A program made the translations under genes and the position numbers. A stretch of DNA of 64,000 bases from Paracyclopina nana. Taxonomy: Eukaryota > Arthropoda > Copepoda > Cyclopoida > Cyclopettidae. The notes beneath the pieces were generated by a model that saw only the letters and a program-made list of their open reading frames with translations, was not told the DNA's origin and made no database searches. Shown here piece after piece: positions 1 through 64,000 of the stretch (position 1 is its first letter; the number at the start of each line of letters is the position of its first letter). Location: positions 15,562,001-15,626,000 of the forward strand of contig JAGUCH010000001.1 of assembly GCA_019096065.1 (NCBI GenBank). The letters are read 5' to 3'.

Positions 1-913
1 TTAATTGGTCAAATTCCTTGCTGTCATCAACTGCAAAGTCCGAGCCAAGCAGCAAAGTCAAAGATCATTCAGGCAATCTGGAAGTTCTACATCTTCATCT
101 CTCGCAACATTTTGAATACAATCACGAAACCTTCTCGCATTGGCAAGACATCAGCACATTATTTTTTTTTGGCGCTTCCTTTTCAAATGCTCGTAATTCG
201 AATTAATTGAATTGCTAGTTCAATTGCTGTACTAAGAGTTCTGTCAAAAGCACGACATTTCCCAGGAGAACTAAGTTAGCCAAATTAACAGGCATGGTCA
301 CGTTAATTGACCTGTTAGCATTGAAGTGACATATTCATGAATGCAGCAGTACTTTTAAGTAGTTGCATAACTTGCTTCTGATTTTTCCTATCTCCTTCAA
401 TTTGAGATTCCGATCGGCCAAATGCATTTTTCCAAAGGATTTTATGAATACATCAAAAGAAATGTCAAATGATGATGAATAGCTGATTCGTCCAATTTTG
501 CATCTAACCCAGCGAAATATCAGAGTTTTATGTGATGTGGGCTTTTGATGGTTTGCTGTAAATGATGCAGATCATTCAATTGCAGAGGTTTCAGATATGC
601 AAGCCAATAGCACATTACCAATAAATTCCCTGTCAATCGAAGTGATGCGCTCAAGTGACAACTACCTTTATTTCTACGACAGAATTTCCTTCTTTTGTCA
701 ATCTCAAATTTTCCCAATTTTGTTAGTTTTTTTTTTCACGACGTCATTCGACCAGTCAAGCAACAATGTGTTATTCGTTCATGTTTTGATAGAGTCTTTA
801 TTGATATAGCTATTTCTTTTAAAAACATACGATGATAATATTTTTTGGCAAGCAAAAAGTAACTCTGAGGTATTTTAAGTATCTTCTTCTCCATATTTTG
901 TCTATGTATAACT
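1..913. other. 3' flank of the FMRFamide-receptor-like gene
   Basis: No coding exon is supported here. The short open frames on both strands lack splice signals and recognisable protein content. The only useful signal is a minus-strand polyadenylation hexamer at 797-802, which belongs to the receptor gene whose stop codon is at 914-916. Confidence 0.6.
797..802 (-). terminator. Polyadenylation signal of the FMRFamide-receptor-like gene
   Basis: The plus strand reads TTTATT, giving AATAAA on the minus strand about 112 nt beyond the receptor stop codon. It supports ending the gene with the exon at 914-1060. Confidence 0.55.
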
Positions 914-3900
914 TCATGCCACAATTCTGGAATCTCCCTTGGAGATTTCTATCACTTTGGTGCAACTACTTGGTATTCCCAGAAGAAGTTTTGACTGAGG
1001 ATCCAAATCTGCTGCCAGATTATTTTCTCCTGTATGAGCTGATTGCTTCCTTAAATTCCCCTGAAAGAAAATTGGAGTGGTTATATTCCAGCACTGTAAT
1101 AACAACAAATCAGAGGAGCAGAAAATTGAAAAAGACAGCTCCAGTTTCAAGTTGAAAACAAATTTAAAAGGCACTTCCTTGTGTGCAATTTTCCCCTAAC
1201 TCGATTACTTTGCTCAGTTTTCCCACTTCATGAAATCCCAGCAGCTGAATTGTATGCTTGATATGAAGTAAAAGCCAAAATCTGAGCTGAGCAGGCTTTT
1301 AGCCAAAAAGCGCTAGTAATAAAATTTGCTTAAAATTGCATTTCAAGGGCACCATATCAAAAAAGTTTTTTTTTGTGGCTCAAGGGTGTCGATGTCAGTT
1401 TTGGGTGAGGAAGTTGCTGCAACTTTTTCTATTTGCCAGAAGACAGCCATTTTTTGCATAGCTTCTTTCTCAGCTCCTTAAGCTGTAGTTAGTGCATAAT
1501 TGCTTCCTAGTTCCTTCCAAAAGCAGCTTGAGTATGCAGCAGAAACATCTCTAAGCAGCAGCCTGCAATGAACAGCTCGAGAGCAGCTAACTAAAAATAA
1601 TGGAGGAATGTACTCCGCATACATTGCCTGTATTTCTGCCTTCAAACCTAAAAAGGCATCATTTTCATGGTAAAGCCGCAAACTCACCGAAGAGCCTTTC
1701 GGGGTGGAAATGTTGCTCCGAAGGGCCATTTCTTCAGGGTTCATTTGTGTGTTGGTCTGGGGGTTGGCTTTGGAGAAGCATTTGGTAAAGATGTCTGCCT
1801 GCTTGCACCCCGCCCTGCTCACGGCTGACAGGCATTCGCGAAAGACCACGTCGCCACAATAGAAAGCGAAATTGCAAGACGAATTGATGGTGCATAGGAG
1901 TGAATTGACTACAATCAAATGCTTGGCCCACGGTTGGAATGGGGCATCGTTATAGAAGAGGATCAGGAAGACCTCGTAAAACGAAATCACAATCTGGAAG
2001 ATAGAGAGAGAGATTTTTCATAGTGCACGCAAAAAAGCAGAGCATGAGGCTAATCCAGTCATTTTGTGTTGTTGTTTTAGTAAGGGAGCCTTGTTTTCCT
2101 TTCTGATAGATATTGAATAGAGCTACTACACGGTATTCATTTATCTGAAGGAGCTCACGTGTTTTCAGCAGGTTTCTATGCGCTTCAGCTCCACAGGCTT
2201 TTTTCGTCAAGTAGTTTTTAATTATTTTTGCATGCGCGTCCTAAAGACTTTTAGCTCTTAAGGGCCTTCAACAAGAAAGTGACTTGCATACTATAGGCAA
2301 GTTTTGTGCACGTTTCTCTCCGCCGCCATAATCCCAAAAAATATGCCCAGAAAGAGAGAGGGACAAATAAGTCAAAAACTTGGGAAAGCAAACAGGAGAT
2401 GGAAACTTTTGGTAGTTAATTAACATGAAAAACTTTGAGGCAGCTCATCGATAATAAAAGAGATTTATAGCAGCTTTTTAAAAATATTTCCTTGGATTCC
2501 GGCTAGTCGAGGGGTATAACTCTCAATTGTTCTAATTACCTTTCCTGTATGGCAAATGAGGAACATGACGATAATCCCTATAAGCATTCTTGTTATGCTC
2601 TGATTCCGCTTTATTCTGGCTTTACATCTGTCATCGTTAAGTGCCCCTAATGCAGCTGACGCAGACGTATTCAGAATTTTCGTCACTTTATATGAAGAAA
2701 AAGCAAGCACAGTGGTCGGAATGACGATCATCACAATCGACGTAGTGATGCACGAATACCATCGTATGTACTTCTCGTTCACCCTCAACGCCGTAGCCTG
2801 AAAAGAAATCAAAAGATGAAAAAATGCTTTTGTCCTTTTTTTGTTGGTCAAAACGGCAGAAGCAATTTGTTTTGTCGGATATTCAAATTAATGTGTGCTA
2901 CACATGGGTAAATCCATAGGAAAGCTCAGGGATCAAGCAAATAAAACAAGATTTAGCCTCGTTGTGGCAAAGTTGCCCCACCAGAATTTTTGAAAAATAA
3001 TGTTAAGTTAAGGTGCCGTTATTCTACAGTTAACTTTGAACTGCACCTAATGGTCATGAAACCTAACTTTATTTAGTCATTACATAACCATTTATGAGGA
3101 AACTTCAATTAACAGTTTCTAACTTTTAAATTACTGTAGTTATATTTAAATTACATAACAGTTGAAATAAACTCTTATACAGCCATTATGAACTGTTATA
3201 TGAATTTTAATTATACAGCTGTCACATAACCTTCTGAAACGTTACATTAAATTATCGTTTGTTGCCCTACTTGATATAGCCTTTAAATAACTGTTACAAT
3301 TGCAGTCATAACATTACAATTTTAAATGCCTGTATAATTAACTTTTTACTTACATCATGAGAAGCACCAATTTCCCCATTTCAAGACTCTTCTATAACGA
3401 TTTTTTAAAATCTTAAACTGTATTATAACTGCTATTTTACAAATTTAACACTCAGTATGGAAACTACGTTTCTGCAACTGGAAAACTGCCTTTACTTTAA
3501 TACCTTTAAGTTACAAATCAAGTCAATGAAACCTTAGTATAATGTTTATTTTTTGAATGCAATTTTACATAATAGTGTGGTAAGAGAAGATAACTTCAGT
3601 GCAGCTCACTTCATCTTGATCCTCTTCATCTGGAAAATTGATACAGTAAGCTTACATTAAAATGAACCATTACCTTACCATTTTTCAACAATTAATTTTT
3701 TACATTAATTAGTGTCATAAAATGTTAAGAGATGGCGCTATAGTATAGACTATGATTTATGTTCGTTTGCTTAATGAATCAGAGCTGAAATTGATGTCAT
3801 TTTCTAAGATATGCTGTTATGATATACTTTCATAATGAAATAATAGATCATGACTTGCTGAAAAAATATATTCTGAAGAGAATTTAATTATATAAAATTA

Positions 3901-6900
3901 ATATTTCTCAAAACCTCTCTATTTATGAAATAAGTGTTAACAAAATTTTCCTTTGAGCCTTATTTATCAAAATGAGACATGCTAATTTGAAGTATGATAC
4001 TTAAGACATGATTAATTCATTTCTGAATCTTAAACATTTAATGTCTTTAATGTTTAAGAATTAAAACTTCAGAAGAAAATTAATAAGTCTTAGTCTTTCA
4101 AGCTTCAACTTTCCTTTTAGCATTAACTTACCGTTATATCTCAATTGGAAAAAACCATCTTTTTGAGCATCTTCAAGCTTGAGCTGATTCCTGCCCATAT
4201 ATGCTAACAACATAACTTTACAGTTATAATATATATAATTTTATAATACAGTATGTAACTTTTTAGCTACAATCAATGGTTGAATAATGTCACAAATTAT
4301 CTTTGAAGAAAAAGTTTTAAAATGTTTATATAATGCTTGTGTAACGAATTTGCAAAATAAATTTGAAAGGTCTGTTTAATGCCAGTTTTATGGTTCAAAT
4401 TATGACTGATTAAAGGTAGTTTAACTTAACGTTAAATCTTCAAATTTTGGCTTATTTGTTACTGTTGCTGTAGTAGCATGGTATTTAACGGGACATCAAA
4501 CGTTAAGTCATATAGCCTTAATATACACTTATCGTTCTGGTGGGGTGGACATGTCGTTGTTTAAGGGAAAAAATGCGCAATATAGCAAATTGTGCAAAGA
4601 ATGGCTTTGACTGCCCAACTTTCATGACAAAGGTGATATCCAAAGAATTCCTTGGTGCACTTTCTAATCCATTTTCCTGCTTCAACTTTGGCCTCCTTCG
4701 TTACCTAAAGCTTCTATAGTATAGTATATACTACTAATGTGATTAAAAAAGTTCTTACTTCCTCATGCTTTTTGAGTGGAAGCAAGAAAAGTGGCGAACT
4801 TAATCTTTTTCTAAATGCACTTTTACTCCGTGTACTCCAATGAGAATTGAACCTAATCAATCAGCTAATATCCATTTTAATTTCAACTTTAAAGGCCTCG
4901 TTCCAAATATTCAATTTTGGCGTCTTTTCAATCTATCTCAAGGGATGGCGCCACCGTGCTATGGGGCTGAATTACCAGAAGTGGATTTTTTGGCATTTTG
5001 GCATTTTTGACGGGCATCAGACGAAATAAGCTTCCTCAGGTCTGGTTGCTATTTCCGCTATAAACAAATCGCTATTCCTCTTACGGATTCGTTTTCACCC
5101 AGCACGAAATGACGAATATTTGAAAGTACCTTTAATATCGGATGACTTTATTCAATATTGAATTGCTCCTAGCTTTCTTACTGCTTTCACTAAGAATGGT
5201 AAATTTTTTGCTTAATTACTGTAGGATCTTTCTGGCTTGTTCATGCTTAGCTTAAAATTGCTGATTATTTTCGCTTTCATAAATAAAACAATAGCGCTGC
5301 AGCAAGCTTTCCATTATAGTACATCAGAGTTGCCAAACAATGTTATATCCCGTTCATCTGCCCCCAAATTCCTTACGATAAAGCACGCCGAACGCCTTAC
5401 GGAAAGGAGAAAAATTGTCTTATGACAAACACAAAAGTAAACTTCTGCTGATGCTAATACTTTGGAAAAAACGGGTCAATTTTAAGACTATTGAAAAGTA
5501 AACACTCAAAATGACATTTAAATTTCATTGCCAAACTGGTTACTTCTGAATCCATATTCATCACACAAATTCATATGAACCAACTCAAAAATTGCAGAGT
5601 TATTACGTATAAGATACAGCAGAAATAATCAAAGTTCTTTCTGAATTTTGCCCTAAATTTGTTAACTCGATTCCTGGCTCAACTAGTTGAGAAGCCCTTC
5701 TTTAGTGGTTTGAAAGCAAAACTCCTTTGCCTTATGACAATTTTTTACTTTCCGAAAAGCAACTATGCACATGAACGGGATATTAATGCGCTATTCTAAG
5801 TTTTGTAATTTTGAGCCCAACCCCATGCACTCAATTATATTCATTTTGTGGCATTGCAACGCCCAAAATGAGAGTAATGCAACAAGAATTTAGTATGTTA
5901 TTTGCAATCCAACAACAACGAAATCCTCATTAGCATTTGTTTTTTATCCTAGATGGAATTGATGTAGTACCATTTAGTAGTTATTTTCAAAAGTCGTGGT
6001 GAAAACGTAAAATATGCCAAGGCTAGCAGATTTGTGTAACTTTCTGCGATATTTTTCCATCTCGAAATTAGCAAAATATTTGCAGTTGTGCTTGTTCTAA
6101 AATCTGAGAAGCAGCCTTGTCAGCAGTTTTACCTTTCAAAAAAATCAGCTATTTAAGATATATTTCTGGCCTTGATCACATCAGTAATTGCTCTTTTCAA
6201 AGGCTTCATGCTATTCAGCCTAATAACTGAAATCGATAAATTGCTAAGAATAAATTACCTTGAGGGTGACTCTGGTGACATTTGTGGTCGCATTGTCCTC
6301 CAAAAAAGTGGCATTTGCGCCTTCATTTTGTTTCACCTGCGTCACGACGTACTCAAGTTCGAACCATCGGCTGAGATTGAAGAGAACTGAGAAGAGCAAG
6401 ACGAAAATGCACTGAATTTTGCCACTCTTGAGCCACTTTTTGTGCTTCAGCCCATCTGTCATCTCTACATATCTGTTCATGGCAACTGCAACCGTGGCAT
6501 ACACTGAGCAAGTCATTAGGGTGTTTAAAGCCGGTAACAAGTAGGGCGCAACATACGGAAAGACAACATTGAGGTACCTGCAAAAATAATTAAGAATTTT
6601 ATTTCCTGAGTCAGAGCAAGAGCTGCAGTAGTTTCAAAAGCCTAAACAAAATGCATCTTTAATTGAGAGTATTTACCAATTTAGCCTAGAGCAACAATGC
6701 CAAGTGCAAAAGCTAAGTTTATGTACCGAAACAATGCTACATAATGCGGAAGAATCCTCACTTTCAGCCTGTTGCAATAACTTACACAAATTAAGATTTT
6801 GCTACATTCGTTATTGACAGCAGGTAATTTCACACAACTTTTTAAGCGCAAAATTCTTAGCAGCTGTATTTTCATGCAAGTGCATTGTACTGAAATGTTC

Positions 6901-9839
6901 GAAAAAATTTAGGCTTTGCCACGAAAAAGTAACTATTATTCCATTATCTTCTGAACTACGGAGTCTTATAATGGCATATTTGATTTTGCTCTAAGCTTCA
7001 CTGTTTGATGTTTGAAACGGTTTGATGGCAATGAAATCATCTAAAAGAACCGGCAAGCCTCATTTGGTAATTATCGTTAGCCAGCAGAGATTGATTGATC
7101 AAAAAGCAAAAAGACCCTATTTTTCCTTCTTGTGTGGCCTAAATCATAAGATTCAGAGGCTTACTTTTTGGACAGCTGTAGCTGGGAAAAATTAAGCCTC
7201 TTAGGGAACAGAAAGAGAGTAGTAGGCCCTTTATGGTCTAATATAGAGGCCCATTTTTGCACCAGCACCTCAGTAAAGCTTTGATAAAAATGCATTGAAT
7301 GTTTGAAAAACATCGGATAAAGCTGATGTGCAAGCTATTTGTTACATTTTTACTCTCGGTTTCGCGGTTGGATGGCAAAGTGTAATTTCAGATTCCTGCA
7401 TTTTTAAAAGGCCCAGTGCAGTGGTCAGAGTTTGATGCTTTTCCCAACAACACCATGAATAATGCGCATGAATTTAAAGCTGATATGCTGGTATTCGCAA
7501 CGCCATAATAACAGTCCACATTATAGCTGTATATATTCAAATTCCTACCAAAAAAAGCAGCTGCTTGCGGCGCCAAGAAAATCGTTACAGACAAACAAGG
7601 CATGGAAAACCGTTAACGATTGTCTAGACACTTTGGCACCACGACAACAAAAATGCAAGCATGGCAAAAAAAGAGATTTAGCACCCGATATTTTGCTACT
7701 TTCCTCCCCCCAATTGGACTCGACTCAATTGGGATCCATAAAAATTTATGTTCTATATCTTCGCAAAATGGCTGCAGCATCTCATGAAGACTCCTTTCTC
7801 TTTTTTATCAGGTTAAAATACTTTGGCCTTTGGACTTTGTCACATGTTTTCGTGGCTTTTTTGTCCCTGTCAAGGTAAAGGCACAAAAACACTCTCACAT
7901 TTTCAGCGTTAAAAATAGCACTCGCGGGCTCTGAGCCAAAACTGTGCAGCTGTGGCAAAATTGGGTTACCTCAACAAGCCATTTGATAATAAAATTAACA
8001 TTAATTGCTTTGAGCATCGCATCAAAAAAGAGGAGCTTATGATAAGGAAAGAGTGAATAAAGTAACCAACCCAAAAACGGCCATGGCTTGACCGAAACGT
8101 GAGAAAATTGAAAATAGTGCTACACCAATATCTAAAAATAGTTATGGCAAACAATGCCAATATTGGCAAGAAATACTTGTGGCTTTTCTTTCCGCAATTT
8201 TCCAAGAGAAAAAAGAGAAACAACACTCTGAATAAAGTTTTCAAATTAGCAAATTCACAGCCGTTATAACTTTAAATTATGAGATCATTAAGCCTCATTT
8301 TTTGTGCAAAATGAGGAAAATGCCGGCAACAATGGCTCCACAGAGCGAATAATGGGCTGATGACGTCTTTGGCAAAATATAGAGCACGTTTCCAGAATGC
8401 TCCGTTTACGTAAAAGACAAAAGCCATCTTTCCCATGGGACATTTTAGGCTATAGATGCGAGAAATGAGAACACGGCTCATTTGAGCCTAGGACGGAATT
8501 AACAGAGCTGATGGTGCGTAAATATGGCGGAGAAAAGAAGCCACTCTCGCAATAATGAATGTTCAACAAAAAGGGCCAGAATCAGCTGATAAGTGGCTCC
8601 TTTACAAAGTGTCCTTAAAGGTTTTCAAAGAACATCAAAGAGAGGAAAAGCAAGTGGCTGGTTCTGATTACAAAACTATTTTCAGCAACCCAAATTGAAT
8701 TGTAAATGCAACAGCTGAAATGCAACTCGATACTGGTGGCTTAACTTACAAAGTTTCAGCCAATATATAATTACATTGCGACTGTAGCACTGCAGAAATC
8801 AGCACCAATGTAAGCTAATGAAGAAGAGCTGCTGGGTATCCTTTTGTGCTGTTGCAATATCTCTAAGAAAGTAGCAGTTGCAGCTCGTGAAAGTCTGACA
8901 GAAAAGTTCCTCGAAATTGGGCCCCAAGGTATTTTAGTACAAAAGGGTGGTCATTTTTTTCCCAACGTTTCCCTTCGGAATTTCTGTCCACCATGGAAAA
9001 TTACCAAGGTCTCACCTTGAAAAAAGAGCCTCGTGACATTTTAGCACCTAGATTCGCTATTTTTAAGCAACCTGCATTTTAGCCTTGAAAGACACGACAA
9101 TTTGCTGACGTCAAGCTTGCTGATCGCCAATTTAAATTAAGCGCCAATATTTGAGACTAATTTGGCTAATGCAAAAATCACTCGTTCGGAAGCGGCTTAT
9201 TTTAGGGAATTTCGCGACATGTTACGTTTAAGGGATGGCAAATTAAGTTTGGTCAAGTCAATTATAAACTTCCTTGCCAAAATGAAGTGTTCAGCAACAA
9301 AGTTATCCGCGTCTAAAAGAAAATTCAATTTAAAGGAGAGGAGGACCCCAAAACATTTTGCCCTAACACAATTAGTTTTCAGGACCCGGACGCCAGCGCT
9401 AAAAGAGCAGCATAAAGAAAAGTCTGTTTCGTGAATAAGGCCATCAAAAAAGTAGAGTCTTTGAATTATTTTCAGAAAGAAGCTTAAAGTGAGCAGAGTA
9501 TGCTGTCTACGGTCTACAGTGGTTGGTAAATGGCCTTTTGCACTGGCGCAGTATGGTGTCTGAGTGGCGCTTGTGGGAGGGTACTTCTGCTTAAATCATA
9601 ATAAAATATGCTTACCATTCTGAAAGGACTGGCAATGTAAACATAGGAAAGATGGAGAGCAGGAAAAGGTTGTCAAAAGTAGCCAGGCCACATAGGATAT
9701 CCACGAGAGACTTCTTCAGCTTGACTTCTCGGTGATTTAGGACCACTATGGTCAAGGTATTGGCAAGCAGCCCCACCAGAGAAACTTGGGGCACAATCAG
9801 CCCCTCCACCACATACTTGAAGTGGTCAATTTTGATCAT
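914..9839 (-). CDS. FMRFaR: FMRFamide receptor-like class A neuropeptide GPCR (417 aa, five coding exons)
   Basis: A seven-helix plasma-membrane receptor expected to bind FMRFamide-type peptides and signal through G proteins. Coding exons in order: 9839-9616, 6577-6259, 2797-2540, 1993-1688, 1060-914; all junctions are GT/AG and the phases close (1,254 nt). Exon 1 carries TM1-2, exon 2 TM3-4, exon 3 TM5-6, exon 4 TM7 and the start of the tail. TM7 has the family's NSSxNFxxYC pattern instead of NPxxY. TM3 ends in NRY where most class A receptors have E/DRY. The loop after TM4 has three clustered N-glycosylation sequons (NAT, NAT, NVT). The ATG lies 2 nt after a strong acceptor (CCTTTTCAG), so at least one 5' untranslated exon lies upstream. 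Exon 4 stays open past its GTGAGT donor to a stop at 1478, allowing an alternative tail. The family call rests on TM3 and TM7 motifs; another related peptide receptor is possible. Confidence 0.78.
2976..4545. mobile_element. Non-coding inverted-repeat element in receptor intron 2
   Basis: An 11-bp terminal inverted repeat, CCCCACCAGAA at 2976-2986 and its exact reverse complement at 4535-4545, bounds about 1.57 kb of very AT-rich DNA. The interior has no credible open frame but many degenerate copies of a CATAAC/GTTATG-like word, suggesting decayed internal repeats. Both ends are flanked by TG. The same terminus, with one mismatch, bounds the shorter element at 13182-13466, so these look like non-autonomous members of one DNA transposon family. 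The superfamily is unknown. Confidence 0.5.
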
Positions 9840-11570
9840 GGCTGAAAAGGAAAGAGTGGGCAGATTGTAATATTATTAAATTACTGCAAGTTGGTGGTGT
9901 GACATCTGTGTAATAATACAAACTGACAAAAATACACGTTGTGCCTCTAGTGTCACCAACAGCCTACGACGACTCACATGCCATTTTTCTCAATTTATCT
10001 CACAAGATTGGAATCTGGGATCAAAAGGAAGAAGATGTGTTGCTTTTTCCTCGCAATGGGAATGTGTGTGGCGAGCCACATAAAAAGGAAAAAATTGATC
10101 AGAATGTTGTCTAGCTTTTCATGCATTTGTGGCTAAGTGAGCAGTTTTCTTTGTGCGCTCAAAATTCAATCACTCAGTATTCAATTCTCGAGCTCAAAAC
10201 TATCTGTTCCCCTTAGTTTCAGGATTTTTTTTTGTGATTTTTATCTGATTTGAAATCGGATCTCTATCAAGGCATAATCCTGTCATGTCCCAATGCACGC
10301 ATTGTAGCAGCAAGAAAAGTTCTTCACTCAGAGACTAGCAACTTCCTGTTGGTACAGCGCAAGTTCACATTCGAGAAACTCCATGCATGAGTTCAAGTTC
10401 ACCTAAGGCTACATGGGAAGACAGCAGCAAAGTGGTTTGCCAGGGACTCAAAGAGGCTAACTCATTCCAATTATTCAGCTTTGTTGAGATTGGACACCGC
10501 TTTACTCCAATGCTCGAGCTTACATGCTGATTTGCTTTCCCCAAGCAGATGAGTGAAAGCTGCCCATTAGCGAAGAAAGCTTTAATTGCTTGAGATGGAA
10601 GACAACTAAATATAGATCATTGCATGCGCTATAATGGGTATTGCTACACCCATGTCTGCATGTGTTGTACCAACCTTATCAATTTTCAATGAAGATGTAC
10701 TCCTACATTTACGGTGAGGAAAGTGAGAGGGATATAGCTATCTTGTCTCATTACATTTGCCGAACAAATTGCCTCGTAATGAATATGAAGGGGCTGAAAT
10801 AATTATGAATGAGCGTTATGATGCGAAAAATTGCTCTCAGTGTGTGATGAGCCAAGCTTCATTTCACATTTTCCCATCCCCATTGACAACTTTTCACATT
10901 ATCAAAAGTTCGCTCATAAATCCTGCTTAAACCAAAAAACCCTCAATTATTGCTTGGTGCCACTTGAAAAATATTGTTGCCATTTTATGTCATAGCTCTT
11001 AAGCAGATTTTTTTATTTGAAGATTATCTATATTGTTTTTTAGCCAAGTATACAAATACTTTTGGTATTTCCACGAGTAAAAACCTGACTATCATGCATG
11101 CATATGATTGGACAGGAAGGAGAGGGCTGTTTTCGACCTTCTTTCAACATTTGAGGAAAACTAACAAAAAACAGCTTTCGAGACCGTTGAGTTTTAGGCA
11201 AATACTACTTGCTGCGATGCATAAACTGGAGCAATGATTTATTCATTTATCGACACAGACAGTGCTTCAATGTATTCCTTCCATTTTGAGTACAATTACA
11301 CAACAGTTTTACCTAGGGGGCTAGACTATTTGTTTTCAATACTACGGCAAAAGACAAAGTATTTTGCGAACGAGCATGTCTGCATAGCTTCGTGTCTGGT
11401 TATGTTTAAAGTTGCATCACAACATTGAGCGGTCATCAATCTCTTTTACATTCGGATACAGCCGATTTATTTATCTTTTCCCAAACGCTTCCCAAGCTGA
11501 ATTAAGAAATCTCTATTTCAGATGTAGTTTTTCGGACATACATGAGTTCTCCTGAGGTCTCAATACAATA

Positions 11571-11723
11571 GCCCGGTTCCAACAATGAAAATCAGTATAG
11601 TATAGACACCTTACTTATACTTATAAGTATAGTATGGTCCGTGCTAGCTCGCGCGCTCAGCTGCACCATACTATACTGGTTAATCGTACTTATACTATAC
11701 TTATTTTGTTGTTGGAACCGGGC
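11571..11723. mobile_element. 153-bp MITE with TA target duplication
   Basis: Perfect 15-bp terminal inverted repeats, GCCCGGTTCCAACAA at 11571-11585 and its reverse complement at 11709-11723, are flanked on both sides by TA (11569-11570 and 11724-11725). Inside, AGTATAGTAT-type words recur in inverted orientation, so almost the whole element can fold back around a short GC-rich centre near 11650. The TA duplication and small size point to a Tc1/mariner-type MITE. It carries no open frame. Confidence 0.8.
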
Positions 11724-12908
11724 TAATTAGTGAAATAATTAAATTGCTTCTTTTTCGTTCAGTCACATACAAGTGCTCATACAGTGCTACAACATGTGTG
11801 CTTATGCCTAATTGAGATCTATTTAGAGCTTTAAATCCAGACCATTCTCAAGCCTAAAATAGATTTCTTCAAGGATTTTTCTTGAACCAAACAAAGGCTC
11901 ATGAAGAGTAGCACCCAAAAGTGTTGACTTTGAAACTGAGACAAAAAGATCCCTTTCAATATGTGATACACTTTTTGTCCTAACTACAAAACATGGCGAT
12001 TAAATATGTAGAACGCTTGAGCATAACACTGGCCAGGGCAAGACGAAAGTAAAAAATACATATAAATGAAGGCAGCTTTCAAGTAACTAGAGGTAACTAG
12101 AAGCGAACATTGAAATTGAGAATAACGTTCTAGAGCTAAATGATCTGTGTCTTGAGCGTTACTTTAGACGCAATTCCAGTGTGTCTGTATTTTCACTGTA
12201 TTCCTCTGCATAGCCCGCAGAAGCCCAAAATTCCCAACCTGGGCGTAAAACCAGCAAAAAGTGCATTTCTCACTCACATCATTAAAAATGTTAACATTTA
12301 CATCGTTTTTACTGCTGTTCTGCTACATATAGCTGGTGCGCTTTTTTTAATTTACTCACGTAAAAGCATTAGTTTTGATTGAAATGACAGCAAAAGGTGT
12401 TAGTTCAAGTTTTTTTAGCCCAATGTAATTAATGTAACACCTTGGATTGCACATTGTGCTTCCGCACTGGCACTAATACGTTTTTTGTAATTACAGCGAT
12501 ACATTTTTTTTCTTTTAATATAAGAAGCTAATTTTTTCAGGCTAAAAATGGCTCCATAAAGGAATGGTGGAAGAATTTTTACTTACTGGCAAATACGATT
12601 CAATAAGTTCTACTGCTGAGGAAGTTGGTCAGAAGATTGATCTGATAAAAACCTCAATTTGAAGGACCTTGTTGAAGGAGACTAGTATTGTTTGCCTCGG
12701 AGGCTCGACAAAGATTGAGGGTTGAGAGGAGCAGCCTCGAAAAATGAGGCCTCTAATACAGCAAAAGCGCTTCAACCGCGGTTGTAGCACGAGCGACACG
12801 AGCAACGTTGCTTTCTTACATAGCAGAATTACTGCCTCAAAAAGTCTTTCGATAGACTGAACGGGTAAAAATTACTAAAAACAATTAAGTGGGCATCCTC
12901 AACATTTA

Positions 12909-13131
12909 GGCCTGGTTCACCTGCGATATTATGATCAAAATATCGAGCGATATTATGCGGATATTTGCAAATATCAGGTACTTCCAAAATCATTTTTTTA
13001 GATTTTTTCTTCGGATTCGGCCTTTTGGCACCAAAAGCCATCCTACAACAGTATCTGAATTCTCAGTTTTTCAGTATTTCGCTCCGATATTTTGACAAAA
13101 TATCAGATATTATAAGCAGGTGAACCATGCC
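12909..13131. mobile_element. 223-bp Tourist-like (PIF/Harbinger-type) MITE
   Basis: The left end GGCCTGGTTCACCTGC (12909-12924) matches the reverse complement of the right end (13116-13131) at 15 of 16 positions. TTA flanks both sides (12906-12908 and 13132-13134), the 3-bp duplication typical of PIF/Harbinger elements. Further in, TCAAAATATCG words repeat in inverted orientation near both ends, so the complementary arms extend to about 50 bp with gaps. A 70-codon open frame inside is incidental. Confidence 0.75.
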
Positions 13132-13181
13132 TTACACATTTTGCTCGATTCATTGCATTCGTGTTGCCTAATAGGAAAATG

Positions 13182-13466
13182 CCCAACCAGAAATTCTGAG
13201 CCCTCATACGGCAAAAAAACACTCAGTGAAACATATACGTTTTATCAACATTGGGTTTTAGTCATTATGTAACATTAACTGCCTTGCCACCTAGGTAAAA
13301 TCAAAAGCACCCACTTTCCTTGTCACATTCGATTTTTTCCAAATATTTTACATAGGTGTCATGGAAGTTAATGTTACATAACGACATAAACTCAACCTGG
13401 GTAAAACGAAGGAGTGCTAACACGTTACAATAACTTTCAGAAAACTGGGGAAAATTTCTGGTTGGG
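13182..13466. mobile_element. 285-bp foldback element, CCCAACCAGAA terminus
   Basis: Terminal 14-bp inverted repeats, CCCAACCAGAAATT at 13182-13195 and its reverse complement at 13453-13466. A second inner pair of inverted arms of about 43 bp (13238-13280 and 13366-13408) shares the perfect core TTATGTAACATTAACT. Both ends are flanked by TG. The terminus differs by one base in 11 from that of the element at 2976-4545, suggesting a shared family. No open frame. It starts only 50 bp after the Tourist-like element. Confidence 0.65.
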
Positions 13467-13897
13467 TGTAGTATTCAAGTAAAAAGTTCTCTAGAGGAAA
13501 TGTCTTGCTCATTGCATTTCCAGGCTTATCTCATCATAAATAATGGACCCTTTCTGCTTCCGGGTATCTGAGTGTGGCAGTGGTAGGATAAGAATTTCAC
13601 TTTCAGGCGGAGGAAAAGAGTTATGGCTTGGGATATAAAAGAGAAAGGTCCGAAAGATGCAAGGAAGTGCGCTAAGATACATTAGAAAGCTATGGTCTGC
13701 ATCAAACTCCGCGGCTACTTTCAATAGGTCATAGATTACAGTATGTATTCCGCTGTAATTTGAAGCTTTCATATGCCGAAAGTTGTTGAGAGCCAGGATT
13801 ACTTTCATATTTTGTGAGTGATAAAGAGGCTTATCGTTCGTTAAACCTTTACTATTGAAAAAATGAAAAGGCTGAACGAAAAAAGGAGAGTACTCAC

Positions 13898-13995
13898 GTC
13901 AATTGTATCCGCACTTTCAGGAAATTCAACATTAACGCGTCCATCGAGTGAGTCACGTTACTCAAAGTTTGACCTTTTGTCCTTGGAAAAAATAA
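13898..13995 (-). other. Candidate 5' untranslated exon of the FMRFamide-receptor-like gene
   Basis: On the minus strand a 98-nt segment sits between a good acceptor (polypyrimidine tract ending TTTTCAG) and a strong donor (GAC followed by GTGAGT). Joining it to the acceptor before the receptor ATG at 9839 places an in-frame TGA just ahead of that ATG, which fits a non-coding leader exon. There is no transcript evidence and the segment is unproven. Confidence 0.3.
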
Positions 13996-14499
13996 CTGAA
14001 AATTAAAAGAATTGTTGTTATTAAGCGATGTACCGCAGCGTTGCAAGATGCTGGCGCCTGGCAGCTGATTTTGCCAAATAGGAAGTTTTTTAGACAACCT
14101 ATAAATTGGTGCCAACAAGTAATTTTGGCCGAAAATTTGGCGTATTTTATTCAACTCTAGCTGCTTTTTGGCTTTAAATCAGTTGATTATGCTTAATTTA
14201 CAGAAACAACGAAGCCGGCGTTTTCATTGAACATTGACAGGCTTTTAGAAGTTCCTCTGGTATCACTGTAGTTTAGGCAAGTGCCGGCGTGCCCGTACAT
14301 CATGCGTTAGTTTGACCCGTTTGAGCATTAGCTGAATTCAAGGCAGCGCACGCATAAAAAATGCTGCACGGCGCGCGTCTATTTTTATTTTTGAGCTTGA
14401 TTTATTTAGTTTGCGGCTGCTCACTCTTCCAAAACAGCAGCTGATTTAAAAAACAACAACATTTAACCAGTAAAGTTACGTGGGTTTCTTTGCACCTCA

Positions 14500-14616
14500 A
14501 TTTCGTTCCTAGTCTGTTGAACAGTTACGTAAGAGCTGCGTTTCGTTCCTTTGCTGCGTGACTTGAGCTACAAGTTCCATGCGAAGCTTGGACTCTTCTG
14601 AGAGCAATATGAAAAG
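14500..14616 (+). other. Candidate first exon of the calpain gene
   Basis: A TTTCGTTCCT word occurs twice (about 14503 and 14543) ahead of an ATG at 14609 followed by AAAAG and a strong GTAAGC donor at 14617. Splicing to the calpain acceptor (exon starting 19330) would keep frame and add nine residues (MKRGHLIRN) before the Met used here. The 4.7 kb intron this implies is unverified and the frame match has a one-in-three chance of being accidental. Confidence 0.25.
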
Positions 14617-17600
14617 GTAAGCTTTTTGTGCACGTACGTACTCCAACGAAATTCATTAAATGCGCTTTTTGTGATTTCTAATTGGCCGTCGATCGTCTTA
14701 CTTCTGATCATTACCCTGAGGCTGCGTCTATTTAAAATTAGGTAAGGAGAAGCTCTGTTACGTCAGAGAAAATCGGATTCTACCTCGTAATCACACGTCC
14801 AGTAAATGGGAAAGCCATGATAGGTTTTGAAAGGTTAAGTAAGAAGCTTTTTTCCGTTCATCAAGTACTATATTCATGCTTGCTAATATTGCTGCTAGCT
14901 GTCGCGTTTTTATGGCTCACTCTGTAAATATTGCTTGCCAATGAAGAAGACGGCCTTGCTAGACTGGTAGGGCCTTCATCTTATTTGTTTACAAAACTGA
15001 ATCAAGGCTGCAGAGGAGCAAATTCTTTTGTTATGTATTCGGCGATCTTGAACTTTGCGGTAGCAGCTCTGTTTATCAATCCTGTATTTGCCATCTTTTC
15101 AGAAGTATCGCCAAGTATTTGCCATGTATTCTATTTCTCTAAATGCAGCTGACCTAAAAAGTACGATTGAGCTTTCTTATGCCAGAATTTTACCTCATTT
15201 TAACATTTGTGTGATTTCAGCAAAATGTAATTGAAGTTGTATTATCTAGAATATGACGACGATGATGAGCTCAGGTCACATTTTGGATCCCAGAGGTTGT
15301 AAAATGTTCAATTTGAGCACACCTGAGTACACTTACTAAACACACTTATGCAAGTGTATTTGATTACACTATCTCAAGGACTTTTAATTCGGTCTATTTG
15401 AGCCGACCCACGCGTCGCTTTCGCTCGCTCATCAAGGAACTATCACTGGTATAATATGGTAATCTGATATCAATCAGATTATAATGGTATACTGTATGCT
15501 ACTATCTTCCATGGCGAAGGCTACTACTTAATACTTCTAGCGCAGCAAGAGAAAGCTATATAGAATGTAATTGCATTCACTTGTGTTCATTCAGGCCTGT
15601 GATCGATTTTTGATGAAATTCTGCCTAATCTTCCATGTGCTACTTATTGGAAATTAGAACATTCCTCTCACTCGGTCTTCCAAAAAAGCTCCCTCCTCTG
15701 GGATAAAAAACCTGAACATTGAAGTATTTTGCTAGAAATTAGGCCGTGAAAAGCAAAATACGTACGAAAAAATATAACCCTTCAGAAGCTCAAATTTGAG
15801 TGAGTTTTTGGTGGCCTTTTTTGACAATACAGGTACTTGGCAGTAGTTAACTACTAACTACAGTTAATCATGTGTGTACGTAAATGTAATATTCATAAAG
15901 GAAGTATTTGCATAGAGAATCGTCAGGATCAATCTCGGAATTGCTGAGCTAGTGAAGCAAGGCAGCTTAAAGGGATGATTTGATGAGAAATCGACCTGAC
16001 TGTTCCCGAATCCAATTTGATGCAATATTTACAGCCAAGCTCAAGTGAGGTTAATCGATCATCTAGCCATGTTTTGTCAATTCATCTTATTACTTTTGGC
16101 AAAAGTACTTTCCACAGCTGAAGGCTCATGCCCACTATCAACCTTTTTTGCGCTACTTTTGACCATTATTCTTGGCATCAAAAATTGGATCATATCTGTT
16201 CAGTCTAATTGAAGCTATTGATGTCATTTTTAATGTGGATTTTGTAAATAGAGTTCAAAGGGTAATTTTTGCATTGGCTTAGAAAAAAAACCTAAATGAT
16301 TACTTTTTTATTGATGTAATAGTACTTTTCTTTTATAGTATCTAGTACATTTTCTGCGTTCTGAGCACAAAATGTATTCTTGCGCCTTTAGAATGAAACT
16401 CAATTTTCGTACTTCTATTCAGATTCATAGATGGTAATAATTGATCAAGAATGATTAGATTGATTTGGACATTTCATGCTACCATCACTCATTTTGACAA
16501 TGATTTTCCTGATTTGAAGTGCATAGCCGGGAAAATTCAAAATGTATTTATGTAATTTTTTAAGAGAGGGAACCGTGACATTATTCAGGTAAAAATATCA
16601 CTCTCTTAAGAGGAGTAAACAAACACGAACCTGCATTAAGCATCAGTAGCTTTTATCAAAGAAATATTATCTGGGGTTTTCAAGTGATTTTCAATCAATA
16701 TCAAGACAAGTTATTGTGCAATTTTGGCGCAGTTTTGAGTTGGCCGTCAATTTGGCAATATTTGACATCCAATGTGATTTCGGGAAAATGCTTCATCTTG
16801 ATTTCAGAGTAGAAGAGCAAATATTTGTCGAAATCCACTTTTAGCTCATGGATTTTCCTCAGAAGTGAATGAAAGTTCCCTGAGCGCAGCTTTGAAAAAG
16901 GCTTTCTTACCTCTGGAGGTCACAAAGATTGCATAAATGTTGATGCAGACTTTTTGGTGCCAGCAAGGAAAACAAAGGCCAGACGGAATGGCGCCACTCT
17001 CATAGAGCAGCTGACCACGCGCGAGCCTTTCGCAATTGCAATTGACTTTTAGTGAGTGATCAAATTACCAGGCCCAATAAATCAATCATATCCCAACTTT
17101 TGTTGGCAAATTGCAGCTGCAACCTTGTAAGCCTTATAGTAAGGATTTTCCCTTGTTAATGCAGGCAAGGAAGTCTCGGGTTACTCGAGATTCCTATAAC
17201 AAATAAGCAAACGTCAACTCAAATGGCGCTTTTTTGGATCCTTCAGGTTTCTTCCCAGAAATTCCTGGGACTGGATGTTTTAAGGTCAAATTATGAAATG
17301 GGAAGTTCTTATCTGGATTATTACTAAAATGTCGTCATTTCTCAATGTCAACATGATCAGGATTTCTCAAATGGTTTATTGGCATTCACAATCTGCACGA
17401 TCAGCAGCCCTCGATCGTCATGTGTTTACCCAAAGTGACTTTTTTCATGAAGGTAGTTTTGTACTTAGACTCCTAATTAATGTATATAGCGCAGCTTATG
17501 GTGATTGGCATATCCTAGAGCCACGCAGTCACTGTTATTAGTTGAACATCACTGAGAGGCATAATTATGGAAAACTTTCCTTTTTTATGATTGTGGGCAG

Positions 17601-19348
17601 GGGCAGGCCAAAAAATTAATTTTTTCTCTATGTGCCCCATGACATATTTTTTTACAACCATCAGCTGTGCAAATGTAATTTATTTGCAGTTTTGATAAAA
17701 AAAAGTTTTCTCATGTTCTCGTCTCAATATTCCTTTGTAGTATATGTTTGTTCCACGAAAAAACAAATATGGCTGGTTGTTAGTAGACCACCACACTAAA
17801 TAATTGGAACATGCCATAGTGCCATTATTAAGGGATTTTTCATATTGTCAGGCCCATTCTGTGCATGCGGTCGTTATACTAAATTATCCTGAAGTTATGG
17901 TTTGCAGTGCTGTACACGCCGCAAGGACTTGCCTTGATTTCAGGTAAAGAAAACTTTGAACCTGTGCAAGTTCTTCTGAGTAAAATCACCTTAAGCTGAC
18001 TCCAGGATGTGTCTCGCCATTTTTAGGCTCCATTTTTCCTCATCCAATTTCACACTGGATAACTTTGAAGAGCTCTCTATTTTTCATTTTTAAAGCAGGT
18101 AACGATGAGCTTTTTTCGTCGCCTTACATGCAGAGTTCACTCAAAATTAGGGCACGTTTATTAGCTAGTTTTCCTGCTGTGTTTTTATTTCAGCTTTTAG
18201 GTTATTGCTACACTTGATTGTTAACCAGACTGGAAATCATAGCTGCTTTGCTGTTGCCATTCTTTATGCTGGTAAAGGGGTTTTGTTGAAAAACGCCAAA
18301 CTTCAAAGTTATAATAGCAGCTGACAAAATCTGTGCTCGCTCAGCAAAAAAGTTTTGGCCTTGGATCTGATAACAAAAAGGCTGCTAGCTTGGTGCTTTT
18401 ATTTTGGTCAGACACTTTGATTTTGCGAAATGTCAAAACTTTTCCATTTACTAAATGCTTTTTCCTTTATTCTGTCTAAATGCGCCTTAAAATTGCTGTA
18501 CTGCTACAGATTCCATTCAGCTTGCTTGACCCATAATGTGACCCGTTTTGTTTTTATTTACCATTTAAAGCTCGCGCTACACGGTGGCAGCCGCAGTGGG
18601 CAGATCAATTCAGAGTTAGATATAAGGTATTTTTTTGTTAATGTTTTCTGCCTCTTTAGCAAATTAATTTTGCAAGTCTTTCTCGTGCTCACAAATTAAA
18701 CTTAAAGGAAATGCTAGTCGTTCATCTCACAAACGCAAACTTTGGGGTGGTGGACAGATGAAAAAGGATCAAGTTTAGTGGGAACTTTCAAGTTGATGTT
18801 GGATTAATTGTTCCTATTTTTAGAGCTGTGTATGAGAAAAGGTTTCGTCAGGCCAGTGACATTGTTGGTGTCATGCAATGAGACAAGTTTTTGAATTCCA
18901 CCAAAAACTGCGAAAGTCGGTGAAGAGAAGCTCGACAGTTTGACAGAAACTGATAAAATTCGTTGCTTAAAGTTGCTGCAAAAACGCTAGGTTTATGATC
19001 TTCCTGTGTATATGCATATTGGCAATATTGGTTTCAGCTCGAGTAATTATAGCATGTAAATGTAATAGTATTGCAGAGTCTAATATAGATTGCTTCATTA
19101 ATAAGATATTGAAGCTTGAACATAATGTCATGAGCCTCTTTATTAATTTTCAGCATTTTTGCCTACGCACACACAACTGCTGCTACCTGTGTTGAACTCA
19201 GGATCTGTGGGACACATGGTATATAGGCTATGTCCATGCAAGTTTGGCAGGCCTGTTCTTCAGTGCTTATTTACCTTGGTACGCTGCTGATGAAAGTTGG
19301 CACCGAAATTCTGTGATTTGTTTTTACAGAGGCCATCTCATCCGAAAT

Positions 19349-22300
19349 ATGGCCTCCACTTCAGATTATGAAGCTATTGTGAGGCATTGTGTTAAAAATG
19401 AGACACTGTGGGAAGATCCAGAGTTCCCAGCTGTACAATCCTCAGTGTTCTACCACCAAACTCCACCCTTTACTTTTCAATGGAAAAGGCCACATGTGAG
19501 TTAATGCAAATTTGCTAATTTCAGACCTAAACATGATTTTGCGTGTAACTGTACACTTTTTAACGCTAGCTCTTATTTGGAGACTTTTTTTGCAACTATG
19601 AATCATGATCAACTAATCGAGAATTTACTATTTCCGATTCGAAAGAAGTTTGAAAGTTAGGGAATTATTATAAAGAATTATTAAGTTAATAATATATTAT
19701 TGAATAATGACTTGAAGTGAGTACAAACTTTTCTTTTCGAAAACTTTAAAGCCAATCAAATAATGATATTATCTTCGGATTTTAGGTAGTGGAAAGTTGT
19801 CGCAAAACACAAGGATTTTACTTTTGAAAGCTCTCGCCAAAGTTTCTTCCTCTTCCTTCTTATCAAATTAGGTTGCATTTTATCGAAGGAAAGGCTTTGA
19901 AGCCTTCATGTTTGATGTTTTTTATCTAATTTTAATACAACTCGCTTGCGCATTGCGTTCAATCATAGCTCTAGCTTTTGAATCAAGCGTGCGTACACGC
20001 GAAAAAGGCTTCAAAAGCTGGCTTAATTCCTATAAAGAAATGGAGCCATACGCAAATTACGTTCTCAGTAGAATATCCGTCTTTGATGTATTCATAGGCT
20101 TTGATAATTCATAGCCCACTAAGTTCATTGCTCCCAGAGCTGCGGTCACGAAAAGTGCCCAATTAATCACAACAAATGCCTATTTAATCAATGCCTGTGT
20201 GAACAATCGTGAGTGCTTATTCTTGCAGGAGCTGGTGACAGAGCCATTATTTGTGGCAGATCATTTTGAAATCGAGAGTGGAAAATTAGGTAATGTGCTC
20301 ATTATGCCTACAATTTTAAGCTGTCAGGCCTTGAACTGGATAATTGTAAAACATTCGTCTTCTAGGTGATCGATGGTTTGCCGCTTGTCTTGGGTGTCTT
20401 CAAACAGCCGAAGGACTTTTATATCGGGTCGTTCCAGCAGATCAAAATTTCGATCAGAAAAGCGATTATGTCGGAATTTTCAGGTAATCGATTTAGCATT
20501 GACCCATCAAATTATGTATTTGTTGCGCGCCGCGCCACCAAAGATGTTTTGGCCTCTAATGGCGCCATCAAGTCTAGACACCCACTCAACGGTTTATCTG
20601 TTTGGCGCCATTTTCTTGATTTTATGGCAAAAAGGAGCCTTTTTCTCCTTCTCAACTCTTGATACTTTCCTTTATTGCTGGATTATGCTGAGGATATTGT
20701 GGAGGGCCATAAATGAACTGTATAAACAGCCTTTTTCCTTAAAACGGTTAACATCAAGTCTAGACGAGAAAAAAGAGTTACCTGCATTTTTCACAGTTGC
20801 TGACTGCTGCATATTCAATCCGTTTCAGATTCCGAATCTGGTGGTGTGGTGAGTGGACTGAAGTCCTGATTGATGATCGATTACCGGTGGTGAACAATCG
20901 TTTGGTATTTATTCATGCCAAAACCATGTCTCCATTTTGGCCTGCTTTGCTGGAAAAAGCCTATGCCAAGTAAGTCTAGGGCACAACTTTAGCTGGCTAC
21001 TTTTCAATAAAGGCTTCTTTTGAATTCTGAGGAGCAAAAAAGTTTATCCTGCTGTATATATATAAAGCACCACGTGCATCTGATCCTTCTGCTCCCCCCA
21101 AAAAAAGAAGTTGAAAAGGCAAACAATAAAGGTCAGGATTCAGGCCTTTGATATTCATAGGAGAAAAATTGTACTGCAGCTTCCCAATTCGAAGAGGCAA
21201 CTTTTCAAAGTAGGCCCTGGGGTCAAATAAGAAAAAAAGTATCACTTTTCGATGCAACCAGCAGCCCTCGTCACATCTAATAAAAAGCCTTTTTTCATAA
21301 AGGCAAAGTTGTGGCCACCCACGAAAAATCGGCTGGCTGCCAAATAAATTGCGAAATCCTGAATTATATGGCCCAAACATTTTGTGCGCGCACGTAGGAT
21401 TTCCCATCTATGTGCAGTAGTGGTACTAGTATTTTTATGACACTGTAAAAACTTTTCAGGCTTCACGGCTCTTATGAGGCCCTAAAGTACGGAACAAGTT
21501 TGGACGGGTTGAGCGACCTCACTGGAGGAATAGCAGAAAGTCTGACCATCAAGCCCAAAATTGCGGATTTGCTAAACATCATGCTCAACTTGCTCAAAAT
21601 GACGAGCATCGTGCTATGCAAAGTCGACAAAGATGCGGAGAACAAAGAGCAGGTATAATTAATGACTTAATTACGTTGCACATAAAGCCAAGATGATAAG
21701 CTTGCGTAATGCAAGTTATTCTCGGATCTCCTCGTGGTTTTATCGTAATAATTCTTAATTATGAGCGGTTTTATTCAATTGCCCGAGTAATGCGTGAAAT
21801 TGCTTGGGGATGGCAGTAAACAAGCCAATAATTAACTCAATCAGCTAGAGAGCAATATAGTAATTTATGGTGCTCTTTTTTCTAGGAAAAGCTGCTGAGC
21901 AATGGCATAGTTATTGGAGAGTTCTACCGCATTTATTCCATTCATAAGGTAAGTTAACCTCACGTTTTTCCAGCCTCATTGCCCTCTATCATTGGGTTGA
22001 CCTATTTTTAGCCACTGATTTCTGATTGACTGAATCAGTACTGAAAAATCTCTTCTCTTTGATGCATACTTGCTCTTCTAACCTTTTCTTTTTCTGATTT
22101 TTTTCCCTTCCTGATTCCGAAAAAATAGACCAATTATGGTAGGAGGCCATTTTTGTGGCCTTTCGAAATTAAGTTGGCTCCATTAAAGGACTTCTCCTTG
22201 CTGCCGCAGCAGACAAAAATACTGTCAGCCTTTTTTGGTCGTAAATTACAATGTCAAGAGGAAAAAGAGTCCCTCTTTTCTCGTTTTCCAATTTTGGGCA

Positions 22301-25300
22301 AAAATGAAAATTCGTAACATTAGAGAAGCTTATTTGAATACTAAATTACTATACAACTTCTTTCAAACCTGACCAGAATTCGAATAGTTTTCGAGAGAAA
22401 GCTGCCGAATCTTAATTCCATGATTGGGTTCAAGTGGCTTTCCTCATTTTTGCCATAATATGTTGTGGCTTTGTGCTGAGTTGTATTAAATATGTAAGTT
22501 GGTATTGCAGCAGGAAAACCGAAGTAATTGATGTGCATTGCTATTACATGCTTGATTTAATGCCTGTTTTTGTATTACATTCCCGCTCAACAACTCTAGA
22601 CAATACAGTTTTTTGCCTTGGCTAAGAGAACCGAATAAAAAAAGGCTTCTCTTTTGGCTTCTTCTTAAAGAAGTACTTTTAAATTAATTGTTGGCTGGTG
22701 CGTAGTAAGCATGCTCCTCGTACAGGCACGCCTGCCTGTGTGGCTTGACAGCTGACATTTCGTACTGGCTCGCCTCAAATTGACCAGTATGCGCGCGTCC
22801 TACTTTTTATTTTTCCTGCTGCTAGTTTCTTGCAGTACATGACACCACTGTTATCGCTGCCTAATTAATTACTGTTCAATGGCTCTGTTTGTTTACAGGT
22901 TTCCACTGTGGATGGCGAGAAGTTGCCAGTTTTGCGGATGAAAAGCACTTCAAGTTCTAGTCAAAATAACTACTTAGACTCTGTGCTGAGCGACCTCGAC
23001 AGCCTTGAAAGGCAGCGGGTGCTCGGCCTCAAGGAAGCTGACCATGACTTTTTCATGTCTTTGACAGATTGGATCAAGACCTTCAGCCACTTGGAAATCG
23101 TCCATTTGGACGCAGACACTGCCAGAGACGAGCCCAGCCTCAACGGCAAGAACCCTTGGACTTTGAGGTAAATTGTTTGCTGCTGTACTGCACTGTATAT
23201 GGCATTTATCCCAAGGCATTTTAATTCAACCTATTATTATGGTGGGAAGCAAATGCAATTACGGGAGCTATTGCTGTAATATGAGCCAATTAATTTCAGG
23301 CTGTATCACGGTCGTTGGCAAAGAGGCGTTTCAGCTGGAGGCTGTCGAAACAACCCAGATTCTTTCCACATGAATCCCCAATTGAGCATCAGCCTCGCCG
23401 AGGCTGACGAGGTCATTTTGGCTTTGAACCAACACACAGCCACAGACCCAAAGGTGCGCAGCAGCAGCAATTTCATTATTACGCAACTCGCGCCACAAAG
23501 GAAGGCCCTATTTTAGTATATGCTAATTTTGCTTAAAATCCTCTATTTTAAAGGTCATCGGTTTCACTGGGTACTCTGGCAACACCAACAACTCATCCAG
23601 CAGCCTTGGCCACCAGCAGCAGCATGGCAAGTCGTACTTCAAGTCTCGCAAGTCTCTGCTCAATTCGCAGTACACCAATTCGAGGCAAGTCAGCCTGAGG
23701 ATGGGTCTGGATCGAGGCCAGATCCTGGTGCTGCCCACCACTTTTGAGCCTGGCGAAGAGGCCACGTTCACCTTCAGAGTGTTCTCGAGGCTGCCTGTGC
23801 GCATCCGAATTGTGGACGTGGTGCCCAGTGTGATTGGGCCAGTTTTTGCTCGTGCCCGACAGCCCAATGCTGGACCACCTGTGTCGAGCAACTCCAATAA
23901 TAACAAGCTCAAAGACTTCACTCAGTATGAGCCTTTGTTCAATCAAGTGGCCGATGAGAGGCGAACCATCAATGCTTTCGAGCTGCAAGATTTGCTCGAA
24001 ACTTGCCTTCCTAACGGTGAGTATTTTTTTACTTTCGTGATGGCAGATTATTTGACTTGAGCTCTGCATTCGATAATTATTGAGCCAATAATCTGATAAC
24101 TATTGTACTATATAGTACATCTAAAATACGACATGCAAATGGTGTATTGCGTTTGCTCTGGGAGTAATGAACTCCCAGATTGCATTTATCTTCTTTCTGT
24201 GCCATTTTGACAAATTGAGATTCATTCTAGTAAAGCACATTTACTGAAGTAGAGATTTTTCTGTAAGATGGATGTATTACATGGCTGTCCAATTACAGCC
24301 TTTTATGTACCGTATTCTTCGGCTTTTGTGTATTTGCAATTCCACCTGCAGTTTTCAACACTTTTGCTCAAACTTAAAAGCCTCGAATTGCTCTTTTTGC
24401 AAGCTAAAGTTGGTTACAACAGCAGCAGCACGTGCATGCGTTATGAAAAATTTCATGCTCTCAAGGGATGTACCGAATTCTGCATATAGTACTTCTGGCT
24501 TTTACTCAGACCTGGTAACTTTGCTGCGGATTTTGGTCTAGACTTGCATGAAAACCTATTATTTGAATTGTCACTGCTTAAACCTTTGCGAATTTGCTAT
24601 GCTGACTTAGCAGTTTTTTCTCTTGTACTTGTGTGAGATCTTTTTTCTCAAGAAAAGAGCTAGGGCTAGGTTTATTTTCACCACTGTTGAATGTCGGTGA
24701 GAATAGCATTTTGCAGCAAACTAAATTTGCGCTGCTATATATGCGCTAACTTATTTGAATGCACCTTCAGTGCCAATTTATGAAAAACCTCCGAGTCATC
24801 ACGAATAGACAATTTGGATCTGTTGTAGGCAAAGTGCAATTTGCAATGCTAGATTTTTCCTCGTTGTAGGAACTAGAGAACGTGAAGACTCACTCTGCTC
24901 AGCCAGGAATAGAGCTCCATTATTGTACCAAATTAGCAACACTCAGACACTGACTTTTAGCGTCTTAATTCTTAGTTAGAGTGATTGTCACGAAATGGGG
25001 AGACTAGCAGCAAAAAGCAGACATGGTTCAAGCACCCGGAAAGCTCAAGAATGAAAGGCCTCCATTTTCCCTGTGAAGCCTTCATATCGCACTCCCTTGC
25101 AATCTAGCATGCTATTTATATATTGACAAGTTTCCCGTGTTTCAGATTATATCAAGAGCTGTGCCAGCCTCGAAGTTTGCCGTCAAGTTATTGTTGCCTT
25201 TGACAGCTCGGGCCTGGGTAGAATCACATTTTCCAATTTCAAAGATCTCATGTGTAGCCTCAAGTTGTGGCATGGCGTGTTCAAAAATAACTCCAAGGAG

Positions 25301-25670
25301 AAGAACGGAATCCTCAAAGCCGACCGGTTAAAAGATGCGCTGAGTGAGGTGGGATTCCAGCTCAACTCTGCCATTCTCTCGGTGCTCATGATGAGATACA
25401 TCAGGAAAGATGGCACGCTCAGATTTGGAGATTTCGTGGCCATCATCCTCAACCTGAGCATTGCCTTTGGTAAGCCACTCCTACTCTCGATTCATGAGTA
25501 CATAAAAAAAGGAAAACGAATTTCAGATGCTTTCGAAAAAAGGGATTTGACGCAACAGGGCACGATACGAGTCAACAGAGCTGAAGTAAGATAGCCTATC
25601 TTTTTTACAGACCCAGCAGCAGCTAATTGCTTTTTCGTTTCAGTGGTTGCGATTGGCACTTTCATGCTAA
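19349..25670 (+). CDS. CalpC: Calpain C-like, catalytically dead calpain (672 aa, 12 coding exons)
   Basis: Calpains are cytosolic calcium-dependent cysteine proteases; this one keeps the fold but not the chemistry. Exons: 19349-19495, 20229-20289, 20366-20483, 20829-20969, 21460-21652, 21886-21948, 22899-23167, 23300-23453, 23554-24016, 25146-25469, 25527-25585, 25644-25670 (2,019 nt, all phases agree). Domain IIa is recognisable ([27 protein letters not shown]), but the catalytic Cys of GDCW is Arg72 (LGDRWF). In IIb the GHAYS His is Glu232 (GEFYR) and the LRNPWG Asn is Ser257 (LRMKS). Domain III (residues about 306-480; [12 protein letters not shown]) is interrupted by a Gln/Ser/Asn-rich insert. 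Penta-EF-hand remnants follow, with degenerate loops such as [12 protein letters not shown]. Loss of the whole triad matches Drosophila Calpain C, a regulatory or scaffold-type paralogue of unknown function. The ATG follows an acceptor at 19329, so a 5' exon lies upstream. The stop is 23 nt from that of CENP-L. Confidence 0.9.
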
Positions 25671-25693
25671 TTGAAATACACATTACGGTACAT

Positions 25694-28294
25694 CTACAAA
25701 ATGTTGTGGACAGCTAGTCCCAATCGTGGATTGGCGGATGTGACGTACTTTTCTTGGCATAGAGAGGTCAAAAAGCCCAGGATTGCTTTCACTTTGTCAA
25801 CACATTGGACTTTCACCTAGAAAACAAATAAAGCAAGCACGTTATGATTTATACTAATCCGGCTCAAAATAGACTTGAGAAGGCTTATTAAAAGGCTGGT
25901 TTTTTCTTGGTGTCAATGGGGAACAATGAGCCATTGTTACGAAAGTCGGGAGTAATTGCTTTCGAAATAGATCTTAGCCTCTTTTTATGGCATCCAAGCA
26001 TTGAAAAAGAAGCTTAACTTACATGTCCATCTGAGAAGGCAGACAATGCAGGCAAAGAAATACTTTCCAAGTGCAAATTGGCAAACTTTATTCCATAGAT
26101 CTGCTCTAAACTGGACTCGAGCAGCTCGTGGAACTTCTCCATTTCGACGAGGCCCAATTCCAAACCGTTGTCAGTCTTCACCCTAAAACGAAATAACGAA
26201 AACGTGAAAAAAAGCATTCGTGTCATGGGAAGCTGAATCAAAAAATAGAGTACGTGAATGAAAGCTTTTCTCCTAATAAATGATGCTACTCTCAGAGCAT
26301 TCATCCTTGCCAACGCACGTACAATAATTTAATCATGCGTCGTGCAACTACCACGAAGAAGCGGTGAAGAAGACTCGAATTTGATGGGCTTCCACGCAAT
26401 TGTACTTGAGACAACATCACTCAACATTTGGATTGAAAAATAATTGAAAAATGCTAATTACTTGGTCATGACCTCCTTTAGTTGATCTGCATCGAATTTT
26501 ATGTCGATGGGCATGTCGCCCTCCATGATGTAGGTGAAATTGACTTGATCAAACTTTTTGCTAGGGGCTCCAGCCCAAAGGGCGCTCATCCACTTCAAAT
26601 CGACTGGGGACAAATGATGCGGATAAATGACACAGTCAAAGAACCGCTCAACCAACAGGAGGAAACTTTCAACGGCCTTTTCAAGGCCTTTGGACAACAC
26701 CAAAGGAAAGACGGCAGCTTCACTTTTTAAATCGAACTCTTGAGAGTGGACAGACACGAAGAGAATCTTGAAATCCGGATGGCTGGACTGAATTTTGAAG
26801 CTTTCCGGATCCTCGCGGTTGCCACGGAGTCCGGGGATTTTTTGCACTGTCACCTTGGTGAAACCTTGCTGGTTTATATAAGTGGATAAGTGCTCAAGAG
26901 ACTTCTCAGGGTCATACTTGAACAAAGGACTGGCAGAGTGAATTTTCCAATTGACACCTTTGATTTCTGGAATAAAGGAGAAAGCCATGAAAATTAATAG
27001 ACATCATACAAGCTTCATTTTCTAGGCAGAGCAGGTGGAAATTGGTTAGTTGGTAAGCTCACTTAGAGAGCCATGACGTTTCAAGAATGTCACGACAACA
27101 AAAAAATTACTTCCATGCTGCCAAGCTTTGGGAAGACTCACAAAAAGGATGGGGGACATCATTCATCCAATGTCAGAAGATGCCAAAAAAGAGTCGAGTT
27201 TGAAGGCTTCCTTAACAAGGAAACAAAATGAAAAAGTGGGAGTTCCAAGTCAAATTCAATACTGAATCGAATAAGTCGAAATAACCCCATTCACCTGGTG
27301 AAAAAAAGCATGTCCTGCAATTACAGATTTTATTCACTGCGCATAAAGTAATCAAAACCAACGAAAAGAGTTCAGGTTTATCAAATTACTCTAATTGCAA
27401 ATTGTTTACAGAAAGGGCCCTATTAACAACTCTGGGGCCCTAATGTGCTCAAGCAAGCTGAGAGGCTGTAGCAGAAATCTGATATTATTAAAAGCAAGAT
27501 ACTCAAAAACAAGAGATGATGGCTATAGCGATAAAGGCCATTGACGTTTACAATGAATGTGCGCTCATTTGACCATTATTGGTTGTAATACGAAAATTGG
27601 AGAGAAATAACGGATGTTTGCATCCATTTGAGCAACACATCCAAAAATCTTTTTCTTTGTCTTATGAATGTATGATATTCATGTACATTCCATTGCATTT
27701 TTCTTTCAAAAATATTAAAAAAATCACTTAAGCTGAGTTAAGTAATATTTTACAATCACTTTCACTTTACCAAAAATGGCTCACAAAAAGCCGATCTTTT
27801 CATCAGGGATCTGCTAATTGCAGCCTTTTTTTACGGAACTAACTCTAATTGACACTGTTGCAGCAATTAATAAGAGTTGCTTTCCAACGGGCACATGTTA
27901 AAAAACAACTTTGCAGGGTTATGCTGACAAAGCCTGACGTAGCAGAAAATTCACTCACTTATGATGATTTTGCATTTTTTCATTCAGTAAGTTCAATGCG
28001 TCAAAGTAGTATTTTCTCGAGAATGTAGCGAACAAAATGAAAAAAGAAGCAGCATGTTTTGGACTAAGAAATACCTTTGAGAGATTCTGTATTGGCCTCT
28101 TCTTCAATTTCAGCTATGAGATCCGTGCCAGCGTCTATTCGCCTTCTACCAGGTGTTGTTGTGGGCATAAAAGTTGTCGGAGTGGCCGAGGGTGCCCAGC
28201 TGAAATCTTTCACGCTTTGACCTCTCACATTAAACGGAGTTTGCAAAACTTCAACCCGCCTCTGTTGAGCCTCAAATCGCGAAATGTGACTCAT
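25694..28294 (-). CDS. CENPL: Centromere protein L (335 aa, four coding exons)
   Basis: CENP-L pairs with CENP-N in the constitutive centromere-associated network and helps recognise CENP-A nucleosomes at the inner kinetochore. Exons: 28294-28075, 26966-26462, 26182-26023, 25816-25694 (1,008 nt; phases agree). The length, 335 residues, is close to the 344 of human CENP-L. Conserved blocks visible in the large exon include SPLFKYD, LRGNREDPESF, FFDCVIYP and LKWMSALWAG, which match vertebrate CENP-L segments such as LKGxxxDPES and FDCxxxP...WMAAMWT. The third exon ends in SDGH, matching the ...HTDGK segment near the family's C-terminus. The N-terminal exon is Ser/Thr/Pro-rich and poorly conserved. 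The gene is head-to-head with FCP1 and tail-to-tail with the calpain gene. CENP-L is absent from some insect lineages, so its presence is informative about the host. Confidence 0.88.
25827..25832 (+). terminator. Probable polyadenylation signal of the calpain gene
   Basis: AATAAA lies about 157 nt beyond the calpain stop codon. It falls in the last intron of CENP-L on the opposite strand, so using it would make the calpain 3' UTR antisense to the entire final CENP-L exon. Confidence 0.45.
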
Positions 28295-28706
28295 TTCTTC
28301 GTTTATAGCTCTTGCATGGAAACAACTCTGAAGCTCTGAGCACTAATGCTCTCACAATTAGTCGGCTTTAATTTGTTTCTTGTGGGCTTTGACGTTTTGA
28401 CGAGTTTTTAAATGTTTCACTTTGCCGCTTTTTGTTTACGATTTTTGAGAGTCGATCGATTTTCAAGTAAAATATAAGTCCATGATTTCTACTTAACCTC
28501 ATTTAACGAGAATGCCATTTTAAAAAGCTGTTTTGACTGATTTTTTAAAGTTTGCAATAATGTAAAAGGAGTGTATTCTTTTTACTGAAAATCAATCTGA
28601 CGAGTTTTCATGGGGTAAGGATTTGATTCTCCGAATTTTACGTTGTAAACAAAAATAAAAACAACAAAAATTGCGCGGCGCTCGAACTCGAAAGTCGAGT
28701 GGCAAA
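28295..28706. promoter_or_regulatory. Bidirectional promoter between CENP-L and FCP1
   Basis: The 412 bp between two divergent start codons must contain both promoters and 5' leaders. It is AT-rich, with a GACGTTTTGACGAG block near 28390 and TAGAGTCGATCGA-like sequence near 28450. I see no convincing TATA box in the expected position for either gene. Confidence 0.5.
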
Positions 28707-31075
28707 ATGAGCTCAAGCAGCATCGAAGTGATCGCTGTAAAGGATCCTGGCGACTTTGTCGTCCAGGACGTCAAGGCAAAGGTGGGAAATTTCATGCTGA
28801 AAGGCGCCATTTTGTTCACTCTCAAAGCAAAATCGAGTGGACAGGTGAGCAAAATCAAAGCAGACAAGTCGGGAAAACCTGTTAAAATTCTTCATAAATC
28901 TGGCGCCGAAGTGAAACATGGGTAAGACAATTATGCACTTTAATTATAAATTACATATAAATATGTTGCTTGCTTGAAAAGGGATCCAATCCTTGAGTTC
29001 TTGGCTGGCGAGTGCGACCATCCGACAGTGATGAAAAATATGTGCGCTGAATGCGGAGCTGATCTGGAGCAAGACATGTCAATGGTACCCTCGTTGAAAG
29101 CTTCAAACGCTCCAGCTTCCATTGCCATTGTACATAGCATTCCAGAGTTGAAAGTCAGTTCGAACGAAGCTCAAAATCTTGGTCGTGAAGATGAACAGAG
29201 GTTGCTCAAGCAGCGCAGGCTGGTTTTACTGGTTGATTTGGACCAAACACTGATCCACACTACAAATGAAAATGTCCCTCCCAACATGAGAGATGTTCTG
29301 CATTTCCAATTATATGGGCCCAAGTCGCCCTGGTACCACACTCGCATTCGACCAGGTACAACCAGTTCATTAATTATGATTGAGTACCTTTGATTCAAAC
29401 ACATTTTGCAGGAACTGCCGATTTTTTGAAACGCATCAGCTCTTTGTATGAGCTGCATATTGTCACCTTTGGTGCTCGACTTTATGCTCACACAATTGCC
29501 AAGTTTCTCGACCCAGACTCTAAATACTTCTCTCATCGAATTCTATCAAGGGACGAGTGCTTTGACAGTCGGTCCAAGACCGCCAACTTGTCTTCACTTT
29601 TCCCTTGCGGTGACCACATGGTGTGCATCATTGACGACCGCGAAGATGTGTGGAACTATGCACCAAACCTGGTACACGTGAAGCCCTACATCTTTTTCAA
29701 GAACACTGGGGACATCAATGCTCCACCTGGATCCTCGAGGACGTCCAAGACGACTGAAGCTGCAAATGAAGATTTGGGACCAGAACGGAGAATTGAGAGG
29801 AGGCAAAGCATTGACATGCCAACCATTGATGAGGACAACGCTCCTGTAACTGTCATCAAGGATGACAACAATGAGAGCAATAAGAAGAATGACGATGACA
29901 TATCAATGGTTTCAGACGACCTAGAGCTCTCTGACGAAGAGTCGAATTTGGAGCCTGCAGTCAGAACTAAAGACGCCGACAAAAAGGAAAAAGAGGGCGA
30001 GGAGTCGAGCGAAAAGAAGGCAGACCAGCAAGATGATGAATCAAAGTCCGAAGAGGACGACCTGATCGAAATGGAGGATCACGATGACTACCTATTGTAC
30101 CTGGAAGACATTTTGAAAAGCATTCACAAAGCCTACTACGACTTGTTTGACCAAATGAAGTCTTCGAACAGGGAGCAAGAGGCTGGTGAGATCCTGGATA
30201 AGAGCCCGGATTTGAAAACTGTGATCCCCTATGTGAAACGCAAAGTCTTGCAGGGCGTTAGTATTGTCTTCAGTGGGGTCGTGCCCACCCATATCTCGCT
30301 GGAGAAGTCCAAAGCGTACATGGTGGCCAAGACGTTGGGAGCAAAAGTTCACGACAGGATATCGAAGGAGACAACCCACGTGGTTGCAGCACGAACTGGA
30401 ACAGCAAAGGTGAACGATGCCAGGAAGAGGAAATCGATCCAACTTGTCACTCCAGATTGGCTGTGGTGCTGTGCCGAAAGATGGGAGAAGGCCGATGAGA
30501 GGCTTTACCCTTTATACAAGTCTGCACCAGTCACCTTAAAGCCACCTGCACATTGCTCCAGTCCTGAAATTGCGTTTGCTGAACGATGTCCGACGCGTGT
30601 ACAGCACCAGAATTCTCAAAGCCTGCCAGAGTCGATGAACCCTTTTTTGGCATTCTCCCATGAAGACCTTAAAGGGATGGATAAGGAAGTGGAAGATATC
30701 CTCTCTGGAGAATCGTCCAGCTCTGACGATGAGGATGAAGGAGAGGAGAAAAAGGCAGAGTCTTCCAGCGAGGAGTCCATGACTGGGGAACTGCCCAAGG
30801 GACAAAAGAGGAAAAAGCCCGTGAATGACGATGACGAGGATGATGGACCTGCTGACAGGTTTCGCAGAGGTGAGGATGTCCCCAGCGACTACGAAATTGC
30901 CAGCCAGAGTGACGATGACGAGGATAGTCGCATTCAAAGCAGTCAGCCCAAAGGAGAGGATGATGACGATGATGACGACGACGAGGAAGAAGATGACGAA
31001 CTTGGTGCCCAACTGGAGCGAGAGTTTCTTGACCAATGTAATTCCAACTCATCGTTTGCCAATGATGATCAGTAG
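28707..31075 (+). CDS. Fcp1: RNA polymerase II CTD phosphatase FCP1 (750 aa, three exons)
   Basis: FCP1 (CTDP1) dephosphorylates the C-terminal domain repeats of RNA polymerase II, mainly Ser2-P, recycling the enzyme in the nucleus. Exons: 28707-28921, 28982-29355, 29412-31075; the introns are only 60 and 56 nt. The N-terminal biotinyl-like region is followed by a Cys/His segment (CDHPTVMKNMCAECGADL) typical of FCP1. The catalytic DxDxT motif is DLDQT with Asp157 (nucleophile) and Asp159 in the FCPH domain, which continues through RIRPGTADFL and CIIDDREDVW. A BRCT domain spans about residues 478-565 (SIVFSGVVP to LVTPDWLWCC). The tail is extremely acidic, with a run of Asp codons near 30958-30990, as expected for TFIIF and polymerase contacts. 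At 750 residues it is shorter than human FCP1 (961). It shares a promoter region with CENP-L and its stop is 66 nt from that of the S17 gene. Confidence 0.97.
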
Positions 31076-31104
31076 CAGTACAAACCACGACCAGTATCTA
31101 TAAT

Positions 31105-31110
31105 AATAAA
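31105..31110 (+). terminator. Polyadenylation signal of FCP1
   Basis: AATAAA lies 30 nt past the FCP1 stop. Cleavage shortly downstream would place the FCP1 mRNA end over the 3' end of the opposing S17 gene. Confidence 0.7.
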
Positions 31111-31136
31111 ACCGGTATTTTTGTGACTGTTGGCAT

Positions 31137-31142
31137 TTTATT
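31137..31142 (-). terminator. Polyadenylation signal overlapping the mRpS17 stop codon
   Basis: Plus-strand TTTATT gives AATAAA on the minus strand. It shares one base with the TAA stop codon of the S17 gene, so that mRNA would have a 3' UTR of only a few tens of nucleotides. Confidence 0.65.
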
Positions 31143-31828
31143 TAAGAAATAATTGCGTAGGGATCGGGCTTGTCAAAGACATGCCACTTTTTGTAGGTTC
31201 TTCTGTAGGTAAAGTCTCGCTTGTTCTTCTGCGATCCTCGCTTTGGAGCCTTGCTGTAGTCAAAGTCTCTCTGCGACCTGCCATACAATTGAGCAGTGGC
31301 TTCAATCTCATGACGATATCGGTCCGCCACAACGGGTTCATTCGTGGTAGGTTCGATCACGTCTCCCAACTTGTGGATGATATTGGTGATTTCGTGAGTG
31401 ACGTCTCTTTTCTTGACAACCAGCTTGTCAACACTTTTGGGCTCCCACCAAGCGCCCTCGGCAGCCTCTCGGAGGTTCAGAGAATCGGCATATTTCACTT
31501 CAGAATCGTCCAGCTTTTTGATCAACACAATATCACCTTCTTCGGCTAACTTTTGAGGATCTTTCACGGAGAAATCCCACTCGTGTTGGAAAAAGGCTTT
31601 AAAGTAGGCGTCGTACACTTGGTACGGCACACGCACCTCGATTTCCCGTTTCTTCAAGCCAAGATCACCGGGACGAAATCCGGAAGCTTCTTCGTATGGA
31701 GTCCGACCTGGAAGAACTCTCCCGATCAAAACACTTGATTCTAGAATAGGGCTGTGAATTCTGTTGAGTTTGAGAGGTGCCAGCCGCCACATGGCCGTGG
31801 CGGCGTGCATGGCTTTGCTCGATGCCAT
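31142..31828 (-). CDS. mRpS17: Mitochondrial small-subunit ribosomal protein S17 (228 aa, single exon)
   Basis: A component of the mitochondrial small ribosomal subunit belonging to the bacterial uS17 OB-fold family. The coding exon is intact, starting at the ATG (MASSKAMH) that opens a basic, hydroxylated N-terminus suited to mitochondrial import. The S17 core is recognisable: SSVLIGRVLPG, then EEGDIVLIKKLD, then HEITNIIHKLGDVIEP, which lines up with GDIVLLRAL and HELAEIVFKVGKVIDP in human MRPS17. At 228 residues it is much longer than the 130-residue human protein. The extra length lies in the N-terminus, in an insertion around YDAYFKAFFQHEWDF, and in a basic C-terminal tail rich in Arg, Lys and aromatic residues. 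It is divergent from Rab2 and convergent with FCP1. The family call is good; the extensions are not explained. Confidence 0.82.
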   Translation of the reverse strand: MASSKAMHAATAMWRLAPLKLNRIHSPILESSVLIGRVLPGRTPYEEASGFRPGDLGLKKREIEVRVPYQVYDAYFKAFFQHEWDFSVKDPQKLAEEGDIVLIKKLDDSEVKYADSLNLREAAEGAWWEPKSVDKLVVKKRDVTHEITNIIHKLGDVIEPTTNEPVVADRYRHEIEATAQLYGRSQRDFDYSKAPKRGSQKNKRDFTYRRTYKKWHVFDKPDPYAIIS

Positions 31829-32672
31829 TTTGCGGAAAAATCCGAGCTGCTTTAATTTTTGTTTACTTTTGGTGAAATACAACAACAAAGCTAGGGCTGA
31901 TTTAAATGTATTGATGCAAATACTGTAGAAACATAATAATGACATAAACACTTTTTAATATTATCGTTCAATATTTGTACAATATCTACTGAGCAACATT
32001 TTTATGGAAAAATGTGTTGATTAAATTCATTTGATCCTACTTTTTAATTGACTGTTAGACTGGTTCAAAATATCCTAACTTTTGACAATGATAACACGCT
32101 GGGCTGTTGGAGAACTGTAATTCGGTTTTAAATCAAAGAATACATCCGGAATTAGGTGAATAGAAAAAGCTAGTGTTTCTAGTGTTTATCTAGAAAATTG
32201 ATCTGACTATTTGGGTAAAAATGGACTTTATCAAGGTTGACGTCATTCAAATATGGCTACCAGTTTACTTCTTTGCATTCTGGCTTCTTTGAAAGAAAAA
32301 GTTGGCTTTTTCTGAAATATGGCGTCTGGATGTCAGTCTGCAAGGCTGACAGCTAAAGTTGCCAGTGTGACCAGATTTCTATTTCAGTAAAAAAATTAAT
32401 TCTTCATTTGAATTGTTTAGCTTTTTTATAATTAACAATGAACAGAGAAAAATGTTTTTTTGAACATTGAATCTTTTGATGCATTGTGCATCGATGACGT
32501 TTTGGCCACTTAAAGTGTGAAAAGTCTGGTAACACGGCCTACAAAGACAGAGTTTTGTTGAAGAGCAGCTGGTACGGAAAAAGCTACAACTTTTTAGCTG
32601 TAACATTTGGTGTGACGTTTTAGCTGCTGCATTCTTAAACGGCCTTTTTAGCTCCCAAGGACCTTGGCCAAG
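31829..32672. promoter_or_regulatory. Intergenic region between mRpS17 and Rab2
   Basis: These 844 bp separate two divergent start codons. Most is AT-rich with no open frame of note. A block with higher GC near 32480-32660 (CATCGATGACGTTTTGG, then the leader before the Rab2 ATG) is the likely Rab2 promoter and 5' UTR. No TATA element is obvious. Confidence 0.45.
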
Positions 32673-34288
<1,616 letters not shown>

Positions 34289-37200
34289 TCAATTATTATT
34301 GCTACTTCTACACAAACAAACTAAGGAATGAATACAAAAAGCATTGATGTAATGAGTTATCAGGGGAAATGCCCCCACTGTGTCTGCCATGACAATGATG
34401 GATCTTTTTTGCCGCCAAAGCCAACCATTTTTTTTTCACTGCTCCCCTCCTCTCATAAAAATGTGGCATATATCTCTGATTGCATTGTTGTCATCTGGAG
34501 TTGCTTTTTTAAGTTTCAGTGTGAATGTTGATGATATCTAGAATAATTCAGATGTAAATAATCAAATGAAGATTGGTGGTAATTTCTTTTCTTCTATAGG
34601 AGCCCCAACGGCAGGAGGAGCTAAGCACACGAAAAAGCATAGAGTGCACACTCACAATGATTTGGAAATGCAAAAATAGTAATGTCTTGAAAAACGCTGA
34701 AAATTACCTTGCTTCATTTTTCTTTTGCTTCTAAAGCAAAGAAAGGTTAAAAGTTGATGGAAAATGGCTGCTCTTTTTGGCCTTAGCTCGCGTTTAGCCT
34801 TGGCTGTCGAAGATGTAAGAAAGGTTGCCAACTGAGCCTTCAAGACCAAAAGGCCAATATTAAGATAGAACCAATCCTAATTACCTCTTGAGTCACAACA
34901 CGAGCGGAAAAAACACGCTCGCACCTTAATGACGTTCATGTCTATTTGACAGATGTGAATTTATTAGCTCTTCGGTGGGTTTTTGATGAAAATCACCAGA
35001 ATGTGAAATTTCCCCTGGGAGGTGGATAGCACGCTCCGCTCTACTTCCGCTTCGCTCGAATTAATCATAAAAGCTCAGAAGGCCGCGTGTCAAATGTTCA
35101 ATATCTCACTGACCTCTAGCTGACAGCCTATGGCCTCAAACAATGTATATATACCAGAAAATTCGGACATAAGGTTCCAATCACATAGTAAAAAGGCTAT
35201 GAAAGGTAGGAGCGTGCCTAAAAAGAGTCCAAGCATGGTTCTTTTGATAAACTTTTCAAGTAGGAGGGAACGTTCGAATTTTCTGCTTACTAAGCAGAAA
35301 ATTCAGCATACTTTGGCCTTTTTGTTCACAGTTCTCTCTCTCTGTCTCTCTCAACGAAAGCTGAAAAGGTTGGGAAACCAAAGAGCATTAGTGTTCTCCA
35401 GCATTGAAAAGCATTTTGAATATGACCTCTTCATATTCAATTCCTCAATATTCAATATTCTCCTTAACAGTTCTTACAATCGCATGAAACAATTAAAAAT
35501 GTAAGTCTAGCTTTGATAAAGATGAATTTTGCAAGATGATATCAATGAAAGCTGCAGTTGCATGAAATATATTTTCATACGCTTTTATGGGTATCTGTAT
35601 TGAGCTTAAGGCGAATAAATCTGGGATTGAAAAAGAGAAAGCCCCCTTATTATATAAAGAAGAAGACCAAGGGCTTTCTCCTTTGGAGCCCCAAAAGAAA
35701 GGAGCAAATTTCTACCATTCGCGAAAAAACAAACCTCTCACAAGAGTCCGGCTGTCAAATAAGTGGATATCCCTCAATTTGCATAATTGCACCAATATTC
35801 AATCTGTACACCAGACCAATTTCTTAAATGGAAAATGGTAAAATGTTGGCCGGCCTCTCTGTGATTAGGTGCTGCAGCCGGCCTCAGCCTCGGCCTCTGA
35901 GCATTTTAGTAGCAAAATGCGCTCTTGCGCATGAAGAAGCAGCTTTTTCTTCCAGTGTGTCAGAGTGGTGGTGAAAACAATTTCTTCTTCTGTTTCTTGG
36001 GAGCACTTCTGGGTGAAGCGAGGCTCTCTATAAAGGTAAGCAATCTTTGTTAATTTACCAGCCCGTGGTTCAGCTAAGTAGCTTTTTGTGCGAGAGTCTG
36101 ATTTAAACATGAGCTGGAAAGTTTGACAATTAGTCCTCAAGAAAATGACTGCACGGTCAAACAGTATACATATTTTGAATGCCTAAGAGTGACCCAGTGC
36201 ACTTTTTCATGCAAAATGTGTGTTACAGCAAAATTAGGAAATTTCCTGGGGATGACTGTAATTTGATGGAAACGCGCTATTTATATACTATTTGTTTGAA
36301 TAATATTTATAGAGTCTTTTAATAGATTTCACAGAAATAGGGGGTATTTTTGTAGCCTGCAGCCTTCGCAGGCAGGTAGCTTCCAAAAAAAAAAAATAAT
36401 TGATTTTATGGCATGAGCTCCTATGCATGCATGGCTACTTCATCTGCAAAAGATGATTAATTAAAAAGTGCTGCGCTAGCCGCAATGTGCTTCTTCTCCC
36501 TTATTTTACATTATTCACATGGTATGCTTACAAATTCTTCGAGCTGCATCCTCCGTAAACTTGCGATGAGTTCAGCGATAAATTCCACAAAAGTAGCCCT
36601 TGATGGCCATCATGGCAAAATGGGCAATTCCAACTGCAAAGTTGGCGCAATTTTGCAGCCGATGAAACAAGGCACACACTAACACTTGTTCTGCATCTAT
36701 ATGATAACGCATGAATAAGTTTCTTTGAACATGGAAGAAAAGGCATCAATTTATCAGTAGCACTTATTTTCTTGCAATTGATAGTGCGTGGGTGTATTTT
36801 TCATGTCTGAAAAGCTACCATATTTTATATGTAGTGCTTTTCTTTTCAATGCCATTTTATTGAGGTACACAAAAGTGCTATATCCACTTACCTGTAGCAA
36901 TAGCTCGGGATTTCACGGTATTCTTGGTACACACTATAAATATCTCATGTACGTAATACGCTTATGTAAGGCTCGCTCATAATTTGAATATATACCTATT
37001 TCACTTTCTTGAAAGTTGAGAGCATCATGAGAGGCTTAATTACAAATAGGTACTTACCTGGAGCAAAACTCTCCAAGTAATTAATATAAAGTGTATAGGC
37101 GAAAAAAGAGAGGAAGTGGAATACTCTTCATTGAGATTTTCGTTTCATGAGAACAGGTAATTGCAAATTGCTGGACTTGAGGAAAAATGCACTTTCAAAC

Positions 37201-37587
37201 TCAATTTGTTGAAGCCCTAAGACTTCCTCTTAAAATAAGCACCCATTTAAAAGCTTTGTTTCTTTAATGCATATAAAAGGACCATTATAATGCAACTGGG
37301 AATCAAGTATTACATGTCCAAGCTTCCAACTTCGCCAGTAAACGTAATGAAAGATGGGAAAATAACTAACTTACCATTGACCTTCTACATTTGCTGTGGT
37401 AGAAAGCATCTGATGTATGCCTCTATGTAGTTTATTTTTCTGTAATCATGCTTAAAAGCCAATGTCATTTGAAATAATAATAACTAATAAATAGTAATAA
37501 CATCAATGTGTATTCTCAAAAGAGTACATTCATCAGCTTTTTTATTGCTAAATGGTTTGGGGTAAAAGTCAGACTTTGTAAATGTTG
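34289..37587. other. 3.3 kb intergenic region between Rab2 and the IMD-like gene
   Basis: No gene is supported. It includes the Rab2 3' UTR. A 124-codon frame at 35130-35504 and an 89-codon frame at 35558-35827 lack homology signals, splice context and any recognisable motif. A short TC-rich microsatellite lies near 35332-35350. Two convergent genes end here, so no promoter is required. Confidence 0.5.
37541..37546 (-). terminator. Polyadenylation signal of the IMD-like gene
   Basis: TTTATT on the plus strand, i.e. AATAAA on the minus strand, 42 nt beyond the stop codon at 37588. Confidence 0.65.
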
Positions 37588-38347
37588 CTATGAATGGCTG
37601 CTGACAACTTGGCTCCCTTCAAAAGGAGAAATTTGCATAATAGCTTCTTTTTGGTCACTTCTCTCCAAGGCCTCAGTTAAAACTTGAACCGTTGCTTCCT
37701 GGCAAGAAAACAAGATGAGACTTGTGCAACTTTTTACATAAATTACAAGTTGTATTTTTTTTCTACCTCCTCCATTCTGCTACTTCAGAATAAGGGTAAC
37801 GTTTTACTTACTCCATCCTTGACTTGAGTCCAGTATAGCAAAAGTCTGTGGGCAATTGAATAATCACTAGGTTCTGAAGTCCATGAGTTCAGCAATTCAT
37901 CTACTGAGGGAATGTCCAGGTCATGGCCAAGCTGGTACAAATCTCTCTCTTCTATCTTGGGGGCAATGGCTTCAATGTCCTTGTTCTCAATCATTTTCAC
38001 AGAAGATTTACACTTATCAATATGGGCTGCAAAGTCAAATTCAGGAGGCTGAGCTTGCTGCTGCCAACTTGGGAAATTGCTGGCACCAAAATTGAACTGA
38101 GGTCCTATATTTAGCACTCCCACATGTTGTATGTGGTTCACAGTTTTGTAAACTGTCACCTGACCAGGTCCATAAGCTCCTTCAGGGGTTGGACCATAAT
38201 TGAGATCCTCATTAGGCGCATCTTCAGGCACAAAGCTTTCCTGAAATTTTTAAGCACATCTGCTAGATATGGGTTGAGCATGTAAATCATAAGTTTGCTT
38301 ACATTGGAGCTTGCAGGTGGAAAAGCCCTAGCATCTCTTCTGTCCAT
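37588..38347 (-). CDS. imd: IMD-like death-domain adaptor (194 aa, three exons)
   Basis: IMD links peptidoglycan-recognition receptors to FADD/Dredd and TAK1, driving Relish-type NF-kB immunity in arthropods. Exons: 38347-38303, 38240-37812, 37698-37588 (585 nt, all phase 0). Residues about 42-68 contain VTVYKTVNHIQHVGVLNIGP, whose VLNIGPQFNFG part resembles the IQ(I/V)G core of RIP-homotypic (RHIM) and IMD cryptic RHIM motifs. Residues about 103-180 form a death domain: DIEAIAPKI, DLYQLGHDLDI, then SDYSIAHRLLLYWTQ and, across the last junction, ATVQVLTEALERSD. Asp22-Ala23 (VPED then APNE) resembles the Dredd site that exposes an IAP-binding N-terminus in Drosophila IMD, although APNE is a weak IAP motif. 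The protein is shorter than Drosophila IMD (273 aa). A different RHIM/death-domain adaptor cannot be excluded. Confidence 0.75.
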
Positions 38348-38495
38348 TTTTCAGTGCCTAAAAAGGAGCATTTCAAAATTGTGTACCATCATTTGCTATT
38401 GAAAGGATATTTTCAAATCACTGGGTTTATGATTTTTAAAAAGTTATGAGACTTAAGAAAGCATAATTCTTAGTATTGAGTGAGAACTGACACTT

Positions 38496-38640
38496 GGCTG
38501 AGAAACAATTCTATGCCAGAACTGAGACACGCAATGGACTCAGGCTAATGAGTTAGCCTCACATAAGTACTGAGATTAGTACAAAAGGGCTGAGACTGAG
38601 TTTGAGATGAGACTAAGTCACCAACAGCTTAGCTGAGACT
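38496..38640. repeat. Degenerate CTGAGA-rich tract
   Basis: Five exact CTGAGA copies plus near-copies (TTGAGA, ATGAGA, GAGACTAAG) occur in about 145 bp just upstream of the IMD-like start. Spacing is irregular, so it is not a clean tandem array. A loosely similar stretch of ACTGA/ACTAA words lies at 46725-46790. Confidence 0.4.
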
Positions 38641-39132
38641 AAAAGCCATCATAACAGCTGTTCTGCATAGCTTACTGATTTATCCCATTAGTTCCCAAAT
38701 AGCCTTCAATGCGTTGCTGAGTGGCTAAATGAAAAACTATATTTAATGTAATGTTGTGAGATCCCTCTCACCTTTACTTTCCAGCTGATTTCAGAATTCT
38801 GAACATCTTTAGGTAACACTTATAATCTTGAATAAGCAATGGATGGCAGAACTTGGTAAAATGGCTGTCGCGGTGTATCACCGCCAGAGAATTCACCTTA
38901 GCTTGTGCTTAGTCCGCATTACTTAGAAACTGTTATCACAATTCACGCAACCTACGTAAAGAAAATTAACCACACATAGGTTAGTGTGCACACATTCCAG
39001 TGTAAATATGGAAAGATTATGCAAATAGGTTTCGATGAAATTACTCTGTTGCTAACCCAAAAGAAAATAAGATATTGACTAATGGAATTTACCCACACTA
39101 AGAAGAGCACAAATAGATGCATGAAAAGAACA

Positions 39133-39138
39133 TTTATT
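39133..39138 (-). terminator. Polyadenylation signal of SF3B6
   Basis: TTTATT on the plus strand reads AATAAA on the minus strand about 11 nt past the SF3B6 stop, implying a very short 3' UTR. Confidence 0.65.
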
Positions 39139-39148
39139 TACAGTATCA

Positions 39149-39739
39149 TTATTTAGCTTCTCTTCCTGGCGTACTTAGGCCGTATTTGGCCTTCATGGCC
39201 ATCAACTCGGCCTCCTTTTTGTCAGCATCGACCTTCTTGAAGGCCTTATTTGATTGGTAATACAGCACAACTAAATATCGGTTACACACGTTAAAACCAC
39301 TCAGGTGATCACAAGCATTTTTGGCATCAAAAATGTCCTCATAGACAACAAATGCAGTTCCTCTCGTCTCGGGCGTATTGCCTACACGAATTTGCCGAAT
39401 GGCTCCATATTTGCCAAAAATGTCGTACATTTCTTCAGCTGTGATTTTGTAGGGTAAATTACGAACGTAGAGCACTCTGTTCACCTCTGGAGGTAACCGA
39501 ACCTGCAATGGAAAACAGTGCAACTTCAAATTAGCGAGAAGGATTTGATGCTTGAGTATATAAAGTGCTTTACAACATGACCTCACTTTGCTATTCTAAC
39601 CTCTTAAAAATACCTTTCGCAGAATCATGTCAAAAAATTGCAGTTTTTCAACTTTAATTCTTGAAAAGCTCTGCTTAAGTGACATTATGTAAAATTATAT
39701 TGAGCAACTTACATTGAGACGATTTCTGTTCATCGCCAT
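39149..39739 (-). CDS. SF3B6: Splicing factor 3B subunit 6 (SF3b p14), 126 aa, two exons
   Basis: SF3B6/p14 is the small RRM subunit of SF3b in the U2 snRNP, contacting the branch-point adenosine region and SF3B1. Exons: 39739-39713 and 39502-39149 (381 nt). The short first exon encodes only MAMNRNRLN and the second contains the whole RRM: RNP2-like VLYVRNL, RNP1-like GTAFVVYED, and the conserved [15 protein letters not shown] and [19 protein letters not shown] segments. The length of 126 residues agrees with the 125 of the human protein. It is divergent from the COX16-COA3-TFB1M cluster, sharing a 624-bp promoter region. Confidence 0.97.
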
Positions 39740-40363
39740 ATTGCCTTTGTTTGTGAATTTCAGAAAGAGCCGAGTTAACTTCGCCGATTTGACGAATTTT
39801 ATTTTATTTTTTTGTTATTATTTCGTCGACTCGCCGACGTTTTTCGCCCAAGCGCCTCTCTCATTGACGATGGATCGAAATAAACCCGTCGAGCTTTCTA
39901 CACAAAAAAGGAAAGCCAAAATACAGCATAAAGTAGATCATGTGACTCACCAACGGACAACATAATAAAGATCGTTCAAGAGTTTGATTAATAAAAAGGG
40001 TATATTATCTAAAGTCGTTGATTAATGCCATTAATATCACGAATGAGGCCTTAAAATAAGTAAGTCGTAAAAATTCAAAATAAGCTCGATTTAAGTCAGT
40101 CTTCGCATATCAAGGTAATTATTATTGAAAATAATATAACATGATTCAAGTTGCTTCGGTATAAAAAAATCTCAAAATATTTAGACAAGTTTAGTCATTA
40201 TAGCCAGACAATGGTGATATAACTACTGAAGAACACGGTTTAAAAATAATTTTAAACGCCTTAAGAAAAGTTGTTCGGTTTCCTATTGAGTGTTTACTAA
40301 CTTTCGCAACTCCATTGCCATTTATGATTTATGTAAAAAACCGAGATTTTGTCAGCATGGATA
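39740..40363. promoter_or_regulatory. Divergent promoter region of SF3B6 and the COX16-COA3-TFB1M cluster
   Basis: These 624 bp between divergent starts must drive SF3B6 and the mitochondrial gene cluster. An unspliced 31-codon frame at 39870-39965, followed at once by AATAAA, lies inside but looks incidental. A pyrimidine/CG-containing block (39765-39880) is the likely SF3B6-proximal promoter. No TATA box is evident. Confidence 0.5.
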
Positions 40364-40371
40364 ATGTTTGA
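40357..40371 (+). promoter_or_regulatory. Short uORF overlapping the COX16 start
   Basis: ATG GAT AAT GTT TGA (MDNV then stop) begins 7 nt upstream of the COX16 ATG in another frame and ends inside COX16 codon 3. Ribosomes starting here would miss the COX16 start unless they reinitiate, so it may tune which cistron is read. Confidence 0.5.
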
Positions 40372-40747
40372 TAATTTGCGGAGATTAGTGCAAAATCGAC
40401 ACTTTAAATTCGGTGTGCCTTTCATCGGGCTTTTGGTCGGCTCTTCGTTTGCCCTAACTGAAGTGACATCGTTCAGATACGAATTTCGCAAGACGAAAAA
40501 GCTCGAGCAGGAGGAAATTGAACAGCTTAAAGCCAAAGGCATCATTAAAAGGGACCCCAACGAGCTGTCACTGGAAAACTTGTACGATGAGTACATGAAG
40601 AAGGACTACAACGAAGATTACGACAACTTGAGAATTCCTCGGCCTTGGGAAGAAGGCGAAAATCCTGTGGATCAACAGAGAAAAGCGAACAAGAGAATCA
40701 AATCTGTCCGAGAAGCTAAATCATTGCTGTCATCGTCCTCAACTTGA
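40364..40747 (+). CDS. COX16: Cytochrome c oxidase assembly protein COX16 (127 aa, single exon)
   Basis: COX16 is an inner-membrane factor that helps insert or metallate COX2 (and COX1) during complex IV assembly. One intact exon. After a short matrix-side start, FGVPFIGLLVGSSFALTE forms the single transmembrane anchor (about residues 16-34), followed by a charged intermembrane-space region that ends in the family signature LRIPRPWEE, matching IRGPRPWED of human COX16. The length of 127 compares with 106 in human; the extra residues are a Lys/Ser-rich tail. The start at 40364 was chosen as the first ATG in frame; its context is weak. The frame contains only two further ATGs, near 40587-40595. 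The stop is 6 nt before the COA3 ATG, so it is probably the first cistron of a shared mRNA. Confidence 0.88.
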   Translation: MFDNLRRLVQNRHFKFGVPFIGLLVGSSFALTEVTSFRYEFRKTKKLEQEEIEQLKAKGIIKRDPNELSLENLYDEYMKKDYNEDYDNLRIPRPWEEGENPVDQQRKANKRIKSVREAKSLLSSSST

Positions 40748-40753
40748 ATTAAA

Positions 40754-41140
40754 ATGGCTAATTTACTTCGTGGAAGAGCCGCTACCCTTTGCCGCTTCAT
40801 GTCAAGCAAGCCCATGGAGCAAGTAAGTATTCTCTACTCATTATCTTTATTCAGTCGTTTCACTTTCGTCGATTCAAAGGTCAACGTGGATGCTCCCAAT
40901 GTGCAAAAGACGCTCGGCAACGTTAACATGAATTTGATCCGGAAGGCTGAAAAGCAGAATTTGGCCAGGGCTGAAAAGCACATTCAAAACAGAAAGAGAG
41001 ACTGGACGATTGGAGGAACTTGCTTTGCCATAGCCATTGGCATTTATGTGTACACCATTTGGGCAATCAAGCAAGAGACCTTCCTGGATGACTTTGAAGT
41101 ACCCAATCCTTTGCCCGATGAAGATGAGCCAAAGAAGTAA
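40754..41140 (+). CDS. COA3: Cytochrome c oxidase assembly factor 3 (COA3/CCDC56), 109 aa if spliced
   Basis: COA3 is a single-pass inner-membrane protein of the MITRAC complex that stabilises newly made COX1 and couples its translation to assembly. The conserved core is KRDWTIGGTCFAIAIGIYVY followed by AIKQETFLDDFE, aligning with the human transmembrane segment and SISQERFLDELE. Two models exist: an open 387-nt frame (128 aa), or splicing of a 57-nt, in-frame intron (40823-40879, donor GTAAGT, acceptor CAAAG). I favour splicing, because it gives 109 residues against 106 in human, and 56-60 nt introns occur in neighbouring genes. The ATG has A at -3 and G at +4. It starts 6 nt after COX16 and stops 5 nt before TFB1M. 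In Drosophila COA3 and mtTFB1 share a bicistronic transcript. Confidence 0.88.
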   Translation: MANLLRGRAATLCRFMSSKPMEQVSILYSLSLFSRFTFVDSKVNVDAPNVQKTLGNVNMNLIRKAEKQNLARAEKHIQNRKRDWTIGGTCFAIAIGIYVYTIWAIKQETFLDDFEVPNPLPDEDEPKK

Positions 41141-41145
41141 ACGCA

Positions 41146-42313
41146 ATGGCCTTTAAGCTGCCAGACACTTGGAGGCGAATGCCTCCACTCCCCACTACCA
41201 GGGACTTGCTAAGAATCTATAATATCAGAGCAAAGAAGTCTCTGTCGCAAAACTTCATCATGGATCCTCGCATATTGCAAAAGTTTGTCAAAGTTGCTGG
41301 AAAGATTGATGGTCATGTTGCCATTGAAGTCGGCCCTGGCCCAGGAGGCATCACCAGAGCAATCTTGGATGCTGGAGTCAAAGAATGCCATGTGGTTGAA
41401 AAAGACCCAAGATTCCTGCCTTCCCTCAAGTTGATCAAACACTCTGTGGGCCCTGAGCGGCTTCACATTTCTATCGGAGACTGTCTTCACTACAACATTA
41501 CAAGTAGGTGCCATGCTAACTGCTTATTTTTTCACATTCTAAATCATCCGTCATGTTGTAGAGATGCTTGAAGAAAAGGTCCAGCCAGTCACTTGGGATT
41601 CGCCCCAAAAGCCAGCCTTGACGATTTTTGGCAATTTGCCATTCAACGTGGCAACTCCATTCCTCATTCGACTCATCAAGTCCATATCTGATCAAAGTAA
41701 CTTTTTTACCTACGGACGAGCCACGTCTGTCCTTTGCTTCCAACATGAAGTGGCCATGAGGATGTGTGCTCCAGAGCAGAATTCTGAACGGTGCAGGTTA
41801 TCAGTCATGTGCCAGAATTGGGCTGACGTTCACTATGCCTTCAATCTGCCCGGAGGTGCGTTTGTGCCACCTCCCCAAGTCGAGGTTGGAGTTGTCAGAC
41901 TGACACCACTCAGAGAGCCCTTCATAGATTTGCCCTTTGCTTTTGTGGATCAGGTTGTCAATGCCTTGTTTTTAGGAGGCAAAAACAAGTATGTCAACAC
42001 AACGCTAAAAACAATTTTTTTAAAGCATGGAGTCTCACCCAAGGAGGCCCGTGAACTAGTGAAAGAATTATTGAAGAGATGTGACATTGATCCAAACTCC
42101 ACTGCTGTCGCCTTGAGTCTGAGTGACATCAAGGCTTTGTGCTTTGGGTACAAGTTGCTCCTCGAAACTCATCCAAGTTTGAAGTGCAATGCGAGCCTGG
42201 ATGATGATGATGTTGCTCATCTCGAAGCCGACTCTGACATTGAATACGTTGGAGAACAGACTCTTAGTCTCAGTGTAGTGAAACCGCCTACCAAATATGT
42301 TGTTCAGTTTTGA
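41146..42313 (+). CDS. TFB1M: Mitochondrial 12S rRNA dimethyladenosine transferase 1 (369 aa, two exons)
   Basis: TFB1M (mtTFB1, KsgA/Dim1 family) dimethylates two adjacent adenines in helix 45 of mitochondrial small-subunit rRNA, needed for mitoribosome assembly. Exons: 41146-41503 and 41562-42313, with a 58-nt intron. Motifs in order: KKSLSQNFIMD (about 30-40), SAM-binding EVGPGPGGITRAIL (61-74), VVEKDPRF, and the catalytic NLPF at 144-147 (NLPY-type), then SVMCQNWADV and FVPPPQVEVGVV. The C-terminal four-helix region ends with a short acidic extension. The ATG has G at -3 and +4 and lies 5 nt after the COA3 stop, leaving no room for a separate promoter unless it lies inside COA3. The first AATAAA downstream is at 42680. 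Confidence 0.97.
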
Positions 42314-44129
42314 CTTTTGCTTATGAGCAACTTTTGGGAAATACACGCTATGCAACAAAATCCATGGCTTTAAATTCATGTAAGCAAATCCTGCACAAGC
42401 CTTTTAAGTCCAATTCCACATGAAGGCTTTATGTGTTGCATTTCATCAACAACGAGCGTGCATCAAAGCTAGATTTAAGCACTGGCTTCGAGGCCTTTCA
42501 TCCTACGTGAAAATGTTTTATAATCGTGATCAAGGAAAAAGCGACGAAAATCAGAGTAGTAGCTCAAAAGGACAATCCGATTTGAGCACAAGCTACTTTA
42601 TTTGTAGCTATAAGGTCATGTGAGGTGGCAGCAGAAAAACTTGCTTAGTGCAGCTTAAGACAAAAAGTGTAATATGGGTAATAAAAGTGATTTATGTGAC
42701 TTTTTATGTCAACAACAAAGTACGCCCCATGTTAGCTATTTTCAATCAACACCATTAAAAGAGCATTCTAAATGCGAAATAATTCTCGCGTCAACATTTC
42801 GCTATTTTTTGAAGAGAATTAATTTGGCCGATTTTTGACTTGAAGGTATTTGTCTGAGCAGTGAATGATATAAGCTCAAGCTAATTATCCTCAACATTGT
42901 GGCTAATATGAGAGAGCATTTCTGGAGTCTCTTATTAATGATTTGCTTCCTCTTCCGCTAACATTAATAAATCTTTTGCACAATTTTTCAGCATAAAAGA
43001 GAGCGTGACATGCAACATTAAGCATGCAAGACTTTCTCTAATTATAACAGTAGCGGTAACAGGCGTGGCAATCTGAACTATTGATTCAACGGCTGTTTTA
43101 TATTGCCAAAATTCAGCGGCTCATTGCGTAAAATATGACTTTTGAAATATCTAGTGCTTTTGATTGCATAAAATATGCGAATCTTAAATTGGCTAATCAA
43201 CAGAATTTGAAAAAGCAATGAAATGCTGTAGTGAAAGTTGCTGCCAATGCCCTATAAAAGATTGATTGGTTCTTTTGTATAATTCCTGAGCAAATTACAC
43301 TCAAAACATACCATTATGTGCATTAGAATGTAGTAGTATGTGGGTGCATTCATTGCAGACCCGACTTCTTTCTCCCATTGTGCTTTGTTGCAAACCTAAT
43401 CAATCCTGGCCTCAGCTTTGCATGGAACATACAAAGTATAATGTTTGACCAATCGTTCCTGGTACATTAGACCAGAAAACCAGAGCTCCATTAAGTATTT
43501 TTGCTGCTTCAAAGGTCAAGTTTCAAGTTGGCCAGATTGATCGATTTTCTACGAGGTTTTATCAATTGTTCAATCAATGTAAGCCTTTCTCTTTTTGCCT
43601 CACATAAAATATTTACATTTTTACCTTTCCAATAATGAGTAATTTCTGGTATTCCATTTGGGCTCAAAAATACAATAATTCACTCTAAAATGAAAGCAAA
43701 ACAGAGAAACAAACAGTGGGGTAAACAATGAGAAAGCTACTTCAATGGGCTTAAGTTATTTGAAAATATAGATATGAGTACCAAAGAAAGTGAGATGTTT
43801 ATCTACATTTGGTAGCAAGTAGAAAGCTATTCATAGAAGGTTTTTATCAGAAAGAGGTAGCGCTGGTGGGCGGGGCTTACCTAGTTAGGCGCCCTCAGTT
43901 TGTACGGAGGCTTTGATTTGTCAAGTGCTACATATCTTTTAATACTTTTGCTACAGAAAGTCCAATTTGGTAAATTCTTTTCTTGGTGTACAATTACAAA
44001 TAAAAATGCTGATGTGCGGAGAAAGCTGTTTTTTTTCCAGATTTGTTGGTTGCATGTTAAAAAACTCCTTCTATTTCCGTTTACAGCTCAGTGTTCAATC
44101 AAAATGCTGCAAGAGTCAAAGACTAAAAA
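42314..44129. other. Intergenic region between TFB1M and the orphan GPCR
   Basis: About 1.8 kb of AT-rich sequence without a supported gene. It includes the TFB1M 3' UTR. The stretch before 44130 contains acceptor-like sites (CCGTTTACAG ending at 44088), suggesting that the orphan GPCR has an untranslated first exon in this interval. Confidence 0.5.
42680..42685 (+). terminator. Candidate polyadenylation signal for the COX16-COA3-TFB1M transcript
   Basis: AATAAA 367 nt beyond the TFB1M stop, the first such hexamer downstream on this strand. None was seen after the COX16 or COA3 stops, in line with a common 3' end. Confidence 0.45.
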
Positions 44130-44133
44130 ATGA
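44104..44133 (+). promoter_or_regulatory. uORF overlapping the orphan GPCR start
   Basis: A nine-codon upstream frame starts at 44104 and its TGA (44131-44133) overlaps the receptor ATG (44130-44132) in an ATGA arrangement, a layout compatible with termination-reinitiation. Confidence 0.45.
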
Positions 44134-46308
44134 ATGAGACAGCCGAAGCCAGGAACGTGACAACAAATGGTGAGCTACCACAAGAAAGCTCTTTGCTGTC
44201 TGATGCTCTAGGCTACCAAGCTGAAGAAGTTTACCTACTCAACAAACCCATACAATGCATCCTGATATCATTAATTATCTCAATTGCCATTGTCTGCAAC
44301 AGTCTAGTCATCCACAACATATGGAAAAGCCAGGTAAACAAATTAGCTAACCACATCATCGAATCACTCAAAACTTTAAGCCAAGTAGCAACTGCTATTC
44401 AGGTTGAAAGCAGAAAAGTTGTTACGGGCTTGCATTGCAATAATGGATCGATAGGGCAAAAGTTTAGCTTTTCATTATCTGCCAATGCAAAGCTCGAGTG
44501 AAGTTGTTGTAGCACTAGAAGCATTAATAATCTGCTTAAATTTTTTTATTGTGGAACATTCACAAAAGTAGCAGAACAAAGTTGAGAACAAAGACACAAA
44601 ATTCTGCAGGTTTTGGAGCAAACTTTTCCACTCACAGCACAGCAGTTGCTAAGGAGTTTTATGCACTTTTTGGCTGTAACAAATGACTCTGGGAAAAGGG
44701 AAAAAATCGTGGCCACTTCTTACAAAGCCAGGAGCTACAGCTCTGCTTTATGCTCACGAGGAGGATTTAAAGGCAAATGCCTTTTTTCCCTTGCAGCTGA
44801 AGATGCGAACTGTGAACTTTCTGCTGATCAAAAACTTGTGTATTGTGGATCTCATTGGAGCCTTTGTAGTCCTGCCATTTCCATTGGTAGCCACAGCCAA
44901 AGGCCAATGGGACTTTGGGGATGCCATGTGCACAGCCAACTCCATCGTGAATGTGGCCTTGTGGCTCCAGCACATCGTGATGTTTGCCATGCTCAAAATT
45001 GACAGGGTTCTTGCCTCTTGCTTGCCTTTCGGAAAGTACCCTCTCTTGGGGGTGGAGGCTGTGACAGGCATAGTGATTTCTTCCTGGGTAAGGGAACTAA
45101 ATGTCATGAAATAATGGAATATGTTTCAAAATCATGCTTCAGGTCTTGTCCTTCTTTGTGGCTGGCCTTGTTACAGCCTTGTTCAAGTCTGCCTATGAGC
45201 CTGCTGTAGTCCTTTGCATCCCTGAACTGCCAATTGGTTTCTTCATCACCATTTTCAGTGTTTATTGCATGGCCCTCCTGGGCATGGTTGGTGGCTACAT
45301 TGTGGTGCTCATTTGCTTGAAGAGGAAGCAAGCTCACATCCAAAACACAAATGCAGTGCAGGCCACAGATTACAAAGGCCTGGAAAGAGCAGCCTTGACC
45401 AGGTAAGTTTCGCCTTTTATTGCTTACATGAATTATTGCTTGAATTTACATTTTTGCTTGCAGTTTCCTCATCACCATCAGCCACTTTTTATTGTATGTT
45501 CCTACTATGCTGGTGATAGGCTTGCATGGCTGGTTTTTGCACCCCATTGCAATTCTTTGTTGTGACATGGTTGTCTACTCGGAGTTTCTGATCCACCCTG
45601 TGGTCCTTCTAAGCACTTCCACCAAAATGAGGCAAGAAATCAAGCACACCCTGTACAGACTCTGCCAAATTGTCATATCAGTGTCCCTGTCTGAAATCTA
45701 CTGGTACACCAAGACATTCCTCCTGAAGAAAAATAAGGACCAAATGTATGCTGTGAGGTCACCAGAGGTCACCAGGCCCCCTGCTGAGATCATCACAAGG
45801 TCACCTGTAGTCTATACTGCAGTGAGGTCACCACCACCCACTGTGGCACCAAATATTCCTAACAGCAATAGTACCAAAGAGCTCACCTCTGTGGTCATCC
45901 ATGAGCAGGTGAGAGTATAATTTTTAAAGCATTAGGATTTCATTGATGAGATTCCATAAATTACAGGCTAGTCACAGACTTGTTGCTGATGATGACCATG
46001 ATGTCATTGTAGTGGTGAAATCTCCACCAAAGAGGCAGCTATCCTTAGACCAAATGTTTTCAGAAGAAAGAGTAATAGCCAGTTGTAACAAGAGACATCA
46101 TAGCATCCATTTACCTCCACTTTTGACATCCTCTCAACAATTGGATTGGTTGGCAAAGCCAGCAGTTTACTTGCTCCCAACCAAGGCTTTCATACAAGGC
46201 CAAAATGATCAAGATTTAGAACTAGGCTGTGACCACATTGAAGAGCTGGACTCCATTGAGTTGCACTTTGAGCAGAATGAAAAGAACCAAGACGAAGTAT
46301 TCATTTGA
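44130..46308 (+). CDS. Orphan class A-like GPCR with atypical signature motifs (513 aa, five exons)
   Basis: A seven-helix receptor of unknown ligand. Exons: 44130-44333, 44797-45087, 45143-45402, 45464-45908, 45967-46308 (1,542 nt, phases agree). TM1 lies at about 40-63. TM2 has the class A Asp (CIVDLIGAFVVLP, Asp86), TM3 has the disulfide Cys (Cys113), and TM4 ends with Trp165. TM6 keeps its Pro (LLYVP). However, TM3 ends IDRV instead of E/DRY, and TM7 reads EFLIHPVVLL, lacking the NPxxY Tyr. The cytoplasmic tail of about 170 residues contains imperfect repeats of V/T-R-S-P (VRSPEV, TRSPVV, VRSPPP), likely phosphorylation or SH3/WW-type contact sites. The extracellular N-terminus has NET and NVT sequons. 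I do not recognise the orthologue. A polyadenylation signal lies 35 nt downstream. Confidence 0.85.
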
Positions 46309-47553
46309 CAACACCTTGATCTCGTTATAGTCACTATTTAGCAAATAAATAGACCAAACACCCATGAAATACCACCATTATCACTCATTACTAACAAAAG
46401 TTATTCACAATTGAAGTCGGAGCTTCAGCTCTAGTAATTTTAAAAAGCAATTATAAAAGTGCCGGCTGAACTGCCACACCGAGAGAAAGTTCCATTGGAA
46501 AGCAACATTTAATTTGAAGAATCATAGCTTCATAATATTTTTTCCAGTATCATAAGAGAAAAGTAAGGTTTGATGTCTTACCTCGAGTTACAATTTTCAA
46601 AATTCTCCTTGTGACAAAAAAGCCTTTCTTTACTGACGCTCAACTAATAAAGGCAATAAGCGAGTCTGCGACACAAATCTCTCTTTACAAGGTAAAATTT
46701 GATGCCTATTGCAAAACGAGCTGAACTGACTAAAGTCACTAAACTGAGCACTGACTAATCACTAATCAGTGATCTAACTCATCTCAGCAATCAGCTGAAA
46801 TATAAAGCTTGTTGCCTGGCTCGAGCTACTTTTTCTTAGGCAATAAACTTGTCGTTTTGACTCCTCTCCATTTTAAAAGCAGGCGTCGTCTTCAAGGTAG
46901 CACATTTTCTGAAATAGTTTCAGCTCAAGCAGAATTTAAGAAAAAATTAGTTTATTTATAGCCAAAAATAATTCGGAAAAGAAATTTATCCGCGATTTTG
47001 ACTCAGAAACGAACCAGAAACTTATAAGAAACGAACCTTTGGAAATAGAGTTTTCAACAAAAAGATTTCGCACGACTATGTTTGAAGGTTTGCTCTTGGA
47101 AGCTAAAGTAATTATTCTAAAAGTTAACTTATATTTCCAAGAATAAAATCGTTACCGTAAAAATATTTTGTGGTGATAATAAAAGTCGCTGTTGATGTTG
47201 CAACTTACAATGAGCATTTTTCGATCCATTAAAGAGATCGACTCAACTTCTTTAAAATAGCTCTGAACTAAGTTATTTGAGGCATCAATTTGAAACTGTA
47301 ACTGAATAACTTAGATTTTGCATAATTTTTTGATGCTATATGACTTGTTTTAGACATAAACAATAAAAAAAGTGACGGAAAATCAGACCAAATATCGTGC
47401 ACGCAAAAAAAATCGACATAAACTTTTTTCGAGACATAATACCGAGGTAGTATCTCGAACTAACTATTCGGAACCGGAAATCAATCGTATTCTTCGCCAT
47501 TGATGAAGAATTGGGCAATACGTTATTTATCATTTAAACTCGTAGTAAGAAAA
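46309..47553. other. Intergenic region between the orphan GPCR and the unknown 512-aa gene
   Basis: About 1.2 kb, AT-rich, holding the GPCR 3' end and the promoter of the next gene. No coding sequence is supported. Confidence 0.5.
46344..46349 (+). terminator. Polyadenylation signal of the orphan GPCR
   Basis: AATAAA 35 nt after the receptor stop codon. Confidence 0.7.
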
Positions 47554-49261
47554 ATGGCGTCGAGGAATCAGCGAGACAGTAACCGCGGCGGCGGCCATTA
47601 TCCTCGAATGTCTAACCGAAGTCAAGCCGAAATTAACCAGATCATGGCCAAAAACGTGAACCTTGAGGCCGAAATTGTGCAAATTGTGGGTGACCAATTG
47701 ATCATGTTGCTAGTTGACAAGTTTTTCACCACCGATTCTTATCCTGTGCCTATAAAGACTATTTTGAGGCTGCGTGTCACTAAAGAGCTCAAGGTAAATT
47801 TAAGATTGGCACGATTTTCCGCGATTTCGGTGCAGTAACCAATTGCAGGATAAGTACACCAAACATCAGTTGCCTGTTGGAACCAAGGTCGTCATCGATG
47901 CAACGAAAAGCCTTATTTACGCGAATGAAGGTTCTTTGAGGCTGCCTGGGGATACTCTGGATGAGCCCAAGGTTGTGGACGAGAAGAAAGTGGCCAAAAG
48001 TTCCGGTCGAAACGGCCAAAGTGACCGAAAGAAGCACCGATCTCCGCCTCCAGCTCCAGGAACGGTTCAACTAAATTCCCACGAAAAAAGTAAAGCCTTT
48101 ATGTTTTTTGATTATTTTGTTACGTGATTTTTTCGTCTTCTAGAAGAGAGAGTTTTGCAGAACCGCTCTGCTAAGGTTACTCAAGTTGAACCATCCGGAT
48201 TTGATTTTTTGGTTGAAGGTGACAACCTGTTGATCAAAGTTGAAGCTGACGCGGAAGTCATGATGCAAATGCCTTGTCAGCCCTCCAAGTCTTGGTACGT
48301 TAAAAATAGTATGGCTACCTAATGTGCATGCTCAAAATAAATCTTGTTTTGCAGTTCCGTCGCTGAAGTTATCAAGCATGTGTCAGTCGACGATTATGTG
48401 AAAGTGGATGTCAAGTCCAATAAGGAAGGCGTCTGGAGCCTCATCAAGATCACGTTGCCCAAGTCCAAAGTGACTGTCACGCATGATTTGATCAATCTGG
48501 AGCCAACAACTGTGGCTCCTCCCGTTGAAGAAGATTTGCCTGCCAAAGCGCTCGAGCCCGAGCAAATGCGCAAGGAAACCACGGATTTGCTTACCAATCT
48601 TGAGAAAATGTCTACCTCTGTTCCGAGCAACATTCTTGAAGTAGAGCCCGCTATCATTGACAAATGCGAAATGCCAAAAGCAGTTGCCAAGGAAGAAGTC
48701 AAGGTTCTGCCCTCGCCTCCAAAAATGGTGCAACTTGAGCACAATAGATCTCGCGAATACGAAATGGCTAACCTTGAAGAATCTCCTCCCAGAACTCCGT
48801 TGCAGCCCGATCATGATATAACCAAGATTAATTGTGCCCGATCTCCTTTGCCGCCTTTGGCTGAAGTATGTGAAGAAGAATCAGTCCTGGATGAAATCAT
48901 CACCCTGAGCGAATCTCTCTTGCCTGATCCGGAGGCTCCCAATGAGCAAGGAGACACCCTGGATGAGAATGGCAACAATGCTAAAACTAATGTAGTGGCT
49001 GAGGCCACTCAATTAGCCACTGAGGTGGCTGAAGTGACCAGGATCTCTCCACCTGCTTCCAAGGTGGTTGAAGTGCTTTTCATGAACGAGTCATCTGATG
49101 AGCCTGATGTGAAGAAGATCACATTTTCTGCAGGAGAGCTCCAGGAGTACACTGATAAAGTGATTGCCTTCACTATGGACACGATTGGAAATGATGCCTT
49201 TTTTCGGAAGACAATTGCTAAACGATTCGTGAACGAGAAGTTCAACCAGATATTTTTGTAA
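47554..49261 (+). CDS. Unrecognised 512-aa protein with two possible beta-rich modules (four exons)
   Basis: I do not recognise this protein. Exons: 47554-47793, 47849-48089, 48144-48294, 48355-49261 (1,539 nt, phases agree); all introns are 54-60 nt. The N-terminus is Arg/Gly/Asn-rich (RDSNRGGGHYPR), suggestive of RNA contact. Residues about 35-105 form a strand-rich segment ending LPVGTKVVIDATKS. Residues about 170-245 form a second, ending VSVDDYVKVDVKSN. The similar endings and order of hydrophobic strands suggest a diverged internal duplication, perhaps of OB- or Tudor-like barrels (inference). A Lys/Ser/Pro-rich linker (KKHRSPPPAP) separates them. The second half is acidic and Pro/Thr-rich, probably disordered, with a conserved-looking C-terminal helix (AFTMDTIGNDAFFRKTIAKR). 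There are no signal peptide or membrane segments. Intact splicing, coding-like composition and a polyadenylation signal 22 nt after the stop argue for a real gene. Confidence 0.8.
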
Positions 49262-49283
49262 TAGTTTCTTTTGTGTAATAAGG

Positions 49284-49289
49284 AATAAA
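49284..49289 (+). terminator. Polyadenylation signal of the unknown 512-aa gene
   Basis: AATAAA 22 nt past the stop codon. It lies only about 180 nt before the next gene's start codon. Confidence 0.7.
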
Positions 49290-49432
49290 TATGGGATAAC
49301 AACTCTTTTGCTTTTTTGTGTTATTTGTTAATTAACTCTTTCTAAGTTGCTATGGCATCTCTCGGAGGATAATCACTGAGTAATACCACGTAGCTCGAGA
49401 GGCGAGAGGATTTCGGTCTACTTGAGAATTTT

Positions 49433-49501
49433 ATGCCCAGTTACGCCTGGAAAGCGTTACCTAAACCATGTGGATCAGATTTATCGACGTTGGGAGTCTG
49501 A
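49433..49501 (+). promoter_or_regulatory. uORF overlapping the start of the intronless 7TM gene
   Basis: An ATG at 49433 opens a 22-codon frame that runs past the main ATG (49468) in another frame and stops at 49499-49501. It would reduce initiation at the receptor start. Confidence 0.4.
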
Positions 49502-50370
49502 TCATGGTGCTTATGTGGGTGCCATGTGCAGTATCTATCACTGTTGGATTCGTCAGATCAAAACCTCTTGGGCAGGAAACCATACTAGACAGGTTAATCA
49601 TCTGTATCCAGTATGGATATGGTGCCTCGACGTTAATTCTAAATGGAAGCACTTTGGTTGCCAAGCTGCTAGATCCTTTTAATGAAATTGCCACGAAAAT
49701 CCTCGCGATGATCACCTGGTTTTTCTTCACTTTGACCTTGCTTTACGTAGCTACATTCCTCCTCATCAAATATTTGAGCATTTACCATAATTTCTTGGGA
49801 CTGGTCGACACTCCGGAATCGGTTTTGATTAAGAAGATCTCATTGGGACTTTTTTTGCTAGCAACTGCTATCGTGGCCATAGATGTTTCATTTTTCGTGC
49901 CCATTGAGCAAATGCTGCCATATCGTACCATTCTTCAAACACATTCTACAAATACGCCCCAATCGGGTCCGATGACAAGGAGCACCTTCCAAGGAGTCCT
50001 TATAATTTTTGCCGTTCTATACCTACGTCTCGAGGTGGACAGCCTCACTTTCGACCCCCAGCATAATGGGCTGGCTAAAACTCTATTTGGTTTGTTGAAG
50101 GTATGGAGATCTAGAGGCATAAACCAGGGGAGTGAAAGCGAATTGCCAGCACTCGGAGTGCACAGGGTGGCATTCGTCATTGCTATGGCTTGGTTCGTGA
50201 TCTTGACGACAATAATGCAAATGGGCTCTGAGCACAGTGAAGATATTGGTGTCATTCTGATTCGAGTCATAACAGCTAGTTTTTCGCTAGCCTACATCAC
50301 CGAGCATAACAGCCTGCGGAAATATGCATGCAATATCACGAAACGAATGATTTTTAAATTACGCACATGA
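49468..50370 (+). CDS. Intronless seven-transmembrane orphan protein (300 aa)
   Basis: A single exon encoding seven hydrophobic segments at about residues 7-28, 43-65, 78-104, 121-147, 174-192, 230-251 and 260-277, so probably an integral membrane receptor or transporter-like protein. The segment after helix 3 reads KYLSIYH, in the place where class A GPCRs have E/DRY, but no other diagnostic motif (no CWxP, no NPxxY, no TM2 LxxxD) is visible. I cannot assign it to a family. It sits only 207 nt after the previous gene's stop, on the same strand, and ends with a polyadenylation signal at 50411-50416. In a window where almost every gene is split, its lack of introns hints at retroposition or membership of a fast-evolving receptor family. 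Frame integrity over 903 nt with a strongly patterned hydropathy profile supports a functional gene. Confidence 0.72.
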   Translation: MWIRFIDVGSLIMVLMWVPCAVSITVGFVRSKPLGQETILDRLIICIQYGYGASTLILNGSTLVAKLLDPFNEIATKILAMITWFFFTLTLLYVATFLLIKYLSIYHNFLGLVDTPESVLIKKISLGLFLLATAIVAIDVSFFVPIEQMLPYRTILQTHSTNTPQSGPMTRSTFQGVLIIFAVLYLRLEVDSLTFDPQHNGLAKTLFGLLKVWRSRGINQGSESELPALGVHRVAFVIAMAWFVILTTIMQMGSEHSEDIGVILIRVITASFSLAYITEHNSLRKYACNITKRMIFKLRT

Positions 50371-50410
50371 ACGCTCCCAATCCTGTGAATCAGCCTGTAT
50401 AGCACAGTGT

Positions 50411-50416
50411 AATAAA
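50411..50416 (+). terminator. Polyadenylation signal of the intronless 7TM gene
   Basis: AATAAA 41 nt past the stop; a second copy lies at about 50457-50462. Confidence 0.6.
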
Positions 50417-50576
50417 AATACATGATTTGTTGGTGTAGAAAATTAAGGAGTACTTAATAAAAGCATCATTCAATCACAGTGGTTGCAAAAGTTAAGTATC
50501 AATCTCGAAGGCATGATTGAGCATGTAAAAGGTAAGCCGGGTCCACTGTGGATCAGTAAAAAATCTAAGGTCGTAG

Positions 50577-51819
50577 TTAAACATTGAAAGCAAATAAAGT
50601 CTTGATTTGTTTTGGCGTGGATTCTTCGTTTAAATGCCTGGTTGTGTAGCGCAAAGCGTTCATCAGATTGTCACTAACAGTCTTGTCTTGCTCACGAACG
50701 ATTCGGACGCAGCCTTTGATGTCCACAGGGGAACCTTAAAAAACACCAAATATGTTATTGTTGATAGGGTAAAAAAAAAGTTGGTTGTACCTTTGGCAAA
50801 AGCTCCCTTGGCATGCACATGGTCGAAGAGAATGATGATGCCAACCATAACTCTGAGGATGAAAAGTTGTGTTTTCTCATGCTGAATCCTCGCTTTGAGG
50901 TCAGGCAAATCTAGCATTTTCTGACACACCTTGGCCATCATGCTCAGGATGTCAGTAGTCATTTTGTCCACATTCGGATCCACTTGCGCCTTCACAAACT
51001 TTGCCATGGCATTGCTCATGATTTGCAGCATTGGAGTGGCATGTGCAAGAAAGTTGGACACTTGGTAGGTCATCTCTACGGGAATCGCGTCCTCGATGTC
51101 CTCGTAAGAACTGCGAATGGTAGTCACCAAAAAGTTGTTGTCAATTTTAGGCGGGCAAGATAGCCTAGAAGTGGGATTGTTCTTGAGTCTTTGAGACGTT
51201 CTTCGGAAGTAGGAAAAGTCATTTTGCATGGCCGGATTTTGCATCTTGAGCTCATCAAAAATGAGTACAAACTCTAGGAGTTTTGCAAACTGCTTCACGA
51301 GGGCCTGATGCTCATCCAATTGCTCAGCGATGTTGCTGCAACAAAATGCAAGTTGAAATGGCTATATCTTACGATGCTACAAACGGTACCATTGGCTCAG
51401 TGGGCGAGCTTCGCACAGCTTTGAAAAGATTTTGGGCACTAGATCCTCGAGTACAGTTGAAAATTGGTAAAACTCTTTCAGTTTGAAAACCAAAGGGACG
51501 ATAGCATCCCACGCCTTCCTCTCACTCTCACAGCTTGGCCGCATCAAAGCTTCTTTGATCTCACCTGGTGCTCCTGTCATTTAATCGATAAATACATTGA
51601 TAAAAAACACGGATCATCATTATCTTTGTTTTTACCTTTGTAGCTCTTGAGTTTCTCTAAAATAAGCTCGGAATCTTTGAGAACTTTTTCAGCCTCGTAG
51701 TAAATTTCGGCTTCATCTTCGTGAGGCTGAGCGGATTCGAAATCCACGAAAACATCGACATTTTGGTTCTTGAAGCAAGCTTCTCCGTCGCGAGCCAAAA
51801 CTTTCAAAAGGTTCCCCAT
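50577..51819 (-). CDS. CYRI: CYRI (FAM49) Rac1-interacting regulator of Scar/WAVE (356 aa, four exons)
   Basis: CYRI proteins bind active Rac1 at the membrane and restrain Scar/WAVE-driven Arp2/3 actin assembly, shaping protrusions. Exons: 51819-51636, 51573-51390, 51335-50791, 50734-50577 (1,071 nt, phases agree; introns 55-62 nt). MGNLLK at the start keeps Gly2 for N-myristoylation. The CYFIP-like Rac-binding domain is highly conserved (DFESAQPHEDE, AWDAIVPLV, FDELKMQNPA, LRVMVGIIILFDHVH). The two Arg residues that contact Rac1 in mammalian CYRI-B are retained in NDFSYFRRTSQR. The C-terminal exon gives ALRYTTRHLNEE, as in the mammalian proteins. At 356 residues it is somewhat longer than human CYRI-B (324), mostly in the central segment. 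It is divergent from GOT2. Confidence 0.95.
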
Positions 51820-52347
51820 TTTTATGAGATATCACACTTAAGTCACTAAGCCGACAAAATTAGGAGAGATAAAATGCATGAAAATGTGCGATAACCATTT
51901 CCTAAAATATAACTGTTCCGCAGTTTTCTGCTTTTGTTTTGAATTTCGACTGTTTAATTTTAGGGTTTCTCTGAAAACAGTCAGTTGGTTTAATTTTCCG
52001 CCAAAACACAGAGGGATTATCATACTTATTGCTAGTAACGCTTTTACAGCTTTTGTAACGTCGAAACCTTAAAAATATATTTCTCATAACTCATATTTTA
52101 TATTTTATATTTTATTTCTAAGTTTTCATAGGAAGAATGCATCACAATTATAAGTTCGAATGATTGATTATGTACTGGTGTTTATTGATGAATATTTGCT
52201 TAGTTTTTCGATGCTGCGGTTTTTGCCAGCAGCAAAAGTGACAACTTTTACTCCGTGGCCGCCATCAAAGTTGCAAAGTATTCCATTAAAATCATCCCGG
52301 TTTTCGCTTAGCTTTATTTCTATCTCGTGTCAACCCTAGAATCAGCC
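51820..52347. promoter_or_regulatory. Bidirectional promoter between CYRI and GOT2
   Basis: These 528 bp hold both 5' leaders. An AT-rich centre (about 52080-52120, repeated TATTTTATATTTTA) separates the two proximal regions. The GOT2 side contains CCGTGGCCGCCATC near 52254, a likely initiation-proximal element. No other feature seen. Confidence 0.5.
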
Positions 52348-54164
52348 ATGTCTGGTCAACTGATGAGGTGCTCTGCAAAGTTGCTAAACTCTTCTTCCTC
52401 CTTGACTCCTCTTGGAGCTAGATGCGGGTAAGTGAACTTTAATTGGCATTATTGACTCAATTTCCAGCTTGCAAAATATTTGCAAACTTAATACATATAT
52501 AGGGAATTTAACTAACATTTGTACTATGATTCAATTGCTGTCATACTTTTTACTTTTTTGATATTGAAGCAGCAGATTTTTACAGTTACATAACATAAAA
52601 TTTGTATTTCGGAATTTCTTAATTTAATTACCTAAAATGAGAAAACAATGATTTTAGCCCAGAATTTGCAATTCCTGATCACTTGTCATTTCATGACTTA
52701 ACTAGCGAATGCGTCTAACCTAACTTTCTCAAGGTCATGGTGGTCCGGAGTGGAAATGGGTCCTCCTGACCCAATTTTGGGCGTGACCGAGGCCTTCAAG
52801 AGGGACAACAATCCCAATAAAATGAACCTTGGTGTCGGAGCCTACCGAGATGACGCCGGAAAGCCTTTTGTTCTCCCATCCGTCAAGGCAGCTGAACACA
52901 AAATTCTCACCTCAGGAATGAACAAGGTAAGCCCTTACAATACCCATAATTTCTTATGACTATGCTTTTCTAACAGGAGTATGCTCCCATTGGTGGTGAA
53001 GCCGAATATGGCAAACTCTCTGCCAATTTGGCATTTGGTGATGGCAACACGATCGTGAGCGAAGGCCGAAATGTGACTGTTCAGTGCATTTCCGGAACCG
53101 GATCATTGAGGGTTGGAGCCAACTTTTTGGCCAAGTGGTTCCCTGGTAACAAGACCATCTATTTCCCCAAACCATCTTGGGGCAATCACACCCCAATTTT
53201 CAAGCATGCCGGAGTCAATGTCGAGGGCTACAGATACTACGATCCCAAGTCTTGCGGCCTTGACTTTGCAGCAGCTTGCGAAGACATCAATGTAACCCAT
53301 TTAAAGAAACTACTACTTCAATTTAGCTTACAATTATAATTTACTTCCAGAATATTCCCGAGAATAGCATCATTTTGCTGCACGCTTGTGCCCACAATCC
53401 AACCGGAGTGGATCCCAAGCCTGAGCAATGGAAAGAGTTGTCGCAGATAATCAAGAAGCGAAAGTTGTATGCCTTTTTCGATATGGCTTATCAAGGCTTT
53501 GCTTCTGGCAGCGTTGACAAAGATGCCTTTGCAGTAAGGCACTTCTTGGAAGAAGGCCACAACATTTGCTTGGCTCAATCATATGCTAAGAACATGGGTC
53601 TCTACGGTGAAAGGGCTGGTGCCTTCACCATCGTCTGCCAAGTACAGCAATTACATTTATAATCTTTTGGCAGTTTTTGTAGCCCTATTTTTCGTAGGAC
53701 AAGGAGGAGGCAGCCCGAGTTATGTCCCAAATCAAGATCTTGATCCGACCCATGTACTCCAACCCTCCTGTCCATGGTGCCAGGATCGTGACTGAAATTT
53801 TGTCCAATCCGGAGCTGAAGACTCAATGGTGCATATTTTGAGTTTAAGGTCCCCCTATTGCATGAAAATATCACTTGAAAACTATTTCAGGCTCGCGGAC
53901 GTGAAACAAATGGCCGATAGAATCATCACCATGAGATCCAAGCTAAAGGAAGGTTTGAAGCGGGAAGGATCTACCCTCAATTGGGAGCATATCACCGATC
54001 AAATCGGAATGTTCTGCTTCACTGGCATGAAGCCTGACCAGGTCGAACAAATTATCAAGAAACACAGCGTCTACCTTACCAAAGATGGACGAATCTCTAT
54101 TGCTGGTATTTCCTCGAAGAACGTGGACTATTTGGCTCACGCCATCCATGATGTAACCAAATAA
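52348..54164 (+). CDS. Got2: Mitochondrial aspartate aminotransferase (427 aa, six exons)
   Basis: A PLP-dependent enzyme interconverting aspartate + 2-oxoglutarate and oxaloacetate + glutamate in the matrix, part of the malate-aspartate shuttle. Exons: 52348-52427, 52734-52926, 52977-53291, 53351-53641, 53698-53828, 53891-54164 (1,284 nt, phases agree). Exon 1 is a Ser/Leu/Arg-rich transit peptide, and maturation probably occurs near [13 protein letters not shown], the conserved mature N-terminus. Substrate and cofactor motifs are present: [31 protein letters not shown] and [12 protein letters not shown], with Lys276 the PLP Schiff-base lysine. Length matches human GOT2 (430). An ATTAAA hexamer lies 14 nt after the stop. 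It converges on Spps with 176 nt between stop codons. Confidence 0.98.
52428..52733 (+). other. GOT2 intron 1
   Basis: A 306-nt intron (GTAAGT to TCTCAAG) separating the transit-peptide exon from the mature enzyme; nothing else is seen in it. Confidence 0.85.
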
Positions 54165-54177
54165 TCAACGGCTATAG

Positions 54178-54183
54178 ATTAAA
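54178..54183 (+). terminator. Candidate polyadenylation signal of GOT2
   Basis: ATTAAA, the common variant hexamer, 14 nt past the GOT2 stop codon. Confidence 0.45.
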
Positions 54184-54340
54184 AATGGTCGCTATACCAA
54201 CTATCTCCACTTAGAGTAAGGATTATATTTCTGATGGCGCATATAATTTCCAAAAATTAAGCTTAGCTTGCCTGCTAGATAGACCATTGTAAAATAGTAG
54301 TCGCACTCTAAATTATTATGTTGTACAATCGTGTAGAACT

Positions 54341-56396
54341 TCACATACGTGCATTATTTTGAGATTGCATTTGCTGCTGCAGACCTTGCTGGTTTGGGGC
54401 AATTTCCGAGTCGGAAATTTCCTCCGATCCAGATTCGTCATCAGAGTCATCATCGTCGTCGTCATCATCGATGCCTATGCTCATCTGGAGCTGGCTTCCG
54501 CTCGGATCCTGGCCAAGCTGATCGCCAAGATCAGATTGGTCAGCTTCCGCACTTAAGATCAAGTCTTCCAAATTGCAATCGGTCGATGAAGTGGCAACGT
54601 TCAGCCTCGTGCCTTTCTGATGCGTTTTGATGTGTTTCGACAAGTGGTCGCTCCTCATAAACTTCTTGTTGCACTCGGGGCAGAGGAATCGCTTTTCTCC
54701 CGTGTGAGTTCTTCGATGCCTCTGCAACTCATCTGAGCGAGTGAACCTTTTCCCACAGAAGATCCAGTTACACACAAATGGACGCTCTCCGCTGTGCCAC
54801 CGCAAGTGCGCTCGTAGATGCGAAGTTTTGCCATACACCTTATTGCAGCCGGGTATGTGGCATATGTGCTGCTTTTTCCTCGGTTTCCCATCGGGATTCC
54901 TAAGCAATTTTAAATGGGTAATAAATACATTCATTTATGCAAGCTTAATTTAAAACTTACTTTCCGCGACTTCGATCGCCATCCTTACAATTGGGGCAAG
55001 TACATGCCACCCTTCGGAGCCTGGTTTTCGTCTGCTGAGCCCCACCACCACTTCCAGCTTGGCCAGAGTTGTCCACATTGACAGTCACCGATTCCACACC
55101 GGTGGTCATTGTATTTTGTTGCGAGACAGGAAGAGTGGCCTGGCCAATGACTGCACCATTGGCAGTCACAATTTGCGCCGTTTGCGACCCAACGAGCTGC
55201 GTTTGTGCCACCGCAGCTGGAAGGGCTGATGTGGCTACTTGCACCACATGCCATTTTGAAGGATCGTTGGGATCTTGCTGTAATGCCTGCTGAGTCTGAC
55301 TTGCAGTGGCAAATTGTGGACTGGCTTGCACAATCTGGGTTCCCTGGGTGCCAAACTGGGTTTGGATGGGAATTGCGTTCATGACTTGAACAGCACCAAT
55401 GCCCGGGATGTGCACTGTCTGTGCAGTTTGTGGTGCTTGCAGCATGGCTTGGCCTCCATTCGGGATTTGTATGATTTGACCTAAAATACAATTATGACTA
55501 TCATTTTTATGATTTCAAAAAATGAATAAAATTAACAGTCTACCTCCTGCAGCATTGTTCATTGGGCGAACATTTGTAGCCATAGGCTGCTGAACCATGA
55601 CTTGCTGCCCATTCAGATTCATGGTCACAAATTGCTGCTGCTGCTGCTGCTGTTGTTGCTGAATGATTTTTTCTTGCTGTTGTTCTGGTGCGACAGCCTC
55701 AGTCTTGATATCTGCTGGGTCCATTTTCGGTGACATATTGGATGATGAAGTCGAGGAGGCAGATGAAGATGTTGAAGCCACAGGTGATCCAAAACTGGCT
55801 GTGGTTGTGGTTACTGCAGAACCACTTGAGGTGGTTTGAATCGAAATTTGTTGCTGCTGCTGGAATGGCAGCCCAGCTCCAATTGTGGAGAAAAATTGCT
55901 GGGGCTGGACAACTTGCACTTGTTGGAGTTGGCCATTGGGCATTAGGATTTGTGCAAACTGGGGCTGAGGCTGGGCAATTTGCACTTGCTGCATGACTAT
56001 TTGTTGACCAGCCGAGGTCTGGATCACTTGGGGGATCATGGCAGTCTGGATCTGAGGTGCAGCAGCAGCCATTGGCATTTGTATAGTTTGGTACACCGTT
56101 TGGCCATTCTGGGAAACTGGCACTTGAACAGGGACCATTTGTTGGACAGCTCCACCTTGAGGAAACTGCATGATTTGTCCTGATGCCGCTGCAGAGGTTG
56201 CAACCTGCAGCCTCTGGCCTCCTGGCAAAGTTATGAACTGATGCTGCTGTTGCTGTTGAAAAGCTTGTTGCTGTGGACTCGCCTGAGCAACTAGAGAAGC
56301 CAAATAATATTACTTCCTTACAGATAAAGAAGAATTCTTTAGCATACCTTGTGCTCCCGAGGCAAAAGTCTGCTGGGTCCCTCCACCCGTTGCCAT
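54341..56396 (-). CDS. Spps: Sp1-family zinc-finger transcription factor, Spps type (624 aa, four exons)
   Basis: A GC/GT-box-binding nuclear activator of the Sp1-4 clade; in Drosophila its counterpart Spps also acts at Polycomb response elements. Exons: 56396-56348, 56290-55544, 55480-54961, 54899-54341 (1,875 nt, phases agree). The first 400 residues are Gln/Val/Thr-rich activation sequence with a poly-Gln run. The Buttonhead box ([13 protein letters not shown], about 418-430) precedes three C2H2 fingers at about 452-474, 482-504 and 512-532. The finger contact residues K-H-A, R-E-R and R-D-K typical of Sp factors are visible (KTSHLRA, RSDELQR, RSDHLSK). The tail contains a long Asp run near 54450-54475 and Gln-rich end. 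The Gln-rich Sp1-4 organisation separates it from Btd/Sp5-9 proteins. It faces Furry across a 2.4 kb gap. Confidence 0.95.
55633..55660 (-). repeat. Poly-glutamine (CAG/CAA) tract in Spps
   Basis: A short interrupted CTG/TTG run on the plus strand encodes nine consecutive Gln codons in the Spps activation region. Mixed CAA and CAG codons suggest it is fairly stable. Confidence 0.7.
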
Positions 56397-58753
56397 GATT
56401 TCGTTATAATGATTTAGCCAAGTTAACTTTTGGCTTATAACCTTTCGTTCAAGTACTTATAACAACAACAGATCTGAATCTACTTTCATTCAAGTGTCAA
56501 CCAAAACCTGCAACACAAACAGAAAATATGTCACAGAGACGGCCACAAAAATGGCCGCGATTTTATCTTACCAAACATGCGCTCTCTTGGTTTAATTTCA
56601 CTGATATCTTGAGAAGGCCTTTCTAAAGGCCATCGCAACTTGCAGGCCGGTGTCAGGGAGGAATCAAGTCTTTAAAGATAATACCCGCCTCTTTGCCGAC
56701 AATATCCAGCCTTTTGTGCGTCAACTCAATGCAAAAAAGCGTTGCTGTCCAGCCCCTGGGCAAGGACCAGATAGCTTGATCCAAGAACAAAGCTGAAATG
56801 ACATTTCTTCCTTGAAAAGAACCAAAACTACATAACGTCACTTATAAATTTAATTTTGCTTAAGTAATGCTGTTATTATTTACGTTTCCGTCATTTTGAC
56901 GAAATATTTAAGAACTGTTTTCGTCGACGAAAAATTATTCCGCGTCGCCCGGCCCCTCTTGCAGTGTTACCAGATTAATCTAAAGATGCAACAAAAACCT
57001 GAAAATGGGACAAACTAACCATTTTACCCTTTTTTTAGCAAGGTCATTTATATCAAAATTCATCATCATAATTTGATTCGTAACAGCTATTCGTCACTTC
57101 GTTTCTTGTAGCTTCTGTAAATTAAAGACCTATTGTTATGAAGAAATTTGCTTTTGGCTTTTTTTGCTGATTTTGGCCTTAAAAGTGAGGCTAGCGTGGG
57201 CGTGTGTTGGAGCTCCTTTGTGCTGGGAAGCTCCCAACGTACGAAGTATGATCCGCCCCCCAACCGAGACACGGAGCGTCGCAAGTTGGCAAAAAGGGCA
57301 TTTCAACGCACTCCAACTCTCAAGGGGCGGGATTGTAGACGCCCATCAAAACAAACGCCCCTTTTCAAGCTGATTTCTTGCACCCATAGAGACCCAAATC
57401 ATAACATTTTGTCGCTATCTAGTGTGAAAATATGGGAAATACTGGTTTGAAAAGGGATGCGACAACTTTTTTGTAGACAAAATGGAGCAATTTTTTTCAG
57501 GTGCACAACCCTTAAAAAAGCAGACATAATTCTGGTTTTTCTTAAGAAAAATCAAAGTTAACAAAAAATACAAGAAGAGGTATGAATGGTCATATTAATT
57601 GATGTTAACTCCTAGCTAAATATTAAAGATTTAGCGAAAATATCGAAATTAAAAAAAGATTGTACCCCAGACGATCCGCTTGCAGTAGTACCTCATTCTG
57701 ACTCAGGAAAGTGTTATTTTTTGGTATCTTATGCAAAAATACAATTTCTGACAGAAAAAGCCAAGCCATAGACAAACAAGTTCTGAATGGAACTTTCTGG
57801 TAATGATAACTTCTTTTCCGGCTGCACACCAATTTTGCCCATAAAGATCGCGTGGAAGACTCTATGTCATTGTTATTGTTATGATTTAGGTCTCTATGCC
57901 TTTTCTAACCCTTCATCGGGGATGAGAGCGCTATTAAAAGCAACATTTTAAAACAATTGGTTAAATTCACTACTGCTAACACTTGTGCTGTAATATTCTA
58001 AAATTCAGGTATGAACTGAAGGTCATAATGTTCACAGATGTTCAGTGTTATGGCAAAATAATAGCAATTCCTTGGAAGGAATGTTCTTAGGATATTTGAG
58101 ATGGAAAGTGAGGCTCCTTTGTTGCTTTGGTAAGTTTTGTCTGGTTCGTGGCGGTTTTGCTGGGGAAAAAGGCGTTGCAAGTCTGGATCTGGCAACACAT
58201 TGTAACGTCAGTCGCCAGGAGTTTCTGTGAGAGCCATTAATAGAGAAGGACAACGAGTGCTGATTTTTAGCAAATTACGCCATGAGCGTCTGATTTAAGC
58301 GGGTCCTAAAGCTGTAAGCTAACGTGATGTTAGCGTAAAAATGTAGAATTTATCGTATTTCCTCAGTAAATCTTTATTTTACAATCAAAATTGGTTTCTA
58401 ACGCTATAATTTCGATATCGGATAACTTTCTGTATTTTACAATTACAGAAATGAGTTTTGGCTTCTCAGTGACCATACTACTTTGTTATATAGTACTTTA
58501 GTGCACTGTTATTGTTATGACGTCACGAGGTCTTAGCGGCGCATTACCATAGAAAGGATAAAGAGGAAACAAAAATTAACCTTTTTTCCCTATCGCGCAT
58601 CCTGTTTTCACGAACTTTTTCCCTAAAACTGCAGTATTTTTTGATCGAGAAAAAAGCAGATTTTTATCGTGAAATCACCTGCGGATAAACGAATGTAAAC
58701 AATTCCAAGCGTCGCGCTATTAATAGCATGATTTCGCGGTAGTTTGTGATAAA
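56397..58753. promoter_or_regulatory. Divergent intergenic region between Spps and Furry
   Basis: 2.36 kb holding both promoters. A GC-richer island at about 57180-57370 contains GC-box-like words on both strands (CCGCCCCCC at 57253, GGGGCGGG at 57324, ACGCCCC near 57355), candidate Sp/KLF sites upstream of an Sp gene. A minus-strand open stretch at 56653-56841 has coding-like composition but no ATG or matching splice partners. The Furry-proximal part (58500-58750) has a TATTGTTATGACGTCACGAGG block with a perfect CRE-like TGACGTCA. Confidence 0.45.

Positions 58754-64000
<5,247 letters not shown>

Follow-up and report, generated by a model that had tools for sequence, protein, structure and literature searches.

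The window analysed here is a stretch of 64,000 nucleotides of the genome of the cyclopoid copepod Paracyclopina nana. On its forward strand, COX16, COA3 and TFB1M follow one another as separate complete ORFs with minimal spacers, an arrangement characteristic of a polycistron (Table 1). The COX16 product matched the whole PF14138 profile (positions 1–79 of 79) with 69.5 bits against a curated Pfam cut-off of 27, and COA3 reached 54.5 bits with its family (curated Pfam cut-off, 27). The two TFB1M exon frames scored 36.1 and 72.9 bits in Pfam with PF00398, both above the curated cut-off. These scores and a reading of the sequence confirmed the three identities, the common strand and the two spacer lengths given in the preliminary description. 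The YxYT...KQExFLDDFE block of COA3 (CCDC56) is conserved in a 14-row alignment. TFB1M contains GPGPGG and NLPF motifs, and its best match among PDB sequences is mitochondrial dimethyladenosine transferase 1 (245.7 bits), compared with at most 94.6 bits for bacterial KsgA, 68.1 bits for other eukaryotic dimethyladenosine transferases and 22.7 bits for TFB2M. By these PDB matches the protein is nearer to TFB1M than to the other branches of the family, and it is predicted to be the 12S rRNA dimethylase. Among the 120 listed of 923 TFB1M homologues, all rows with a named organism are arthropod, Tigriopus californicus coming first with 47%. The N-terminal stretch of two of these relatives (P0051 and P0054) resembles, by eye, a partial repeat of their own start.

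Table 1. Features of the COX16-COA3-TFB1M locus, with positions in the window.
Feature	Position	Strand	Remarks
Divergent intergenic region, presumed promoter	39740..40363	.	624 nt, from the SF3B6-like start (-) to COX16; putative promoter role
uORF (M-D-N-V-stop)	40357..40371	+	Strong start context; runs across the COX16 ATG out of frame; present if the mRNA 5' end lies upstream
COX16	40364..40747	+	127 aa, intronless; PF14138, E 3.2e-19
Spacer 1	40748..40753	+	6 nt, ATTAAA
COA3 exon 1	40754..40822	+	Start context AAAATGG
COA3 intron	40823..40879	+	57 nt, GT-AG, open in frame (no in-frame stop)
COA3 exon 2	40880..41140	+	PF09813; spliced protein 109 aa
Spacer 2	41141..41145	+	5 nt, ACGCA
TFB1M exon 1	41146..41503	+	Start context GCAATGG; GPGPGG motif
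TFB1M intron	41504..41561	+	58 nt, GT-AG
TFB1M exon 2	41562..42313	+	PF00398; spliced protein 369 aa
Presumed poly(A) signal AATAAA	42680..42685	+	First AATAAA 3' of the TFB1M stop; putative function

The locus had been described as three intact frames. This holds for COX16, which is unbroken, but COA3 hides an intron of 57 nt, and TFB1M carries one of 58 nt and hence is not a single intact frame, so that splicing is needed for the 369-residue protein. The COA3 intron is supported by the homologues: both flanks of the junction are visible in 9 of 13 and contiguous in all 9, the remaining four starting later or diverging at the junction. The COA3 start at 40754 is backed by N-terminal extensions ahead of the conserved core in P0001, P0002 and P0007; P0006 and P0009 start at the core, without such an extension. 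Gene calls from codon statistics over 264 kb (the window and 20 further stretches), for which there was little training data, included numerous shadow or overlapping frames and none of the three target genes. Elsewhere in the window, an FCP1-like phosphatase frame (29384–31075, + strand) converges with a frame on the other strand (31142–31954), with 66 nt between their stops; the latter has a sub-threshold match to ribosomal S17 (23.3 bits; cut-off, 25.9).

The whole genome (92 Mb, 10 contigs) was searched with the corresponding families, in a search that reads exon by exon. COX16 and COA3 each had a single match genome-wide, at the locus described here. Besides the two TFB1M exons, the RrnaAD family had two matches on contig C8, which look like exons of a single gene. 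Upstream of COX16 lies a divergent gene with an RRM_1 match within 39149–39430 (- strand) and a start, read by eye, at 39739; the sequence suggests an SF3B6-like protein. On the downstream side, an ORF beginning at 44130 follows the TFB1M stop after 1816 nt; it has no Pfam match and lies beside a 7tm_1 match at 44680–45114. A 67-aa ORF in this interval (42420–42623) matched no Pfam family. With flanking gaps of 624 and 1816 nt, dense packing is not general here, and the tight spacers between the three genes appear to be more than chance.

Two gene pairs known as di- or bicistronic in Drosophila were used as positive controls within the same genome, where they occupy three loci. One is sloth1-sloth2 (SMIM4-Brawnin), bicistronic in Drosophila with the spacer GCAAA (PMC9681215, in excerpts); the other is Mocs2 and CG42503, a dicistronic locus in Drosophila (PMC4528330, in excerpts). 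MOCS2A (ThiS) and MOCS2B (MoaE) were found 6 nt apart (locus L034, 1204–2451); the MOCS2B frame there encodes 322 aa and extends far beyond the MoaE domain at its C-terminal end. The SMIM4-Brawnin pair is present twice, on contig C4 (7893313–7893720, - strand) and on contig C6 (2204344–2205209, + strand; L030–L033 for both). In the C4 copy the SMIM4 stop lies 12 nt before the Brawnin ATG, and spliced SMIM4 matched UPF0640 with 100.6 bits over profile positions 3–65 of 67 (63 positions). In the C6 copy the two genes are 14 nt apart, the last SMIM4 exon, without a Pfam match of its own, having been assigned by its likeness to the C4 copy. All three control loci are thus at bicistron-like distance, and the spacers of COX16-COA3-TFB1M fit the same class.

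A search for chimaeric records among 169 homologues (36 of COX16, 13 of COA3 and the 120 listed of 923 of TFB1M) gave one clear case. In this COX16 record, P0024, 122 of the 123 residues aligned with P0022 are the same, and the COX16 part is followed by a 25-residue stretch matching the N-terminus of the COA3 homologue P0007 (68%, E about 1e-7). Unless the record is chimaeric, the COX16 and COA3 frames lie on one molecule in that relative; P0024 may be an assembly chimaera. The other 35 of the 36 COX16 homologues had no COA3 match at E 0.01. Weak matches to P0007 also occurred in five of the 120 listed TFB1M rows (of 923), inside the N-terminal region of these proteins themselves (E 0.006–0.010, about 25 bits), and were set aside as chance.

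The lengths of the longest contigs were also compared between the families. They are equal, at 1973 nt, for COX16 P0015 and COA3 P0007 (both from source jgi), and again, at 1957 nt, for P0026 (jgi) and P0009 (jgi and lgn). These two same-source COX16/COA3 coincidences compare with 0.13 expected from jittered lengths (P 0.007; 0.8% in a repeat). COX16 P0019 and TFB1M P0051 are both on contigs of 2108 nt, about the size expected of the spliced tricistronic mRNA, a coincidence that is not significant alone (P 0.14; comparison with the closest TFB1M rows of recorded length, 14 in number). With 109 TFB1M rows, two same-source coincidences with COX16 were found (2108 nt, and 1514 nt for P0031/P0101) against 0.44 expected (P 0.07); the 1514-nt contigs are too short for three frames and hence reflect chance or another arrangement. 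No same-source equal contigs were found between the 13 COA3 rows and either 14 or 109 TFB1M rows. Cross-source equalities also occur, at 1973 and 1293 nt (109 TFB1M rows), and equal size does not prove that two frames are on one contig. One sequence source, 'merc', is presumably a marine metatranscriptome assembly. For the closest relatives, P0014, P0001 and P0050, the longest contigs differ (1196, 1118 and 1529 nt) and indicate no linkage; P0014 ends in an unrelated tail. A comparison of the COA3 alignment with genome contigs gave no relative with DNA of the cluster, and COX16 had no match in viral contigs. The viral-contig loci L005–L007, retrieved with the COA3 query, have only a 13-residue match and were dropped as unrelated.

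Together, these results suggest that COX16, COA3 and TFB1M probably form one transcription unit, expressed as a spliced and polyadenylated tricistronic mRNA. Genes 6 and 5 nt apart are probably on a single mRNA, and spacers this short cannot accommodate separate 3' and 5' UTRs. The claim of one transcript for the three genes, made in the preliminary description, is favoured by the spacers, the lack of any other COX16 or COA3 match in the genome, the in-genome controls and, indirectly, the relatives; its argument from polyadenylation, considered below, fails. Transcription would begin in the divergent region 5' of COX16. Removal of the two short introns, one in COA3 and one in TFB1M, and addition of a poly(A) tail 3' of TFB1M would leave a mature mRNA of at least about 2 kb that carries three distinct cistrons. 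What we infer are the single mRNA itself, its ends, the way in which it is translated and the benefit of co-expression.

Access of ribosomes to the later cistrons was evaluated on a model mRNA beginning at 40321, an arbitrary leader start. The start context agrees at one of the two key positions in COX16 and at both in COA3 and TFB1M. Two weaker ATGs lie in this model leader further 5' of the uORF. Four COX16 relatives (P0015, P0017, P0018 and P0026) share HVGL(T/I) just ahead of the COX16 start, their sequences differing farther upstream; as read from these sequences, the motif may represent a conserved 5' leader or a short uORF. After the COX16 start, scanning ribosomes would meet just two further ATGs before that of COA3, and one of the two opens a three-codon frame; leaky scanning, or passage through a short ORF, could therefore bring them to COA3. 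Some ribosomes would accordingly pass the modest COX16 start and arrive at the strong COA3 start in one of these ways. Nine ATGs lie between the start of COA3 and that of TFB1M; four are in the +1 frame and share a stop whose end is 8 nt beyond the TFB1M ATG, and COA3 itself terminates 5 nt ahead of that ATG. Depletion of out-of-frame ATGs was seen neither in COA3 (6 observed, 5.1 expected) nor in COX16 (1 observed, 1.6 expected). Given nine ATGs and no depletion, ribosomes would scarcely get to TFB1M by leaky scanning alone, and the lack of depletion counts against a model built purely on it. With the ATGs and stops so placed, reinitiation is the likelier route, and TFB1M would be reached mainly in this way; an additional internal transcript start for TFB1M is possible. 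In the excerpted work on the sloth genes, the second frame is inhibited by the first, to a degree tuned by start context (PMC9681215), and the same logic is described for green algae (PMC11291117, in excerpts).

The first spacer consists entirely of ATTAAA, a common variant of the poly(A) signal, and a weaker hexamer, AGTAAA, overlaps the COA3 stop. The statement that no polyadenylation hexamer follows the first two stops is thus incorrect, and the argument from missing poly(A) signals falls because ATTAAA sits in spacer 1. Placed immediately 3' of the COX16 stop, this hexamer could end a COX16-only mRNA. It is one of the points in favour of a mixed locus, where the tricistronic mRNA would be accompanied by shorter forms that supply much of the protein, for example a COX16 mRNA ended at ATTAAA and a TFB1M mRNA started inside COA3. 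The nine ATGs ahead of TFB1M point the same way, as does the report that dicistronic loci of Drosophila are also expressed as monocistronic mRNAs, for one gene in 69 of 159 and for both in 45 of 159 (PMC4528330, in excerpts). However, one of the SMIM4-Brawnin spacers contains a similar hexamer, TATAAA, which makes ATTAAA weak evidence, and we regard a mixed locus as unlikely.

Three independent genes that are merely packed together, each with its own promoter within the coding sequence ahead of it and with UTRs that overlap, would suit a genome as small as 92 Mb. This arrangement is nevertheless quite improbable, since the neighbouring genes lie 624 and about 1816 nt away, so that packing is not general locally, and since the P0024 record of a relative joins COX16 and COA3.

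Still less probable is a nematode-style operon whose pre-mRNA is resolved by spliced-leader trans-splicing. Calanoid copepods do have a spliced leader, of 46 nt (PMC4664967, in excerpts), and shortly 5' of the COX16 ATG there is an acceptor-like TTTTGTCAG (40347–40355), which could accept a spliced leader or end a 5'-UTR intron. According to excerpts of the same study, however, cyclopoid and harpacticoid data yielded no such leader, and neither spacer, ATTAAA or ACGCA, contains an AG that could serve as splice acceptor. The AG nearest 5' of TFB1M adjoins the COA3 stop and is preceded by a purine-rich stretch. Resolution by a spliced leader had been considered unlikely in the preliminary description too, partly for want of a pyrimidine tract. 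That part of the reasoning is weak because the acceptor of the COA3 intron itself, TTCGATTCAAAG, is poor in pyrimidines; it is the absence of AG that rules the spacers out. An assembly artefact that collapsed longer spacers is barely credible, as the contig is 17.8 Mb long, the known bicistronic pairs of this genome are short-spaced as well, and P0024 of a relative joins the same two genes.

Through a tricistronic COX16-COA3-TFB1M mRNA, two assembly factors of cytochrome c oxidase would be produced together with the 12S rRNA dimethylase of mitochondria. The cluster is most likely a tricistronic unit, the known Drosophila COA3-mtTFB1 pair extended by COX16, which may have joined the pair or have been lost from it elsewhere; in the open-licence literature searched, neither this cluster nor COX16 as an additional cistron was found described. 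A stronger version, in which the three genes are an old arthropod unit translated solely as a tricistronic mRNA and the Drosophila bicistron is a remnant after COX16 loss, is doubtful, if conceivable. If true, it would mean that an old arthropod unit fixes the ratio of COX1/COX2 maturation factors to modification of the mitoribosome small subunit. A unit that unites two complex IV assembly factors with a 12S rRNA enzyme would offer a natural test of whether polycistrons are kept for product balance. Together with the MOCS2 and SMIM4-Brawnin loci, it provides several loci in one genome for studying how ribosomes gain access to later cistrons. A single mRNA for three nuclear genes of mitochondrial proteins would be unusual in animals, though not unprecedented.

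The closest known system is the bicistronic Ccdc56/Coa3-mtTFB1 mRNA of Drosophila, reportedly described by Peralta et al. in 2012. As there, COA3 lies directly 5' of TFB1M on the same strand, here with a 5-nt spacer; the present locus differs in that COX16 precedes the pair, across a 6-nt spacer, and in that its shared transcript is a predicted one. With sloth1-sloth2 (SMIM4-Brawnin), the locus shares small mitochondrial assembly factors, a spacer of a few nucleotides and a weaker first start followed by a stronger second one. That pair, however, encodes two presumed paralogous peptides linked to complex III, whereas the proteins here are three, unrelated, and concern complex IV and rRNA (PMC9681215, in excerpts). 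MOCS2A-MOCS2B has the same 6-nt spacer in the present genome as that behind COX16, but serves cofactor synthesis and has two cistrons. Nuclear tricistronic mRNAs are rare in animals, the Drosophila annotation holding nine tricistronic or tetracistronic sets, that is, loci of more than two genes (PMC4528330, in excerpts). Like these loci, COX16-COA3-TFB1M would yield more than two proteins from one nuclear mRNA; it differs from them in gene content.
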